In this document: piece after piece, positions 1-64,000 of the stretch | How positions within the stretch are numbered: the stretch's first letter is position 1 | Layout of the letters: the number at the start of each line of letters is the position of its first letter | Origin: Sphingorhabdus sp. | Lineage (GTDB): Bacteria; Pseudomonadota; Alphaproteobacteria; Sphingomonadales; Sphingomonadaceae | Assembly: GCA_028279555.1 (NCBI GenBank) | Contig: JANQNO010000009.1 | Location: 62,001-126,000 of the forward strand | DNA: 64,000 nt | Direction of reading: 5' to 3' | Program-made: the position numbers and the translations under genes | The notes under the pieces: generated by a model | Seen by the model: only the letters and a program-made list of their open reading frames with translations | Told to the model about the DNA's origin: nothing | Databases searched by the model: none

Positions 1-313
1 CCATGCCGGGCGAGGAATAAAATTCGCCCACTATTTCAAGTTTGTTTGCGCGGTAGCCGGTTTCTTCTTCAAGTTCGCGGCTCGCAGCTTCTATCGGGTC
101 TTCGCCCGCATCATGATCGCCGATCAGTCCGGCTGGAAACTCGATGCAGTTGCGCCCCAGCGGCACCCTATATTGTTCCACCAGGATGACATCGCCATCG
201 ATCAAGGCCAAAAGGGCAGCCGCCCTGATCCCTCTGCTGCGCGAGACATACTCCCATTTCCCGTCCCGCTTGGCCGTGATAAAACGGCCCTCCCACATGG
301 TTTCTTCCGCCAT
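1..313 (-). CDS. NUDIX hydrolase, ADP-ribose pyrophosphatase-like (3' end outside window)
   Basis: The 104 visible residues starting at ATG 313 contain a complete Nudix box at residues 65-87 (G-x5-E-x7-R-E-L-E-E-E-x-G-Y). A preceding strand with VEQYR is typical of ADP-sugar pyrophosphatases. The enzyme would hydrolyse a nucleoside-diphosphate-sugar in the cytoplasm using the Glu cluster to hold Mg2+. The gene runs off the left edge, so its C-terminus and exact substrate cannot be judged. Its start lies a few bases after the stop of the TPM-domain gene, so it is probably the last gene of that leftward cluster. Confidence 0.85.
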   Translation of the reverse strand, partial: MAEETMWEGRFITAKRDGKWEYVSRSRGIRAAALLALIDGDVILVEQYRVPLGRNCIEFPAGLIGDHDAGEDPIEAASRELEEETGYRANKLEIVGEFYSSPGM

Positions 314-319
314 TACAGG

Positions 320-1018
320 CTAGAGCTCGATCAACCGGTCGGGCAACTCATTGGGATTGCCGTCGCTCTTCGGAAAATGTTCGCTCAAGACAATGCCCAC
401 CTGCTGGACGGCCGCAGCCATACCCGCGCCGGGTTCGCCATCGCGCGTATGGTCAATAAGCGCCAGCATGGCATCACCCCAGACTTCGCCGGATACCTTG
501 CTGACAATGGCCTCATCCGCGACGATTTCGGCCCGGTGCTCTTTGAGAGATAGATAGATCAAAATACCTGTTCGGCCAGCGGTCCGGCTTTCGGTACCGA
601 CGCGGAAAAGATCTATTGCGCGAAGCCGAACCGCCCGTTGCTTGGCAAAGGGTATTGTCAGCAACAAGCGTAGTGGCTGCCAATGCAATAATGCCCAGAC
701 CGCCAGCCATTTGATCAGCGCCATGGTGCCAGCAAGCGCAACATAACTCCCCAGCGAGAATTCATAATTCCATTCACCGGTGAGCATGGCCATGACCGAG
801 CGATAGAAATCCGGCAGCAGGGCAAAGGCGGCGAGCACGCCCAGTGCGGCCAGGCTTGCCCAGACATAAGCGGTTTCGCGGTAGTCATCCGAAACATCTG
901 CGACAATCGTCACGATCTCGCCGTCGGTGCTTTTTTCAGCTTCGCCAACGGCTTCGCTGACAAGCCTGTGATCGGCTTCGCTCATATGGTTGGTTTTGCG
1001 GATTCGAAACTTCTTCAC
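320..1018 (-). CDS. TPM-domain membrane protein
   Basis: This 232-residue protein starts with GTG at 1018, preceded by GGAGG at a good distance; an inner ATG at 985 (MSEADHRLV) is the alternative. A TPM domain half (TDGEIVTIV) leads into two hydrophobic segments at about residues 51-69 and 89-112. The second domain half (RTGILIYLSLKEHRAEIVAD) follows. The family includes acid-phosphatase-like TPM domains, but the substrate is unknown. Its start overlaps the stop of the Gly-rich TPM gene by a few bases, so lemA and the two TPM genes form one operon, a frequently seen trio. Confidence 0.85.
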   Translation of the reverse strand: MKKFRIRKTNHMSEADHRLVSEAVGEAEKSTDGEIVTIVADVSDDYRETAYVWASLAALGVLAAFALLPDFYRSVMAMLTGEWNYEFSLGSYVALAGTMALIKWLAVWALLHWQPLRLLLTIPFAKQRAVRLRAIDLFRVGTESRTAGRTGILIYLSLKEHRAEIVADEAIVSKVSGEVWGDAMLALIDHTRDGEPGAGMAAAVQQVGIVLSEHFPKSDGNPNELPDRLIEL

Positions 1019-1019
1019 C

Positions 1020-1835
1020 TCACCAGCCTCCAGATGCGCCGCCGCCGCCGAAGCTGCCGCCTCCGCCAGAAAATCCGCCGCCACCGAAGCCGCCGCCTCC
1101 ACCACCCCAGGAAGAACCGCCGGAGCTGCCGCCCCATCCGCCGCCGCCCCAGATGACAACCGGTCCGGAATAACCCTTCCTGCGGTGCTTCTTTCCGCCG
1201 CGCATGGCGGAGCTGATGATGGGCCAGATAAAGAAAATGAAAATGAAAAGCCAGAATATGATGAGGCCAATGTCTGCGCCGCTATCTTCACTTCCCCGAT
1301 TTTCGGCTTCCTGGGCGATCCGGGCGGCCTCGTCGGGCGGCAAAGTCAATTGCGTTGTTATTCTGTCGACGCCGGCATTGATCCCACCCGGGAAATCGCC
1401 GGCCTTGAATTTCGGTGTAATATCGTTGCGGATAATCTGAGAAGACAGAGCGTCGGTCAGGATCGGTTCAAGGCCATAACCGACTTCGATGCGCATTTTC
1501 CGCTCGTTGGGAGCAACGATCAGCAGGACGCCATTGTCCTTTTCGCTCTCGCCTTCACCATCCTGTCCGATCGCCCAATGGCGACCAAGTTGATAGCCGT
1601 AGTCGGCGATGTCATACCCTTGCAGGTCGCGAATGGTCGTGACCACAAGCTGACGATTGCTGTTCGTTTCCAAAGCCTCCAGTTTCGCTGTGATCGCCGA
1701 CTCTTCCTGAGGGCTCAGCAGGTCCGCCTCATCAACAACCCGCCCGGTCAGCTCCGGAAAATCCTGCGCGTGCGCAAGCCCGCTGGTCACCAGGACCAGT
1801 AGCGCGGCAAACAGGGATAGGGTCGCTTTATACAC
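1020..1835 (-). CDS. secreted TPM-domain protein with Gly-rich tail (YgcG-like)
   Basis: The 271-residue protein has a signal peptide (residues 1-23, ending AHA) and a TPM domain (about 30-165). A single membrane segment lies near 188-210, and the last ~50 residues are almost only Gly, Ser and Trp. This layout matches the YgcG family, thought to act at the cell envelope; the tail is typical and not a sequencing artefact. It sits directly downstream of lemA and overlaps the second TPM gene. A function beyond envelope association cannot be stated. Confidence 0.88.
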   Translation of the reverse strand: MYKATLSLFAALLVLVTSGLAHAQDFPELTGRVVDEADLLSPQEESAITAKLEALETNSNRQLVVTTIRDLQGYDIADYGYQLGRHWAIGQDGEGESEKDNGVLLIVAPNERKMRIEVGYGLEPILTDALSSQIIRNDITPKFKAGDFPGGINAGVDRITTQLTLPPDEAARIAQEAENRGSEDSGADIGLIIFWLFIFIFFIWPIISSAMRGGKKHRRKGYSGPVVIWGGGGWGGSSGGSSWGGGGGGFGGGGFSGGGGSFGGGGASGGW

Positions 1836-1850
1836 TATGCCGAGGCTGGA

Positions 1851-2450
1851 TCAGCTCGACGTCAAGTCGATCTCGGGCGCTTCTTCGGCTCCCTCGGTTG
1901 TTGCCTTGAAAGGCGTCATCGGGTCGGCCCCGTGAATGATCTTCGCGCCAATAATATCCGGGAAGGTGCGGATGGTGGTATTATATTTCCGAACGGCTTC
2001 ATTATAGTCGCGCCGCGCCACGCTGATCCGGTTCTCCGTTCCCTCGAGCTGGCTTTGCAGAGCGAGGACATTATCATTCGACTTGACCTGCGGATAAGCT
2101 TCGAAGCTCGCCAGCAGGCGACCGAGAGAACTGCCCAGTTCTGCCTGTGCAGCCTGAAACTGCGCAACTTTCGCTGGATCGGAGAGGTCTTCTGCAGAAA
2201 CCTGTATCGACGTCGCCTTGGCCCGCGCTTCGGTAACGCCGACAAGAACATCGCGTTCCTGCTGCATGGCACCCTTCACCGACTCGACCAGGTTGGGAAC
2301 AAGATCGGCGCGCCGCTGATAAGCGCTTTCGACATCGGCCCATTTCGCTTTCGCTGCTTCCTCTGCTGTGGGAACGCTGTTTATGCCGCAAGCGCTGAGC
2401 GAAATTGCAGCGGTCGAAATGAATGCAGCGCGCAAGATGTTTGAGTGCAT
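1851..2450 (-). CDS. lemA: LemA family lipoprotein
   Basis: The start at ATG 2450 gives 199 residues with a lipobox (SLSAC, Cys21) after a short hydrophobic signal, so the protein is probably lipid-anchored. The LemA core is clear: RRADLVPNLVESVKG, then the long helix pair and the closing segment FPDIIGA. The open frame continues upstream to 2795, but that part runs through mscL on the other strand and is not coding. LemA proteins are envelope proteins of poorly defined role that co-occur with TPM proteins, as here. Confidence 0.9.
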   Translation of the reverse strand: MHSNILRAAFISTAAISLSACGINSVPTAEEAAKAKWADVESAYQRRADLVPNLVESVKGAMQQERDVLVGVTEARAKATSIQVSAEDLSDPAKVAQFQAAQAELGSSLGRLLASFEAYPQVKSNDNVLALQSQLEGTENRISVARRDYNEAVRKYNTTIRTFPDIIGAKIIHGADPMTPFKATTEGAEEAPEIDLTSS

Positions 2451-2589
2451 GATCGGAATTCTCCCCTTGGGTAAGTGTGTTACATATATAGGACTGCTGC
2501 CCAATAGTTTCAATCGGCAAGTGTCGACATAGCCGCCCGAATGTTGCATGAGCGCCAGCGACCAAGGCATGATCGAGGGGTGTTTTCGA

Positions 2590-3000
2590 ATGTGGAACGA
2601 ATTTAAGGACTTCATTGCCAAGGGCAACGTCATGGAGTTGGCCGTGGCTGTCATCATCGGCGGCGCTTTCGCAACGGTTGTCGGTTCGTTGACCGACGAT
2701 GTCATTATGCCGATCATTGGCGCTGTTTTCGGCGGCGCGGATTTTTCGAGCATGTTTATTCTGCTTGGTGATCCCGGCGAAATCGATCCGAACAACTATG
2801 CCGCCCTCAAGGAGGCTGGCGTAGCAACGCTTGGTTACGGCGCGTTCATAACCGCAATAATCAACTTTCTCATTCTCGCCTTTGTGATCTTCATGCTCGT
2901 CAAATGGGTCAACAAGATCATGGCCAAAAAGGAAGAAGATGCCGGTCCCAGCGAGGTCGATCTGCTCACCGAAATCCGCGATGCACTGAAAAAGGACTGA
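2590..3000 (+). CDS. mscL: large-conductance mechanosensitive channel MscL
   Basis: The ATG at 2590 follows GAGGGG and begins MWNEFKDFIAKGNVMELAVA, the standard amphipathic N-terminal helix and first membrane helix. The 136-residue length and second membrane helix (ITAIINFLILAFVIFMLVKW) match the family, as does the cytoplasmic bundle ending LLTEIRDALKK. MscL is an inner-membrane pentamer that opens under membrane tension during hypo-osmotic shock. An upstream in-frame ATG at 2548 would add 14 unlikely residues. It is divergent from lemA. Confidence 0.96.
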   Translation: MWNEFKDFIAKGNVMELAVAVIIGGAFATVVGSLTDDVIMPIIGAVFGGADFSSMFILLGDPGEIDPNNYAALKEAGVATLGYGAFITAIINFLILAFVIFMLVKWVNKIMAKKEEDAGPSEVDLLTEIRDALKKD

Positions 3001-3058
3001 TGCACCCGATCGGCTTTGACATTGTATTGGGGCCGGGCGTGCAGCATGGAAAGGTGCC

Positions 3059-4324
3059 ATGAACGCGCCGGAACCCTTGCCGGAGCAGCAGCGCCGCGAC
3101 CGCGTTACTGCCGGTACCCCTGATTCGGGTTTTCGCTCCCGGCTTGTCGGGCCAATTGGCGTTCGCATCCTGGATCGTATCGATCGAGGGCTGGCTGCCG
3201 GCAGCATCGAGGGCCATCTCCCAAACGGAGAAATGCGCATGCTGGGCGCGCGCAGGCCGGGGCCGCATGCCGTTGTCCATGTCAAGAGTTGGAATGCCCT
3301 GGTGCGATTGGCCCGCGCTGGTTCGGTTGGCTGGTATGAGGCATGGGCGGCCGGAGAATGGGAAAGCCCGGATCCGGTTCCGCTGTTCGATCTTTTCATG
3401 CGCAACCGCAAGGAATTGGGGCAGGCGGCAAGGGCTTCCGGATGGGCCCGACTTGCCGGTAAAGCCATCCATTGGGCGAAGCGGAACAACAAACCCGGTG
3501 CGCGCAGAAATATCGAATTCCACTATGATCTCGGCAATGACTTTTATGCCGCATGGCTGGACCCCTCGATGACATATTCCAGCGCCGTTTTTGCCGATGC
3601 GGGGCAAGGCGGCGATCTTCAGGAAGCACAGCACCGCAAGAATGCATTGCTTCTGGAAAGGCTGAATCTATCGCCCGGGCAGAATATGCTCGAAATAGGC
3701 TGCGGCTGGGGCAGTCTGGCAGAGCAGGCGCTGCGGGAATCGGATATCGAATATCGCGGGATTACGCTTTCGACGGAGCAGAAATCATTTGCCGACAAGC
3801 GGCTTCTTGCCTTTGGCCGCGCCGCAACGGTTTCGATTACCGATTACCGGGATGTCGAAGAACAGTTTGACGCGATCGCCAGCGTGGAAATGGTCGAAGC
3901 TGTGGGGCAGCGTTACTGGCCCGATTATGTCGATTGCATAGCACGTAACTTGAAACGGGGAGGGCGCGCGGCAATCCAGTATATCCGGATCGAAGATGAT
4001 GTTTTCGATGCCTATGCGCATAGTCAGGATTTTATACAGCGCTACATTTTCCCGGGCGGGATGTTGCTATCAGAAAGCAGGTTCCGTGCTTTGGCCAAGG
4101 ACAGGGGGTTGAGCTGGCAGGATCAGCTTGATTTCGGGCTGCACTATGCCGAAACACTGCGCCAATGGCGCAAGCGCTTCGACCGCGCGGCAAGCGAAGG
4201 GTGTCTGCCGCAAATTTTCGATGAGAAATTTACTCGGCTTTGGCGCTACTATCTGATGTATTGCGAGGGTGGCTTTCGTGGCGGCGGGATCAACGTTGCC
4301 CAGGTAACGCTGGTAAAGGAATAA
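3059..4324 (+). CDS. cfa: cyclopropane-fatty-acyl-phospholipid synthase family methyltransferase
   Basis: The 421-residue protein has the class motif FHYDLGNDFY near residue 164 and a SAM-binding loop LEIGCGWGSL at 211-220. Further family segments are SVEMVEAVGQRYW and a C-terminal WRYYLMYCEGGFR. These enzymes transfer a methylene group from S-adenosylmethionine to unsaturated acyl chains of membrane phospholipids. The length is slightly above the E. coli enzyme because of the N-terminus. It follows mscL by 58 bp and precedes a serine hydrolase by 18 bp. Confidence 0.92.
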   Translation: MNAPEPLPEQQRRDRVTAGTPDSGFRSRLVGPIGVRILDRIDRGLAAGSIEGHLPNGEMRMLGARRPGPHAVVHVKSWNALVRLARAGSVGWYEAWAAGEWESPDPVPLFDLFMRNRKELGQAARASGWARLAGKAIHWAKRNNKPGARRNIEFHYDLGNDFYAAWLDPSMTYSSAVFADAGQGGDLQEAQHRKNALLLERLNLSPGQNMLEIGCGWGSLAEQALRESDIEYRGITLSTEQKSFADKRLLAFGRAATVSITDYRDVEEQFDAIASVEMVEAVGQRYWPDYVDCIARNLKRGGRAAIQYIRIEDDVFDAYAHSQDFIQRYIFPGGMLLSESRFRALAKDRGLSWQDQLDFGLHYAETLRQWRKRFDRAASEGCLPQIFDEKFTRLWRYYLMYCEGGFRGGGINVAQVTLVKE

Positions 4325-4342
4325 AGATGGAGAGGGAAAAGC

Positions 4343-5563
4343 ATGTTGAAGTGGGTTTTGGGGATATTGGCAATCATAGGGCTGGCGCTTGGAATTGGCT
4401 GGCTTTCGATGGACAAGGATACGCGCAACCTCGTCGCCAATATGCCGACGGACGATAACGTGCTTTTCTGGTCCATTCCGCAGCGAGATGCAGCTTTCAG
4501 GGCGATCGATTCGATTTCGGCCGTGGCAAAGTCGCGCGTCATCAAATCGGGCGGAAACACGATGCAGATGCCGGAAGGCGCACCGCTGAAGATCGGCACG
4601 GATGTGGATAGCTACATGAAGGAGCAGCGGACAGCGGGCCTGGTGATTGTGCACAATGGCAAGATTGTGCTTGAAAAATATGGTCTGGATTTTGACAAGG
4701 AAGGGCGTTGGACAAGCTTTTCGGTTGCAAAGAGCTTTACCTCGACGATGGTAGGTGCCGCCGTCAAGGACGGGCATATCAAGAGCCTCGATGACAAGGT
4801 TACAGACTATATCAAGGGCCTGAAGAACTCGCCCTACGAAGAGGTGACCGTCAGGCAGCTGTTGACCATGACCTCCGGCATAAAATGGAACGAGGATTAT
4901 GAAGATCCCAACTCGGATGTGGCGCTTTTCAACCGGCATGAAGCCGAAGATGGTCTTGATGTTACGGTAAGCTATATGCGCAAGCTGCCACGCGAGGCAC
5001 CAGCTGGGGAAAAGTGGGTCTACAAGACTGGCGAAACAAATTTGATCGGCGTGCTTGTCAGTGAGGCGACGGGCAAGAATATTTCAGACTATCTGTCCGA
5101 GAAAATCTGGGCATCATACGGTATGGAGCAGGACGGCAGTTGGCTGCTTGGTCCTACCGGTCATGAGATTAGCGGCTGCTGTATTCAGGCATCGACCCGC
5201 GACTTTGCACGATTCGGGCTTTTCATGCTCGGCGGCGCAAAGATTGGCGGCGACAGCATATTGCCCGACGGCTGGATTGCAGAAGCGACAACGAAGCAGG
5301 CGGATATCGACATGCCCGGCAAGGGTTACGGTTTTCAATGGTGGACCTACGATGATGGCAGTTATGCAGCGCAGGGAATCTTTGGGCAGGGCATATTTAT
5401 CGATCCCAAACGCAATCTGGTTATTGCTTCAAACAGCAACTGGCCGACAGCGACCAACCCCGACACAGTAGGAAAGCAAAGGGAAGCTTTCTATGTCAGC
5501 GTCCAGGAAGCTGTCGACCAGTTGACGGTGAATGAAGCGGGCGAGGCCGATGGGGGCGCTTGA
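4343..5563 (+). CDS. serine hydrolase, class C beta-lactamase / 6-aminohexanoate-dimer hydrolase-like
   Basis: A membrane anchor or signal (residues 3-22) precedes a penicillin-binding fold of 406 residues. The SxxK nucleophile motif is S127-V-A-K130, and the second motif contains Y227 in a YKTGETN context typical of NylB-type esterases. The fold suggests a periplasmic esterase or amidase; a true beta-lactamase role is not supported because the usual YAN and KTG triad context is altered. The ATG at 4343 is preceded by a GAGAGGGAAAAG purine tract. Confidence 0.85.
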   Translation: MLKWVLGILAIIGLALGIGWLSMDKDTRNLVANMPTDDNVLFWSIPQRDAAFRAIDSISAVAKSRVIKSGGNTMQMPEGAPLKIGTDVDSYMKEQRTAGLVIVHNGKIVLEKYGLDFDKEGRWTSFSVAKSFTSTMVGAAVKDGHIKSLDDKVTDYIKGLKNSPYEEVTVRQLLTMTSGIKWNEDYEDPNSDVALFNRHEAEDGLDVTVSYMRKLPREAPAGEKWVYKTGETNLIGVLVSEATGKNISDYLSEKIWASYGMEQDGSWLLGPTGHEISGCCIQASTRDFARFGLFMLGGAKIGGDSILPDGWIAEATTKQADIDMPGKGYGFQWWTYDDGSYAAQGIFGQGIFIDPKRNLVIASNSNWPTATNPDTVGKQREAFYVSVQEAVDQLTVNEAGEADGGA

Positions 5564-5593
5564 GACTGAACAGTCTTGGCCCCGCCCCTTCAT

Positions 5594-5977
5594 CTACTCG
5601 TCCATGCGGTAGCGCGCGACCAGATTATCGAGCACCGCCTGGTTGAGCAGATCTTTGAACGCGCAGCCGACGATTGTGCCGTCGTTGCGCGCAATTTCGG
5701 CCTGTAGAGGGGCCAGGCCCGGGATGGTTAGCCATATCCTTGAGCCCACCGGTTGGCAGGTAAAGGCTTCGGCTAAAAATCCCGAAAGCGAGAGATCGTG
5801 AACTGTGACGTGGAAGCCCGCCGAAGCCGAAGGCCGCAAAGTTGCCGGTATCCGCAATCTGATTCGCTGTGCGCTGCGATCCTCAAGCGCAGCTTCAGCG
5901 TAGCGGTTATCCTTCTCCCTTGCAGTGGCCTTTTCAGCAGCGGAATAACTGACGTCCATGGGTGTATCTAGGGTCAT
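5594..5977 (-). CDS. PilZ-domain protein
   Basis: The 127-residue protein carries the two halves of the PilZ cyclic-di-GMP-binding signature: an Arg-rich stretch (RSAQRIRLRIPATLR, near residues 34-48) and D-x-S-x-x-G as DLSLSG near 62-67. No other domain is present, so it is a small stand-alone PilZ adaptor. Two GGDEF/EAL proteins in the same window could supply or remove the ligand, but nothing physical links them. Confidence 0.82.
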   Translation of the reverse strand: MTLDTPMDVSYSAAEKATAREKDNRYAEAALEDRSAQRIRLRIPATLRPSASAGFHVTVHDLSLSGFLAEAFTCQPVGSRIWLTIPGLAPLQAEIARNDGTIVGCAFKDLLNQAVLDNLVARYRMDE

Positions 5978-6146
5978 TTATTCGTCTCCATAATTGGCAA
6001 ACACAGATTCACCAGGCAGAGTAAATGTCAGGTTCCGAGGGAGGCCTAAGGAAAATTTCACCATATAGCCGTCTGTAAAATGACCGGAATCAGGAATGGC
6101 GCGCGGCGCGACTTGCTTTTTTCTGTCCTCGCCGCCATATCGCTGG

Positions 6147-6236
6147 CGGGAGTCGGATGGACGTGGCACTCGCCAACCCGGTCAGGTCCTGACGGAAGCA
6201 GCCGTAACGAATTCGCTACGGGTCGTCCGGCTCCTA
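6147..6236 (+). ncRNA. ffs: signal recognition particle RNA (small bacterial 4.5S type)
   Basis: The hallmark core GGTCAGGTCCTGACGGAAGC begins at 6180, followed by AGCC. Outer arms pair as 11 consecutive bases (6149-6159 with 6224-6234, allowing G-U pairs). The location just upstream of dnaX is common in alphaproteobacteria. The RNA binds Ffh and targets membrane proteins co-translationally. Ends are set from the pairing and could be off by several bases. Elsewhere in the 338-bp gap between the PilZ gene and dnaX no gene was seen. Confidence 0.88.
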
Positions 6237-6315
6237 CTTTCGAATATTCCGGTTCGCGAAACCAGGCCAACTAAGCCTTCGACAAATTTTGCCGGGCGTT
6301 CTAGACTAACTGCTT

Positions 6316-8037
6316 ATGCCCGATTCACCCGATAGCGAGATTGCGGAGCGCGATCCTGACATGCCAGACGACGCACTTGGATTGGGACTGTCGGAACCAG
6401 AGCAAGCCAGTTCTTCCAGCGACAGCAGCTACCGTGTTCTCGCGCGCAAATACCGCCCGCAAAATTTCGATGGGCTGATTGGTCAGGATGCGATGGTGCA
6501 GACGCTGGGAAACGCCATAAAACGCGGGCGTCTGGCACATGCATTTTTGATGACCGGCGTGCGCGGCGTTGGAAAGACGTCGACCGCACGGCTTATCGCG
6601 AAGGCACTGAATTGCATCGGACCGGATGGCAAAGGTGAGGCGACTATTGAGCCATGTGGGCAGTGCGAGCATTGCCTGGCGATCGCCGAGGGCAGACATA
6701 TCGATGTCATCGAAATGGACGCGGCAAGCCACACCGGCGTTGACGATGTCAGGGAAATTATCGAGGCGGTCCGCTATGCGGCGGTATCGGCGCGCTACAA
6801 GATTTACATCATCGACGAAGTGCATATGCTCTCGAAAAATGCATTCAACGCACTTCTCAAGACGCTTGAAGAACCCCCGGCTCATGTCAAATTCCTGTTT
6901 GCGACCACAGAGGTCAACAAGGTTCCGATCACCGTTCTTTCGCGCTGCCAGCGCTTTGACTTGAAACGAATTCCGGTTGAATTGCTGGCCTCTCACTTTG
7001 CCGATGTTGCAGGTCAGGAGAAGGTTGAGGCGGAAGAAGAAGCGTTTACCCTTATTGCGCAGGCAGCCGAAGGCTCGGTCCGGGACGGTCTGTCGATACT
7101 CGATCAGGCGATCGCACATGCCGATATGGAGGGCGCGGGCAAGATCACCGCGGATCAGTTGCGCAGTATGCTCGGGTTGTCGGACAGCGGCGCAACGCGC
7201 CGATTATTTGGCCTGATGCTTGCCGGCGACGCGCAGGCCATGCTTGCCGAAGCTGCATCGCAATATGCGCTCGGAGTCGAACCGCAAGCGATGATTTCCG
7301 GTTTGCTGGGCGAAGTGCACAGATTGACGCTGGCCAAGATTGGGGGGCCTGCCGATCCCACGATGGCGGCTCATGTCCGCGAAGAAATATCCGCACAGGC
7401 TGAGGCGCTTACATTCCCCATGCTGCACCGGCTCTGGCAGCTGCTGCTCAAAGGTCATGACGAAGTTGCTCACGCCGCCATGCCGCGTGAGGCAGGAGAT
7501 ATGGCGCTTCTGCGCGTGGCACATGCGGCAACCATGCCGGATCCGGGCGAACTGGCAAAGATGCTGAATGAACAAGGCACAACCAAAGCACCAGATGCAC
7601 TAACAGAGGCGGCGCGGGAAGAAAATGTGCCGGCTTCTCCAACACCCACAGCAATCAGGCCGGATGATTTCGATGCATTGCTGGCGCTCCTTCGACAGCA
7701 TAAATTTGTCAATATCGAGATGACGCTAAGAGATGTCATGCGCGTCGCAGAGTTTTCGCCGCCGCTGCTCGCTTATCAGCTTGCCGGGCCAGTTTCGCCT
7801 GGCTTTATGCGGGAATTGGCAGACGCGCTGAAAAAGGTAACCGGTGAGCGGTGGCAGCTCGAAGAACGTATGGGCGATGTAGAGCCAAGTATTCTGGAGA
7901 GCGAACAGGCAGCAGCAGATGCCGAACGCCAGGCGATTATGGAGTCGCCGTTGGTCAAAGCTGCATTCGCCGCCTTTCCCGATGCCGAATTGCTCGATAG
8001 CAATGAAGGCGACAAAAAACGGAGCGCAAGCGCATGA
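6316..8037 (+). CDS. dnaX: DNA polymerase III subunit tau/gamma
   Basis: The 573-residue protein has a Walker A at residues 81-90 (GVRGVGKTST) and four zinc-binding cysteines (C100, C114, C117, C120). A DEVH Walker B lies at 167-170, and sensor 1 is in the LFATTEVNKVP segment. It is the clamp-loader ATPase that loads the beta clamp and couples polymerase cores. A ~40-residue acidic/Ser-rich extension precedes the usual YRVLARKYRPQ start of the family; this is common in sphingomonads. It overlaps ybaB by 4 bp. Confidence 0.97.
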   Translation: MPDSPDSEIAERDPDMPDDALGLGLSEPEQASSSSDSSYRVLARKYRPQNFDGLIGQDAMVQTLGNAIKRGRLAHAFLMTGVRGVGKTSTARLIAKALNCIGPDGKGEATIEPCGQCEHCLAIAEGRHIDVIEMDAASHTGVDDVREIIEAVRYAAVSARYKIYIIDEVHMLSKNAFNALLKTLEEPPAHVKFLFATTEVNKVPITVLSRCQRFDLKRIPVELLASHFADVAGQEKVEAEEEAFTLIAQAAEGSVRDGLSILDQAIAHADMEGAGKITADQLRSMLGLSDSGATRRLFGLMLAGDAQAMLAEAASQYALGVEPQAMISGLLGEVHRLTLAKIGGPADPTMAAHVREEISAQAEALTFPMLHRLWQLLLKGHDEVAHAAMPREAGDMALLRVAHAATMPDPGELAKMLNEQGTTKAPDALTEAAREENVPASPTPTAIRPDDFDALLALLRQHKFVNIEMTLRDVMRVAEFSPPLLAYQLAGPVSPGFMRELADALKKVTGERWQLEERMGDVEPSILESEQAAADAERQAIMESPLVKAAFAAFPDAELLDSNEGDKKRSASA

Positions 8038-8369
8038 AGAATATGGAAGAGATGATCAAGGCAGCGCAGGACGCTGCGCAGAATATCCAAAAGCAGATGG
8101 AGGAAGCGCAGGGTAAGCTCGATAGCATCGAAGTCGAAGGCGTCTCCGGCGGCGGCATGGTCAAGGTGAAGGCATCCGCCAAAGGGCGGATTATTGGCCT
8201 TTCAATTGACGACAGCCTGATCGTGCCAGAGGACAAGCAAATGCTGGAAGACCTTATCATCGCCGCGTTTAACGATGCGCGCGAGAAAGCTGATGCCGCC
8301 AGCAATGAGGAAATGGGGAAGATGACCAGCGGTTTGCCGCTTCCCGCCGGTTTCAAAATGCCCTTTTAG
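8034..8369 (+). CDS. YbaB/EbfC family nucleoid-associated protein
   Basis: The 111-residue protein begins MKNMEEMIKAAQDAAQNIQK and contains the family's VKVKASAKGRIIGLSID strand region. It binds DNA as a small dimer. The start codon overlaps the dnaX stop (ATGA), which implies translational coupling and matches the conserved dnaX-ybaB pair of most bacteria (where recR often follows; it does not here). Confidence 0.94.
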   Translation: MKNMEEMIKAAQDAAQNIQKQMEEAQGKLDSIEVEGVSGGGMVKVKASAKGRIIGLSIDDSLIVPEDKQMLEDLIIAAFNDAREKADAASNEEMGKMTSGLPLPAGFKMPF

Positions 8370-8491
8370 GGCAGTTATCCCCAGTCAATACGCCATTTTC
8401 TGAATGCCAGCCATTGAAAGCGGTATCATTCCGCTCATATTAGTTGCAGTCCTGCGCGGCAAATCGAGCCTTGCGCCCCACCGGAGTAAAT

Positions 8492-10891
8492 ATGGAACAG
8501 TCTTTCCCGCTTCTGCCGCTACGCGATATTGTTGTATTTCCGGGAATGATTGTCCCGCTTTTTGTGGGCCGGGACAAGTCGGTCGTCGCGCTCGAAAAAG
8601 CCATGGATGCCGACAAGGAAATCTTCCTTGTGACACAGCTCGACCCTGCCGAGGATGATCCGGGCAAGGACGATCTTTACGATGTTGGTGTAACTGCGAC
8701 GATAATGCAGCTGCTCAAGCTGCCTGATGGAACAGTGCGTGTCTTGGTTGAAGGCAAACAAAGGGCGGAGTTGACAAAGCTGGCCGATCAGCCGGACGAG
8801 TATACCGAAGCATCCATTCGCCCAGTCGAAGAAATCGAGTCTGACGGCGCGGAGGTCACGGCGCTGATGCGATCTGTCATCGATCAGTTTGAACAATATT
8901 CCAAGCTCAACAAAAAAATGCCGGCAGAAACGGCGGTTCAACTTGGCGAGATAACGCAGCCGTCGGCATTGGCAGATGCCGTTTCGGCCAACATTCAGTT
9001 AAAGGTTTCGGACAAACAGTCATTGCTCGTCGAACGCGATGCGCAGCGCCGGCTGGAAATGGCTTTCGCCTTTATGGAGGGCGAGCTTGGCGTACTTCAG
9101 GTAGAGAAGAAAATTCGCGGCCGTGTGAAACGTCAGATGGAAAAGACTCAGCGCGAATATTATCTCAACGAGCAGATGAAAGCGATCCAGCGCGAATTGG
9201 GCAATGGTGATGCCGAGGAGGGCGACGAGCTTGCCGAACTTCAATCCAAAATAGATAGTACCAAGCTCAGCAAGGAAGCCAAAGGCAAGGCGCAAGCCGA
9301 GCTCAAGAAGCTGCGCACCATGGCGCCCATGTCAGCGGAAGCGACTGTCGTTCGCAACTATCTCGATGCCTTGCTCGCCATTCCATGGGGCAAGAAATCA
9401 CGGCTCAAACGCAATATCGGCAAGGCGCAGGAAATCCTGGATGCCGATCATTTTGCACTCGAGAAGGTGAAAGATCGCATCATCGAATTTCTGGCGGTTC
9501 AGGCACGCACCAATAAACTCAAAGGTCCCATTCTCTGCCTTGTCGGGCCTCCGGGTGTAGGCAAAACATCATTGGGGCGCTCGATTGCCCGGGCATGCGG
9601 GCGCGAATTCATTCGCCAATCGCTGGGCGGCGTAAGGGATGAGGCTGAAATTCGCGGGCATCGCCGGACATATATTGGCTCAATGCCGGGCAAGATTGCG
9701 ACCAATCTCAAAAAAGCAGGGACGATGAACCCGCTGTTTCTGCTCGACGAAATTGACAAGCTTGGGCAGGATTTTCGCGGCGACCCCGCATCCGCGCTGC
9801 TCGAAGTGCTCGATCCGGAACAGAATAATCGCTTTGGCGACCACTATCTGGAGATCGATCTCGATCTGTCGGATGTCATGTTTGTCACCACGGCGAACAG
9901 TATGAACCTGCCGCAGCCGCTTTTGGACCGGATGGAGATCATACGGCTGGAGGGCTATACAGAAGACGAAAAGATGGAGATTGCCAAGCGGCATCTTCTC
10001 GACAAGCAGGTCAAGGCGCATGGGCTGAAAGAGGATGAGTTTTCGATCAGCGATGGAGCGCTGCGCGATTTGATCCGGTATTACACGCGTGAGGCTGGCG
10101 TCCGGACGCTGGAACGTGAAATTGCGAAGATTGCCCGAAAGGCGCTGCGCAAGATATTGGAAGAAGAGACCAAGAAAGTTGCAGTTGAACCGGAAAACCT
10201 CTCGGAATTTCTGGGCGTACGAAAGTTTCGCCATGGCATCGGCGAAGAGGAAAACCAGATTGGGGCGGTCACCGGGCTTGCCTGGACGGAAGTGGGCGGC
10301 GACCTGCTGACGATTGAGGCAGTTACGGTTCCGGGCAAAGGGCAAATCAAGACGACCGGCAAGCTCGGCGATGTCATGAGCGAGTCGATCCAGGCAGCGC
10401 TGAGCTACGTAAAGGCCCGCGCACCAAGCTATGGGATCAAGCCGAGCATATTTGCCCGCAAGGATGTCCATATTCACTTGCCGGAAGGGGCTGTCCCCAA
10501 GGACGGTCCATCGGCTGGTATCGGTATGGTCACCGCCATGGTATCGACATTGACGGGCGTAGCGGTTCACAGGGACGTCGCCATGACCGGAGAGGTTACG
10601 CTGCGCGGCCGGGTGCTGCCTATAGGCGGGCTGAAGGAAAAACTGCTTGCCGCGCTTCGGGGCGGCATAAAAACGGTGCTCATTCCGCAGGAGAACGAGA
10701 AGGATCTCACGGAGATTCCGGACAATATCAAGGAGAGTCTGGAGATTCTCCCGGTGAGCCATGTAGATGAAGTATTGGCGCGGGCTCTGGTTGCACCACT
10801 CGACCCGGTCGAATGGACGGAAGCCGACGAAATGGCGGCTTTGTTGCCGCCTTCGGCGGCAGAAGATGCCGGGAAAACGGTGCGTCATTAG
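8492..10891 (+). CDS. lon: ATP-dependent protease Lon (La)
   Basis: The start at ATG 8492, after GGAGTAA, gives 799 residues beginning [19 protein letters not shown]; the frame's earlier ATG at 8444 adds unlike residues. It has the N-terminal substrate domain, Walker A at 352-359 (GPPGVGKT), Walker B FLLDEIDK, and a C-terminal protease domain with the Ser-Lys dyad S674 (DGPSAG) and K717 (GLKEK). Lon degrades misfolded and regulatory proteins in the cytoplasm. HU, another protein linked with Lon biology in E. coli, follows directly. Confidence 0.97.
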
Positions 10892-10973
10892 TAAAATGCT
10901 GCTTCGCGGTTGGATAGAATCGACATTATCCACAAAAAAGCGCGGTTTTTTGCGGCATCTGGCCGTTTTTCCT

Positions 10974-11002
10974 TTGACACTGCTCGAATCAGCCCCTTTA
11001 GT
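10974..11002 (+). promoter_or_regulatory. candidate promoter for the HU gene
   Basis: A perfect -35 hexamer TTGACA at 10974-10979 is followed after 17 bases by TTTAGT at 10997-11002, a 4/6 match to the -10 consensus. It lies 78 bases before the HU start codon, in the 188-bp gap after lon, so HU probably has its own promoter. Confidence 0.45.
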
Positions 11003-11023
11003 CGCCCCACCGGCTAAGCCGCG

Positions 11024-11037
11024 ATTCAAATTTGAAT
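11024..11037. repeat. perfect 14-bp palindrome in HU leader
   Basis: ATTCAAATTTGAAT reads the same on both strands and lies between the candidate promoter and the HU start codon. It could be an operator or only an AT-rich leader; no known factor is recognised. Confidence 0.4.
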
Positions 11038-11079
11038 TTAATGTATGAAGTTTTGGAATTTGAGAGGGGTGCAAATATC

Positions 11080-11355
11080 ATGAATAAGCAAGATCTCGTT
11101 AGTGCAGTTGCAGAAGCAAGCGGCCTCAGCAAGTCTGATGCGGCAAAAGCTGTCGACGGCACTTTTGACTCGATTACCGGAGAATTAAAGCGGGGCGGCG
11201 ATGTTCGCCTGGTAGGGTTCGGAACCTTTTCAGTTGCTCACCGCAAGGCATCCACCGGGCGTAACCCCCGTACTGGCGAGCCAATGAATATTCCTGCCTC
11301 GAAGCAGCCGAAATTCAAAGCTGGTAAGGCGCTCAAGGACGCTTGCAACAAGTAA
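11080..11355 (+). CDS. hup: HU family DNA-binding protein
   Basis: The 91-residue protein starts at ATG 11080 (MNKQDLVSAVAEASGLSKSD). It has the HU/IHF fold with the arm segment FGTFSVAHRKASTGRNPRTG and the closing FKAGKALKDA. It is a nucleoid protein that bends and compacts DNA; the sequence is HU-like rather than IHF-like. AGGGG sits about 10 bases before the start. An in-frame ATG at 11041 would add residues not seen in the family. Confidence 0.95.
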   Translation: MNKQDLVSAVAEASGLSKSDAAKAVDGTFDSITGELKRGGDVRLVGFGTFSVAHRKASTGRNPRTGEPMNIPASKQPKFKAGKALKDACNK

Positions 11356-11398
11356 TCCATGTCTGTTTGAGGGCATTATTTGCCTGATTGAGATCAAG

Positions 11399-11427
11399 AA
11401 AGGCTGCCTAACCGGGCGGCCTTTTTT
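11399..11427 (+). terminator. intrinsic terminator after HU
   Basis: A 10-bp stem (11399-11408, AAAGGCTGCC, with its partner ending in CCTTT) and a 6-base loop run into six T residues at 11422-11427. It lies 44 bases after the HU stop, between convergent genes. Confidence 0.8.
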
Positions 11428-11489
11428 GCTTGGCTTCAGAAAACTCAAAGCCGCGGATGCTTCGATGTAGGCGAGTCCCGCAAACTTTT

Positions 11490-11732
11490 TTATGCGGCGA
11501 GCTTCATAGCCGGCTCTTCCGCATCGTTTCGGCCCGGAAAAGCGACGATCTCAGCTGACGGCGTTACCGGAACATGAACCGTTATTTTACGCTTCGGCAG
11601 ATCCGGTTGATCCGCGTGCACCGCGCGAAAAATTTCGCCGATGCGCGGCAAAGCTCCGCCAACTCCCAGCATAATTGCGGAAAGCGCCAGCATAAAAATT
11701 GAGGAGAAGAGCAGGGGGGCGATGATGGTCAT
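11490..11732 (-). CDS. small single-pass membrane protein, candidate SOS-regulated
   Basis: The 80-residue protein begins MTIIAPLLFSSIFMLALSAI, one hydrophobic helix at about residues 3-27. A charged, Pro-rich cytoplasmic or periplasmic tail follows (ADQPDLPKRKITVHVPVTPS). AAAGG lies 8 bases before ATG 11732. No family is recognised. Two tandem GTTC-N7-GTTC boxes sit 69-117 bases upstream on its promoter side, so LexA repression is likely. Known SOS-induced small membrane proteins such as SidA of Caulobacter inhibit division, which makes that role a testable guess, not an assignment. It is convergent with HU. Confidence 0.7.
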   Translation of the reverse strand: MTIIAPLLFSSIFMLALSAIMLGVGGALPRIGEIFRAVHADQPDLPKRKITVHVPVTPSAEIVAFPGRNDAEEPAMKLAA

Positions 11733-11800
11733 TTTTTACCTTTCTTTATCCCCCAACAATCTCATTACCGGGAGCAAGATGAATCCTGGTTGAATCATAT

Positions 11801-11815
11801 GTTCTCTAAATGTTC
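11801..11815 (-). promoter_or_regulatory. LexA (SOS) box 1, GTTC-N7-GTTC
   Basis: GTTCTCTAAATGTTC is an exact match to the alphaproteobacterial LexA direct repeat GTTC-N7-GTTC. Seen from the leftward gene, it lies just downstream of a perfect TTGACA (11826-11821) and upstream of a TATGAT (11799-11794), so a bound repressor would block that promoter. The -35/-10 spacing (21) is longer than ideal; another -10 is possible. Confidence 0.7.
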
Positions 11816-11834
11816 CTTCCTGTCAAGCGTAAAT

Positions 11835-11849
11835 GTTCAATTTTTGTTC
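11835..11849 (-). promoter_or_regulatory. LexA (SOS) box 2, GTTC-N7-GTTC
   Basis: GTTCAATTTTTGTTC is a second exact LexA direct repeat, 34 bp from the first and with an AT-rich centre as in known boxes. Tandem boxes would allow cooperative or tight repression of the leftward 80-aa gene; rpsB starts 200 bp away on the other side. Confidence 0.7.
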
Positions 11850-11916
11850 TCGATTCTCTTGGTCGAACTGAAACTTGCCTGAATCGTGTTGGATCCGCGC
11901 TATGTCTGCATAGCTC

Positions 11917-11945
11917 TTGACCTGAGAGATGCATCGGTCTAACTG
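11917..11945 (+). promoter_or_regulatory. candidate rpsB promoter
   Basis: TTGACC at 11917-11922 is followed after 17 bases by TAACTG at 11940-11945. This would give a leader of about 100 bases for rpsB containing the direct repeat GGTGCCGATACGGTGCC. The leader may hold an S2 autoregulatory structure, but no known motif was recognised. Apart from the SOS boxes, nothing else was seen in the 318-bp gap 11733-12050. Confidence 0.4.
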
Positions 11946-12050
11946 CGCCGCCATTCCACATGGGAATCGCACATACCGGTGCCGATACGGTGCCAGCAGG
12001 CATTGTTCGGTTCAATGATTTCCAGAGGCATAACCGGAAGGAGAAAGACT

Positions 12051-13298
12051 ATGGCGGCACCTGTCGTCACGATGCAGCAATTGCTTGAAGCCGGATCGCA
12101 TTTCGGCCACCAGACCCACCGATGGAACCCGCGAATGAAGCCGTATATTTTCGGCGCACGTAACGGAATCCACATTCTCGATCTCTCGCAGACCGTTCCG
12201 CTCTTTGCGCGGGCGCTGGATTTTGTCTCCAAAACCGTTGCAAGCGGCGGCAAGGTGCTGATGGTCGGAACCAAGCGTCAGGCGCAGCAGCCGATTGCAG
12301 AGGCAGCGCACGCCTCTGGTCAGCATTTCGTCAATCACCGTTGGCTGGGCGGTATGCTCACCAACTGGAAGACAATCTCAAATTCGATCCGCCGTTTGAA
12401 GATGCTGGAGGAACAGCTCTCCGGTGACACGCAAGGCTTCACCAAGAAAGAAGTCCTGCAGATGACGCGCGAACGCGACAAGCTCGAGCTGTCGCTTGGC
12501 GGTATTCGCGATATGGGCGGTATTCCAGACGTCATGTTCGTGATCGATGCGAACAAGGAAGAATTGGCGATCAAGGAAGCCAATGTCCTCGGAATTCCGG
12601 TCATTGCTATCCTCGATTCGAATGTCGATCCCACGGGCATCGCATTTCCCGTTCCTGCCAATGACGATGCCTCGCGCGCAATCCGGCTCTATTGTGAGGC
12701 AGTTGCCGAAGCCGCAGGCCAGGGCAACATCGGTGCTGCGCAGGCAAGCGGCGAAGATATGGGCGCGATGGCCGAACCACCGGCAGAGGTAGCTGCTACG
12801 GACGAAACCAAGGCGGAGGAGAAGCCGGCCGAGAAGGCACCGGCTGAAAAGACGCCAGCGAAGAAAGAGAAGCCTGCGGCTGCCGAGGAAGCTCCGGCTG
12901 ACAAGGCTGAGATTGATGCAGAAGCAACAGCTACGGTCGAAACTCCGGCCGGGGAAGCTGAAGCAGAAGAAACTCCCGCTCCTGCGGAAGCCCCGGTGGA
13001 CAAGGCTGAAAAGGAAGAAAAGCCCGCCGCTGAAGAAGCGTCAGCGACCAAGGAATCTGACAAGGAAGAGGCACCAGCCAAAAAAGCACCAGCCAAAAAG
13101 CCGGCAGCAAAGAAAGCGCCGGCGAAAAAAGCCCTTGCCAAGAAGGCTGATGCCGAGAAAGCTCCGGCTAAAAAGCCAGCTGCAAAGAAGGCCCCCGCCA
13201 AGAAGGCTCCTGCCAAAAAGCCGGCAGCAAAGAAGGCGGCAGCGAAAAAGGCCCCTGCCAAGACCAAGGCTAAGGAAGAAGCTGAAAAGGCTGAATAG
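12051..13298 (+). CDS. rpsB: 30S ribosomal protein S2 with long Lys/Ala/Pro-rich C-terminal tail
   Basis: The start at ATG 12051, after GAAGGAG, gives [20 protein letters not shown]. The S2 core (to about residue 232) is typical, with [14 protein letters not shown] and the closing [14 protein letters not shown]. The protein is 415 residues against about 240-260 usual. Residues ~241-340 are Glu/Ala/Pro-rich and acidic; residues ~341-405 are repeats of PAKK/AAKK type resembling histone H1 or AlgP tails. Such tails are unstructured and could bind RNA or DNA. It is the first gene of a translation operon with tsf. Confidence 0.96.
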
Positions 13299-13302
13299 AA
13301 GA

Positions 13303-13334
13303 TTGAATGCCTGCGGGTTAATGCCGGCATTCAA
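13303..13334 (+). other. hairpin between rpsB and tsf
   Basis: TTGAATGCC (13303-13311) and GGCATTCAA (13326-13334) form a perfect 9-bp stem directly after the rpsB stop. No T-run follows, so it may be an attenuator, an mRNA-processing site or an mRNA-stabilising structure rather than a terminator. Confidence 0.5.
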
Positions 13335-13428
13335 CTTGTAACACTTGCTCCTTAGGGGCGAATGATAACAACAACACAGCCCCAACTGGCGGGCGCGGAA
13401 TGCTTTTCATGCGAAAGGATGACACATA

Positions 13429-14352
13429 ATGGCAATTACTGCTGCGAACGTAAAAGAACTGCGTGACCGTTCCGGTGCAGGCATGATGGATGCCAAAAAG
13501 GCGCTGGAAGAGACCGGCGGCGATCTGGAATCTGCTGTCGATCTGCTGCGCGCCAAAGGGCTGGCGACAGCCAGTAAAAAGTCCAGCCGCACGGCTGCAG
13601 AAGGCCTGGTCGGCGTGGCCGTAGATGGCACCAAAGGCTCGGCTGTAGAAGTCAACAGCCAGACCGACTTTGTTGCCAAAAATGAGCAATTTCAAGATTT
13701 TGTGTCGAGGGTTACAGATATCGCTCTGACGCTGGGGACCAGCGAAGTGGAACCCATTCTGGCTGCGGATCACCCCGAAGGCGGCAGCGTGCAGGATGTG
13801 CTAACCAACAATATCGCTACAATCGGCGAGAACCAGGTCGTTCGCCGCGCAAAAACTATTTCGGTCGATAAAGGCCGGGTAGTCAGCTATGTCCATAATG
13901 TCACTGCTCCCGGGCTGGGCGGTATTGGCGTGCTGGTGGCCCTGGAAAGCGAAACGCCGGCGGATATACTCGACGGCCTTGGTAAGCAGCTGGCAATGCA
14001 TATTGCCGCCGCTTTTCCGCTTGCTCTTGATGCCGATGGTCTCGATGCCGAAGTGATCGAACGCGAACGTGCAATTGCCGCGGAAAAGGCCGCTGAATCG
14101 GGCAAGCCGCCCGAGATCGTAGAGAAGATGGTCGATGGCGCGATCAAGAAATTTGCGAAGGAAAATGCGCTGCTGAGCCAGCTCTTCGTGATCGACAACA
14201 AGACGCCCATCGCCGATGTCGTAGCCCAGGCAGGCAAAGAAGCCGGTGCCGAAATTGTGCTCAAGGACTATGTCCGCTTTCAGCTGGGTGAAGGCATCGA
14301 GAAGGAAGAGAGCGATTTTGCGGCAGAGGTTGCAGCCGCCGTCGGGAGCTAA
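13429..14352 (+). CDS. tsf: elongation factor Ts
   Basis: The 307-residue protein begins [20 protein letters not shown], the N-terminal EF-Tu-binding module with the [13 protein letters not shown] signature. The core segment [13 protein letters not shown] and the C-terminal domain ending near FQLGEGIEK follow. It is the guanine nucleotide exchange factor for EF-Tu. AAAGGATG sits upstream of the start. It follows rpsB as in nearly all bacteria. Confidence 0.98.
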
Positions 14353-14361
14353 ACCGGAACC

Positions 14362-14386
14362 GGCTGGTGGAAAACTGTCACCAGCC
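14362..14386 (+). other. hairpin between tsf and pyrH
   Basis: GGCTGGTG (14362-14369) pairs perfectly with CACCAGCC (14379-14386) ten bases after the tsf stop. No T-run follows. It may partly uncouple pyrH from rpsB-tsf. Confidence 0.45.
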
Positions 14387-14459
14387 ACTTGGCGAGATGG
14401 CGCGGGGCTATTATAGCTTTGCGCCATTGCCATATTTGGCGAAGGGAGAAGGGGGATAG

Positions 14460-15182
14460 ATGAGCGGTTCCGGTTACAAGCGTATCCTCCTGAAATTGTC
14501 GGGCGAAGTCCTGATGGGCGAGCAGGCCTTTGGTATCGATCCGGAAACCGTCGCGCGCGTTGCCGAAGAGGTGAAAGCGGCCAAGGACACCGGGCTGGAG
14601 CTATGTTTGGTAATCGGCGGCGGCAATATATTTCGCGGCATGGCGGGCGCGGCCAAGGGTATGGACCGGGCGCAGGCCGACTATATGGGTATGCTGGCCA
14701 CTGTCATGAATGCGCTTGCCATGCAGAATGCGCTTGAGCAACTTGGCGTGCCGACGCGGGTGCAATCGGCCATCCAGATGGACAGTGTATGTGAGCCGGT
14801 AATCCGCCGCCGTGCAGAACGGCATCTTGAAAAAGGGCGGGTGGTGATTTTCGCTGCGGGCGTTGGCGCGCCCTATTTCACGACCGATAGTGGAGCGGCG
14901 CTGCGGGCTGCCGAGATGAAATGCGACGCGCTGTTCAAAGGCACCAGCGTAGACGGGGTTTATGACAGCGACCCCAAAACAAACCCCGAAGCAAAGCGTT
15001 TCGATACAGTTAGTTTTGATCGTGTCTTGCAAGACAATCTGAAAGTTATGGACGCAAGCGCCGTGGCGCTATGCCGCGACAACGACATTCCCATTGTCGT
15101 CTTTTCCATCCGGGAAAGGGGCAATCTCGCCAAGGTGCTGGCCGGTGATGGGGTATCGACCGTCGTTGCCAATGAGGCGTAA
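14460..15182 (+). CDS. pyrH: UMP kinase
   Basis: The 240-residue amino-acid-kinase-fold protein begins with [14 protein letters not shown]. It has the nucleotide loop IGGGNIFRG, the acceptor-site segment with the [11 protein letters not shown] stretch, and [13 protein letters not shown]. It phosphorylates UMP to UDP for nucleic-acid and envelope precursor synthesis. A strong purine-rich ribosome site (GAAGGGAGAAGGGGG) precedes ATG 14460. It is conserved between tsf and frr. Confidence 0.97.
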
Positions 15183-15211
15183 GCGGGCGCAGAAGAGAAT
15201 AGGAGAGCAAT

Positions 15212-15769
15212 ATGCCGCAATATGACAGGGCAGACATCGAGCGCCGCATGCAGGGCGCTGTCGACAGCCTGAGGGGCGATCTGGGCGGCCTCAGGACAGG
15301 GCGGGCCAACACCACTCTGCTCGATCCCGTCGTGGTGGAGGTCTACGGTGCCAATATGCCGCTCAATCAGGTGGCGACGGTGAGCGCGCCGGAACCGCGG
15401 CTTTTGTCGGTGCAGGTCTGGGACAAGAGCAATCTGAACGCCGTTGAAAAGGCCATCAACCAGGCTGGGCTGGGCCTCAACCCGGTAATCGACGGACAGC
15501 TTATCCGATTGCCGATACCCGATCTGACCGAGGAGCGGCGCAAGGAGCTGGCGAAGCTGGCCGGGCAATATGCAGAAAAGGCAAAAATCGCCATCCGTAA
15601 TGTCAGGCGCGATGGCAATGATGCGATCAAAGCCGATGAAAATAAAAAGGAAATCAGCGAGGATGAACGTAAGCGGCTCGAAGGCGAAGTGCAGAAACTG
15701 ACCGACGATATGATCAATGCCGTCGATGACACCACGGCGCACAAGGAAAAGGAAATTCTCAGCCAGTGA
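15212..15769 (+). CDS. frr: ribosome recycling factor
   Basis: The 185-residue protein has the RRF pattern: L[22 protein letters not shown], then [14 protein letters not shown] and a C-terminal helix with [21 protein letters not shown]. It splits post-termination ribosomes with EF-G. AGGAGAG sits before ATG 15212. The normal frr length and pyrH-frr order support the call. Confidence 0.98.
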
Positions 15770-15801
15770 CTGGAACAACTGACCAATCCGGTTTCTTTAG
15801 A

Positions 15802-15894
15802 TGTCATCCCCGCGAAAGCGGGGATCCATGGTCTGATATTGCGGTTCTAATATCACGTTTTGTCCATGGAACCCCGATCAAGTCGGGGGTGACA
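15802..15894. repeat. inverted doublet of the CCCCGA-TCGGGG palindromic repeat
   Basis: Unit 1 (15802-15831, plus orientation) starts TGTCATCCCC and ends GGATCCATGG. Unit 2 (15864-15894) is the same repeat inverted, starting CCATGG and ending GGGTGACA. Each unit is itself an imperfect palindrome. The 32-bp spacer contains GATATT...AATATC, so the whole doublet can fold into one long hairpin, as REPINs do. It lies between frr and uppS and carries no gene. The same repeat bounds the two GIY-YIG cassettes at 45.0 and 50.0 kb. Confidence 0.9.
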
Positions 15895-15918
15895 GTTACT
15901 GGGGAAAGTTGAACTGCT

Positions 15919-16623
15919 ATGGCTTCCAATCCTGCCTTTGATGAAGGTCTAGCTGCTCCCCGCCATGTCGCCATCATCATGGACGGCAATGGACGCTGGG
16001 CCAAGAAGCGCAGGCTCCCCAGGGCCATGGGGCACAAAAGGGGGGTAGAGGCGACCCGGCAGATTGTGCGGGCAGCAGGCGATCTGGGGCTGGAGGCGAT
16101 GAGCCTTTATGCCTTCTCCAGCGAAAACTGGAAGCGGCCGGAGGATGAGGTCAGCGATCTTATGGGGCTTTTGCGGGGCTATATCCGCAGCGACCTAGAC
16201 GAATTTGTCGAGAAAGGCGTGAAGCTCAAGATCCTTGGCAATTACAAGGCGTTTGCACCTGATATTGTGGACCTGCTCGAGGATGCTCTGGAGAAGACGG
16301 CTGGCGGCAACGGGCCGACTTTGGCCGTGGCCCTCAACTATGGAGCGCAGGCAGAGCTGGCGCAAGCCGCCGCCGCCGCGGCAGCCAAGGGCCCGGTAAC
16401 GCAAGAGGCCATCGAGGCGGAGCTCTATTCTGCCGGCCTTCCCCCGCTGGATCTGATCATCCGCACGTCGGGCGAGCACCGGCTCAGCAATTTCATGCTG
16501 TGGCAGGCCGCCTATGCTGAATTGTGGTTCACCGATACGCTATGGCCTGATTTCACGCCCGAGGAATTTACCGCTGCACTCGAAGAATTTGCCGGGCGCG
16601 AACGCCGTTTCGGTGGCCGGTGA
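15919..16623 (+). CDS. uppS: di-trans,poly-cis-undecaprenyl diphosphate synthase
   Basis: The 234-residue protein has the Z-prenyltransferase signature HVAIIMDGNGRWAKKR near residue 16-31, with the catalytic Asp in MDGNGRW. Downstream are SENWKRP and the C-terminal LIIRTSGEHRLSNFMLWQAAYAE. It makes the C55 carrier lipid precursor for peptidoglycan from farnesyl diphosphate and isopentenyl diphosphate. It is followed 34 bp later by cdsA. Confidence 0.97.
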   Translation: MASNPAFDEGLAAPRHVAIIMDGNGRWAKKRRLPRAMGHKRGVEATRQIVRAAGDLGLEAMSLYAFSSENWKRPEDEVSDLMGLLRGYIRSDLDEFVEKGVKLKILGNYKAFAPDIVDLLEDALEKTAGGNGPTLAVALNYGAQAELAQAAAAAAAKGPVTQEAIEAELYSAGLPPLDLIIRTSGEHRLSNFMLWQAAYAELWFTDTLWPDFTPEEFTAALEEFAGRERRFGGR

Positions 16624-16657
16624 CAGTCAGCTTTCAAGCGTTGGTTGGGAAGTTTTG

Positions 16658-17437
16658 ATGGAAGAAGGGACGAAACCTGATCGTGTTGAAGATGCGACTT
16701 TGGCGCGCCACAATTTGAGGCGATGGGGTGACCTCAGGAACCGGTTGATTACTGCCATCATTGCAATGGTTGTTGTAGGCGCTTTTATCTATGCTGGCGG
16801 TACTTGGTGGGCTGGTTTTGTCATTATCGTGTCATTTGCTGTTTTACGTGAATGGTTAAGGTTGATTCGGCATAGGCAAGGGTTTCAGTATGCGCTTTGG
16901 TTGACAATGGGATTATTATACATTGGTTTGACGGGGTTTCTATTTGTTGAACTCAGAGAACGACCTAATGGTGTAATAACTCTTTACTCTATCATACTCG
17001 GAGTAATAGCTACCGACACATTTGCATACTTTGTTGGTAGATTTGCTGGTGGGAAGAAGATCGCACCAAAAATAAGCCCTTCCAAAACGTGGAGCGGCCT
17101 GTTTGGTGGCTGTTTGGGGGCATTTGTTACAACGGCGATTATTTTGTTTTATGTAAAGGAAAACCACAAGTTTTACGGTGTTCTCGAGATTTTAAATACA
17201 TTTAGCTTGATTGGTATATTTGCGTCATCTTTTTTGATTGGTTTTCTGCTCGCCACAGTTGCTCAAGCTGGAGATTTTTTTGAAAGTTGGATGAAGAGAA
17301 TTGCAGACGTGAAGGATTCGGGGCGTCTCTTGCCAGGCCACGGAGGCGTATTTGATAGAGTCGACGGTCTGTTATCTGTGACATTGATTGCTGGAGTTGC
17401 TGAATTTTTGTCGGATATGTCGAGCTTCGTCTTTTGA
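16658..17437 (+). CDS. cdsA: phosphatidate cytidylyltransferase, AT-rich relative to neighbours
   Basis: The 259-residue protein from ATG 16658 is a polytopic membrane protein with the complete CDP-diglyceride synthetase signature near its C-terminus (SWMKRIADVKDSGRLLPGHG, then GVFDRVD). It makes CDP-diacylglycerol from phosphatidate and CTP. The base composition is very different from flanking genes: 17161-17220 is 18 G/C in 60 (30%) while the adjacent dxr is clearly GC-rich. The stop overlaps the TTG start of dxr (TTGA). Earlier in-frame GTG starts inside uppS are possible. Replacement of the native gene by a foreign copy is the simplest reading. Confidence 0.93.
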   Translation: MEEGTKPDRVEDATLARHNLRRWGDLRNRLITAIIAMVVVGAFIYAGGTWWAGFVIIVSFAVLREWLRLIRHRQGFQYALWLTMGLLYIGLTGFLFVELRERPNGVITLYSIILGVIATDTFAYFVGRFAGGKKIAPKISPSKTWSGLFGGCLGAFVTTAIILFYVKENHKFYGVLEILNTFSLIGIFASSFLIGFLLATVAQAGDFFESWMKRIADVKDSGRLLPGHGGVFDRVDGLLSVTLIAGVAEFLSDMSSFVF

Positions 17438-18591
17438 CCCGTTCCATCTCCATATTCGGCGCAACCGGGTCTGTGGGCCTGTCCACGCTCGATCTGATCC
17501 GGGCCAACCGCGCGGATTACAGCGTTGTCGCGCTGACCGCCAATGGCAATTGCGACGGGCTGACCCGGCTGGCGCGGGAATTCGAGCCGGAGATCGCTGT
17601 CTGCGCGGATGAGAAGGCCTATCCCGCGCTCAAGGAAGCCTTGGCGGATACCACTATCGAAACCGCTGCTGGAGAGGATGCGCTCATCGATGCGGCGCAG
17701 CGCGGTGCCGACTGGACGATGGCGGCGATTGTCGGCACGGCGGGCCTGAAACCCACGCTCGCGGCCATAGAGCAGGGCAAGACGGTGGCGCTTGCCAACA
17801 AGGAATCGCTGGTTTCTGCGGGCGCATTGATGATGGCGGCGGTCGAGCGGTCCGGCGCAACGCTGCTGCCCGTAGACAGCGAGCATAATGCGATTTTTCA
17901 GTGCCTTCAGGGCGGCAGGCTGGAGCAGGTGCGCAAAATCACGCTGACCGCATCCGGTGGTCCTTTTCGCGAATTTTCTCTGGAGCAGATGCAGACGGTG
18001 ACGCCGGAGCAAGCGGTTGCGCATCCCAATTGGGATATGGGCGCGAAAATCAGCGTCGATAGCGCAACGATGATGAATAAGGGGCTTGAATTTATCGAGG
18101 CGCATCACCTCTTTCCGGTGGGTCTCGACAAGCTCGATATCCTTGTCCATCCGCAATCGGTGATCCATTCGATGGTCGAATATGCCGATCGTTCGACTTT
18201 GGCGCAGCTTGGTTCGCCGGATATGAAAATACCGATTGCTTCGACGCTGGCCTGGCCAGAGCGGGTGAAAACTGATTGCCAGCCGCTCGATCTGGCCACA
18301 ATTGGCCAGCTGACGTTCGAAGCGCCCGACGAAAAGCGTTTCCCAGCAATCCGGCTGGCGCGCGATGCAGCGGCAGCGGGTGGTGCGCGCCCGGCGATCC
18401 TGAATGCCGCCAATGAAATCGCAGTGGCCGCTTTTTTGGGCGGGCAGATTGGTTTTCTCGAAATAGCCGCCCTTGCCGACAAGGTGCTTGAAGGCTATCA
18501 GCCCCAAACGCCAGAATCGCTCGCTGCCCTGTTCAGCATTGACGCAGAAGCGCGGCAATATGCGCAAGAGAGAGTTCAAGAGGTTGCCTGA
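17434..18591 (+). CDS. dxr: 1-deoxy-D-xylulose-5-phosphate reductoisomerase
   Basis: The 385-residue protein begins at TTG 17434, overlapping the cdsA stop. The NADPH loop ISIFGATGSVG occurs at once, leaving little room for another start. The metal/substrate segment LLPVDSEHNAIFQCLQ and the loop HPNWDMGAKISVDSATMMNK are intact. It converts DXP to MEP, the committed step of the non-mevalonate isoprenoid pathway that feeds UppS upstream. The stop overlaps the rseP start. Confidence 0.97.
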   Translation: MTRSISIFGATGSVGLSTLDLIRANRADYSVVALTANGNCDGLTRLAREFEPEIAVCADEKAYPALKEALADTTIETAAGEDALIDAAQRGADWTMAAIVGTAGLKPTLAAIEQGKTVALANKESLVSAGALMMAAVERSGATLLPVDSEHNAIFQCLQGGRLEQVRKITLTASGGPFREFSLEQMQTVTPEQAVAHPNWDMGAKISVDSATMMNKGLEFIEAHHLFPVGLDKLDILVHPQSVIHSMVEYADRSTLAQLGSPDMKIPIASTLAWPERVKTDCQPLDLATIGQLTFEAPDEKRFPAIRLARDAAAAGGARPAILNAANEIAVAAFLGGQIGFLEIAALADKVLEGYQPQTPESLAALFSIDAEARQYAQERVQEVA

Positions 18592-19706
18592 TGGGATTTG
18601 AATCTCCCAACATTTTCGTCACCATTTTCGCTTTCCTGCTGCTGATCGGCGTGCTCGTCGTGGTCCATGAAATGGGCCATTATCTTGTCGGGCGCTGGTT
18701 CGGCGTAAAGGCCGACAAATTTTCCATCGGTTTCGGCCCGGAAATTTTCGCGCGCGTTGACAAACGTGGGACAAGATGGCGGATCGGTGCATTGCCGCTG
18801 GGCGGCTATGTGCAATTTGCAGGGGATATGAATCCTGCGAGCCAACCCGGAGACGGGCAAGGCGATATGAGTGATGAAGAATATTCTCACACCTTCCAGT
18901 CCAAGGCGCTGTGGAAACGGGCGCTGATCGTCTTTGCCGGCCCGGCGGTCAATTTCCTGCTCGCCATCCTGATTTTCATGGGCTTCCTACTCAGCTTCGG
19001 GCAACCTTTTACGCCGCCCGTTGCCGACACGATCGTCGAGAACGGCGCTGCCGAAGCCGCGGGTCTGCAAAAGGGCGACCGCATCGTCGCTTTCGACGGC
19101 GACCAGATCGAGACCTTCGAACAGTTGGTCGATAAGGTCATCATGATTCCTAAGCAGCAGGCGACGCTGACCATCGAACGCAGCGGTCAAACCATTGAAA
19201 AGCAGGTCAATGTTGCGGAACGGATCGATGTCGACCGTTTCGGGAACACATACCGCATTGGGCAAATCGGTGTCGGTGCTGCAGAACCCGAGCGCCGTGA
19301 GGTCGGTTTGCTCGAATCGCCCTGGCTGGCGGTCGAGCGAACCGGTGCCGTTCTCAGTCAGCAGATGCAGGGCATCGGTCAGATCATTACCGGGCGTCGC
19401 TCGGTCAAGGAACTCGGCGGGCCACTCAAGATTGCCAAGATTTCAGGCGAAGTGTGGACGCTCGGCATCATCAGCTTCATTTCATTGGCCGCGCTTATCT
19501 CGATTAACTTGGGGTTCATCAACCTCCTGCCAATTCCCATGCTCGATGGCGGTCATCTCTTCCTCTATGCAATCGAGGCCATACGCAGGCGGCCTGCATC
19601 GCCGATGGTTCAGGAATGGGCCTTCCGGGCGGGCTTTGCGATGGTGGTTGGATTCATGCTGCTGGTAACCTTCAATGATCTCGACAGTTTTGGCCTTTTC
19701 GGCTGA
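18591..19706 (+). CDS. rseP: RseP-type site-2 intramembrane metalloprotease
   Basis: The 371-residue inner-membrane protein has the zinc motif H26-E-M-G-H30 in the first membrane helix. A periplasmic PDZ domain (about 115-190, AAGLQKGDRIVAFDG) follows, and the second active-site motif is NLLPIPMLDGGH near the C-terminus. It cleaves anti-sigma factors or remnant signal peptides within the membrane. The order dxr-rseP-bamA is conserved in Gram-negatives. Confidence 0.96.
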   Translation: MGFESPNIFVTIFAFLLLIGVLVVVHEMGHYLVGRWFGVKADKFSIGFGPEIFARVDKRGTRWRIGALPLGGYVQFAGDMNPASQPGDGQGDMSDEEYSHTFQSKALWKRALIVFAGPAVNFLLAILIFMGFLLSFGQPFTPPVADTIVENGAAEAAGLQKGDRIVAFDGDQIETFEQLVDKVIMIPKQQATLTIERSGQTIEKQVNVAERIDVDRFGNTYRIGQIGVGAAEPERREVGLLESPWLAVERTGAVLSQQMQGIGQIITGRRSVKELGGPLKIAKISGEVWTLGIISFISLAALISINLGFINLLPIPMLDGGHLFLYAIEAIRRRPASPMVQEWAFRAGFAMVVGFMLLVTFNDLDSFGLFG

Positions 19707-19774
19707 ATTTTGCGCGATTGTTGGCTTGATTGCTGCGGCTGCATAGGGCAGGGACGCTTTCGTAATTTTGGGGA

Positions 19775-19790
19775 CGCCTGCTTGCAGGCG
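19775..19790 (+). other. short hairpin between rseP and bamA
   Basis: CGCCTGCTTGCAGGCG is a near-complete 16-bp palindrome (7-bp arms, 2-base centre) in the 140-bp rseP-bamA gap, without a T-run. It could modulate bamA expression. Confidence 0.4.
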
Positions 19791-19846
19791 GATTGGTATC
19801 AATGGCCGGGTCGAACCGGTGGGGGCGAATAGCGGATCGGATCGGA

Positions 19847-22540
19847 ATGAAAATAAAATCGCTTACTTCCTGCCTTATGGGCACGACGGCCCTCATCACA
19901 GCGTCAGCCTTGACCGCGCCGGCCGCCTCGGCACAGGAAGCCGCATCTCCAGCACCGGCACCGGAAAATCAGGCACCGCAGCGCGATGTTATCCAGTCTA
20001 TCACTGTCGTCGGCACACAGCGTTTGGAGCCCAATACGGTGCGTTCCTATATTCGGCTGCGCACCGGACAGGTTTGGACGCAGGCGGGTGCCGACCAGGC
20101 GCTCAAGGATCTCTTCGCCACGGAGCTGTTTGCCGATGTCGGCATTCGCAACAATAATGGCGCGGTTGTCATCGAGGTGCGCGAAAACCCGGTGGTGAAC
20201 CGCATTATCCTGGAGGGCAACAAGCGGATCAAGAATGACAAGATCCTGCCCGAAATCAAGCTGGCTGCGCGGCAGATCTTCTCGCGGTCCAAGGTGCGCG
20301 CAGACGTCGCCCGTATCGTCGAGTTATACAAGCGGCAGGGGCGCTTTGCGGCGACCGTCGAGCCGAAGATGGTGCAGCTTGACCAGAACCGCGTCGACAT
20401 CGTTTTCGAGATCAATGAGGGACCCAAATCGAAGGTTCGCCAGATCAACATTATCGGCAACCAGGTCTTTTCCGACAACAAGCTGCGCGGTGAAATGGTT
20501 ACCAAACAGGCGCGCTTCTTCCGCATCTTCTCTTCGGGCACCAGCTATGACCCCGACCGGCTTGCTTTCGACCAGCAGAAATTGCGGCAATTCTACCTGA
20601 CCGAGGGTTATGCCGATTTCCGCGTTGTTTCGGCGGTGGCCGAGCTGACGCCGGACAAGCAGGATTTCATTATCACCTACGTGGTCGAGGAAGGCGAGCG
20701 ATATACATTTGGCGACGTTAAGGTTGACAGTGATATTCGCGATTTCGATTCAGAGCTCTTGACGGCACGGTTACCGATGAAAACGGGCGATTGGTACGAT
20801 GCCAAGCAGGTGGAAGATACGGTCGAGCAGCTTTCCGAAAGCGCTGGCCTGTTTGGCTATGCCTTCGCGCAGGTCAATCCGCGCTTCAACCGCAACAAAG
20901 ATGAAAAGACGATGGGGATTACCTTCGAGATTGCCGAATCCCCGCGTGTTTTCGTCGAGCGAGTCGACATCAACGGCAACACCCAAACCGTCGACAAGGT
21001 TATCCGCCGCGAATTCCGCCTCAATGAAGGCGATGCATTCAACAGTTTCCAGGTGAAACGCACCGCAAACAGGATCAAGTCGCTGGGCTATTTCCAGGAT
21101 GATCTGGAGGTTGAGCAGGAGCAGGGCAGCGCACCCGACCGCATTATCCTGACCACCAATGTCGAAGAAAAACCTTCCGGTCAGCTATCGCTTTCAGCCG
21201 GTTTTTCGAGCATCGAGAATTTCATTTTCCAGGGCGCCATCGAGCAAACGAATTTTCGCGGTATGGGCCAGGCGCTGCGCACCAGCGTCTCCTACTCGGA
21301 CTTTTCCCAATCAGTAGAGATAGGCTTTACCGAGCCCTATTTGTTCGACCGGTCGATTTCGCTATCAGGAGATCTCTTCCGGCGTGATCTCAACAGCTTC
21401 AACTTCTTCAACAACGAACGCAATACGACCTACGAACAGGTGACAACCGGCTTTCAGATTCGCACTGGCGTTCCGATTAACGAGTTTCTGTATTTCCAGG
21501 CGCGTTATGGTCTTAGTCTTGACGAGGTGACGCTCGACGAAAATCTATTCTTCTCGGATTTTGACGGCGATGGCATTTCGACATGCGATCCTCTGATTGC
21601 CGGCCGTTTCCTTTGCGATGCCATCGGTCAGCGTACGTCGTCCGTGCTGGGTGCCACATTGCTTTACGATACGCGCGACAATCGCCTTCGCCCGACACGC
21701 GGGCATGTTGTCAGCACGAGCCTCGATTTTGCCGGATTGGGGGGAAATGTCCGTTATCTGAAGGGCCGGCTCAATGCCAGCAAGCACTGGAAGATAACGG
21801 ACAGCGGTTTCGTTTTCTCGATCTCGGCAGAAGGCGGTTATGTCTACGCGCTCGAAAACAGGGGTTCGGCGGCGGACGGGATTGACGATGTCCGGCTGAC
21901 CGACCGCTTTTATCTGGGGGAACCCCAGATTCGAGGCTTCGACATTCGCGGCGTCGGCCCGCGGGTCTTGCGCTTCACCAATATCGATCTTACAGATGCC
22001 ATGAATCCGATTGTGAGCCGTGAGCGCGGTCGTAACTCGCAGACTTTCGACGATGCGCTTGGCGGACGCGCTTATTATCTGGCGCGCGCCGAGCTTGAAA
22101 TACCACTGGGAAGCGGTGCCCGTGAACTGGGCCTCAGGCCGTCGGTATTCGTCGATGTCGGTTCTGTTTTTGGCGTTACCCAGCCCTTGTTGACAACGCT
22201 GGCAGATTTCACCGACAATGACGGGAACGTGAAAAACCAGTGCTTTACGCCCGGCGGTGTTGTATTTGCCAGCGAAGGGCAGGTTACCGACCCCAACGAC
22301 AATACAATGACGATTGGCTCTGGCCGCTTCAACGTCTGCCCGGCGGACACAACCCGCAACCTGGCACCGTTTCAGGAGGAATTTCTGGGCGATAGCTGGA
22401 AGCCTCGCGTTTCGGTCGGTTTGGGCGTAAACTGGAACTCACCATTTGGTCCGTTCAGGATCGATATAGCTCGCGCTGTTATCAAGAATGATGGCGACGA
22501 TACCAAATTGATTACATTCAACGTAGGAACACAATTCTGA
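19847..22540 (+). CDS. bamA: outer membrane protein assembly factor BamA
   Basis: The start at ATG 19847 gives 897 residues with a clean signal peptide (MKIKSLTSCLMGTTALITAS to ASAQ). Five POTRA modules follow (first QSITVVGTQRLEPNTVRSYI), then an Omp85 beta-barrel ending in VGTQF with terminal Phe. It inserts beta-barrel proteins into the outer membrane. ATG 19802 (MAGSNRW) is an alternative that lengthens the n-region; neither has a strong ribosome site. Its stop overlaps the skp start (TGATG). Confidence 0.96.
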   Translation: MKIKSLTSCLMGTTALITASALTAPAASAQEAASPAPAPENQAPQRDVIQSITVVGTQRLEPNTVRSYIRLRTGQVWTQAGADQALKDLFATELFADVGIRNNNGAVVIEVRENPVVNRIILEGNKRIKNDKILPEIKLAARQIFSRSKVRADVARIVELYKRQGRFAATVEPKMVQLDQNRVDIVFEINEGPKSKVRQINIIGNQVFSDNKLRGEMVTKQARFFRIFSSGTSYDPDRLAFDQQKLRQFYLTEGYADFRVVSAVAELTPDKQDFIITYVVEEGERYTFGDVKVDSDIRDFDSELLTARLPMKTGDWYDAKQVEDTVEQLSESAGLFGYAFAQVNPRFNRNKDEKTMGITFEIAESPRVFVERVDINGNTQTVDKVIRREFRLNEGDAFNSFQVKRTANRIKSLGYFQDDLEVEQEQGSAPDRIILTTNVEEKPSGQLSLSAGFSSIENFIFQGAIEQTNFRGMGQALRTSVSYSDFSQSVEIGFTEPYLFDRSISLSGDLFRRDLNSFNFFNNERNTTYEQVTTGFQIRTGVPINEFLYFQARYGLSLDEVTLDENLFFSDFDGDGISTCDPLIAGRFLCDAIGQRTSSVLGATLLYDTRDNRLRPTRGHVVSTSLDFAGLGGNVRYLKGRLNASKHWKITDSGFVFSISAEGGYVYALENRGSAADGIDDVRLTDRFYLGEPQIRGFDIRGVGPRVLRFTNIDLTDAMNPIVSRERGRNSQTFDDALGGRAYYLARAELEIPLGSGARELGLRPSVFVDVGSVFGVTQPLLTTLADFTDNDGNVKNQCFTPGGVVFASEGQVTDPNDNTMTIGSGRFNVCPADTTRNLAPFQEEFLGDSWKPRVSVGLGVNWNSPFGPFRIDIARAVIKNDGDDTKLITFNVGTQF

Positions 22541-23244
22541 TGACTATCAAATTTTCGAAGGTTGCGGCGCTTGCGCTGGCAGCATCAACGCTCGCTCCGG
22601 CGGCTGTACAGGCGCAGGTTTCGGGCATAGCCACGGCGAACACCCCGGTAGCTATTGCTCGCGCAAAGGCACTGGGTACAGCCTATGGACAGATCAATAC
22701 ACAGTATAAAAGCTATCTGGACCAGATCACGCAAAAGCAAACTGAAGTCGAGGGGCTGCAGCAACAGCTCTATACGCAGTTCGATGCCAACGGAGACAAG
22801 CAAATCGATAGTGCCGAGCTGGCAAAAATAGACGCATCAAACAATCCGCTTAAGGACCAGATCCGAAGCAAGGGCAAGGAAATTCAGGATCTGCGCGATC
22901 CCATAATCAAGGCGCAAATGTACGTTGTTGGCGAGATCGCCAAAAGATATGGTGAAGCGCAGACTGCCGTCGTGCAGGCCAAGAACATCAACATGATTCT
23001 GGCACCCGACGCCTTTTTGTGGGCGCAACCAACCGTTGATATCACTCCAGCGATAACTACCGAACTGGACAGGGTTGTTCCCACGGTGAGCTATACGCCC
23101 CCAGCGGATTGGCAGCCTTCGAGAGACGTAGCCGCCGTACATCAGCAGATTCAGCAATTGCTTGGCCTGGCCGCCAGGGCACAAGCGGCGCGTGCTGCGC
23201 AGCAACAGCAAGCGCAGCCCGCGGCGCAGCCAACCGGCAGATAA
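22540..23244 (+). CDS. skp: OmpH/Skp family periplasmic chaperone
   Basis: The 234-residue protein has a signal peptide ending at VQAQ, then a coiled-coil rich, Gln/Lys-rich region (QITQKQTEVEGLQQQLYTQF) and an Ala/Gln tail. The Skp family holds unfolded outer-membrane proteins in the periplasm. It is longer than E. coli Skp (161) because of extra C-terminal residues, which is usual in sphingomonads. The start is coupled to bamA. Confidence 0.88.
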   Translation: MTIKFSKVAALALAASTLAPAAVQAQVSGIATANTPVAIARAKALGTAYGQINTQYKSYLDQITQKQTEVEGLQQQLYTQFDANGDKQIDSAELAKIDASNNPLKDQIRSKGKEIQDLRDPIIKAQMYVVGEIAKRYGEAQTAVVQAKNINMILAPDAFLWAQPTVDITPAITTELDRVVPTVSYTPPADWQPSRDVAAVHQQIQQLLGLAARAQAARAAQQQQAQPAAQPTGR

Positions 23245-23259
23245 GCGAGGCAAACGGGC

Positions 23260-23727
23260 ATGGGGGGTAAGGCTTTCGAGCTTGGCAATTATGATGTGCG
23301 CCGGGTGATGGCGGTGCTTCCGCATCGCTACCCGATGCTGCTTGTCGACCGGGTCGAAGAGCTGGTCATTGACCAGCGGATTAGCGCGGTGAAGGCCGTG
23401 ACGATGAATGAGCCCTATTTTCAGGGCCATTTTCCGGGCCGTCCCATCATGCCTGGCGTCATGCAGATCGAAGCGCTGGCGCAGGCCGCTGGCGTACTCG
23501 CCATGGAAAGCATGGATCTCGCCGGATCGGGCAAGCTGGTTTATTTCATGTCCATCGACAATGCGAAATTCCGCACGCCGGTCGAACCGGGATGCCTGCT
23601 CCATCTCAATGTCGAATTCACGCAGGCAAGCAAACGCGCCTGCCGCTTTGCAGGCAAGGCGATGATCGGAGACAAAGTGGCATCGCAGGCGGACTTTATG
23701 GCGATGATCGCCGATCCGCCGGAATAG
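23260..23727 (+). CDS. fabZ: 3-hydroxyacyl-ACP dehydratase FabZ
   Basis: The 155-residue hot-dog-fold protein contains [12 protein letters not shown] and the catalytic H57 in [14 protein letters not shown], with E71 in the following helix. It dehydrates beta-hydroxyacyl-ACP in fatty-acid elongation. In LPS-making bacteria lpxD precedes and lpxA follows; neither is present here. Confidence 0.96.
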
Positions 23728-23833
23728 CGCGCCCAGTCAGACAAGGCTTGCGAATCCCGCAAAGGGCGGCTAACAGCCCGCTCTTACGCATTCAGGTATC
23801 GGTCGGAAACCGGGGCCATATTGGAGCAGACAA

Positions 23834-24070
23834 ATGAAAAAAGACATCCATCCCGACTATCATATGATCAAGGTGCAGATGACCGATGGGACGACTTTCG
23901 AGACCCGCTCGACCTGGGGCAAGGAAGGCGACACGCTGACGCTCGATGTCGATCCGACGTCGCATCCTGCATGGACCGGCGGCAATCAGCGGTTGATGGA
24001 TTCGGGCGGCCGTGTGGCGCAGTTCAACAAGCGCTTTGGTGGCCTTAGCCTCAAAAAGAAGGAAGGCTGA
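23834..24070 (+). CDS. rpmE: 50S ribosomal protein L31
   Basis: The 78-residue protein begins [20 protein letters not shown] and ends with [14 protein letters not shown], the L31 pattern. There are no Cys residues, so it is the zinc-free (C-minus) alphaproteobacterial form. It lies 106 bp after fabZ and is convergent with pxpC. Confidence 0.95.
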
Positions 24071-24081
24071 GCGGCAACAGC

Positions 24082-25047
24082 TCAGTCGAGCCGGATATCC
24101 GGCTGCAACTCCCGCAATAAAGCAATTTTCGACCGGTAGAGGCGCCGCGCCTCTGCCGGCTCAATTCGCTGCAGTTTCACCTTGGCACCCGGCCTTAGCT
24201 GGCCGATCAAATGCCGGTCGGCACGGATAATCTGCGCAATGCGCGGATAGCCGCCTGTCGTCTGGGCATCGCAGCCGAGCAGAAAGGGCGTGCCCGATGG
24301 CGGGCATTGGATCGTTCCGGGGAAAACGGCGCTGCTGTCCATTTGGCGATCATCGCGCATTTCAAGCTGAGTGCCTTCCAGCCGCTGGCCCATCCGGCTT
24401 CCGCGCTGGCTGACGGTCCATTCCTTTGCTTGCAGCACGCGCTGGGCATCGCTCTCCAGCCAGCTATGTTCTGGCCCGGCAACGTAGCGCAGCAGGAAAT
24501 GGTCGCCGAAGGTCAGCGCATACTCGGCCGGTAACTCTCTTTCTTTCCAGTTTTTTTTGAGCGTGTTGCTAGTAAAGCCCTGCGCGAGATACCCGTCTGC
24601 AACATATGCTGAACCATGCGGATGCAGAGGTGCATAGGTCGAACTGGCACCCAGCATCCGACTGCAGGGGATGCCGCCACATGTTACAAGATAGCTGCGG
24701 CAGCCATGGCGCGGAGCGGCGATTTCGAGTGTTTGGTCACTTTGCAGAATGAAAGACCGACCTGCTGGCTGCCTAACGCCGTCAATCAACACATAATCCG
24801 CCGCGCCTGCTACCGCAATAAAAGCAGCATTCGAGGCCGAAATTTTCGCAGATGCGAGTGTAATTTCATAGGCGGTTTTCTCGGCAGCGTTGCCGACCAG
24901 CCAGTTGGCGAGCGCAAGCGACAGCTGGTCTGCCGCGCCCGCGAGCGGAAGACCCAAATGGCGATGTCCACGAAATGGAATTCCCTGAACAGTGGTGATC
25001 CGCCCGGCATCGGTAAATTGATACATGCTGAGCAGCGGATCAGCCAC
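24082..25047 (-). CDS. pxpC: 5-oxoprolinase subunit C (biotin-dependent carboxyltransferase / KipA family)
   Basis: The 321-residue protein has ITTVQGIPFRGHRHLGLPLAGAADQ at its start (shown here as the segment from residue 15) and the family's FLLGCDAQTTGGYPRIAQI near the C-terminus. With PxpA and PxpB it cleaves 5-oxoproline to glutamate using ATP. GTG 25047 overlaps the pxpB stop by 8 bp and has GAGAAG upstream; ATG 25026 (MYQFTDAG) is an equally possible start. The frame further upstream lies inside pxpB and is not coding. Confidence 0.9.
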   Translation of the reverse strand: MADPLLSMYQFTDAGRITTVQGIPFRGHRHLGLPLAGAADQLSLALANWLVGNAAEKTAYEITLASAKISASNAAFIAVAGAADYVLIDGVRQPAGRSFILQSDQTLEIAAPRHGCRSYLVTCGGIPCSRMLGASSTYAPLHPHGSAYVADGYLAQGFTSNTLKKNWKERELPAEYALTFGDHFLLRYVAGPEHSWLESDAQRVLQAKEWTVSQRGSRMGQRLEGTQLEMRDDRQMDSSAVFPGTIQCPPSGTPFLLGCDAQTTGGYPRIAQIIRADRHLIGQLRPGAKVKLQRIEPAEARRLYRSKIALLRELQPDIRLD

Positions 25048-25705
25048 GAATCTTCTCAAAGAGCATGGCCGGGAGGCAATTAAAGTGAACGGGTTGTCCG
25101 GGTGCCAGTAAAAACGGATTTTCCCAATCGCCAAGGTCGAACAGCCGGTTGGAGATTCTCCCAATAATCGGCCAGCCGCCCGGACCATCCTGCGCGTATA
25201 AACACAGACGATTGCCGAGGCAGCCGATACTGCCTGCCGCCACCCTTTGCCTTGGCGTGTCCAGCCGCGAAATTTCGGGCAAGGCGTCTTCGGAAACATC
25301 TTCCAGATAGGCAAAGCCCGGCTGAAAACCCATCATCACGACACGGTAGCGGCGCTGGTCGAGCCAGTCGGCAAGATCGCCCGGCGCTATGCCGAGCTTG
25401 CCTGCAACCATTGGCGCATCCGGAGCAAATTTACCTTCAACGCAGGCGGTGAGGCGGACGGCGTCGCTTGACTTAAATGCCGGGAGCGTTTCAGCCTCTT
25501 TCAGCATGTCCTGGAACTTTTCGAGCGCGCTCGCCTCGGTCATCTTTTCCGGGTCAAATTTGACCGCGATGTCTGCCATTCCGGGCACAACTTCTTCCCA
25601 GTCGCCGGCGGCTCGGAGAGCGTCGGCCAGGCTCAGCCGGTCCGCCCCGTCCGCTATCGCCAGGCGCAGCGTATCTTCAAAAATTTCAACTTTCGCATTG
25701 CTCAT
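25040..25705 (-). CDS. pxpB: 5-oxoprolinase subunit B (allophanate hydrolase subunit 1 / KipI family)
   Basis: The 221-residue protein starts at ATG 25705, which overlaps the pxpA stop (ATGA). It carries the family's GFQPGFAYLEDV and the RVAAGSIGCLGNRLCLYAQDGPGGW block. It pairs with PxpC as in the KipI/KipA and urea-amidolyase-related proteins. Translation coupling through the whole minus-strand operon is evident. Confidence 0.9.
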   Translation of the reverse strand: MSNAKVEIFEDTLRLAIADGADRLSLADALRAAGDWEEVVPGMADIAVKFDPEKMTEASALEKFQDMLKEAETLPAFKSSDAVRLTACVEGKFAPDAPMVAGKLGIAPGDLADWLDQRRYRVVMMGFQPGFAYLEDVSEDALPEISRLDTPRQRVAAGSIGCLGNRLCLYAQDGPGGWPIIGRISNRLFDLGDWENPFLLAPGQPVHFNCLPAMLFEKIRG

Positions 25706-26463
25706 ACAGGTGCGGCGACGGATATTCCCGCGGCATCGAGCGCTTTGCGAATGGCATGCGCGCTTTCCAACGCGCCATCGGTATCCGAATGCAGGCAAAT
25801 GCTGTCTGCCCTGATCTTGAGTCGGTCACCGCCGCTGGCCTCTATCCTATTCCGGCTGGCCAGCGCCAGCGCTTGGGCGACGCGGCCTGCTTCGTCTTCG
25901 ATCAGTGCATCCTCCTGATCGCGCGTGACCAGCCGCCCGCGCGCATCATACCGGCGATCAGCAAACGCCTCGGCAACAAAGGGCAGGCGGTATTTTCTGG
26001 CTGCGGCGCGCATCGCTCCGCCCGACAGGCCAACGATTGCGACACCGGGAATGCAGGTCGCCGCCGCATGGGCGACGACATTGGCGAGTTCTTTATCATC
26101 GGCTGCATCATTGTAGAGCGCGCCATGCGGTTTGACATGGTCGATCTTCATGCTTTCGGCGCTGGCGAAACAGACCAGCATGTCGATCTGGCTGCACAGT
26201 TCATCATACAAATCCTCAGGCGAAATTTTCATGGTGGTGCGGCCGAAGTTTTCGCGATCGGGATAGGATGGGTGCGCCCCCACGGCGACCCGGCGCTGCC
26301 GCGCTGCCTTGAGCATCAAGCTCATGGTGGCTTCGTTTCCGGCATGACCGCCGCAAGCGATATTGACGCTGCTGACAAGATTCATGATCTCGATATCGCG
26401 CGCGATGGCATCGGAAGCCTCATGCTCACCGAGATCGGAGTTAAGGTCGATTTTTGCAGTCAT
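25702..26463 (-). CDS. pxpA: 5-oxoprolinase subunit A (LamB/YcsF family)
   Basis: The 253-residue protein starts at ATG 26463 with KIDLNSDLGE and has SVNIACGGHAGNEATM, the family's metal/active-site block. Further segments are VGAHPSYPDRENFGR and VKPHGALYND. It is the subunit named PxpA in oxoprolinase. It overlaps the transporter gene upstream by 4 bp. Confidence 0.93.
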   Translation of the reverse strand: MTAKIDLNSDLGEHEASDAIARDIEIMNLVSSVNIACGGHAGNEATMSLMLKAARQRRVAVGAHPSYPDRENFGRTTMKISPEDLYDELCSQIDMLVCFASAESMKIDHVKPHGALYNDAADDKELANVVAHAAATCIPGVAIVGLSGGAMRAAARKYRLPFVAEAFADRRYDARGRLVTRDQEDALIEDEAGRVAQALALASRNRIEASGGDRLKIRADSICLHSDTDGALESAHAIRKALDAAGISVAAPV

Positions 26464-27683
26464 AAGAATCCGAAGGCCAAAGCCAATATACGTGCCCCAA
26501 GCGCGATGCAAATCACAGCTACGAACCAGCCGGCCATTGCAAGCGCCTTGCCAGCCAAATTTTCACCCATGATTTCACGGCTGCGCACCAGCCGCAGCAA
26601 AAATATTGCCACAATCGGAAGCAGCAGTCCATTTGCCACCTGGGCCAGAAAGATGATCTCGACGGGTTTATAGCCAGCCGATGCAACGATGGTCCCGATG
26701 ATGGCTATGGCAAATGCGGTCCAGCGCATGCGACGATCGCGGGTCTTTAAATCATCACTGCGCCAGATCTCGCTGACAATATATCCGCTGGCGAGCGGCG
26801 CGGTGATTGCCGAGGTCAATCCGGCTCCGAACAAACCGACGCCAATCGCGGTCTTGGCGAAATTTCCATATAGTGGTTCCAGTTGCGCCGCCATGTCGAG
26901 CGCATTTGTGATTTCCTTGCCCGAACCAAACAGCGCCGTTGCTGCTGTTCCTAGTATGGCCATGGACACCAGGCCGCCCAGCCCTATCGAAATGGTATTT
27001 TCGACCGCCATCTCAGTGAGATGTTTGGGGCCGCGCCATTTGCGCAAGATCGTGGCCGCGTGCAGGAAAAGGTTATAGGGCACTATGGTGGTACCAATAA
27101 GCGCCATGGCAGTGAGCGTAGCGCCATCGGGAATTGAAGGAGCAAAACCGGCGAATAAAGCGCCCCAATCGGGCTGCACAACAAAGAGTGCGGCAATAAA
27201 AGACAGGCTCATCAGCAGAACCAGCGCGATCAGCAACCGTTCAAGCCATTTCAGCTTTCCTGCGCCGAGCAGGATGATCGCTGCCATGCCTATCAGCGTT
27301 GGCCAATATCTCCCTTCACCATCACCGGCGAGAGCGGAAATACCAAGTCCGGCTCCAGCAATATTGCCGGCCTCATAAGCGGCGTTTCCCACCAAAAGAG
27401 CAACGAGCAGCAACAGGGCAGCACCGATCTTTGCAGACTTGTTCGGCAGGGCTTCGATAATTACTTCGCCAAGCCCCTTGCCGGTTATCAGCGCGATGCG
27501 GCTCGCCAGGCTTTGCAGGGTGATTGTCGCAAAGGTCGCAAAGAGCAACGTCCAGAGCAGCGCAAAACCAAAATTGGCACCGGCTAGCGTGCAGGCCGTT
27601 ACCGTGCCGGGGCCGACAAAGGCTGCCGATACCAGCATGCCGGGGCCGGGGCGATAGCTGCGCAGATTCGCGATCCAGGACAT
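26460..27683 (-). CDS. NRAMP-family transporter, atypical metal-site motifs
   Basis: The 407-residue protein has about 11 membrane helices of the NRAMP fold. The canonical TM1 metal motif DPGN is replaced by GPGT (AAFVGPGTVTACTLAG) and the TM6 MPH by VPY (VPYNLFLHAA). It is the first gene of the pxpABC operon. A homologue (YcsG) sits beside the pxpA homologue ycsF in Bacillus subtilis, so a transport role tied to 5-oxoproline or a related compound, or to an ion the enzyme needs, is plausible. Annotation as a Mn/Fe transporter would be unsafe. Confidence 0.85.
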   Translation of the reverse strand: MSWIANLRSYRPGPGMLVSAAFVGPGTVTACTLAGANFGFALLWTLLFATFATITLQSLASRIALITGKGLGEVIIEALPNKSAKIGAALLLLVALLVGNAAYEAGNIAGAGLGISALAGDGEGRYWPTLIGMAAIILLGAGKLKWLERLLIALVLLMSLSFIAALFVVQPDWGALFAGFAPSIPDGATLTAMALIGTTIVPYNLFLHAATILRKWRGPKHLTEMAVENTISIGLGGLVSMAILGTAATALFGSGKEITNALDMAAQLEPLYGNFAKTAIGVGLFGAGLTSAITAPLASGYIVSEIWRSDDLKTRDRRMRWTAFAIAIIGTIVASAGYKPVEIIFLAQVANGLLLPIVAIFLLRLVRSREIMGENLAGKALAMAGWFVAVICIALGARILALAFGFL

Positions 27684-27808
27684 CGGATTGCCTTAACACC
27701 GCATTCGCGGCGGATGCCAAGCGAAATTTCGGTTTTGCCATGCCATTCTGCTTGACCCGGTGGCGCGCTTCCCCTTAAGGAGCGCGCCTGCCCGACAAAG
27801 TCGGCTAT

Positions 27809-27886
27809 GGCGATCGTAGCTCAGTTGGTTAGAGCGCTGGTTTGTGGTACCAGAGGTCGCGGGTTCGGATCCCGTCGGTCGCCCCA
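27809..27886 (+). tRNA. tRNA-His (anticodon GTG), CCA encoded
   Basis: The cloverleaf is complete: G-1 at 27809, acceptor GCGATCG/CGGTCGC, D-arm GCTC, anticodon stem CTGGT/ACCAG with loop TTGTGGT (anticodon GTG), T-arm with GTTCGGATC, C73 pairing G-1, and genomic CCA at 27884-27886. The extra 5' G opposite C73 is the identity feature of histidine tRNA. Confidence 0.97.
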
Positions 27887-28008
27887 CTTTCCCCAATTTG
27901 TCGATCAGCTATTGACCCTTTTGTGGGTGACATGCGGCGCTTATAATATTATTACGCCCGCTCGCAATTTTGTGAATCGGCGCGCTGCGCGGGGAAGGGA
28001 CAGCAATC

Positions 28009-29058
28009 ATGACCGCCATCTGGGATTTGCCAGATTATGATGCGCATGAAGCCGTGCATCTGTTTGAGGACCGTGAAAGCGGGCTCAAGGCTGTGATTGG
28101 TGTGCATTCGACGCATTTGGGCCCGGCAGCAGGCGGCACGCGTTTCTGGCATTATGCCGACAACAGCGCAGCCATCACCGACGTGCTGCGGCTGTCGCGC
28201 GGGATGAGCTATAAAAATGCGATGGCCGGTCTGCCGCTTGGCGGCGGCAAGGGCGTGGTGCTGGCCGACGAGGCGCGCATAAAAACGCCGGAGATGCTTG
28301 CCGCGCTTGGCCGCGCGATCGAGTCGCTGGGCGGCCAATATGTGACTGCCGAGGATGTCGGCATGTCGGATGGTGACATGGTCGAAATCCGCAAGCAGAC
28401 ACGCCATGTCGCCGGTCTGCCGACTGAAGATCCCGCCAAGGCCGGCGGCGACCCCGGCCCCTTTACCGCACGCGGGGTGTTTCTGGGCATCAAGGCTGCG
28501 GCGAAATTCCGCCTGGGGAGCGAGACGATGGACGGCGTGCATGTCGCGATCCAGGGTGTGGGCAGCGTCGGCGGCGGCGTTGCGGAGCTGCTTGCGAAAG
28601 AAGGCGCAAAGCTGACTATTGCCGATATCGATGATGCCAGAACCGCCGAAATCGCGGAAATGGCGGGTGCCCGGGTGGCGGCACTGGACGAGATCATGAC
28701 GGTCAAGGCCGATATTTTCAGCCCCAACGCGCTCGGCGCGATCCTGACGAAGGACAGCATCGCTGCGCTGGATGTTGCGATTGTCGCTGGCGGCGCGAAC
28801 AACCAGATGGCCCGGCCCGGCGATGAGCAGCGGCTGTTTGATCGCGGCATTCTCTATGCGCCCGATTATGTCATCAACGCAGCAGGCATCATCAATGTCG
28901 GCCTTGAATATCTCGGCGACTATAGCCGCAGTGATGTGATGGAGCGCATCGCGATCATTCCCGAGAGGCTGACCGAAATCTGGCAACAGAGCGAAGCGGA
29001 AAAAACCCCGGCCGCGATCATCGCCGACCGCATGGCGCAGCAGCTTATCGGGCGCTAG
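28009..29058 (+). CDS. Glu/Leu/Phe/Val dehydrogenase family protein (leucine dehydrogenase-like)
   Basis: The 349-residue protein has the catalytic lysines K69 (GMSYKNAMAG) and K81 (LPLGGGKGVV) in the LeuDH spacing. A Rossmann loop GVGSVGGGVAELLAKEG is followed by the family's DIFSPNALGAIL. It oxidatively deaminates a branched-chain or aromatic amino acid with NAD+. Substrate preference cannot be read with certainty. A GGGAAGGGA tract precedes ATG 28009. No operon partner is seen. Confidence 0.92.
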   Translation: MTAIWDLPDYDAHEAVHLFEDRESGLKAVIGVHSTHLGPAAGGTRFWHYADNSAAITDVLRLSRGMSYKNAMAGLPLGGGKGVVLADEARIKTPEMLAALGRAIESLGGQYVTAEDVGMSDGDMVEIRKQTRHVAGLPTEDPAKAGGDPGPFTARGVFLGIKAAAKFRLGSETMDGVHVAIQGVGSVGGGVAELLAKEGAKLTIADIDDARTAEIAEMAGARVAALDEIMTVKADIFSPNALGAILTKDSIAALDVAIVAGGANNQMARPGDEQRLFDRGILYAPDYVINAAGIINVGLEYLGDYSRSDVMERIAIIPERLTEIWQQSEAEKTPAAIIADRMAQQLIGR

Positions 29059-29076
29059 GCTTGCGCGCTGCGGCCA

Positions 29077-30108
29077 TCAATAGCCGCTGGGCTCGGCGGG
29101 CGTTTCCCTTGCGGCGGTCTTGACCGGCTTGTTTGTGGAGTTGCGGATCAGCGCCTGCGCCTTGCCAATGGCATCGGCCTCCGACATTTCGCCCTTGCTG
29201 ATCTTGGTGCCCATTTCGAGCAATTCGCCGCTGATGACCGTTCCGGTATTGGCCTCTTCCTCTACTGTCACACCGTTGCCGCGCGCTATTGCTGCATCCC
29301 ATTCGCTGCGCACGGCTTTCCAATAGCCTGACGTGGCTTTCCAGTAGTCGTCGGCAGCGCTCACAGGATATTCGTCAAACTTCTTGTAGGTATTGAGCAC
29401 TATTTCCTGCACATAGGGTTCAGCCTTGCCATCCACCCATTTCATCTTGGTGTTGTCCTGCCAGTGAATCCAGCCGCCGGGGAAGGGCTGATGCCGGTTA
29501 ATGGCCTGATAATGGTCATAGTCCGGGTTACGTGTAGCATCGCGGCGCGCCAACGGCCTCGTTGTCCAGCTTGACCGCCAGCGGCGCACGCCGTTGGTTG
29601 TCGTCCACTGTCCCCAGCCAGCATAGCGCGGGCTGTCATCCACCTGATAGACGGTTTGCGACCAGCGGCCTTTACGGAGCCGTTCTGGAACATCCTGAAG
29701 CTCCCATTTGCCTGATCCAGCATATGCGAGAATCTGCTTCGGCTCATATTCCCAGTCCTGGCGCCAGTGCTTTACGATAAAGGGGCTGTCGTCAGAGCCG
29801 ACGACGAGCAGATGCTGAAGCACGATCTTGCGCCCGGTATCCTCGATAACGCGCACGCTTTCATGCCCGCCGGAAATCTTGGCCTTGATCGGCGTATAAT
29901 CGTCCCGCCAGGGCGTCGTCTCCTTCATATCGAAGGTGACCTTGTAGTCGCCCGCCATCGCAAGAATGTCGGCGCGGTCGGCTTCAAAGGATGCTGCCTC
30001 AGCCGCTGCCGTACGTTCCTTGATAGGATCGTCCGCGAGAGCAGGGGATGTTGCCAGCGAAATGGCAAAAAGTGCTGCGCCAAATTTGGAGGCAAGTTTG
30101 ATTGACAT
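29077..30108 (-). CDS. DUF6607-like secreted protein, partner of TonB receptor
   Basis: The 343-residue protein starts at ATG 30108 after GGGAG and has a signal peptide ending ALA. It is Trp/Tyr-rich with many W-x-D and D-x-W motifs (WRQDWEYEPKQIL, GWIHWQDNTKMKW). It resembles the family I know as DUF6607, often encoded next to TonB-dependent iron/heme receptors; that name is from memory. It lies 17 bp downstream of the receptor and shares its promoter. A periplasmic or surface role in iron or haem uptake is inferred only. Confidence 0.7.
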   Translation of the reverse strand: MSIKLASKFGAALFAISLATSPALADDPIKERTAAAEAASFEADRADILAMAGDYKVTFDMKETTPWRDDYTPIKAKISGGHESVRVIEDTGRKIVLQHLLVVGSDDSPFIVKHWRQDWEYEPKQILAYAGSGKWELQDVPERLRKGRWSQTVYQVDDSPRYAGWGQWTTTNGVRRWRSSWTTRPLARRDATRNPDYDHYQAINRHQPFPGGWIHWQDNTKMKWVDGKAEPYVQEIVLNTYKKFDEYPVSAADDYWKATSGYWKAVRSEWDAAIARGNGVTVEEEANTGTVISGELLEMGTKISKGEMSEADAIGKAQALIRNSTNKPVKTAARETPAEPSGY

Positions 30109-30125
30109 GATCTGATACTCCCAGT

Positions 30126-32435
30126 TCAAAATGATGCTGTCAGTGAAAGGCTGAAATTGCGGCCGGGGCGAGTGTAGGCTGACCGGATATCTGCCGTTCC
30201 GACCGGGTTGAGGGCCGCGTCGTAGATGGTTTGCACGAGATTGGCCTGCGACAGGCCGCGCACGTCGCTCCAATAGCTGTAGCGCGCGTTGGTAATGTTG
30301 AAGATACCGGCGCGCAAAGTGAAGTGATCGGCAAATCGGACAAAGGCCGTTGCGTCTAGTGTTAGCGACTCATCGGGAATGAAGGCATTGGCTGGCGCGC
30401 GGTTTATTTCCTTCTGCGCGTTGTAGCTGGCGATGAATTCGCCGCCAAAACGATTGCCGGGATCACGATAGCCGACACCCAGGACGGCATTGAGCGGTTC
30501 GATGGTGGACAGCGGCGTGTCGGCACCGCCCGTGGTTACGTCACCATTTGCATAGGCAGCGGCAAAGCGGACGCGGAAACCATTTTCGTGGAGGTAGGTG
30601 ACTTTCGCTTCGACGCCGTGGACATCAACCTCGTCCAGATTGACGAACTGAAACACCGCCGGGTCCATCGGGGTGAAGCTTCCGCCAACCACTTCCTGAC
30701 TGATGAAATCGTCATATTTGGCGATAAAGCCGGTAAGCCCGAAGCTGACTCGGTCATCGACGAAGCGGGCACCGATCTCGAAGCTCTCGCTTGTTTCCGG
30801 GCCCAGATCCGGGTTGGGCGCGGACGTGTAGCCAAAGGCCAGATTCTCGAAGAAATTATTGACCTGGCTTGGCGTCGGTGCCCTGAAGCCTTGAGCATAA
30901 TTCCCGTATATCCGGACCGTTTCGGTTGGCCTGATCGTCACGCCAAGCTTTGGCGAAAGCCGCGAATCATCCTGCCCAGCGGCTGTGAATGTCGGTAGCA
31001 AAGGGTCGTTGGTCGGATCAAGATCGTAGAAATCGAACCGGAGTGCAGGGAAGAGAGTTACAACGCCGTCCCCGAAAGTAATCTGGTCAGCGATATAGAC
31101 GCCGCCGAGCGTGAAATCCGTCACCGGAAAGGCGCGCGATGGAAACGTCTCGCCGGTTGGCGGAATGGTACCGTCACGCAGACCTGCCTGCTCCGTCCAG
31201 CTAATATCGCCGCCGAATGAAAGGCGGTGCTGCAAAGAGCCGGTTGCAAAGTCTGAGCGCAGCTCAGCAAAAGCGCCATAAACCTCATTTTCGAATGTGT
31301 TGATGCGGGAGCGGTCGGGCGCGGGGATAAAGGAAAGCTGTGTCCGGTCCTCCTCGGTAAACTGCCGGTCTTCGCCATCCTGCCAGTAAAGGCCGACATG
31401 TGCATAGTCGATCGCGCCCTCGCCATTCCATGTATAGTCCAGCGAGAAACGCTTGCGCTCGGTCGTGTCATTTGCTTCCAGCCGGTCAACACTCCAGGTC
31501 GGCGTGGGACCAAACAGCCTTACCGGTGCAAGCCCGGAAAGGATGATCGAATCGACCTCGCGGTCCAGATATTCACCCGTCAGGCGAACACGGTGGCCGC
31601 CACTCGACCAGACCAGCTTGCCCAAAAGCGCATTGGATTTGCCATCCTGCGGGTTGGGCTCGGTTCGCGCTGGGCCCTGCTCAACCGTCCCGCCGGGCGC
31701 TGCGCCCGTCAAGATTTCCGTGACAGCTCTGTTGTCGAGTTCCTCGAAATCGCGCCTTGTATAGGCGATCATTGCCGAAAAATCGCCAAACTGCCCGGCC
31801 AGCGCAGCTGTTTCGGCAAATTCATTGTCGGCAGAGCTATAGAAGGCGCGGGCAAAACCGCCGAAGCTTTTGCCCTCCTCGATCAGATCGACCGGATCCG
31901 AGGTAATAAAGCTCACCACGCCGGCCAAGCCATCGCTGCCATAGAGCGCGGAGGCCGGGCCGCGCAAAATCTCGACCGATTTCACAAGGCCGACATCGGT
32001 GTAGCTGCCGCGACCGGCATCCTGCGCGCCAAAGCTGAAGCCTTGCGGCGACCGGATGCCGTCTACCTGGATCAGCACCCGGTTGCCCCCGATTCCGCGA
32101 ATATTGAAATCTTCATTGCCAGCCCTGCCAGTGCTTCCCAGCGCCGCGCCAAAGCGGGCAGGGGCGCGGCGCACCGTGACGCCCGGCTCGAAACGCACCA
32201 GATCCTTGATATCTGTGATCAGTTCATCTGCAATCTGCACATCATCGATAACGGTGACCGATACCGGCGCATCTTTGACCTGTGTGGGCGCGCGCGTTGC
32301 CGTCACGGTTATGACATTGTCATTGGATTCGGCGGCTGCCTCTTCGGTTTCGGCAGCCATTGCTGCGTTTGAAACGGCGAGGGCGAAAATGCTGGACGCA
32401 CAAACCCCTGCGCAAAAGCGCATCGAAAAACCCAT
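30126..32435 (-). CDS. TonB-dependent receptor, hemoglobin/transferrin/lactoferrin type
   Basis: The 769-residue protein has a signal peptide ending AMA and a plug domain with VITVTATRAP (TonB-box region) and NEDFNIRGIGGNRVLIQVDG. A 22-strand barrel ends in LSLTASF. The plug pattern matches the hemoglobin/haem receptor subfamily. It would import an iron source across the outer membrane with TonB energy. AAGGA sits 8 bases before ATG 32435, and a Fur-like palindrome lies 31 bases further up. Confidence 0.88.
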   Translation of the reverse strand: MGFSMRFCAGVCASSIFALAVSNAAMAAETEEAAAESNDNVITVTATRAPTQVKDAPVSVTVIDDVQIADELITDIKDLVRFEPGVTVRRAPARFGAALGSTGRAGNEDFNIRGIGGNRVLIQVDGIRSPQGFSFGAQDAGRGSYTDVGLVKSVEILRGPASALYGSDGLAGVVSFITSDPVDLIEEGKSFGGFARAFYSSADNEFAETAALAGQFGDFSAMIAYTRRDFEELDNRAVTEILTGAAPGGTVEQGPARTEPNPQDGKSNALLGKLVWSSGGHRVRLTGEYLDREVDSIILSGLAPVRLFGPTPTWSVDRLEANDTTERKRFSLDYTWNGEGAIDYAHVGLYWQDGEDRQFTEEDRTQLSFIPAPDRSRINTFENEVYGAFAELRSDFATGSLQHRLSFGGDISWTEQAGLRDGTIPPTGETFPSRAFPVTDFTLGGVYIADQITFGDGVVTLFPALRFDFYDLDPTNDPLLPTFTAAGQDDSRLSPKLGVTIRPTETVRIYGNYAQGFRAPTPSQVNNFFENLAFGYTSAPNPDLGPETSESFEIGARFVDDRVSFGLTGFIAKYDDFISQEVVGGSFTPMDPAVFQFVNLDEVDVHGVEAKVTYLHENGFRVRFAAAYANGDVTTGGADTPLSTIEPLNAVLGVGYRDPGNRFGGEFIASYNAQKEINRAPANAFIPDESLTLDATAFVRFADHFTLRAGIFNITNARYSYWSDVRGLSQANLVQTIYDAALNPVGTADIRSAYTRPGRNFSLSLTASF

Positions 32436-32465
32436 ATAATTCTTCCTTCTAAGCCCTATTGCAAA

Positions 32466-32486
32466 TGCAAATAATAATGATTCGCA
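32466..32486 (-). promoter_or_regulatory. Fur-box-like palindrome upstream of TonB receptor
   Basis: TGCAAATAATAATGATTCGC plus a final A is a 21-bp imperfect palindrome (8 of 10 base pairs symmetric), AT-rich and close in form to Fur sites. It lies 31-51 bases upstream of the receptor start, so iron repression of the receptor and its partner is likely. Confidence 0.6.
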
Positions 32487-32605
32487 ACTTTAACTGCGCC
32501 TGTTTCTCGACAATGTCAATCGCTTTTCCGTTGGTGCAAATTTGACCGATATCGATTGGCGTAGCGCTGGCCTGCTGCTAGAGCGCTTTGCCAAAGTGAA
32601 TCGCC

Positions 32606-33322
32606 ATGCATAAATTTGCCAATCCAGCCCAGTTCCTCCGCCTTGCAAGACCGCTCACGCCGGTTCTTTTCTGGTCCGGCCTGCTGCTTGCCCTGGGCGC
32701 GTGTGCCTGGGGCCTTACCATGACACCGGCTGAGCGGCTTCAGGGTGAAACGGTGAAGATCATTTTCGTGCATGTGCCATCGGCCTGGCTCGGCATGGGC
32801 GGCTGGGTCGGGATCGCGATAGCCAGCATTATTCAGCTGGTCTGGCGGCATCCGCTTGCCGGTATTTCGGCGCGCGCGATCGCCGTGCCCGGTGCGGTGT
32901 TCGCAGCACTATGCTTGGCCACCGGGTCGATCTGGGGGCGTCCCGCCTGGGGCACCTGGTGGGTGTGGGACGGACGGCTCACATCGATGCTGATCCTCTT
33001 CTTCATGTATCTGGGCTACATCGCACTCGCGAGCGCTTCGAGCGAGAAGGGCAATGTCAGCCGGGTCGCAGCGGTCTTCGGCATAGTCGGCGCGATCAAC
33101 ATCCCCATCATCAACCGCAGCGTGGTGTGGTGGGAAAGCCAGCATCAGAAAGCGAGCATTACGCTGGGTGGCTCGTCGATCGACGGGGCGTATCTCTGGC
33201 CATTGCTGGTCTCTTTCCTTGGATTTGGCCTGCTATATGGAGCCATCGTTTTGATGCGGATGCGCACGGCGCTGGCGGATATCCGTATCGAGGCGCGGAT
33301 GCGAAGGCTGGCGGAGGACTGA
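32606..33322 (+). CDS. ccmC: haem exporter protein CcmC
   Basis: The 238-residue protein has six membrane helices and the periplasmic tryptophan-rich motif WGTWWVWDGRLT flanked by conserved histidines (HVPSAW, and one before the last helices). It presents haem to CcmE. It is the first gene of a tightly overlapping cytochrome c maturation operon. ccmA and ccmB, usually just upstream, are absent from this window. Confidence 0.96.
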   Translation: MHKFANPAQFLRLARPLTPVLFWSGLLLALGACAWGLTMTPAERLQGETVKIIFVHVPSAWLGMGGWVGIAIASIIQLVWRHPLAGISARAIAVPGAVFAALCLATGSIWGRPAWGTWWVWDGRLTSMLILFFMYLGYIALASASSEKGNVSRVAAVFGIVGAINIPIINRSVVWWESQHQKASITLGGSSIDGAYLWPLLVSFLGFGLLYGAIVLMRMRTALADIRIEARMRRLAED

Positions 33323-33324
33323 CA

Positions 33325-33471
33325 ATGGATCATGGAACTTTCATTACCGCAGCCTACACGATCACCGGATTGGCTCTGGGCTGGCTGGTGCTTTCCAGCA
33401 TGATTGCGATGAAGCGCTCCGAGGCGCTGGCCAAGGATCTGACAGCCAGGAAAGACGGCGACCCCCAATGA
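33325..33471 (+). CDS. ccmD: haem exporter small subunit CcmD
   Basis: The 48-residue protein MDHGTFITAAYTITGLALGW has one membrane helix and a basic tail (MKRSEALAKDL), the usual CcmD layout. It starts 2 bases after ccmC and overlaps ccmE by 4 bp (ATGA). It helps release holo-CcmE from CcmC. Confidence 0.9.
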   Translation: MDHGTFITAAYTITGLALGWLVLSSMIAMKRSEALAKDLTARKDGDPQ

Positions 33472-33932
33472 AACCAAAGCATCAAAGACTGGTTCTGGCG
33501 CTGGTTGCGCTGGTCGCGCTGATCAGCGCTACGTTGATTGCTGCCAGCGCCCTGCGTGAGGAGGCCAGCTATTTCTACACGCCTTCCAGCCTGCAAGCCG
33601 CCAATATCGAAACAGGAAAAGCGATCCGCCTGGGCGGCATGGTCAAGCCCGGCTCGATCAGCCGTAGCGACGACGGCACGACGGTGCTTTTTACCGTGCA
33701 GGATGCCGATGCCAGCATCGATGTCCGTTATCGCGGTATCACGCCTGATCTCTTTGTCGAAGGTTCGGGCGTGACGGCGGATGGGCGGCTGGCGGCCAAT
33801 GGCGACTTTGTGGCCGACAATCTGCTCGCCAAGCATGACGAAAATTATATTCCGCGCGAGCTTGCCGACATGGATATGCATGCGGCGCAGAAAACCGGCG
33901 AATCCTTGAGCGAGGATGGCACCGCAAAATGA
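33468..33932 (+). CDS. ccmE: cytochrome c maturation haem chaperone CcmE
   Basis: The 154-residue protein has an N-terminal membrane anchor, an OB-fold core (RLGGMVKPGSI, VRYRGITPDLFVEG) and the haem-binding His in LAKHDENYIP. It carries haem covalently in the periplasm to the CcmFH ligation complex. Its 4-bp overlaps with both neighbours imply coupled translation. Confidence 0.96.
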   Translation: MKPKHQRLVLALVALVALISATLIAASALREEASYFYTPSSLQAANIETGKAIRLGGMVKPGSISRSDDGTTVLFTVQDADASIDVRYRGITPDLFVEGSGVTADGRLAANGDFVADNLLAKHDENYIPRELADMDMHAAQKTGESLSEDGTAK

Positions 33933-35866
33933 TTGCAGAGACAGGATTGGTGCTGCTCTGGCTGGCCGCCGCGATGGCGTTGCTGCAGATGATTGCCGGC
34001 CTTTTGCAATTTACATCCAGGGGGCCGTTGGTCGAACCTGTGATCAAGCCCGCCGCTATCGCGCAGGGCGTCCTTTGCTTTCTGTCCTTTCTGGCGCTGG
34101 GCTGGCTTTTCTGGACCACCGACCTTTCTGTCCTGCTGGTTGCGAGCAACAGCCATGTCGACAAGCCGGATATTTTCAAGCTGGCCGGGACATGGGGCAA
34201 TCATGAAGGCTCGATGCTGCTGTGGGTTTCCATCCTGTCGCTGGCGGGCGGCGCTATCGCTCTGCTTGAAAAGCGGCTCGACAAGGCGACCTTGTCGGCG
34301 ACCCTGCTGGCGCAGTCCTTATTGGCGCTCGGCTTCTTCGCCTTCCTGCTTTTTTCTTCGAACCCTTTCGAGCGGCTCGATCCTCCGGCGCAGCGCGGCG
34401 CAGGATTGAACCCGTTGCTGCAGGATATCGGCCTCGCCTTCCATCCGCCGACGCTTTATGTTGGCTATGTCGGGCTGTCGGTGGCATTCAGCTTCGCCGT
34501 CGGCGCGCTGATGACCGGGAAAACCGGACCGGCCTTTGCCCGCGCGATGCGTCCCTGGGTGCTGGCGGCCTGGATTTTCCTCACCATAGGGATCACGGCC
34601 GGCAGCTACTGGGCCTATTATGAACTGGGCTGGGGTGGCTGGTGGTTCTGGGATCCGGTCGAGAATGCGTCGCTGATGCCCTGGCTTGCGGCGACCGCCT
34701 TGCTTCACTCGGTCAGCGTGCTGGCAACGCGCGATGCGCTGCGCGCATGGACCATCATGCTCGCGCTGGTGGCCTTCGCGATGTCGATGGCTGGCACTTT
34801 CCTCGTCCGCTCGGGCGTTTTGACAAGCGTGCATGCCTTTGCCGTCGACCCCGAACGCGGTGCCTTCATTCTGGCGCTGATGCTCATTTATGTCGGCTCT
34901 GCTTTCGCGCTGTTTGCGCTCAGGATAGCGCATGTGCGCGAGGGGAAGAAATTCCGGATGTTGAGCCGAGAGGGCGCGATTGTTGCCAATAATGTGTTGC
35001 TTTCGGTCATCTTGGGAGTGGTGCTGATCGGGACGCTCTATCCGCTCGCCGCAGAAGCGATGGGCGACCGCGTTTCTGTCGGCCCACCCTATTTCAACAA
35101 GTCGACCATTCCCTTTGCGGCGCTCATCATGCTCGCGATGCTTGTCGGCCCAATGCTACGCTGGCGGCGCGACGAGGCGGCGCGCATATCGAAGCCGGTG
35201 CTTGCCGCCGGCGCGGTCGTGATCATTGTCGGCGCTCTGCTCTTCCTCTTTTCGCCGGAGGCAGGATTTTTCCCCAATCTTGGTCTGGCGCTTGCCGCCG
35301 GTCTTGCATTGGCGGCTTTCTTTCCCCTGCTGGGAAGAAATTTGAGGAGAACGCCGATGCCGATCTGGGGCATGGTGCTGGCGCATTTCGGCCTTGCGAT
35401 CAGCGTGGCCGGTATGGCGAGCGAGTCCGGCTATTCGCGCGAAACTCTGGCCGCGCTTGCCGTCGGTGAGGGACAAAAGCTGCCGGATGGAGAGATCAGA
35501 CTGGATTCGGTCATGCCCGCTGCCGGGGAAAACTGGACCGCGATAGAAGGCGTAATTCGATATAACGTGGACGGCCGCTCAACGGTGCTGCGGCCGCAAG
35601 TGCGCTATTTCTCCGATCCTGTACAGCAGACCAGCGAAGCGGCGCTGGTGACGCGCTGGAATGGTCAGCTTTACGGCGTGATTTCCGCGACCGAAGGCGA
35701 CGATGGCCGGTTCCAGATCCGGGTTTGGTGGAAGCCCTATGTGACATTCATCTGGTATGGCGCGCTGCTCGTTGCCTTTGGCGGCTTGCTGGCGCTTGTC
35801 GGCCGCATCAGACGGCGCAAGCCAAAGCGTGAGGCTTCGCGCTGGAAAGCGGCAGGGGAATATTAA
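33929..35866 (+). CDS. ccmF: haem lyase CcmF/NrfE family subunit
   Basis: The 645-residue polytopic protein contains the WWD domain (GWGGWWFWDPVENASLMPWL near residue 232) with conserved histidines, plus GTWGNHEGSMLLW and FHPPTLYVGYVG. It ligates haem to apocytochrome c with CcmH. It is the normal length for the family and shares its last base with the next start. Confidence 0.97.
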   Translation: MIAETGLVLLWLAAAMALLQMIAGLLQFTSRGPLVEPVIKPAAIAQGVLCFLSFLALGWLFWTTDLSVLLVASNSHVDKPDIFKLAGTWGNHEGSMLLWVSILSLAGGAIALLEKRLDKATLSATLLAQSLLALGFFAFLLFSSNPFERLDPPAQRGAGLNPLLQDIGLAFHPPTLYVGYVGLSVAFSFAVGALMTGKTGPAFARAMRPWVLAAWIFLTIGITAGSYWAYYELGWGGWWFWDPVENASLMPWLAATALLHSVSVLATRDALRAWTIMLALVAFAMSMAGTFLVRSGVLTSVHAFAVDPERGAFILALMLIYVGSAFALFALRIAHVREGKKFRMLSREGAIVANNVLLSVILGVVLIGTLYPLAAEAMGDRVSVGPPYFNKSTIPFAALIMLAMLVGPMLRWRRDEAARISKPVLAAGAVVIIVGALLFLFSPEAGFFPNLGLALAAGLALAAFFPLLGRNLRRTPMPIWGMVLAHFGLAISVAGMASESGYSRETLAALAVGEGQKLPDGEIRLDSVMPAAGENWTAIEGVIRYNVDGRSTVLRPQVRYFSDPVQQTSEAALVTRWNGQLYGVISATEGDDGRFQIRVWWKPYVTFIWYGALLVAFGGLLALVGRIRRRKPKREASRWKAAGEY

Positions 35867-36393
35867 TGCGCCGCCTGATTTTCTGGATTCCGCTTGTGAT
35901 CCTGTCTTTCCTAGGCGGGATGTGGGCCTATAGTTTGAGCGAGCCCAAGGATGAATTTGTCCGCTCCGCCATGGTCGGCGAAAAGCTGCCGCAATTTGAA
36001 CTGCCGCTTTACGGCGAAGCAGGCGGCACGCTCACGCAGCAGGATTTCACCGACGGCAAACCGCGGCTCGTAAACCTGTTTGGTAGCTGGTGTCCGCCTT
36101 GCCGGGCCGAGGCTCCGTTCCTTGACAAGCTCAAAGAGGCCGGGGCGGAAATTCACGGCATCGCCTTGCGCGACAAGCCGGAAGACCTGCAGAAATTTCT
36201 AGACGATTTTGGTAATCCTTTCGCTCGCATCGCCGATGATCGGGACGGGCAAATGCAACTGCTGCTTGGTTCGACAGGTGTGCCGGAAACTTACGTCATT
36301 TCAGGCGACGGCGTGATTACTCATCAGCATATCGGCGATATTCGCGAAGAACATGTTCCGATGTTGCTGCAAAAGTTGAAGGACGCAGAATGA
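35866..36393 (+). CDS. ccmG: thiol:disulfide interchange protein CcmG/DsbE
   Basis: The 175-residue membrane-anchored thioredoxin-fold protein has the active site WCPPC in FGSWCPPCRAEAPFL and the cis-Pro segment GVPETYVI. It keeps the CXXCH motif of apocytochromes reduced. It overlaps ccmH by 4 bp. Confidence 0.96.
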   Translation: MRRLIFWIPLVILSFLGGMWAYSLSEPKDEFVRSAMVGEKLPQFELPLYGEAGGTLTQQDFTDGKPRLVNLFGSWCPPCRAEAPFLDKLKEAGAEIHGIALRDKPEDLQKFLDDFGNPFARIADDRDGQMQLLLGSTGVPETYVISGDGVITHQHIGDIREEHVPMLLQKLKDAE

Positions 36394-36797
36394 CGCGCTT
36401 GCTGTTGATATTTCTGCTGTTCTGGTCTGCGCCGCTGTTTGCGCAAGCGCCCGTGGTTGGACAGGAATATGCGGACCGGCAGCTGACCGATCCTGATCTC
36501 GAGGCCAAGGCGACGCAGCTCATGTTCGAATTGCGCTGTGTGCAGTGTCAGGGTCAATCGGTTGCCGATAGCGATGCGCCGATCGCGCTCACCATGCGGC
36601 ATGAGGTGCGAAGCCGGATACAGGCCGGGCAATCGCCTGATGAAGTACGACAGTTCTTTGTAAGCCGCTATGGCGAATATATTAGTTTCGAACCGAGCAC
36701 GCGCGGTGGGGGCCTTCTGCTCTGGATAGCGCCGGTAATTCTGTTTCTCGCCGCTGTTTTTGTCGCCCTGCGAAACTTCCGAAAGCGCAAGGCATGA
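36390..36797 (+). CDS. ccmH: cytochrome c maturation protein CcmH (CcmL type)
   Basis: The 135-residue protein has a signal peptide (ending LFAQA) and the redox motif LRCVQCQGQSVADSDA. It ends in a membrane helix (LLLWIAPVILFLAAVFVALR). It interacts with apocytochrome thiols in the lyase complex. The short form without a TPR domain is complemented by the separate downstream TPR gene. Confidence 0.95.
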   Translation: MTRLLLIFLLFWSAPLFAQAPVVGQEYADRQLTDPDLEAKATQLMFELRCVQCQGQSVADSDAPIALTMRHEVRSRIQAGQSPDEVRQFFVSRYGEYISFEPSTRGGGLLLWIAPVILFLAAVFVALRNFRKRKA

Positions 36798-37456
36798 TGG
36801 CCTGGATCGCAGCCTTTGCCATCGCGCTTAGCATTTTGCTGGCATTTGTTTTGCTGGGGCGTGTGCCCCGGCGTAGCTGGGAGCTTGTTGCCGCGACCCT
36901 CTTTCTGGGGCTTGCCGGCTATGCGCTTCAGGGTAGCCCCGATGCCCCTGCTGCGCCTGCAAGATTGACGGAGGCAGATTCCCGCACAGCAGAACAGCTG
37001 TTGCGGCTGCAAGCGCAGATGGCACCGAATTTCGATGTTTCCAAAAACTGGACGATCACATCGGATGCGTTCGCGCGTTCGGGCAAATACAGCCTGGCGG
37101 TCGCCTATGCGCGCTCGGGCCTGAAAGAGCATCCGGAAAACTCGCATTTATGGGCGGCGCTCGGGCTATATATGATGTTGGCCAGCGATGGCCGGATAAC
37201 GCCTCCCAGCGAATTTGCCTTTGCACAGGCCAGACGATTCAAGGCGAAGAATCCCGCGCCCGATTATTTTGAAGGGTTGTTTGCCCTGGTGTCCGGTAAA
37301 CCGGTCGATGCAGCCAAACTGTGGGAATCAGCGCTTGAGAAGGCTCCCAAAGAATCCCAATGGGAACCCGCCGTGCGCCGCCAGCTAGACGGATTGAGGG
37401 CGATGATGCAGCGAGCGGTAGAAGGCGATGCTGGAGGCAGCGGGGACGAAGAATGA
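36794..37456 (+). CDS. ccmI: TPR protein, CcmI/CycH-like
   Basis: The 220-residue protein starts with one or two membrane segments (AAFAIALSILLAFVLLGRVP) and continues as a periplasmic tetratricopeptide region (SGKYSLAVAYARSGLKEHPENSHLWAALG and similar, each shown in part). CcmI binds apocytochrome c and delivers it to CcmFH. It is shorter than the ~400-residue CycH proteins, a compact form. It is the last gene of the operon. Confidence 0.85.
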   Translation: MMAWIAAFAIALSILLAFVLLGRVPRRSWELVAATLFLGLAGYALQGSPDAPAAPARLTEADSRTAEQLLRLQAQMAPNFDVSKNWTITSDAFARSGKYSLAVAYARSGLKEHPENSHLWAALGLYMMLASDGRITPPSEFAFAQARRFKAKNPAPDYFEGLFALVSGKPVDAAKLWESALEKAPKESQWEPAVRRQLDGLRAMMQRAVEGDAGGSGDEE

Positions 37457-37590
37457 CGACGTGCCGGGATAACAACTGACCGGCCTCTTAAATCTTTTCG
37501 ATCTCGCTATTTTCATTTCCTCCATTATGGATGAGATATCTGGTCGCCAAAGAGTTTTGTGGCTTGCGCAAGAGATATAGTCTTCTATAG

Positions 37591-37605
37591 GAACAAAAAA
37601 AGAAC
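37591..37605 (+). promoter_or_regulatory. possible third LexA-type box, GAAC-N7-GAAC
   Basis: GAACAAAAAAAGAAC is the reverse complement form of GTTC-N7-GTTC, 16 bases before GTG 37621. About two such matches are expected by chance in 64 kb over both strands, so this isolated site is weak; its AT-rich centre and location between genes are the only added support. Confidence 0.35.
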
Positions 37606-37620
37606 AAAGAAAAGATAGTT

Positions 37621-38331
37621 GTGCAAAACCATTCGCCTCTATTGATCGATTTTTCATGCGATACTGAGGAGTTGCTTGCCCTTTTTTCTGCATTTCTCAA
37701 ATCGTCTGAAAATCTGCATCTTGTTGCTTCTCAGGCGGGCGGGCGCGAGAGCGAAGTCAACTATCGTGCTGCGCGCTACGTCTGTAAGCTCGGGCCTTCC
37801 GACGATGCAACGGACAGTTTCAAGCCGATCATGACCAATGGAGATCGGTCCGGCATTCAATCCAGCATTGCAATTGGCATGGGGGATATGGTCAAGACAG
37901 ACCCACCCATACCCCCTGTCGCTGCCGGCTTGCTTAATCTGGGGGCCGATATATGCGCAGATCTCCCCGCTAATCTTGTTCATTGGATGCCCGCTGAATT
38001 GACCAGCGGGCCGGAATTCTTCCTGGAAGCGATGCGTGAATATGGGAATGGCGGGGCCTTTCCAGCATTGCCGCTTGTTCGTTTTGAAGAATCGGAAGGC
38101 GGCGCAATCCTCACAAAGGGACTGCATTGGTTTGCCAGGCAAGAAGTCCGGTTCGAGACTGAAAAGCTCGATGAAGCAGCTGCGGTAAAGCGGATGGTCC
38201 GCATTCTGCATGACATTGTCCATAATGGACCAATTGCCGAAGCGATGCAGGTCGCCGGGCTGGAAGCCGAAGAAGAACTGAGATTGCTTCCTAAGGCGGA
38301 TGGCAGCCTTGTCGAAGTGCAGTTGGCCTGA
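37621..38331 (+). CDS. protein of unknown function, weakly DUF4261-like C-terminus
   Basis: The 236-residue protein from GTG 37621 (QNHSPLLIDFSCDTEELLAL) has no signal or membrane segment. The C-terminal part (EGGAILTKGLHWFARQEVRF) vaguely resembles DUF4261 proteins, but this is not secure. The first third is AT-richer than neighbours and the start lacks a clear ribosome site, so a later start is possible. It precedes the AHH-nuclease gene by 86 bp on the same strand. No function is assigned. Confidence 0.6.
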   Translation: MQNHSPLLIDFSCDTEELLALFSAFLKSSENLHLVASQAGGRESEVNYRAARYVCKLGPSDDATDSFKPIMTNGDRSGIQSSIAIGMGDMVKTDPPIPPVAAGLLNLGADICADLPANLVHWMPAELTSGPEFFLEAMREYGNGGAFPALPLVRFEESEGGAILTKGLHWFARQEVRFETEKLDEAAAVKRMVRILHDIVHNGPIAEAMQVAGLEAEEELRLLPKADGSLVEVQLA

Positions 38332-38417
38332 GGCAAGGAATATAATTCCGGAATGAAGCCTGTGTTACTGGGCGGGGCCGTGCCGTCTGGGTAGCATCTT
38401 GCGTTTGGAGCGCGCGG

Positions 38418-38879
38418 ATGTGGAAAAATCTAGGCAATGGGGCACCCGGAGAGTTTTTGAAAGTCCAGCGGCATCACCTCATTCCCAACGAAGTTGTGTA
38501 TTCCGGCAAATTCAGGCTGCTTTTCCAAGCGGTAGGGAGCATCGGATTTTGTGCGAATGACTTTCGCACAAACGGGATGCTGCTGCCACCATGCGAGGCC
38601 ACGGCAATCGTCATGGGAATGCCGCTGCACAGGGGGCCGCACCCGGCCTATACTGCTCTGATCGAAGAACGTGTAGCGGCAATTGACCGGCGTTTCCGGC
38701 CGACAAAAGCGGGTGCAATAGATGCGCTTTTGCGATTCAGAATACTGCAAAGAGGATCGCAGAAGGCTTTGAAAGCAAGACGGGTAACACATCTGAACCG
38801 CCGCGATCCCTTTGCCGCTGGTGTGAGCTTTGCCCATATCGATGATCAAATCACACAGATAGATGATCTGGTTGCTTGA
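38418..38879 (+). CDS. AHH-type (HNH/Endo VII fold) putative nuclease
   Basis: The 153-residue protein contains VQRHHLIPNEV at residues 16-26. Further down is NDFRTNGMLLPPCEATAIVM, then LHRGPHPAYTALIEERV. The paired-His motif and following H-x-x-Y segment are the pattern of AHH nucleases, which occur as toxin tips and as stand-alone proteins. There is no secretion signal and no delivery domain, so an injected-toxin role is not shown. Whether the upstream unknown gene is a partner is open. Confidence 0.72.
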   Translation: MWKNLGNGAPGEFLKVQRHHLIPNEVVYSGKFRLLFQAVGSIGFCANDFRTNGMLLPPCEATAIVMGMPLHRGPHPAYTALIEERVAAIDRRFRPTKAGAIDALLRFRILQRGSQKALKARRVTHLNRRDPFAAGVSFAHIDDQITQIDDLVA

Positions 38880-38925
38880 ATATCGTCTGCCGAGGTGTCC
38901 CGGTTATTCGACTGCTGGTTAACAC

Positions 38926-40899
38926 TTATCGGGCTTTGATCAATTTGGCGCGCGGTTCAAATTGGCCCGCATCGGTCTTGCGCGTTTCCGATGCCGTAAC
39001 CGGATGGCCCAGCAGGTAGCCCTGTACATGCGTTATCGGCAGTGCACGCAACAAATCGAGCTGCTCCTCATTCTCGACCATTTCGGCGGTCACACTTGCG
39101 CCGACAGCCTGGCACAGATGCAATACGCCTGTGAGCAGGTCGCGAGACTTTGCGCGGGTTGCAATGTCGCGGATCAGACTGCCGTCGAGCTTTATCCCGT
39201 CAAAATGCATCTCGCGCAAATAGCCTATCGAGGCATAGCCGGCACCAAAATCATCCAGCACAATGCGGACGCCGATATCCTGCAGCTTGGATAACACAGA
39301 TTGCGCGGCGGCAGGATCGCCCAGCAGGGCCGTTTCGGTGACCTCTACGGCTAACCGGTTTGGGTTGAAGCTTTCCTGTTCGAGGATTTCTGGGATCAGC
39401 CGGTCTAGCCCAGAGGTGCCCAAACCGCTGCCAGAAAGGTTGAATGAGAGGGTGATGTCTTCATCCCACTCCTTTGCAGCAATAACTGCTTGCCGGAACA
39501 GGTGAATGGTCAACCTTGTTGCAAGGCCGTTGCGTTCCGCAGCCTCCACGAAATCTGACGGCAAGATGCTGCCAAGTTCAGGATGATCCCAGCGAGCCAG
39601 TGCCTCGAAGCCGGTAAGTCTGTTTGAGCGCAGGCCAAAAATCGGTTGATAGTGAAGTTCGATACCCTTCATCTGGCCGCGATCCGACAAGGCCTGCTCG
39701 ATCATGGTCCGGCGCTGAACCCGCGCGGCCATTCGCCCTTCAAACACACTGATCGCGCTGCTGCTTCGTGCTTTCGCATCATATAGTGCAATATCGGCAT
39801 GCTGCAGCAAGATCAGCGGGTCGTCCGGAATTTCTGATTTGACCGCAATCCCGAGCGCTGCGCCCAACCGCAATTCATGCTCATCCAGCATTATCGGCTG
39901 TGCGATGGCTTTCAGAATCGCTTCTGCCTTCCGGTAGGTTTGATCGATATCTTTGGGGTTTCCAATGAGAATTGCGAATTCATCGCCGCCCAGCCGGGCA
40001 ACCAGATCCTCCCGGCTCGCCGTTTCCTTCAGCCTGCGTCCTATCGTTGCAAGCAGCTTGTCTCCGGCAGCATGTCCGTAAGTGTCGTTGACCGGCTTGA
40101 ATCCATTCATGTCGATCATGATGATCGCGGCTGTATGATTGCTGGCCTCATCGCGCAGCGCATGCAATTTCTCGACGAGAGCCCTGCGGTTGGGAAGGCC
40201 GGTCAGCTGGTCCTGATGCGCCAGTTCGTTGGCATGTGCACGCTGCTTGACGATGCGGCTTCGTGAGGCAATGATCCGGTTCACTTGGTGGTATTGGCGC
40301 GAAACCATATAAACCACGACAATCACCAGCAGGACGATGTTTCCGGCCATGGCTACAAGCATCGGATCGCCTGCCATGAACATGCCGATCGTGATATAGG
40401 AAGATCCGGAAATCATGATGGAATAGGCTGCTGCAGGATGGCTGAGCAGGCAATAGGCACAGGCAATCATACTGAGAATAGCGAACAGCGGAATATATGG
40501 GGCATGACTTGGCGGCAGTACCGCCATTACCGACAGCGCCCAGACAGCCACCAGGAATGGCAGGACATTGGCCAGAATGACGTTGACGCGCAGCGCGCGC
40601 CTGATGGCATCGATTTCCCATTTATCGCTATGACCAGCGGACCGTCTGCGCCATTTGACCAGCCGGTATATCATGACCGGAATTGCCAATGCCGGGAAAG
40701 CCAGGCTCAGAAGCATACCAGCCTGATCCACGGTCGCGATGGCCATGAACAGGCTGTTGACGATGACAATACCGTAGAAGATTGGAGCTTGCTGGCTGAT
40801 CGTTCGAAACTGTTCGCGCGCAACTTCATCGCTGGCAGGAGCGAGCCCCAGCGCCGTTTTCCAACGCGCAAGCTTTTCGAAAATGTCGTGCATTTGCAA
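38926..40899 (-). CDS. membrane GGDEF/EAL cyclic-di-GMP protein
   Basis: The 657-residue protein has about five membrane helices in residues 40-210. A GGDEF domain with intact RLGGDEFAIL and GLPNRRALVEKL follows, then an EAL domain with GFEALARW and LDDFGAGYAS. The usual AEGVE near the end is AEMVE. Both diguanylate cyclase and phosphodiesterase activity are possible. It is leftward, convergent with the AHH gene. Confidence 0.9.
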   Translation of the reverse strand: MQMHDIFEKLARWKTALGLAPASDEVAREQFRTISQQAPIFYGIVIVNSLFMAIATVDQAGMLLSLAFPALAIPVMIYRLVKWRRRSAGHSDKWEIDAIRRALRVNVILANVLPFLVAVWALSVMAVLPPSHAPYIPLFAILSMIACAYCLLSHPAAAYSIMISGSSYITIGMFMAGDPMLVAMAGNIVLLVIVVVYMVSRQYHQVNRIIASRSRIVKQRAHANELAHQDQLTGLPNRRALVEKLHALRDEASNHTAAIIMIDMNGFKPVNDTYGHAAGDKLLATIGRRLKETASREDLVARLGGDEFAILIGNPKDIDQTYRKAEAILKAIAQPIMLDEHELRLGAALGIAVKSEIPDDPLILLQHADIALYDAKARSSSAISVFEGRMAARVQRRTMIEQALSDRGQMKGIELHYQPIFGLRSNRLTGFEALARWDHPELGSILPSDFVEAAERNGLATRLTIHLFRQAVIAAKEWDEDITLSFNLSGSGLGTSGLDRLIPEILEQESFNPNRLAVEVTETALLGDPAAAQSVLSKLQDIGVRIVLDDFGAGYASIGYLREMHFDGIKLDGSLIRDIATRAKSRDLLTGVLHLCQAVGASVTAEMVENEEQLDLLRALPITHVQGYLLGHPVTASETRKTDAGQFEPRAKLIKAR

Positions 40900-40946
40900 A
40901 GGGGTTTTAGGCCTGAGCTGTTAAAATATGCTGAAATATCCGGGGC

Positions 40947-41846
40947 TCAGCGGCGTTTTACGCTTTTTGACAGGGATGAGCGGAATTTAACCAGGTCCGC
41001 CCTGCGGACGGCTGCTACAGCGCCTTTTTCCAGATCGGCTAGTTCAAAAGCGCCATAGCGGGTGCGGATCAGCCGGTTTACCTTGAGACCCAGATGTTCC
41101 AGCACGCGGCGGACCTCACGGTTTTTTCCTTCCGTCAGGGTCATTTCGATCCACTGGTTCGCTCCTGTCCGGCGCTCCAGATTGGCATCTATTTTTCCAT
41201 AACGGATGCCACCAATGGTGATTCCATGCACAAGCTCTTCAAGCCGTTCCTGGCTGACGTTGCCAAGCGCGCGGGCCCTGTAGCTGCGTTCAACTCCCGT
41301 CGCAGGAAGCTCCATTAAGCGCTTGAATTCCCCATCATTTGTGAGAAGCAGAAGGCCTTCGGTGTTATAGTCCAGCCGGCCGATAGGCATGAGCCGTGGC
41401 AGATCCTTTGGCAGTATATCGTAGATCGTTTTGCGCCCTTTGGGATCGCGCTCTGTGGTAAGGCATCCGGCCGGCTTGTTGAACAAATATAGCTTGGTCG
41501 GTTCGGGCTGGCTTACCGGTTTGCCATCGACCGTCACGCCGTGCAAAGATTTGAGCAAGGTTGCTGGCGTGTCCACTTTCTCGCCGCCGATTGCGATGCG
41601 CCCTTCGGCAATCATGCGCTCGACCTCGCGCCGCGAAGCGACGCCGGCACGCGCCAGCAATTTCGCGATCCGCTGTTCGCCGTCCTTTCGCTCAAGCGCA
41701 CCCTTCGGACTTGAGGGCTTTTTCTTGGGGGCCGGTTTCGTTTGCTTCTGCTGTCCGGCAAACATGGTTTTCCTCGCCTTACTCTTGGCAGACCTGGACG
41801 GCGGGCGGGGTTTCGCTGCTTTGCGGGAGGAGGGTGGTCTGGCCAT
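40947..41846 (-). CDS. rluB: RsuA/RluB family 23S/16S rRNA pseudouridine synthase
   Basis: The start at ATG 41846 gives 299 residues with a basic N-terminal tail (KKKPSSPKG). An S4 RNA-binding domain (LLARAGVASRREVERMIAEG) and the catalytic domain with the active Asp in PIGRLDYNTEGLLLL follow, then RRTGANQWIEMTLTEGKNRE. The layout fits RluB (U2605 in 23S rRNA); RluE/RluF cannot be excluded. It is divergent from the AmpG-like gene. Confidence 0.88.
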   Translation of the reverse strand: MARPPSSRKAAKPRPPSRSAKSKARKTMFAGQQKQTKPAPKKKPSSPKGALERKDGEQRIAKLLARAGVASRREVERMIAEGRIAIGGEKVDTPATLLKSLHGVTVDGKPVSQPEPTKLYLFNKPAGCLTTERDPKGRKTIYDILPKDLPRLMPIGRLDYNTEGLLLLTNDGEFKRLMELPATGVERSYRARALGNVSQERLEELVHGITIGGIRYGKIDANLERRTGANQWIEMTLTEGKNREVRRVLEHLGLKVNRLIRTRYGAFELADLEKGAVAAVRRADLVKFRSSLSKSVKRR

Positions 41847-41938
41847 GCAACGGCTCATGGACCAGCAACATGCAAAAGTCACTGGCCATTCAGGAAAATG
41901 CCGCTAGTAAATCTGGTTACTCAAACCGGGAGGAAAAT

Positions 41939-43630
41939 ATGAGCGAAGCCTCGGCCGAGAAGCCCGGTTTTCGAAAACTGATCGCGTCGCTGGGTCAGCG
42001 CAAGACGGGGATCATGTTCGTTTTCGGCTTTTCGGCCGGTCTGCCCTACGCGCTTCTGCTCGGCACGCTCTACGCCTGGCTTTCCGATGCCAAGGTTGAT
42101 CTTGAAACAATGGGCGTTTTTTCGCTCATTGGCCTCGCCTATGCGTTCAAATTCCTGTGGTCGCCGGTGGTCGACCGGCTGAAAATTCCGGGTTTGCACC
42201 GGCTTGGCAGGCGGAAAAGCTGGCTTATTCCTGCGCAATTCCTGCTCGGTGTCATTTTCATAACGCTGGCGACGCTCAATCCGCAAACATCGCTGGGATG
42301 GTTCTCGCTGCTCGCCGGGTTGGGTGCCTTTGCATCGGCCACGCAAGACGTCGTGATCGATGCCTGGCGCGTCGATGTGGCCGACGAGGTGGCGACGGTA
42401 GAAATGCTCTCGACCGTCTATCAACTGGGCTACCGGATTGCAGCGCTGGCAGGCGGCGCGTTGGCGCTGTTTTTGGCCGATGCCTACGACTGGCCCTTTG
42501 TCTATGCGCTGATGGGCTTCCTGATGCTGGCCGTTTCCTGCGTCACATTTTTTGCGCCGGACACAGAGGCGATGGACAAGATCGAGAAACGTGACGAACT
42601 GCGCGAGGCAGGATCGCTCAATCCCAAGCTTCGCGCAGCCGCGCTCGTAATTGTGGGGATTTTCTGGGGCTGGGCACTCATCACGGTGGGTGTTTTCATG
42701 GTCCAGTCTCTGGGCTCGGACCCCGACCAGCGCCCGGATTCTGTTGCATTTATCCGCAATATGGGACCGCTGATCGTGATCGCGACAGTGATCGTGCCGT
42801 CGATCATCGCAGCAGTGCTGGAACATTGGCGGCGCAGCGGCAAATATGTGATTACGCAGGCCGTCGACGTTCAATCTGCGGGCGACAGGATTGTAGACCA
42901 TGGCTACCGCGCCCTGCTGCTTCCGCTGACCGACATAATGGGCCGCCTGGGATGGGCCGCAATTTTGGTGTTGGCGCTGGTTCTGAGCTACCGGATCACC
43001 GACAATATCTGGGGAAGCTTCGCTTATCCATTTTATCTGGATGAACTGCAATATACCAAGAGCGAGGTTGCCGTGGCGTCGAAATTCTTTGGTGTCGGGA
43101 TGACCATGCTGGGAATTGCGCTGGGGGGTGTGCTCTTCACCTATATCGGGCGCATGGCGACATTGTTTGCCGGCGCAGTTACGGCAGCGGCCAGTAACCT
43201 GCTCTATGCCGAATTGGCCGCCGGCGGAGCGGGCATCGATATTGTCGCCAAATATTCGGGCTTCGGCTGGCTTGTCGGGCTTTTTGGGGCAGATGACCGG
43301 ATGGCCAGACTGATGCTGGCGATTACCGGCGAAAATCTTGCAGGCGGTCTCGCAGGGGCGGCCTTTGTTGCCTATCTGTCGGCGATAACGAGCCAGCGCT
43401 ACTCGGCCGTGCAATATGCGTTGCTCTCCTCGCTGACTTTCCTTGTCGGGACGCTTGGGCGCGGCGCGCTGGGCGAAATGATCAAGCAGCAGGGCTACTA
43501 CACCGTGTTCCTGTTTACCGCCGCAATAGGGCTGCTCGCAGTTGTGCTGGTCGGTTTCGAATGGATCCGCCAGTCGCGAGCGGGAATAGCAGATGCGCAG
43601 CCCAAGGATCTTGTAGCAGACCCTGCCTAA
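41939..43630 (+). CDS. ampG: AmpG-family muropeptide MFS transporter
   Basis: The start at ATG 41939 after GGGAGGAAAAT gives 563 residues with 12-14 membrane helices. AmpG-type motifs are GFSAGLPYALLLGTLYAWLS, SPVVDRLKIPG and ATQDVVIDAWRVD. AmpG imports anhydro-muropeptides from the periplasm for recycling. The frame runs upstream into the rluB region without reason to be coding. The stop overlaps that of folC by 4 bp. Confidence 0.9.
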   Translation: MSEASAEKPGFRKLIASLGQRKTGIMFVFGFSAGLPYALLLGTLYAWLSDAKVDLETMGVFSLIGLAYAFKFLWSPVVDRLKIPGLHRLGRRKSWLIPAQFLLGVIFITLATLNPQTSLGWFSLLAGLGAFASATQDVVIDAWRVDVADEVATVEMLSTVYQLGYRIAALAGGALALFLADAYDWPFVYALMGFLMLAVSCVTFFAPDTEAMDKIEKRDELREAGSLNPKLRAAALVIVGIFWGWALITVGVFMVQSLGSDPDQRPDSVAFIRNMGPLIVIATVIVPSIIAAVLEHWRRSGKYVITQAVDVQSAGDRIVDHGYRALLLPLTDIMGRLGWAAILVLALVLSYRITDNIWGSFAYPFYLDELQYTKSEVAVASKFFGVGMTMLGIALGGVLFTYIGRMATLFAGAVTAAASNLLYAELAAGGAGIDIVAKYSGFGWLVGLFGADDRMARLMLAITGENLAGGLAGAAFVAYLSAITSQRYSAVQYALLSSLTFLVGTLGRGALGEMIKQQGYYTVFLFTAAIGLLAVVLVGFEWIRQSRAGIADAQPKDLVADPA

Positions 43631-44952
43631 TCCGGCATTTGTTCATTGATCCTCAGCACGTCTCCGGCGAGATAGAGCGACCCCGCGATCAATATCTCGT
43701 CACCGCGCCCCGGCGTTAGCGATGCAATCGCGGCTTGCACGTCGGTAGCATCCGAAACGGACAATGCGCCGGCGACCTCCCGGAATTTCCCGGCATCATG
43801 GGCTGCATGCCCATCGACCGGAACGACAGTGATGCTGGCGATCTTGCTCCATAAAGGCGCAAGGATGGCCTCAGGATCCTTGTTGGAAAGCATGCCGATC
43901 ACCAGATGAAGGCTGCGCGCCGGCCGATCTTCAAAATGTGCCGCGATGGCTTCGCCGGCTTGGCGGTTATGCCCGCCATCCAGCCAGATTTCCGTATCCG
44001 GCAGCAGCGTCGTCAGCGGCCCCACCGCCAGCTTTTGGAGCCGTGCCGGCCAGTTCGCCCACTCCATGGCGGCGGCGAGCGCGCTTTCGGGCACGTCGAT
44101 GGCGTCCTGGTGCCGCAGCATCGCGATGGCGAGTGTGCCATTGTCGGCCTGATGCGCGCCGGGCATGCGTGGCAGCGGCAGCGTCAATTTCCCATTCGCG
44201 TCGCTATAGTGCAGCCTGCCTTGATAGATCGCTGTGTTCCAAGCGTCGCCGCGATCGATGAGCCGCGCGCCAGCGGCCATCGCCTGATTGGCGATTTGCA
44301 GCTGCATCGACGGCGCATAAGTCTGGCAGATCAGAGGCACGCCTGCCTTTGCAATCCCGGCTTTTTCCCATGCTATCCGGTCGAGCGGGGCTTCGGGTAC
44401 ATTCTCCTCCGGCGAGAGCAGAAAGGCCTCATGATCGATGCCTAGCGAGGCGATACCGCACACGGCGGGCTGCCGCACAAGATTGGTCGCATCGAGCCGC
44501 CCGCCAAGGCCTACTTCGATGATGCAGGCATCCGCTGGCGTCCGGGCGAAGGCGAGGAAGGCCGCCGCCGTCGTCGCTTCGAAAAAGCTGACATTCATGC
44601 CGTCGGCGACATCGAGCGCTTCCTCGAGCAGCCGGGCAAGTGCAGCATCCTCGATCAGCTGTCCGGCGAGCCGAATGCGCTCATTGAAGCGCACCAGATG
44701 CGGGCTTGTATAGACATGGCAGGTGAGGCCCGCGGCCTCGATAGCCGCGCGCAAAAAGGCGCAGGTCGAGCCCTTGCCGTTGGTTCCGGCCACATGGAAG
44801 ACGGGCGGGAGCGAGCCCTGCGGATCGCCCAGCCGTTTGCAAAGCGCGGCAATACGCTCGAGGCCCAGCACGTCGCGCCCCGGCGACAGCACCGCAAGCC
44901 GGTCAAGCTGCGCCTGCACTTGCGGGCTATCGGAAATCGCGTGATCGGGCAT
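43627..44952 (-). CDS. folC: bifunctional folylpolyglutamate synthase/dihydrofolate synthase
   Basis: The 441-residue Mur-ligase-fold protein has the P-loop GTNGKGS at 56-62. Further segments are the SPHLVRFNERIR loop and LGIDHEAFL, and the C-terminal domain contains DGGHNRQAGEAI. It adds glutamate to dihydropteroate and to folates. It is the last gene of the purB-to-folC minus-strand cluster, separated from accD by a GIY-YIG cassette. Confidence 0.95.
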   Translation of the reverse strand: MPDHAISDSPQVQAQLDRLAVLSPGRDVLGLERIAALCKRLGDPQGSLPPVFHVAGTNGKGSTCAFLRAAIEAAGLTCHVYTSPHLVRFNERIRLAGQLIEDAALARLLEEALDVADGMNVSFFEATTAAAFLAFARTPADACIIEVGLGGRLDATNLVRQPAVCGIASLGIDHEAFLLSPEENVPEAPLDRIAWEKAGIAKAGVPLICQTYAPSMQLQIANQAMAAGARLIDRGDAWNTAIYQGRLHYSDANGKLTLPLPRMPGAHQADNGTLAIAMLRHQDAIDVPESALAAAMEWANWPARLQKLAVGPLTTLLPDTEIWLDGGHNRQAGEAIAAHFEDRPARSLHLVIGMLSNKDPEAILAPLWSKIASITVVPVDGHAAHDAGKFREVAGALSVSDATDVQAAIASLTPGRGDEILIAGSLYLAGDVLRINEQMPD

Positions 44953-44975
44953 TGAATCTCAATTTTCTCTCAATG

Positions 44976-45343
44976 TGTCATCCCCGACTTGATCGGGGAT
45001 CCAAGGGCTGATTTATCGGTTTAGATCGAGATAAAGATCACGCCAATCCGGGTTATTTCCCTCAATCAGGTCGAATTTCCATGTCCGGTTCCATCTCTTC
45101 AACCGCTTTTCCCGAGCAATTGCCTCATTCACATCGGAATGCTCTTCGTAATACACCAAACGCGTCAGGCCATATCTTTTCGAGAATCCGGGGACCAGTT
45201 TTTCACTATGCTCGAAGACTCTGCGCGCCAGATCATTGGTCATTCCGAAATAGAATGTGCCGCGTTTCTGATTGGTCAAAATATATACGTGATAGCATTT
45301 TGACATGATGATCCATGGACCCCCGATCAAGTCGGGGGTGACA
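44976..45343 (-). mobile_element. GIY-YIG cassette A (368 bp) with terminal inverted repeats
   Basis: A 31-bp left repeat (44976-45006, starts TGTCATCCCCGACTTGATCG) and its inverted right copy (45313-45343, ends GGGGGTGACA) bound a single nuclease ORF. Only 6 bp separate each repeat from the stop and the start codon. No target duplication is evident. It sits between accD and folC, reading with them. The length and layout are identical to cassette B at 50.04-50.41 kb. Confidence 0.8.
45013..45306 (-). CDS. GIY-YIG nuclease of cassette A
   Basis: The 97-residue protein starts at ATG 45306 (MSKCYHVYILTNQKRGTFYF). GIY-YIG catalytic positions are present: Tyr in HVYIL, Tyr in FYFGMTNDL, the Arg pair after it, and the Glu in NEAIAREKRLKRW. 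It is a stand-alone domain of the single-domain UPF0213-like group. It is about 78% identical to the cassette B copy (76 of 97). The frame stays open through the right repeat (L-I-G-G-P-W), so a TTG start inside the repeat is possible but less likely. Confidence 0.9.
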   Translation of the reverse strand: MSKCYHVYILTNQKRGTFYFGMTNDLARRVFEHSEKLVPGFSKRYGLTRLVYYEEHSDVNEAIAREKRLKRWNRTWKFDLIEGNNPDWRDLYLDLNR

Positions 45344-45359
45344 GTTGTTTCTGACTACA

Positions 45360-46217
45360 TCAAGCCGCCTTCTTCCGGCCTGCCATCAGATAATCGATCA
45401 GGCTGGCGAGGGTATTCTTGAGCTCGAAGCGAGGCACAATCATGTCGAGCATGCCGTGCTCCAGATAATATTCGCTGGTCTGGAAATCGTCGGGCAGTTT
45501 CTCGCGGATCGTCTGTTCGATAACCCGGCGTCCGGTGAAAGCCAGCGTTGCACCGGGTTCGGCAATCTGAATATCGCCCAATTGCGCGTAGGCCGCCATT
45601 ACGCCGCCGGATGTCGGGTCGGTGAGGACAACGATGTAAGGCAGGCCTGCTTCCTTGAGCATCTGGACCGCAACCGTGGTGCGCGGCATCTGCATGAGAG
45701 AGAGCGTGCTTTCCTGCATTCTCGCGCCGCCCGATGCCGTAAAGACGATATAGGGGCATTTGGCGCGGATGGCGGTCTTGGCTGCTTCCACGAATGCTTC
45801 GCCCACCGCCATACCCATCGAGCCGCCCATAAAGGCAAAGTCCTGCACGCTGACGACCGCCATATGGCCGCCGATCTTGCCGCGCGCGCTCTGCATCGCA
45901 TCATATTCGCCCGTGTTGCCGCGCGCGGCCTTCAGCCGGTCCGTATATTTCTTGCTGTCCCTGAATTTGAGCGGGTCTTCCTTTACCTCCGGCGCGGGCA
46001 GGTCTTTCCATTCGCCATCGTCGAACAGCGCCTCGAAGCGGGCCTGCGCGCCGACCCGTCCATGATGGCCGCATTTCGGGCAAATCGACTGGTTTTCCTC
46101 ATACTCTTTGAGGAAGATCATGCTCTCGCAATTCTCGCATTTGTGCCAGAGCGTCTCCGCCGTCTCGCGCTTGGTAATGAAGGGGATGGCATTGCGGACG
46201 CGGTTGACCCAGTTCAT
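45360..46217 (-). CDS. accD: acetyl-CoA carboxylase carboxyltransferase subunit beta
   Basis: The 285-residue protein has the four-Cys zinc ribbon (C27, C30, C46, C49), followed by the crotonase-fold carboxyltransferase core ([31 protein letters not shown]). With AccA it transfers the carboxyl group from biotin to acetyl-CoA for fatty-acid synthesis. The trpA-accD-folC order is conserved in many proteobacteria. Confidence 0.96.
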
Positions 46218-46241
46218 ATTCTTGTCCCGTTTCTTTTCAAA

Positions 46242-46316
46242 GTCATCCCCGCCTTGAGCGGGGATCCATAAACCAGACTGTCAGACCATGGACCCCCGAT
46301 CAAGTCGGGGGTGACA
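46242..46316. repeat. inverted doublet of the CCCCGA-TCGGGG palindromic repeat
   Basis: Unit 1 (46242-46270, GTCATCCCCGCCTTGAGCGG onward) and inverted unit 2 (46286-46316, CCATGGACCCCC ... GGGTGACA) flank a 15-bp spacer without a gene. It lies between trpA and accD, 1.3 kb from cassette A, and is the gene-less counterpart of the cassettes. Confidence 0.88.
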
Positions 46317-46334
46317 ATTTATTGTATGACTGAG

Positions 46335-47126
46335 CTACTCCCGTGCCCCGGCAATAGCGGCCTTGAGCTCGGCCACATAGTCTTTCACCGCGCCAGCCGC
46401 ATCGACGCCATGCTTTGCAATAATGTCGACAATCGCGCTGCCGACCACCACACCATCGGCGACTTTGGCAATATCTGCGGCCTGCTGCGCTGTCCGCACG
46501 CCAAAACCTACCGCGACAGGCAGGTCGGTGGTTTCCTTGAAACGCTTGACCGCCTCCTCGATGCTGGCCTGTGCGGCCTGCTGCTGTCCGGTGATGCCAG
46601 CGACGCTGACATAATAGAGAAAGCCCGATGCGCCCTCCAGGATCTTGGGAAGCCGCCCTGCATCGCTTGTTGGCGTGGCGAGCCGGATCAGGTCGATCCC
46701 AGCGCCGCGCAGCGCCGGGCCTAGCGCAGCATCCTCTTCGGGCGGCAGATCGACGCAGATCACGCCGTCGACGCCTGCTTTGTTGCATTCCGATGCGAAC
46801 CAGTCTGCCCCGCGTATCGTCATCGGGTTGGCATAGCCCATCAGCACGAGCGGAGTTTGCGGGTGACGCGTGCGGAAATCGGCGGCGATTTTGAAGATAT
46901 CGCTCGTTTTGATCCCGCCCCCCAGCGCGCGGATGTTGGCCGCCTGGATCGCCGGGCCATCGGCCATCGGATCCGTGAAGGGCATCCCCAGCTCGATCAC
47001 ATCCGCACCGCCCTCGACCAGCGCATCGAGGATGGCTGGCGTGCTCGCCACATCGGGATCACCGGCGGTCACAAAGGTGACGAAGGCGGCTTGTCGCTTG
47101 GCGAAGGCTTCGGAGAGGCGGGTCAT
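46335..47126 (-). CDS. trpA: tryptophan synthase alpha subunit
   Basis: The 263-residue TIM-barrel protein has the catalytic E45 (DVIELGMPF) and D56 (TDPMADGP) and the phosphate-binding loops (SVAGITG, AVGFGVRT). It cleaves indole-3-glycerol phosphate and channels indole to TrpB. It follows trpB with a 98-bp spacer. Confidence 0.97.
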   Translation of the reverse strand: MTRLSEAFAKRQAAFVTFVTAGDPDVASTPAILDALVEGGADVIELGMPFTDPMADGPAIQAANIRALGGGIKTSDIFKIAADFRTRHPQTPLVLMGYANPMTIRGADWFASECNKAGVDGVICVDLPPEEDAALGPALRGAGIDLIRLATPTSDAGRLPKILEGASGFLYYVSVAGITGQQQAAQASIEEAVKRFKETTDLPVAVGFGVRTAQQAADIAKVADGVVVGSAIVDIIAKHGVDAAGAVKDYVAELKAAIAGARE

Positions 47127-47151
47127 ACTACGCCCCTCTCAGCTGCGACTA

Positions 47152-47196
47152 GGTGGCAAGCCACCAAGTTTCGCGTCTCTCCCCTGAAGGGGAGAG
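47152..47196. repeat. two hairpins in the trpB-trpA spacer
   Basis: GGTGGC-AA-GCCACC (47152-47165) and CTCTCCCCTGAAGGGGAGAG (47177-47196) are adjacent perfect palindromes. T residues follow the second only on the plus strand, opposite to trp transcription, so it is not a normal terminator for these genes. The second resembles intergenic palindromes I recall from other alphaproteobacteria. Confidence 0.6.
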
Positions 47197-47224
47197 AGTT
47201 TTTTGGAAGCGATTGAAAGGCGAG

Positions 47225-48457
47225 TCACATCTCCGCTCCCAAAGCATCTGCGACGGTGAAGATATCCTTGTCGCCGCGGCCGCACAGATTGGCGAGGATA
47301 ATTTTGTCCTGGTCCATTTGCGCCGCCTCGCGGGCGACAGCGGCGATGGCGTGACTCGGTTCCAGCGCGGGAATGATGCCCTCGGTGCGGCAGAGCAGCT
47401 GAAATCCCTCCAGCGCTTCATCGTCGGTGACCGAATCGTAACGCGCCCGCCCGATTCGCTTCAGCCAGCCATGCTCGGGGCCAATTCCCGGATAATCGAG
47501 GCCGGCTGAAATGCTGTGAGCCTCGGAAATCTGCCCATCTTCGTCCTGCAACAAATGAGTCTTGTTTCCGTGCAATATACCAGGTGCCCCCCCCGAGAGA
47601 GAAGCGGCGTGGCGGGCATTCAGGCCTTCGCCCGCCGCTTCCACCCCCAGCATTTCAACATCCGCATCGTCGAGGAACGGGTGGAACAGCCCGATGGCAT
47701 TGGAGCCGCCGCCGATGGCCGCGACAAGCAGGTCGGGCAGGCGTCCGGTGCGTTCCTGTATCTGTTGCCGGGCCTCTTTGCCAATCACGCTCTGAAAGTC
47801 GCGCACCAGTTCGGGATAGGGATGCGGACCGGCGGCGGTACCGATGATGTAGAAAGTATCCTCGACATTCGCGACCCAGTCGCGCAGCGCCTCGTTCATC
47901 GCGTCTTTGAGCGTGCCGGATCCGCTCTCGACCGGAATCACCTCAGCGCCCAATAGCTTCATGCGGAACAGGTTGGGCTTTTGCCGCTCGATATCCTTGG
48001 TTCCCATATAGACAAAGCAAGGCAGGCCGAAACGCGCGCAGACGGTTGCTGTGGCTACGCCATGCTGCCCCGCACCGGTCTCCGCTATGATCCTTGTCTT
48101 GCCCATCCGGCGCGCCAACAGAATCTGCCCGATGCAATTGTTGATCTTGTGCGCGCCCGTATGGTTGAGCTCGTCGCGCTTGAACCAGATTTGCGCGCCT
48201 TTTCCCCCTGGCGCGTCCTTTCTGACCTCTTCGGTCAGCCGGTCGGCATAGTAGAGCGGGGATGGGCGCCCGACATAATGTTCAAGCAGGTCATCGAACT
48301 CGCGCGCAAATTCCGGGTCGGCCTGAGCCGCACGATAATGCTTCTCCAGATCGAGGATCAGCGGCATCAGCGTTTCAGCGACATAGCGCCCGCCAAATTC
48401 GCCGAAATGCCCGTTCTCGTCGGGCATATTACGGAAGGAGTTTGGTTGGTCGGTCAT
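47225..48457 (-). CDS. trpB: tryptophan synthase beta subunit
   Basis: The 410-residue PLP enzyme has the cofactor lysine K104 in [12 protein letters not shown], the phosphate loop GGGSNAIG, and the [12 protein letters not shown] segment. It condenses indole with serine to tryptophan. It is followed by trpA as usual. Confidence 0.98.
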
Positions 48458-48473
48458 CTGTCTGAATTGATCC

Positions 48474-48540
48474 GTTAGTCCTGAGCCTGTCGAAGGACGC
48501 CTATCGACTTGAAACGCACTTCGACAAGCTCAGTGCTAAC
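48474..48540. repeat. inverted doublet of the GAGCCTGTCGAAG repeat family
   Basis: GTTAGTCCTGAGCCTGTCGA (from 48474) and the inverted unit CACTTCGACAAGCTCAGTGC (48517-48536) followed by TAAC form a long imperfect hairpin between trpB and trpF. The trpF stop codon lies inside unit 2. This is a second, unrelated REPIN-like family; another copy is at 51.6 kb. Confidence 0.85.
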
Positions 48541-49231
48541 GGGTTTTGGCGTCAAATTCCCGAACTGCCTCGCAGAAAGCCCTGATCTTGTCCACATCCT
48601 TGACGCCGGGCGCGCTTTCGACGCCCGAAGATGTATCGACCAGCCGCGCGCCGGTCACGCCAATGGCATTCCGCACATTGTCAGGGTCCAGCCCGCCTGC
48701 CAGTCCCCAGGGCAAGCTGTGATCGAAATCCTTGAGCAGCGACCAGTCGAAGCTGGTGCCGGTGCCGCCGGGGAGTGCCTTGGCTGGCGCATCGAAAAGC
48801 AGGCGGTCCGCCACGTCTGCGTAGCGCCGTGATTTTTCGAGCGTGGGCGCATCCTTTACCCCCAGCGCCTTCCATATCTCGACATCGCTGAATTTGCGCA
48901 CCAGCCGCAGCCATTCGGGCGTTTCCGACCCGTGAAACTGCACCACATCGGGCCTGACAATTTCCAGCGCGCGGCCCGTCGGCTCCGGCTGTGCATTGAC
49001 CAGCAGCAACACCGTCTTGATCCGGCCATCGGCATATTCGCGCAGTTCAGCGGCTTTGCCCAGATCGACATGCCGGGGTGATTCTTCAAAATGCACCAGC
49101 CCGAAATAATCCGCGCCCGACGCTATGGCAGCATCGAGTGCGGCTTTATCGCTGATCCCGCAAATCTTGATCGCGGGATGCGTCTGTTCGGCGTTATCCT
49201 TCGCCTTCGATATTCGGCTTGTCTGCGTCAT
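48536..49231 (-). CDS. trpF: phosphoribosylanthranilate isomerase
   Basis: From ATG 49231 the protein is 231 residues. It has the opening [15 protein letters not shown], the catalytic Cys in KICG, the VVQFHG strand, and the C-terminal [11 protein letters not shown]. It isomerises PRA in tryptophan synthesis. The only plausible starts lie inside aqpZ, giving a 38-bp overlap; ~25 residues precede the family core. The stop is within a palindromic repeat. Confidence 0.94.
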
Positions 49232-49922
49232 CAGCGCCCACCCAACTGTAAAGGGCACCCCCTATGACAGCGCCAATGATCGGCGCAACCCAGAATAGCC
49301 AAAGCTGGCTTATTGCCGTGCCGCCGACAACCAGCGCCGGGCCGGTGCTGCGCGCCGGATTGACCGAAGTGTTGGTCACCGGAATCGAGATCAGATGGAT
49401 CAGCACCAGCGCAAAACCGATGGCGAGCGGTGCAAAACCCGCAGGCGCGCGGCCATCGGTCGATCCCATGATGATCCACAGGAAGAATGCGGTCAGCAGC
49501 GCTTCGATCAACAAACCTGCCATCAGCGTATAGCCGCCCGGCGAGCCCTCTCCATAGCCATTGGCCGCCAGCCCGTTTTCCGCGAGCGAATAATCCGCGC
49601 TGCCGCTGGCGATCATGAAGAGCATATAGGCCGCCGCTATCGCGCCTAGCGTCTGGGCGATCACATAGACCGGAATATCTTTTGCATCGAAACGCCCGCC
49701 AGCCCACAGGCCGATGGTGACCGCCGGGTTCAGATGGCAACCCGAAATATGGCCGATGGCATAGGCCATGGTGACCACGGTCAGGCCAAAGGCGAGCGAT
49801 ACGCCAAGCAGGCCGATGCCCACATCCGGAAAGGCTGCGGCGAAAACCGCGCTGCCGCAACCGCCGAAGACGAGCCAGAATGTGCCGATAAACTCGGCAA
49901 TGGCCTTCTTGCTGTTTGTCAT
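49194..49922 (-). CDS. aqpZ: aquaporin Z
   Basis: The 242-residue protein has six membrane helices and two NPA loops ([13 protein letters not shown] and [12 protein letters not shown]). The selectivity-filter Arg follows the second NPA and a His lies in the fifth helix ([11 protein letters not shown]), typical of water-specific AqpZ. It lies between pyrF and trpF, where sphingomonad-type clusters normally have no gene, and overlaps trpF. Confidence 0.95.
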
Positions 49923-50037
49923 GATTTTCTCCCCGAAAAATGCCTGATTATCAGTGACTAGGCATCAAGAGAATCGCCGGTTTTCAAAGATTTGTCAAAT
50001 TTTGGGGTGTGGAGATTTCTGCCACCTAACAGAAGTA

Positions 50038-50405
50038 TGTCGCCCCCGACTTGATCGGGGGTCCATGGCGGGAGCTATCGGTTAAGATGAAAATATAGAT
50101 CGCGCCAATCGAGATTGTGTTTTTCGATCAGCTCGATTTTCCATTTTCTATCCCATCGCTTCAGTCGCTTTTCCCGCGCGATGGCTTCATTCACATCCCC
50201 ATGTTCCTCACAATAAACGAGGCGGGTGAGATTATATTTCTTGGTAAACCCCGGAATCAGCTTTTCACGATGCTCATAAATGCGACGCGGCAAATCGTTT
50301 GTCATACCGACATAGAAAGTGCCGCGTTTCTGGTTGGTCAAAATATAGACATGGTATGTTTTTGACATTTCAGCCCATGGACCCCCGATCAAGTCGGGGG
50401 TGACA
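50038..50405 (-). mobile_element. GIY-YIG cassette B (368 bp) with terminal inverted repeats
   Basis: A left repeat (50038-50068, TGTCGCCCCCGACTTGATCG onward) and its inverted right copy (50375-50405, ends GGGGGTGACA) bound one nuclease ORF with 6 bp at each junction. The length is exactly that of cassette A. The two end repeats differ by one base from each other while the inner gene is ~22% diverged from cassette A at protein level. It lies between pyrF and aqpZ. Confidence 0.8.
50075..50368 (-). CDS. GIY-YIG nuclease of cassette B
   Basis: The 97-residue protein starts at ATG 50368 (MSKTYHVYILTNQKRGTFYV). It has a canonical YVG second motif, the following Arg pair, and the Glu in NEAIAREKRLKRW, so the active site looks intact. 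It is a paralogue of the copy at 45.0-45.3 kb with the same start, stop and distance to the flanking repeats. No other domain is present. Confidence 0.9.
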   Translation of the reverse strand: MSKTYHVYILTNQKRGTFYVGMTNDLPRRIYEHREKLIPGFTKKYNLTRLVYCEEHGDVNEAIAREKRLKRWDRKWKIELIEKHNLDWRDLYFHLNR

Positions 50406-50436
50406 ATAGCGGGAGAGCACATACTGGCAAATTTAG

Positions 50437-50467
50437 TGTCATCCCCGGCTTGGCCGGGGATCTATGA
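50437..50467 (+). repeat. single copy of the palindromic repeat
   Basis: TGTCATCCCCGGCTTGGCCG onward is one unit in plus orientation, 31 bp after the right end of cassette B, just before the pyrF stop. It has compensating changes in the stem (CCCCGGC/GCCGGGG), which supports selection on hairpin structure. Confidence 0.85.
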
Positions 50468-50478
50468 GAATACTCCTC

Positions 50479-51153
50479 CTACAAAGTGCCCTCGATCGCT
50501 CGCGCCGCTGCTGCCGGATCATCGGCGCGGCTGATGGGCCTTCCGATCACCAGTAGCGACGCGCCATCATCGCGAGCCTGCCTGGGGGTCACAATGCGTT
50601 TTTGATCGCCGGTCTTGCTGCCTGCGGGGCGCAGGCCGGGAACGACGAAGAAGCCGTCCTTCCAGCGTTTATGCGCGGATTTGACCTCGCGGCCCGAGCA
50701 GACAATGCCATCGAGCCCGGCATCGCGTGCCAGATCGGCCAGGCGTTCGACCTGAGTATGTGGATCGTCAGGCACACCGACGCGCGAGAGATCATGGTCA
50801 TCCAGGCTGGTGAGCACGGTCACGCCGACGACCTTGGTATGATGCCCCGCCGCGGCCTTCGCATCCTCCATCATCGCGCGGCCGCCGCTGGCATGAATGG
50901 TCAGGACCGCCGGCTCCAGCGTGTTCAGCGCCTGAATGGCCTTGGCCACGGTGTTGGGAATGTCATGCAATTTGAGGTCGAGAAAAATCGGCAGGCCGAG
51001 ATGCGCGATCTCATGCACGCCGTGATGACCATTGGCGGAGAAAAATTCGAGACCCAGCTTTACGCCGCCGACATGCGCCTTCACCTTCTTCGCCAGTTCC
51101 ACTGCGTCTTCCAGATAGGGTGTGTCGAGCGCGACGAAAACGGGATTGCTCAT
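50479..51153 (-). CDS. pyrF: orotidine 5'-phosphate decarboxylase
   Basis: The 224-residue TIM-barrel protein has the catalytic block FLDLKLHDIPNTV (D-x-K-x-x-D) and the C-terminal phosphate segment LLVIGRPISRADDPAAAA. It makes UMP. It shares one base with the stop of lapA upstream. Confidence 0.96.
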   Translation of the reverse strand: MSNPVFVALDTPYLEDAVELAKKVKAHVGGVKLGLEFFSANGHHGVHEIAHLGLPIFLDLKLHDIPNTVAKAIQALNTLEPAVLTIHASGGRAMMEDAKAAAGHHTKVVGVTVLTSLDDHDLSRVGVPDDPHTQVERLADLARDAGLDGIVCSGREVKSAHKRWKDGFFVVPGLRPAGSKTGDQKRIVTPRQARDDGASLLVIGRPISRADDPAAAARAIEGTL

Positions 51154-51494
51154 CAGGTAGCCTCCAGTCCGCCGGTATCTTCCTTGGGCGGCGAGGGGCG
51201 CGGCGTTGCGGTTGGCGGCGGCGGGGAAGGCGGCGTTTCGCTCACGCTATAGGGCGAGCGAGCCGATGGCTGCAATCTGTCGATCTGTCTCTTCATGCTC
51301 CACTTGCTACCCTTGAGCCACAACCAGGTTGGCAGCCAGCCGAGCAGGAAGGCCCCGACAATGAGCACCGGCAGCTTGGTATCGAGCAGCAGATCGCCCC
51401 AGAGCGCAATGGTCACGGGAACCCAGTTGTTGACCGCGAAAATGACAATAATGACGAAGCTCGTGACCCAGATCAGCACTTTCAAAAATGGCAT
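51153..51494 (-). CDS. lapA: LapA/DUF1049 family membrane protein
   Basis: From ATG 51494, after AAGGAG, the protein is 113 residues. It has two membrane helices (LIWVTSFVIIVIFAVNN and LPVLIVGAFLLGWLPTW), a basic loop, and a Pro-rich tail (SPPPPTATPRPSPP). In E. coli LapA/LapB regulate LPS synthesis; in a sphingomonad without typical LPS the role may differ. The longer frame to 51650 translates a palindromic repeat and is not accepted. Confidence 0.85.
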   Translation of the reverse strand: MPFLKVLIWVTSFVIIVIFAVNNWVPVTIALWGDLLLDTKLPVLIVGAFLLGWLPTWLWLKGSKWSMKRQIDRLQPSARSPYSVSETPPSPPPPTATPRPSPPKEDTGGLEAT

Positions 51495-51585
51495 GCGTCG
51501 GGACTCCTTCTCGCTTAACCGATAGTATCTTATGAGATAGATGCTGTTTCGCCAAGGCCATGAAAGCACCAGTATCTCCCATGCC

Positions 51586-51655
51586 GTTCGCCCCGAGCCT
51601 GTCGAAGGGTTCCCCGAACGGCTGCGTTCATGCTTCGACAAGCTCAGCAAGAACG
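51586..51655. repeat. inverted doublet of the GAGCCTGTCGAAG repeat family
   Basis: GTTCGCCCCGAGCCTGTCGA (from 51586) and inverted TGCTTCGACAAGCTCAGCAA (51631-51650) with outer GTTC/GAAC pairing form a hairpin between purB and lapA. It is the second copy of the family seen at 48.5 kb. Confidence 0.85.
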
Positions 51656-51667
51656 GTTTTTGTATGG

Positions 51668-52981
51668 CTATCTTCCAAAAACACGCTCGAATATCCTGTC
51701 GATATGCTTGAAATGATAGTCGAGGTTGAAGCGTTCTTCGATCTCAGAATCGCTCAGCTTCGCCGTCACATCCTCGTCGGCCTTGAGCAGCTCCATCAGG
51801 CTGAGCGTTCCATCGCTTTCCCAAACCTTCATCGCGTTGCGCTGCACGATTGCATAGGCATCTTCGCGGCTGATGCCCGCCTGGGTGAGCGCAAGAAGAA
51901 CGCGCTGCGAATGGACAAGCCCGCCCATCCGGTCGAGATTTTTCTGCATGCGCTCCGGGTAGACGACCAGCTTTTCGATCACGCCGGTAAGGCGCGCCAA
52001 CGCAAAATCGAGCGTAACGGTTGCGTCCGGCCCTATGAAGCGTTCGACCGAAGAGTGCGAAATATCGCGTTCATGCCAAAGCGCCACATTCTCCATCGCG
52101 GGTGTCACAGCGCCGCGCACCATGCGCGCCAGGCCGGTCAGATTTTCGGTCAGCACCGGGTTGCGCTTGTGCGGCATGGCGCTTGAGCCCTTCTGGCCGG
52201 GTGAGAAATATTCCTCAGCTTCGAGCACTTCGGTGCGCTGCAAATGACGGATTTCGACGGCGAGGCGTTCTATCGACGAGGCGATTACGCCCAATACGGC
52301 GAAATACATGGCATGGCGGTCGCGCGGGATCACCTGGGTCGATACCGGTTCGGGCGTCAAGCCAAGCTTTTCGGCGACATAGGCCTCAACGGAAGGGTCG
52401 ATATTGGCGAAAGTTCCAACAGCGCCCGATATGGCGCAGGTTGCTATTTCCGCGCGCGCCGCGGCGAGCCTGTCCTTGCAGCGGGCAAATTCGGCGTAGG
52501 CCTGTGCCAGCTTCATTCCAAAGGTTACCGGTTCGGCGTGAATGCCGTGGCTGCGCCCTATTGTGGGCGTGAATTTATGCTCCTGCGCGCGCGTTTCGAT
52601 CGCTGCAAGCAAAGCATCCATGTCGGCAAGCAAAATATCGGTGGCTTGAGTCAGTTGCACCGCGAGACAGCTATCTAGGACGTCGCTGCTCGTCATGCCC
52701 TGATGCATGAAACGCGCTTCCTCACCAACATTGTCCGCAACCCAGGTCAGGAAGGCGATAACGTCATGCTTTGTTACTGCTTCGATGGCATCGATTGCTT
52801 CAACGTCGATTTCTGGATTGGTATTCCACCAGTCCCATAGCGCCTTGGCCGCGCTCTCGGGGACAACACCTAGATCGGCCAGCTTCTGCGTGGCATGCGC
52901 TTCGATCTCGAACCAGATTCTGAACTTGTTTTCCGGCTCCCAGATCGCTGTCATTTCGGGGCGGGCGTAGCGTGGGACCAT
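51668..52981 (-). CDS. purB: adenylosuccinate lyase
   Basis: The 437-residue fumarase-superfamily enzyme has the signature GSSAMPHKRNP, the TSSDVLDS loop and the catalytic-His segment GRSHGIHAEP. It acts twice in purine synthesis (SAICAR and adenylosuccinate cleavage). It is the first gene of the leftward cluster through folC. Confidence 0.97.
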   Translation of the reverse strand: MVPRYARPEMTAIWEPENKFRIWFEIEAHATQKLADLGVVPESAAKALWDWWNTNPEIDVEAIDAIEAVTKHDVIAFLTWVADNVGEEARFMHQGMTSSDVLDSCLAVQLTQATDILLADMDALLAAIETRAQEHKFTPTIGRSHGIHAEPVTFGMKLAQAYAEFARCKDRLAAARAEIATCAISGAVGTFANIDPSVEAYVAEKLGLTPEPVSTQVIPRDRHAMYFAVLGVIASSIERLAVEIRHLQRTEVLEAEEYFSPGQKGSSAMPHKRNPVLTENLTGLARMVRGAVTPAMENVALWHERDISHSSVERFIGPDATVTLDFALARLTGVIEKLVVYPERMQKNLDRMGGLVHSQRVLLALTQAGISREDAYAIVQRNAMKVWESDGTLSLMELLKADEDVTAKLSDSEIEERFNLDYHFKHIDRIFERVFGR

Positions 52982-53128
52982 TTATGTGGCTTTCTGAGGC
53001 GCAATGATTGGAGTCGCCGCGCGGTTAGCAGACAGTGCGCAACGGCGAAAGACTATCGGCACAAAAAGCAACGGCGCTGCGAAAATGCAGCGCCGCAACC
53101 ATATTCAGATTTCAGGCAATGGGTTAAA

Positions 53129-53635
53129 TCAGCAATCACCGACGCGTTTCGCAGAAATCTTCATACCCATTTTTCCGCTTTGTCCATTCGTTCCCGGAAT
53201 ATTTCCAAGTTCAAAATCGACATCCATAGAGAAACTCTCGCTCTCGGCAGCGCCTTTCATGTTGACTATGACCTCTTCACCCATTCGGGTGTCGGTGCAT
53301 TTGACCTGCAGGTCTGCGGTTGTGTCTGTGCCCTCGTCGCGGGTTGTCTCGCATGTTCCTCCCAGGCCTTTGCTGAGGTCGGAGGCCGCTTCCTTCCAGT
53401 CTTCGCCCTGAGATGAGCGAATGCATCTTGCCGCTCCGACTTGCGATGCAAAAGAGATTTGCAGGCTCTCCCTTGCCTGCTCCTTGATTTCATCGGTCAT
53501 GCCGGGAAAGTCGAGTTCGGTCAGCTCGAATTCTGGCTGATATTTGCCCTTGCGCGGTTTTTCCTCTTCGGCGGAGCCGCAGGCCGCAAGAGCGAGAGAA
53601 GCAGCGCCAGCTGCCAGAATAAGGCGTATGGCCAT
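53129..53635 (-). CDS. small lipoprotein, DUF3617-like
   Basis: The start at ATG 53635 after GGGGA gives 168 residues with a lipobox (LALAACG). The mature part has three further Cys in the pattern C...C...C (ARCIRS, GTCETT, VKCTDT) and a terminal Cys, with an alternating strand-like end. This resembles DUF3617 periplasmic proteins; the function is unknown. The frame upstream of 53635 lacks support. Confidence 0.75.
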   Translation of the reverse strand: MAIRLILAAGAASLALAACGSAEEEKPRKGKYQPEFELTELDFPGMTDEIKEQARESLQISFASQVGAARCIRSSQGEDWKEAASDLSKGLGGTCETTRDEGTDTTADLQVKCTDTRMGEEVIVNMKGAAESESFSMDVDFELGNIPGTNGQSGKMGMKISAKRVGDC

Positions 53636-53776
53636 GGATGGGTCCCCTTGTTGCAAAAAGATGAGCGAGCCTAGCCGCGTGACAATGTTATGCAACCCCA
53701 CGCCGCCGACATTTTACGTGGATAAGTCTCGCTTTGGCCTTGGCGCGGGAATCGGCAGGCGCTAACGCTGCTCGCG

Positions 53777-56104
53777 ATGTCAGACACGACCGATACCGAA
53801 ATTCCGGAAGATCCTTTTGATGCGATAGTGGATGCACCATTCGATGCAGCATTGTCGGAGCGCTATCTGATCTATGCGATGTCGACGATTACCGCGCGCT
53901 CGCTTCCCGATCTGCGCGACGGGCTGAAGCCGGTGCATCGCCGCCTGCTCTGGGCAATGCGCCTTTTGAAGCTCGATCCCGCCAGCGGTTACAAGAAATG
54001 CGCGCGCGTTGTCGGCGACGTGATCGGCAAATACCATCCGCACGGCGATCAGTCTGTGTATGACGCGATGGTCCGCCTCGCCCAGAGCTTCGCGCTTCGG
54101 TATCCGCTTGTCGACGGGCAGGGCAATTTCGGCAATATCGACGGGGATAATGCGGCGGCCTATCGCTACACCGAAGCCCGGCTGACGCAGACAGCAATCG
54201 AGCTGATGCGCGGGCTCGATGAAAATGCCACCGATTTCCGTCCGACCTATAATGGCGAAGATGAAGAGCCCGAGGTCATGCCCGGCCTGTTCCCCAACCT
54301 GCTCGCCAACGGCGCAAGCGGGATTGCCGTGGGCATGGCGACCAGCATCCCGTCGCATAACGTCGATGAAATACTGGAGGCCGCGACGCTGCTGATCGAA
54401 CAGCCCAGGGCAACGCATGATCAATTGATGGAAATTGTTGAGGGCCCGGATTTTGCCACCGGCGGTCTGCTGGTCGACAGCAAGGAAGTGATCTCCAATG
54501 CCTATGAAAACGGCCGCGGCGCGATGCGCGTGCGGGCGCGTTTTTCGACCGGGCGAGGCGAAGACGGCAGCTGGGAAGAAAGCGGCATCGAAAAACTCGG
54601 CGGCGGCCAGTGGCAACTGGTGATCACCGAAATTCCCTATCAGGTACAAAAGGGCAAGCTGATCGAACAGATCGCCCAGTTGATTGCCGACAAGAAACTC
54701 CCGATCCTCGAGGATGTCCGCGACGAAAGCGACGAGGAAATCCGCATCGTGCTGGTTCCGAAATCGCGTAATGTCGATCCAGAAACGCTCAAAAATGCGC
54801 TTTTCCGGATGACCGATCTGGAAACCCGCTTTTCGCTCAACATGAATGTGCTCGATGCCAGCAATACGCCGCAGGTCATGGGGCTGGGCGAGCTTCTCAG
54901 GCACTGGCTGAAGCACCAGATCGAAGTGCTCGTGCGCCGTTCCCGGCACCGGCTGGGCAAGATCGATGCGCGGCTCGAGCTATTGGATGGCTATATCATC
55001 GCCTTCCTCAATCTCGACCGGGTGATCGAGATTATCCGCAGCGAAGACGAACCCAAGCCGGTCATGATGAAGGAATTCGATCTGACCGACCGGCAGGCCG
55101 AGGCGATCCTCAATATGCGGCTGCGCTCGCTGCGCAAGCTGGAGGAGATGGAGCTCAAGCGCGAACGCCATGAACTGCTGGCCGAGCGCGAGAATCTGGT
55201 CAAACTGATCGATAGCCCACAGCGGCAGCGCACGCGGCTGAAAAAGGACATTGCTGCGCTTCGCAAGGCTTATGGCAAGGATACCGGGCTGGGCCGCCGG
55301 CGAACGACGCATTCCGAGGCGGAGGCGGCGGGCGAGATCAGCGTGGAGGCGCTGATCGAGAAGGAGCCGATCACCGTCATCATGTCGCAGCGCGGCTGGA
55401 TCAAGGCCATGAAGGGGCATGCCGATCTCTCCGCGCAGAAGGACTTCAAATTCAAGGAAGGCGACCGGCTCGCACATATTTTCCATGCGCAGACGACCGA
55501 CAAGCTGCTCGTTGCCACCGCGTCCGGGCGGTTCTACACGATTGGCGCGGACAAGCTTCCCGGCGCGCGCGGATTTGGCGAGCCGATCGGTTCGATGGTC
55601 GATATCGAGGCAGGCAACGACATCGTCGCGCTGCTCCCCGCCGATCCCGGCGCGCGCATGCTGCTCGCATCCTCCAATGGCAAGGGCTTCCTGGCGCAGA
55701 TGAGCGATGCCGTTGCCGAAACGCGCAAAGGCCGGCAGGTCGTCAATGTGAAGGCCGGAAACAGCCTGAGAGTTGTCCGCCCCGCCCCGGCAGCCACGGA
55801 TGACGAAGCCGCCGTCAAAGACCAGTATATCGCGGTGGTTGGCGAGAACCGGAAGCTGGTCGTCTTTCCGCTCTCCGAACTGCCCGAAATGGCAAAGGGG
55901 ATGGGCGTCACCCTGCAGCGATACAAGGATGGCGGGCTGTCCGATGCGATCTGCTTCAACATGTCCGAAGGGCTGAGCTGGACCATGGGCGGAGACAGCG
56001 GACGCACGCGCACCGAGCCGGATATGTCGCTGTGGCGCGTGGCGCGCGGTGCTGCCGGCAAGATGCCGCCGACGGGCTTTCCGCGCAACAATCGTTTTGG
56101 CTAG
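53777..56104 (+). CDS. parC: DNA topoisomerase IV subunit A
   Basis: The 775-residue protein has the type IIA breakage-reunion core with [20 protein letters not shown], the quinolone-region block [18 protein letters not shown] and the active-site Tyr in [11 protein letters not shown]. It has a reduced C-terminal beta-pinwheel, so it is ParC rather than GyrA. It decatenates daughter chromosomes with ParE. It is divergent from the lipoprotein gene. Confidence 0.95.
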
Positions 56105-56126
56105 CCTGAGCGCTATCCCTAACGGA

Positions 56127-56146
56127 TTAACCGTGAAGCGTTAACC
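56127..56146 (+). promoter_or_regulatory. possible CtrA half-site pair
   Basis: TTAACC occurs at 56127-56132 and again at 56141-56146. The spacing differs from the full TTAA-N7-TTAA CtrA site, so this is only a pair of half-sites upstream of the GGDEF/EAL gene. Confidence 0.25.
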
Positions 56147-56203
56147 TTTCATTCGGCACAAAGCATATACGAAAATTTACGCCTCGCGCATAATTTGCGC
56201 GCA

Positions 56204-57958
56204 ATGAAAAATCTGGTGAAGCGGGAATTCACCCGGGGGTCGCAGTTGCCGGAAACGGCATTGCATCAGGTATCACAGAACCTGGCCGACGCGGGTTACG
56301 GCGAACGGGCGGACTATGCCTGGATCGATTCGCTGCCCATTGCTGCATCGATCTTCTGCCAGTCGGGTGGCCAGGTCGAACAGCTGGCGGCCAATGCGAA
56401 ATTTCACGAAATCCCGTTTACCGAAGACGAGGGCGCGCTTGCGCTTTCCAGCCTTGCGGAGCGCGTAAAATGGATGCGCGAGCATGGTCAGGACAGCCAT
56501 TTCGAATGCTGGAATTCTGCGGACCCGATCAACCGCCGCCAGTTTGAAATCAATATTGGCCGTTTTGGGGCAGGTGGCGACCTGTTCCTGCTGACCATGG
56601 TCGACCGCACGGCAGAGGCAATGAGCAGGATCAATCTAAGGAAAGAGATGCTCAGCGACAGCCTCACCGGCTTTTTCAACCGCACCGGCTTCGAAGAGGA
56701 AGTCGAGCGGCTGATCGAGGAAGATGCACAGCAGGAAAATGCAGCCAGCAAATTTGCCATGCTGATTATCGATCTCGCGCGTTTCAGCAGGATCAACGAG
56801 TCGGTTGGGGCGCTCGCCGGCGACGAGCTGATTATCACGATTGCGCGGCGGCTCAACGCGCGCATCCGCGGAAAAGAAATCCTTGGGCGGCTGGGCGGAA
56901 ATGAGTTCGTTCTTTTTGTCAGGCTGCATGAAGAAAACACCGATATTCTGGGGAACATTGCCCAGCGGCTGGTCGAAGCTTTCGATGAGCCCTGCCGGCT
57001 ATCCGATCTCGAAATAAAAATGGAATGTGCTGTCGGTGCCGCAGTCGGAGACGCCGGTAAAGTCGATCCCATGGATGTGCTGCGCAAGGCGCAGGTTGCC
57101 CTCAAACGGGCAAAAAAGAGCAAGAGATTCGAGCTATATAGCCAGGATGAGGACGTCACGGCCAGGCATCGCTTCTCGATCGAAACCGATTTGCGCCGCG
57201 CCTTGCAGCGCGACGAACTGGAATTGCATTATCAGCCGCTGATCGATCTGGAAAGCGGCCGGCTGAGCGGATTCGAGGCGCTTGCCCGCTGGCAGCATCC
57301 CGATCATGGTTTTGTGTCGCCGATGGATTTTATTCCGGTTGCCGAGGAGAGCGGCCTGATCGTTCCGCTCGGGCGCTGGGCGATGCAAAAGGCGGCAATG
57401 ACGCTGGCAGACTGGGACGCCCAGTCTGGCGAGAGCCTTCCGCTCAGAATTTCAATCAACATGTCGGCCGTTCAGATGCAACATGACGACATTCCGCATG
57501 CTGTCGAAGAGGCAGTGCGCGGATCGAAAATCAGTGGCAGCAGGATCACGCTGGAGTTGACCGAAAGCGCGCTGATCAGCGATCCGGAGGGCGCGAAAAA
57601 GACGCTGGATGCCTTGAAAGACCTGAATATCAATCTGGCGATGGACGATTTCGGAACCGGTTATTCCAACCTCGCTTACTTGCAGAAACTTCCCATCGAC
57701 GTGCTCAAGATCGACCGCAGCTTTGTCACCGACATGATCGAAGACCGCGACAAGACAGCGATCGTGCGCACTATATTGTCGCTGGCTGAAGCCATGGGAA
57801 TGCGCACCACGGCAGAGGGTATCGAGACGCTGGAGCTCTCCAACATTCTCAAAAGGCTGGGCTGCTCGGTCGGGCAGGGCTACTATTTTGCCAAGCCGCT
57901 GAATGCCTCCGATGCGCTGGCCTATGTCGAGGCGGACCGCGCCTCCCTGACCAGCTGA
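56204..57958 (+). CDS. EAL phosphodiesterase-type protein with degenerate GGDEF domain
   Basis: The 584-residue protein starts at ATG 56204 (TTG 56195 is possible). An N-terminal PAS-like region (~40-145) precedes a GGDEF-like domain whose motif is GGNEF. An EAL domain with intact GFEALARWQHP, DDFGTGYSNLAYL and AEGIE follows. Likely it degrades cyclic-di-GMP, with the GGDEF half as a regulatory module. It has no membrane segment. It overlaps the CCA enzyme gene end-to-end by 37 bp. Confidence 0.9.
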   Translation: MKNLVKREFTRGSQLPETALHQVSQNLADAGYGERADYAWIDSLPIAASIFCQSGGQVEQLAANAKFHEIPFTEDEGALALSSLAERVKWMREHGQDSHFECWNSADPINRRQFEINIGRFGAGGDLFLLTMVDRTAEAMSRINLRKEMLSDSLTGFFNRTGFEEEVERLIEEDAQQENAASKFAMLIIDLARFSRINESVGALAGDELIITIARRLNARIRGKEILGRLGGNEFVLFVRLHEENTDILGNIAQRLVEAFDEPCRLSDLEIKMECAVGAAVGDAGKVDPMDVLRKAQVALKRAKKSKRFELYSQDEDVTARHRFSIETDLRRALQRDELELHYQPLIDLESGRLSGFEALARWQHPDHGFVSPMDFIPVAEESGLIVPLGRWAMQKAAMTLADWDAQSGESLPLRISINMSAVQMQHDDIPHAVEEAVRGSKISGSRITLELTESALISDPEGAKKTLDALKDLNINLAMDDFGTGYSNLAYLQKLPIDVLKIDRSFVTDMIEDRDKTAIVRTILSLAEAMGMRTTAEGIETLELSNILKRLGCSVGQGYYFAKPLNASDALAYVEADRASLTS

Positions 57959-59139
57959 GCTGCAATTTCGCGCAGCCTTTCATCGCCCGGAAAATCTTCG
58001 TCAATCCAGCGCTGCTGAATCTTTTCCAGCATCCTTCCGACATCGGGTCCAGGCGCATAACCGAGCTCGATCAGGTCGGAGCCCCGGAAACTGAATCTCG
58101 GCGGATCCCAGCCCTCCAGCTGCGACAGGATATCCGCAAGCTCCGAATTGTCCGCGAAGACGCGCGCAGCCACCTGCGCGCGGTCGATCCCGCGGCGAAA
58201 GGCAAATTCCCGAATATTATTTGGAGTCAATTCACCCTCGGGCAGACAGCCCATGATCATTTTTAGTCCGCGATTCCATATCCGCAGTCGTTTTCCTACA
58301 GTCCAGATTACCTCGCGCTCAGGCGGCAGCAGCGACAAATAGCGTGACCAAAATGGGCGATACCATCCAAACTGTTTCTCGCGGCTAATCAGCCGGTCGA
58401 TACGAGCGGCAGCATCGGGCGTAATTTCGGGCATGAAGGCAGCAAAGATGCCTTTTTCGACCATCAGCCGGATGGCAAGCGATGGATCATCCGCTTCCAG
58501 CAGCAAGGTAAATTCGCTGCCGATGCGTTCGCGTGACAGCGACTTCAGGCTATTGGCTGCCGCGCCGCATGCCGCCAGGGCATCGGCGTCCGGCTTGGAC
58601 CCGGCAAACCGGGCGAAGAAACGAAAATAACGCAATATGCGCAAATGATCTTCGGCGATCCGCTGCGCCGCATCACCGATGAAGCGTATGCGGCGCGCCT
58701 CCAAATCTTCCAGCCCGCCGACAGAATCGAATATCTCGCCGCCTCTGATGTCAGCATAAAGCGCGTTGATGGTAAAATCCCTGCGCTCGGCATCTTCGCG
58801 CCAGTCATCGGAAAATGCGACCGTCGCGCGCCGTCCGTCGGTGGCGATATCGCGGCGATAGGTGGTGATCTCGAAATTCTGCCCATCGGCCACGGCCGTG
58901 ATTGTGCCATGATCGATTCCCGTCGGAATGGCTTTCAGACTGGCCTGCTCGATCCGCTCCATGACCGTTGCCGGCTCCAGCGGCGTGGCCAGATCGACAT
59001 CGCGAACCTCCAGCCCGAGCAGGCTGTCACGCACCACGCCGCCAACCGCAAAGGGGGCCGCTTCGTTTACGGTCAACGCGTCGAGGATTGCCTGCAATCC
59101 CGGTGCCTTGCGCCATTCCATGTCCGGCAAATATGTCAT
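57922..59139 (-). CDS. cca: CCA tRNA nucleotidyltransferase
   Basis: The start at ATG 59139 gives 405 residues. The polymerase-beta-like head has GGVVRDSLLG and RDVDLAT (metal Asp pair), then RRDFTINALY and the neck helix with RILRYFRFFARF. It builds or repairs the tRNA 3' CCA. The start overlaps the NUDIX gene stop (ATGA). The pairing with a NUDIX CoA pyrophosphatase is common in alphaproteobacteria. Confidence 0.94.
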   Translation of the reverse strand: MTYLPDMEWRKAPGLQAILDALTVNEAAPFAVGGVVRDSLLGLEVRDVDLATPLEPATVMERIEQASLKAIPTGIDHGTITAVADGQNFEITTYRRDIATDGRRATVAFSDDWREDAERRDFTINALYADIRGGEIFDSVGGLEDLEARRIRFIGDAAQRIAEDHLRILRYFRFFARFAGSKPDADALAACGAAANSLKSLSRERIGSEFTLLLEADDPSLAIRLMVEKGIFAAFMPEITPDAAARIDRLISREKQFGWYRPFWSRYLSLLPPEREVIWTVGKRLRIWNRGLKMIMGCLPEGELTPNNIREFAFRRGIDRAQVAARVFADNSELADILSQLEGWDPPRFSFRGSDLIELGYAPGPDVGRMLEKIQQRWIDEDFPGDERLREIAAQLVREARSAST

Positions 59140-59717
59140 AGCTGCTCCACCCGGCGCACCAGATTGGCGATGATGCCCGCCGTCACGCCCCAAATGCGCC
59201 TGTCTTGCCATTGCATATCATAATATTGCCGGTTTTGACCCTGCCAGACGGCTTGGCGTTTTTTCGCATTGGATGGTTCAAGCAGGAAGTCGAGCGGGAC
59301 TTCGAACCAGTCCTGCACTTCACCGGGCGCGGGGACCAGATCGAGATCGGGCGGTATCAGGCCGACGATGGGTGCAATCGCAAATCCGCTACCCGAATAG
59401 TAAGTGTCAGCTGCGCCGATGATCTCTACCTTTTGGGGCGGCAAGGCGAGTTCTTCCTCTGCTTCGCGCAATGCCGCGGCAACAGCATCGGTATCTTCAT
59501 CGTCGATCTTGCCCCCGGGAAAGGCAACCTGACCGGGATGGCTGTTCAGCCATTCCGGCCTCTGGGTCAAAATGACACCGGGCTGCGCGCGCCGCGTGAT
59601 GGGGATCAGGACGGCAGCGTCGCGGTGGCCATCGCTGCCGGAAATATGCCGCTCATCTTCGACCTCGATTTCGCCAGGCGCATTGAGGGCTGCTATCAGT
59701 CTTTCGAGTAGGGTCAT
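59136..59717 (-). CDS. NUDIX CoA pyrophosphatase-like hydrolase
   Basis: The 193-residue protein from ATG 59717 has HPGQVAFPGGKIDDEDTDAV, the CoA-type extension of the Nudix box, then ALREAEEELAL. This pattern (SHxGQVAFPGG) is characteristic of NudL/YeaB enzymes that cleave coenzyme A. Overlaps of 4 bp with both neighbours indicate one operon. Confidence 0.9.
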   Translation of the reverse strand: MTLLERLIAALNAPGEIEVEDERHISGSDGHRDAAVLIPITRRAQPGVILTQRPEWLNSHPGQVAFPGGKIDDEDTDAVAAALREAEEELALPPQKVEIIGAADTYYSGSGFAIAPIVGLIPPDLDLVPAPGEVQDWFEVPLDFLLEPSNAKKRQAVWQGQNRQYYDMQWQDRRIWGVTAGIIANLVRRVEQL

Positions 59718-60280
59718 GCGGCTGCTACCAGCGAGAATTGCGCGCCGCCGCTCCACAGCGCAGGCGCATCTGGGGCTTCTGCCAGTGCCAGTTCGGCAAG
59801 CTCATAGAATACCGGCCTAGCCAGCTTTGCCCACAGCCTGCCGCGCACTTGGAGATAGGGAAGGGCAGCCTCGCCCTTGCCGCGCATTTCTAGGGGGTGA
59901 TCCGGTCCTGCCATAACAATGTCATCGCTGTTCAGGCGGAAGGCGAGCTGGCGCTGCTTTCCCTTGCCATCGCTGGTCATCTCGACCGCGATGAATGGCG
60001 CATCCTCCACTTCGATAGATAACCGATATTGGGGTGTTACCAGCCAGTAGCTGCCATTGTCTTCGCGCCGGAGCAGGGACGAAAAGGCGCGGATCATCGC
60101 AGGCCGCGTGATTTCGCCGCCCCGATGATACCACCTGCCGTCAGCGGCTATGCGCATCTCGCTATCGCCGGTTTTGTCCGGTTGCCACTGCTCGACGGGC
60201 GGCAGTTCGCGCTGCCTGACCAGTTCGGCGATTTCCGAAAGATCGAGGCCGTCAAGATCGGGGGGAACGGTGTAGGGCAT
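59714..60280 (-). CDS. DUF1285 family protein
   Basis: From ATG 60280 the protein is 188 residues. It has the DUF1285 sequence RIAADGRWYHRGGEITRPAM followed by ...LVTPQYRLSIEVEDAPFIA. It is soluble with no signal; the function is unknown. The DUF1285-NUDIX-cca order is a recurrent alphaproteobacterial set. Confidence 0.85.
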   Translation of the reverse strand: MPYTVPPDLDGLDLSEIAELVRQRELPPVEQWQPDKTGDSEMRIAADGRWYHRGGEITRPAMIRAFSSLLRREDNGSYWLVTPQYRLSIEVEDAPFIAVEMTSDGKGKQRQLAFRLNSDDIVMAGPDHPLEMRGKGEAALPYLQVRGRLWAKLARPVFYELAELALAEAPDAPALWSGGAQFSLVAAA

Positions 60281-60318
60281 GGCAAGCCGATAGGCCGCGC
60301 TGGAGAAATTGCAAAGGC

Positions 60319-60825
60319 TCAATTCTGGATGTCGGGGCCGATCATGCCTTGCGCGGGGAGCGGATATTCCGCTGGATTGCGCAGGAGGAGCCTGCTCCGC
60401 TCGACAGGCCCGGGCAGCTCCCACCCACCTGTATTGTCGGCTGAAAAGCCGAAGCGCCCGTAATATTCGACATCGCCGATCATGAGCATGGGAGGATTCC
60501 CGATTTCCAGCGCTGTAGTCAGCATCTGCTGCATGAGTAAATGGCCAAACCCTTGCCTTTGATAGTCAGGATGAACCGCAACCGGCCCCACCATGACCAG
60601 CGGCATTTCTTCGCCTTTTTTGGGGCGGATACGGATCGGCCAGCATTGGAGCGAACCGAGCAATTCTTCATCCTCGATCAAGCCAAAGGACAGTTCCGGG
60701 ATGCTCTCCGTACCCGTGCGCACCGCGTAGGCTGTCCTTGATTTGCGTTCGATACCGAAGGCAGCGTCGAGCAATCGCTCGACCGCAGCGACATCGATGG
60801 TCGAAAGAGCTCTTAGATCCGGCAT
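60319..60825 (-). CDS. GNAT family N-acetyltransferase
   Basis: The 168-residue protein has the acetyl-CoA loop HPDYQRQGFGHLLMQQ and the YYGRFGFS motif of the YhbS-like subgroup. It would acetylate a small molecule or protein; the substrate is unknown. It is 2 bp from the MFS gene and 38 bp from DUF1285. Confidence 0.88.
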   Translation of the reverse strand: MPDLRALSTIDVAAVERLLDAAFGIERKSRTAYAVRTGTESIPELSFGLIEDEELLGSLQCWPIRIRPKKGEEMPLVMVGPVAVHPDYQRQGFGHLLMQQMLTTALEIGNPPMLMIGDVEYYGRFGFSADNTGGWELPGPVERSRLLLRNPAEYPLPAQGMIGPDIQN

Positions 60826-60827
60826 AT

Positions 60828-62063
60828 TCAGGCGCGCTGGGCTTCTTCCTTCGCCTTGGGCAGCATGACGAGGATAAGCAGCGTCACCAAGGCGATAGCG
60901 ATAGCGACCAGGAAAGTCGCGCCCGGGAAGTAGACCGGATTGCTGTCAGACGTATAATATGCCAGCACATTGTTGAACACCAATTGGGCGATGAGCAGTG
61001 ACAAGGCGGCCATACTGCCGTTGAGGCCCTGCAATTCTCCCTGCTGGTTGGCCGGTGTGCGCCGCGACATCATTGCATTGAGCGATGGCATCACCATGCC
61101 TTGCAGACCGGTGAGGACCGTCACCAGCAGGGCAATGGCTCCATTGGTGATGAATGCCATTCCGGCAAAGCCCAGTATACCGACGCATATTCCGAAGATG
61201 GCGGTGCGCCTTTCGCCAAACCGTTTCACCATACGGCCGATGACGAAGGCCTGCACGATTGCCATCGAGATACCGACAATCGTAAGCGAGACGCCCACCA
61301 TTTTTGCGTCCCATCCGAATTGCGCCTGCGCGAAGAAGGACCAGCTTGCCGGGTATATCTGGGTCGCACACATCCAGAGAAAATAGACCAGCGCGATCGG
61401 CAGGAGTGCCGGAATCTTGCCTAGACTGGCAAGCGCCCCCATTGGATTGGCGCGCGGCAGGCTAAACTCCCGTCGGTCGTCGTCGCGCATGGTTTCGGGA
61501 AAAACAAAATAGCCATAGAGGCAGTTGGCGAGCGCCAGACCGCCGGCAACGAAAAACGGCAGCCGCGTGCCAAAATCGGCAAGCAGACCGCCCATCGCAG
61601 GCCCGACGATAAAGCCTATACCAAAGGCTGCGCCCACTTTTCCAAAGCTCGCGGCGCGTTCTTCACCCTCTGTCATATCTGCCATGGCTGCATTCGCCGG
61701 CCCGAAGATCGCGCCCAGCCCGCCGGCCAGTCCGCGCCCGATAAACAGCCAGATAATCGAGGGTGCGAAACCCATCAGCAGAAAATCCAGCCCGAAGAAA
61801 AACAGCGAAAAGAGGAAAATGGGGCGTCGTCCGAACCGATCGCCCAGATTGCCAACCAGCGGCCCGCACAGAAACTGGAAAATCGAATAGGTTGCGCCGA
61901 TCCATGCACCCATTTGCGCCGCTTCCGACAGGCTGATGCCTTCCAGTTCCATGATCAGGTCGGGCAGGGCCGGCATGATGATGCCAAAACCCACCGAGTA
62001 AATGAACACGGTCAGCAGAATGAAACCTTGTGCACGTTTCTGCTTGTCGGCCAAATCGCTCAT
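60828..62063 (-). CDS. MFS transporter, TetA-like
   Basis: The start at ATG 62063 gives 411 residues and 12 membrane helices. The TetA-class loop motif GNLGDRFGRRP lies between helices 2 and 3, and IIWLFIGRGLAGGLGAI is helix 4. It is a proton-driven exporter of the drug:H+ antiporter-1 group; tetracycline itself is not implied. It is the first gene of the leftward cluster. Confidence 0.87.
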   Translation of the reverse strand: MSDLADKQKRAQGFILLTVFIYSVGFGIIMPALPDLIMELEGISLSEAAQMGAWIGATYSIFQFLCGPLVGNLGDRFGRRPIFLFSLFFFGLDFLLMGFAPSIIWLFIGRGLAGGLGAIFGPANAAMADMTEGEERAASFGKVGAAFGIGFIVGPAMGGLLADFGTRLPFFVAGGLALANCLYGYFVFPETMRDDDRREFSLPRANPMGALASLGKIPALLPIALVYFLWMCATQIYPASWSFFAQAQFGWDAKMVGVSLTIVGISMAIVQAFVIGRMVKRFGERRTAIFGICVGILGFAGMAFITNGAIALLVTVLTGLQGMVMPSLNAMMSRRTPANQQGELQGLNGSMAALSLLIAQLVFNNVLAYYTSDSNPVYFPGATFLVAIAIALVTLLILVMLPKAKEEAQRA

Positions 62064-62182
62064 TGCCGCCAAATGTCAGCGCAGGTGATTTTTGTCCATG
62101 CGAAATTCGGGTGAATGAGAGAAATTGTCTTGTGCAGTCAATTGGTATAGCGAGGCTGCAAACTACTCAGAGGGCATTGGCA

Positions 62183-63043
62183 ATGAATGACGAAGTCGAA
62201 AAAGGCGAAGCTGCAAAAGCGGCCGGGGTGACAGAGCCGGCGGCCGCGAAAGCCGAAGTCACGAAGCTGGAGAGCCGGGACTGGATTGGCTGGGCCATTT
62301 TCGCTGGTGGAGCCGGGGCGATCCTTTGGGGATTATTCTCCGCAATAGGCGCTGGTTGGGGCCTGTGGGGCTGGCGCAGCGGTTTTACCGGTGTTACCTG
62401 GTCGTTCTTTCTGTCGCTCGCTATAGTCCTCCTAAGCCTTGTTTACTGGTGGTGGCAGCGCCGCAAAAACTATCGCGGTAACCGGCTGTTGCAGCTGGCC
62501 GGGCTGGCCTTTGCGCTTGTCTATGCAGGCTGGATTACAAGCTATATTTTCAAGGCGCGCAGCGTGCCGGCGATCCATGACATTTCCACGGATCTCGCCG
62601 ATCCGCCGCAATTCCGCGCGCTCGAACTGCGCAAGGATAATTGGGACAATATACCCGGTGAGGATGATGCCGATATGCGCGGTCTCAACCCGCAGCAACG
62701 CTGGCGTCGCCTGCATCAGGAGGCCTATGGCGACATTCGCACCGTCCGGGTGGAGCAGCCGGTTGCGCAGGTGCTTGAAAAAGCCGAGCGTCTGGCCGAG
62801 GGTCGCGGTTGGGACATCGCCAGCATCAGACCGTCCGAAGGCCGTATTGAGGCGACCGCCACGACATCGCTATTCCGCTTCAAGGATGATGTTGTCGTCC
62901 GGGTGCGGCCGACCGAGAATGGCAATGGCAGCATCGTCGATATGCGCTCGGTCAGCCGCGTGGGACAGAGCGACATTGGAGCAAATGCGGAGCGCGTGCG
63001 CAGCTTCCTCGCCGATTTATCGGGGACGGTTACGACCAGCTGA
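62183..63043 (+). CDS. DUF1499 domain membrane protein
   Basis: From ATG 62183 the protein is 286 residues. It has an acidic N-terminus, three membrane helices (residues ~30-130), then a soluble DUF1499 domain with WDIASIRPSEGRIEATATTS and IVDMRSVSRVGQSDIGANA. The function is unknown. GAGGG lies about 10 bases before the start; the frame upstream overlaps the divergent MFS gene. Confidence 0.85.
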   Translation: MNDEVEKGEAAKAAGVTEPAAAKAEVTKLESRDWIGWAIFAGGAGAILWGLFSAIGAGWGLWGWRSGFTGVTWSFFLSLAIVLLSLVYWWWQRRKNYRGNRLLQLAGLAFALVYAGWITSYIFKARSVPAIHDISTDLADPPQFRALELRKDNWDNIPGEDDADMRGLNPQQRWRRLHQEAYGDIRTVRVEQPVAQVLEKAERLAEGRGWDIASIRPSEGRIEATATTSLFRFKDDVVVRVRPTENGNGSIVDMRSVSRVGQSDIGANAERVRSFLADLSGTVTTS

Positions 63044-63070
63044 GCCGCCTCCGGCAAAGAGGAAAGTGGA

Positions 63071-63937
63071 ATGGCAAAGCAGCTATCCGTAATTCTGGTC
63101 GCAACGCTGGTCGGGCTGTCGATTGCCTGGGCTGGCGGGCAAGGCGGCGCAGCGGCAAGCAGCGGCCTCTCCGTTTTTCTCCTCTGCGGGTTTGTTGCCT
63201 ATGCGGTGAATTGGGCAGCCTTTCTGCCGGCCAATGCGCTCAAGACCGAGAAATTCTATGATTTGACCGGCTCGCTCACTTACCTTTCGGTGATTGCAGT
63301 TGCCTGCCTGCTTTCGGGCAAGCTCGATACGCGCGCGCTTATTGTCGCTGCGATGGTGGCGGTCTGGGCGCTTCGCCTCGGCAGCTTTCTTTTCCGCCGG
63401 ATCAGCGCGGATGGGAAGGATGACCGTTTCGACAAGATCAAGAATGCCCCTTTGCGCTTCCTCGTTGCCTGGACGCTGCAAGGCACCTGGGTGATCCTGA
63501 CCGCTGCCAGCGCTTTGGCAATCATCATCAATGAGACCCGGCTTCCGCTAGGCGCATTTGCCTATGTTGGGATTGCCATTTGGGCCGCCGGATTTGCCAT
63601 CGAGGTGATTGCCGACAATCAGAAATCAGCCTTCAAGAAAGACCCGGCCAATCAGGGTAAGTTCATCGATAGCGGCCTTTGGGCCTGGTCGCGCCACCCC
63701 AACTATTTTGGCGAAATCATGCTGTGGACGGGCATCACGATCATGTCACTCCCGCTATTGTCGGGATGGCAGTGGGCAACCTTGATATCGCCGATATTCG
63801 TCACTTTCCTGCTGACGCGGGTCAGCGGCATTCCGATGCTGGAGGCCAAAGCGGAGACAAAATGGGGCGATGATGCGGACTATCGCCGCTACCGCGACAA
63901 TACGCCAGCGCTCATCCCGATGCCGCCGAAGGGTTGA
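63071..63937 (+). CDS. DUF1295 membrane protein (steroid 5-alpha-reductase/ICMT-like)
   Basis: The 288-residue protein has about seven membrane helices and the C-terminal motif SGLWAWSRHPNYFGEIMLW. DDADYRRYRDNTPALIP closes it, as in the family. These proteins resemble isoprenylcysteine methyltransferases and steroid reductases, but the substrate is unknown. It is 27 bp after DUF1499, likely the same transcript. The last 63 bases of the window show no recognisable gene. Confidence 0.88.
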   Translation: MAKQLSVILVATLVGLSIAWAGGQGGAAASSGLSVFLLCGFVAYAVNWAAFLPANALKTEKFYDLTGSLTYLSVIAVACLLSGKLDTRALIVAAMVAVWALRLGSFLFRRISADGKDDRFDKIKNAPLRFLVAWTLQGTWVILTAASALAIIINETRLPLGAFAYVGIAIWAAGFAIEVIADNQKSAFKKDPANQGKFIDSGLWAWSRHPNYFGEIMLWTGITIMSLPLLSGWQWATLISPIFVTFLLTRVSGIPMLEAKAETKWGDDADYRRYRDNTPALIPMPPKG

Positions 63938-64000
63938 TACGTCCGCTCTGGGCGCAAAGGAGGGCGCTTGAGATTCGCTGCTGCTGTCCGCGCCCGGGCC

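Follow-up and report, generated by a model that had tools for sequence, protein, structure and literature searches.

In the genome of a Sphingorhabdus sp., a gene for a small GIY-YIG nuclease lies between two inverted repeats, which raises the question of whether gene and repeats form one element and, if so, what the nuclease does to the repeats. We addressed this in a stretch of 64,000 nucleotides (the window; GenBank assembly GCA_028279555.1, contig JANQNO010000009.1, positions 62,001 to 126,000) and in other genomes of the genus, the phylum and other phyla. The best reading of the unit appears to be that of a GIY-YIG analogue of the RAYT-REP pair.

CGTC REPs are a described superfamily of repeats, predominant in alphaproteobacteria, in which neisserial dRS3 repeats are CGTC-1 elements, 8-bp stems occur in families 1 and 2, and 5-nt loops occur in families 2 to 4 (Di Nocera, De Gregorio, Rocco 2013, PMC3733652). 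In the available part of that survey, no dedicated transposase was apparent and no association with transposase genes was reported, what moves these REPs was left open, and it was suggested that they might be dying out.

Two units with the same ends in the window

The first unit (44976-45343) consists of two 31-nt arms, 90% complementary and spaced 306 nt apart, and of the gene between them (Table 1). The near-perfect inverted repeat with three mismatches given in a preliminary description of this DNA was found again (28/31 nt pair); the GIY-YIG nuclease proved to be the sole gene inside, in agreement with the earlier view that nothing else fits in the unit, and the distance of 6 bp from the repeats to start and stop was confirmed for the 97-aa frame (45306-45013, minus strand), which starts at a conserved Met. 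A longer open frame is possible from a TTG at 45330, within the right arm. Folded as single-stranded DNA (ssDNA), both arms form an 8-bp stem with a 5-nt loop.

A second unit of equal length and spacing, overlooked earlier, was found at 50038-50405, between two genes that we take, from their translations, to be aquaporin-like and pyrF-like. A longer open frame of its nuclease gene starts at 50422, outside the right arm, and the locus is syntenic with one in another genome of the genus (L040 in G033). When the two 2.4-kb stretches were aligned locally, the best alignment covered exactly 44976-45343 and 50038-50405; ungapped identity was 75% inside the units versus 27% (background) in the flanking 60 bp on each side. 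The alignment begins and ends at the repeats, and 44976-45343 therefore marks the ends of a real unit. By eye, no flanking direct repeat indicative of a target-site duplication was seen at either window unit; a MITE or an insertion sequence was rejected on this ground and because the only gene is a GIY-YIG nuclease, which is not a known transposase class.

TABLE 1 Repeat arms, nuclease genes and gene-free REPs in the window
Feature	Position	Strand	Remarks
First unit, left arm, CGTC/TGTC-type REP hairpin	44976..45006	+	TCCA tail points inward; 28/31 complementary to right arm
First unit, GIY-YIG nuclease gene, 97 aa, stop codon included	45013..45306	-	6 bp to each arm
First unit, right arm, inverted REP	45313..45343	-	TCCA tail points inward
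Second unit, left arm	50038..50068	+	Repeat search and alignment with first unit
Second GIY-YIG nuclease gene	50075..50368	-	78% amino acid identity to first over 97-aa reading
Second unit, right arm	50375..50405	-	Identical to first unit's right arm
Nuclease-free REP doublet, REPIN-like	46242..46315	.	Tails face, 20-nt spacer; interval between accD and a trpA-like gene
Nuclease-free mixed doublet	15803..15893	.	GAAA-loop REP faces CTTGA-loop REP
Single REP just beyond second unit	50438..50464	+	REP motif scan

The arms are CGTC-type REPs, which also occur without the gene

Both arms of both window units carry a TGTC head. The 8-bp stem and 5-nt loop of the first unit's arms fall within the 8 to 9 bp and 4 to 5 nt that define the superfamily (PMC3733652), and the repeats have an unpaired TCCA tail and are dispersed in many copies, often as doublets. 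With the published CGTC REPs they share the CGTC/TGTC head, the 8-bp stem, the 5-nt loop, the CCA tail and the frequent doublets in opposite orientation (PMC3733652). As far as the available part of the survey goes, those REPs were published without a dedicated enzyme, whereas here a GIY-YIG gene is their regular partner (PMC3733652).

Allowing up to 3 mismatches, the 21-nt core of the repeat matched at 7 places in the window (0 in shuffles) and at 25 in the genome, where the reversed pattern matched nowhere. Across 464 kb of this genome we found 57 REP-like matches versus 25 in the reversed sequence, so that single matches are partly noise; pairs less than 150 bp apart were tail facing in 11 cases and head facing in 2. 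Exact REP cores numbered 16 in the genome. The gene-free doublet at 46242-46315 folds as one long hairpin (z -5.1). Gene-free doublets (15803-15893; L009 to L012 and L017 to L020) are often heterodimers of a GAAA- or GAAG-loop REP and a CTTGA-loop REP; both window cassettes, in contrast, carry two CTTGA-loop arms.

The nuclease and its homologues

The first nuclease matched PF01541 (E 1.8e-14), and among solved folds its structure model (pLDDT 89) came closest to UPF0213 1zg2, followed by the structure-specific nuclease Slx1. Membership in the RAYTs was thus ruled out by the PF01541 match, the GIY-YIG fold and a TGTC rather than a GTAG head. Pairwise comparison of the two window copies and the orthologue from G033 gave a dN of about 0.13 and a dS that was saturated in two pairs and 0.9 to 1.4 in the third; dN this low against dS this high indicates purifying selection on the window-type protein.

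Six small GIY-YIG genes were found in the genome, and longer open frames hold two further PF01541 matches. Inverted arms were present at both window copies and at the copies on contigs C3, C4 (10 kb) and C7, and they represent several REP types; on C7 the flank alignment scored 43, and a repeat finder (at least 14 nt), which found the pairs on C3 and C4, gave none there.

The protein tree (86 rows, 96 columns) had few resolved forks. The distribution of Pseudomonadota on it requires 8 changes; well-supported branches force 3 of these, a hint of transfer that falls short of proof. A Neisseria gonorrhoeae open reading frame (ORF) is homologous to the window nuclease (52.8% identity over 92%) and clusters weakly with a Lysobacter row (98/31). 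A dRS3-type repeat begins a few bases past its matched stretch, and other dRS3-type repeats lie around it.

Nuclease genes lie between inverted repeats far above chance

Each gene was given a flank score, defined as the strongest inverted match that its left 150 bp made with its right 150 bp. The genus sample comprised 45 genomes, 29 of which had matches; of these 58 matches, 54 were scored (four weak L006-like rows were left out). Inverted flanks (score of at least 30) were found at 43 of the 54 homologues versus 0 of 2,079 control positions in the same loci, which were mostly coding. Homologues lacking such flanks, which the preliminary description had named as a sign of chance adjacency, were a minority (11/54 with scores below 30). 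The direct-orientation score of the same flanks was also high (at least 34 in 24/54) because the arms are palindromic, and it is the tail motif that shows the inward orientation.

In the phylum, the nuclease was present in 88 of 349 genomes (E 1e-12). Among 69 loci (29 given and 40 picked, one per further genome, among the matches listed), scores of at least 34 were reached by 42/68 versus 0/1,372 controls, the flanks of one locus being too short to score. Named loci came from many phyla; of the best 80 among 578, 2 had flanks too short to score, and the corresponding figures were 48/78 and 29/5,041. A strict motif (GTC-type head, hairpin and TCCA-like tail) faced inward on both sides at 85 of 200 nuclease loci versus 4 of 3,938 controls, the genus part consisting of 51 loci without L006, L066 and L067. 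The tail motif pointed inward at 99 left and 112 right flanks of the 200 and outward at 39 and 41, respectively. Loci with the strict motif include representatives of Flavobacteriaceae, Omnitrophota, Uhrbacteria, Parcubacteria, Elusimicrobia, Chloroflexi and Planctomycetota.

A count of stem covariation on motif-selected arms was discarded as circular, because the scan itself had demanded pairing. In an unselected test, 43 of 68 reference-free GTC arms, drawn from 139 cassettes scoring at least 30, had at least 6 of 7 pairs (shuffled mean, 0.5; largest, 3). The search that the preliminary description proposed for sphingomonad genomes, for nucleases between inverted repeats above chance, succeeded in the genus and also in the phylum and in other phyla.

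Arms are matched in pairs and vary with the nuclease

Most nucleases carry matched arms. Of 39 left arms in the 15 genus genomes with at least 2 scorable loci, 35 resembled the right arm of their own cassette most closely and 3 gave ties; the remaining one was matched better by the other window unit, which is of the same REP type. Similar proteins tended to have similar arms among 41 genus cassettes with scores of at least 34 (Spearman 0.60, 792 between-genome pairs) and also at non-syntenic loci (Spearman 0.47, 721 pairs), synteny being judged by tblastx of the flanks, in which short contigs may conceal some syntenic pairs. None of 1,000 permutations gave a correlation as high, in a statistic that ignores kinship. 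Chance adjacency was rejected on the basis of the control positions, the strict motif, the matched arm pairs and this correlation.

Across the 349 genomes of the phylum, 65 had at least 4 CGTC-1 type REPs, and the nuclease was found in 39 of these versus 49 of the remaining 284 (odds ratio 7.2, p 2e-11, kinship being ignored). No nuclease was detected at E<=1e-12 in 16 of 38 genomes with at least 10 such REPs, and 49 of the 88 nuclease genomes had fewer than 4, in a count that covers this REP type only. In the genus, the core CCTGAACTTGTTTCAGG had a median of 33 copies in 13 genomes that have a nuclease with matching arms and of 8 in the remaining 32 (one-sided p 0.005; genomes were assigned to groups with the counts already in view, and kinship is ignored). 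Ten genus genomes had at least 20 copies of one REP core and no matching full nuclease, G021 having a partial one. The core CCCGACTTGATCGGG was present in 16 copies in the genome of the window, in 2 in G033 and in at most 5 in the other 43 genus genomes.

Turnover of the cassette at its loci

Both flanks were common to another nuclease locus at 35 of 51 genus loci, and at least one flank was at 43 of 51; the gene therefore moves rarely and is largely inherited in place. RAYTs do not copy themselves, according to the available part of the source (PMC8049555).

Inspected by eye in 30 genomes (L089 to L118), the accD-folC junction held a cassette in 2, a doublet in 10, a single REP in 1, a solo palindrome in about 7, half a palindrome in 2, other repeats in 2 and none of these in 6. 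The two cassettes belong to the genome of the window and to G040, whose nuclease is 59% identical and whose REP type is different. Where G040 has its cassette, relatives have a solo GTCAT...ATGAC-like palindrome, and the alignment of G040 with G041, G016 and G031 reaches the palindromic core on both sides (by eye). This can be explained by insertion into a palindromic target or by loss via recombination between two palindromic cores. The junction across the genus is a useful natural laboratory for REP turnover.

At ruvA-ruvB (30 loci, L292 to L321), the genes abut in 14, a nuclease cassette lies between them in 9, other DNA does in 5, and 2 could not be judged. In four of the 14 empty alleles, a 31-nt tail matches the far side of the cassette region (by eye); clean excision at this locus was dropped in favour of deletion, as these four alleles seem to have lost neighbouring DNA too. 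The expectation that relatives would differ by presence or absence with clean ends was thus borne out in part, by eye, for the G040 cassette and its relatives' solo palindrome at accD-folC; four of 14 empty ruvA-ruvB alleles look deletion-like, and 35/51 loci share both flanks.

Interpretation and alternatives

We think it probable that the unit is a gene-bearing REP doublet whose GIY-YIG nuclease would recognise its own hairpins, and that copying during repair would spread the REPs. The architecture and the co-diversification are established by the results above: two CGTC-superfamily REP hairpins face each other with their TCCA tails, the 97-aa nuclease gene taking the place of the short spacer. 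The steps of binding, cleavage, copying by repair and mobilisation that we infer would run as follows. The nuclease would recognise hairpins of its own REP type, whether extruded or in ssDNA (incoming DNA or the template of the lagging strand), and would nick beside them. The break might then be repaired by copying another REP-bearing locus through the palindromic cores, a process that would spread and maintain REP doublets and would only rarely copy the whole 368-bp unit. We hold it very likely that the nuclease recognises its own arms, while for mobilisation of REPs or cassettes by the nuclease we see the chances as about even. The broader proposition, which we advance tentatively and with somewhat more doubt than belief, is that CGTC REPs are pan-bacterial miniature elements mobilised by GIY-YIG nucleases, each co-evolving with its own hairpin, that the 368-bp cassette is autonomous, and that REP propagation has here a second, independent enzymatic solution.

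RAYT-REP pairs and REPINs resemble the unit in a gene flanked by REPs that it presumably moves, in gene-free doublets and in a mostly stationary gene, as described in the available parts of the sources (PMC8049555, PMC3733652). They combine an HUH/Y1 transposase with a GTAG tag, whereas the window unit combines a GIY-YIG nuclease with a CGTC-type tag (TGTC head). The earlier suggestion of a nuclease-plus-REP unit akin to RAYT/REPIN in a different catalytic family was strongly upheld, since gene and repeats are adjacent much more often than chance predicts at all three levels, genus, phylum and beyond. GIY-YIG homing endonucleases are encoded by nuclease genes that may spread by break repair, and the likeness lies in just these two features, a GIY-YIG nuclease gene and possible spread via break repair; unlike them, the window nuclease has 97 aa and no intron or DNA-binding extension, and its presumed target brackets the gene and is not split by it.

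A closer relative may be Ssn, reportedly (Nat Commun, 2025) a family of site-specific GIY-YIG ssDNA nucleases from Neisseria meningitidis. The study is said to describe NTS repeats in hundreds of copies and thousands of homologues with target sequences of their own, and Ssn is said to modulate natural transformation. The N. gonorrhoeae ORF may be Ssn itself. Likeness to Ssn/NTS lies in a small GIY-YIG protein with a multicopy repeat and in the neisserial homologue among dRS3-type repeats. Our literature search found no paper linking CGTC REPs (or dRS3) with GIY-YIG nucleases, and the reported Ssn work may overlap. The preliminary description knew of no named system with such an architecture; this holds only in part, as the repeats are the described CGTC REPs and the Ssn/NTS work, as reported, may name the architecture. 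What is new here is the cassette architecture, the identification of the cassette ends as CGTC REPs and the co-diversification, part of which the Ssn work may cover.

The chief rival explanation, which we consider rather unlikely and which is compatible with mobilisation, is a host-useful, Ssn-like enzyme that cuts incoming or exposed ssDNA at REPs and so tunes transformation or recombination, nothing being mobile and the flanking REPs serving as targets or autoregulatory sites. Purifying selection and conserved synteny fit it, as do a fold nearest to UPF0213 and to the GIY-YIG domain of the structure-specific Slx1, the existence of the neisserial homologue and the reported effect of Ssn on natural transformation. 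By itself, however, such a resident enzyme leaves unexplained the exact-ended duplication at two unrelated loci and the presence in a genome of several paralogues that each have a REP pair of their own.

Two further explanations concern the repeats rather than the enzyme. The REPs might be kept as RNA elements of the gene, terminators or mRNA-stabilising hairpins at both ends, and the arms do form stable hairpins 6 bp from start and stop; we regard this as highly improbable in view of the unpaired GTC heads, the inward TCCA tails, a copy upstream of the start that termination would not require and the doublets that occur without the gene. Least credible of all is hitch-hiking, by which intergenic REPs would have come to flank a small intergenic gene by chance or through a shared hot spot. 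Other REPs and doublets do lie in the same intergenic regions, including the gene-free doublets at accD-folC in 10 of 30 genomes (by eye), but the 0/2,079 control positions in the same loci (mostly coding), the matching of arm types to each nuclease, the arm-protein correlation at non-syntenic loci and the recurrence in Bacteroidota, candidate phyla and others speak against it.

The reading as a gene-bearing REP doublet with its own nuclease provides a specific, testable enzyme for CGTC REPs, a family thought to have none, and specificity pairs are built in, as a single small genome holds several nucleases along with several types of hairpin. If it is true, REP-type miniature elements would be run by two unrelated nuclease folds, and a panel of small, possibly hairpin-specific nucleases would become available.

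Other GIY-YIG genes and plasmid records

The sixth small gene of the genome (L006, G000:C6:362696-362935) belongs to another GIY-YIG subfamily (34% identity) and is flanked on each side by a doublet of an unrelated palindrome, of the CTTCGACAAGCTCAGGG type; L006 and these doublets are a possible second nuclease-repeat pair. On C1, a weak PF01541 match (26.8 bits; G000:C1:153056-153322) lies within a 397-aa open frame and is distinct both from the small nucleases and from the UvrC-sized 669-aa frame on C5.

Homologues of the window nuclease were absent from 50,697 phage records at E 1e-5 and present in 33 of 72,556 plasmid records. In four plasmid records examined, inverted repeats surround the homologue in three; the fourth, from Planktothrix, had no inverted pair of at least 16 nt in the surrounding 901 bp. 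This last homologue (L291, Planktothrix agardhii plasmid p1, 1498-1782) lies between a type IIL MmeI-like restriction-modification gene and the DISARM gene drmA. Two records filed as N. gonorrhoeae plasmids (NZ_CP119142.1, with 17 annotated features, and NZ_CP119140.1) are 2.17 Mb long, the size of a chromosome, and are probably chromosomes mislabelled as plasmids.
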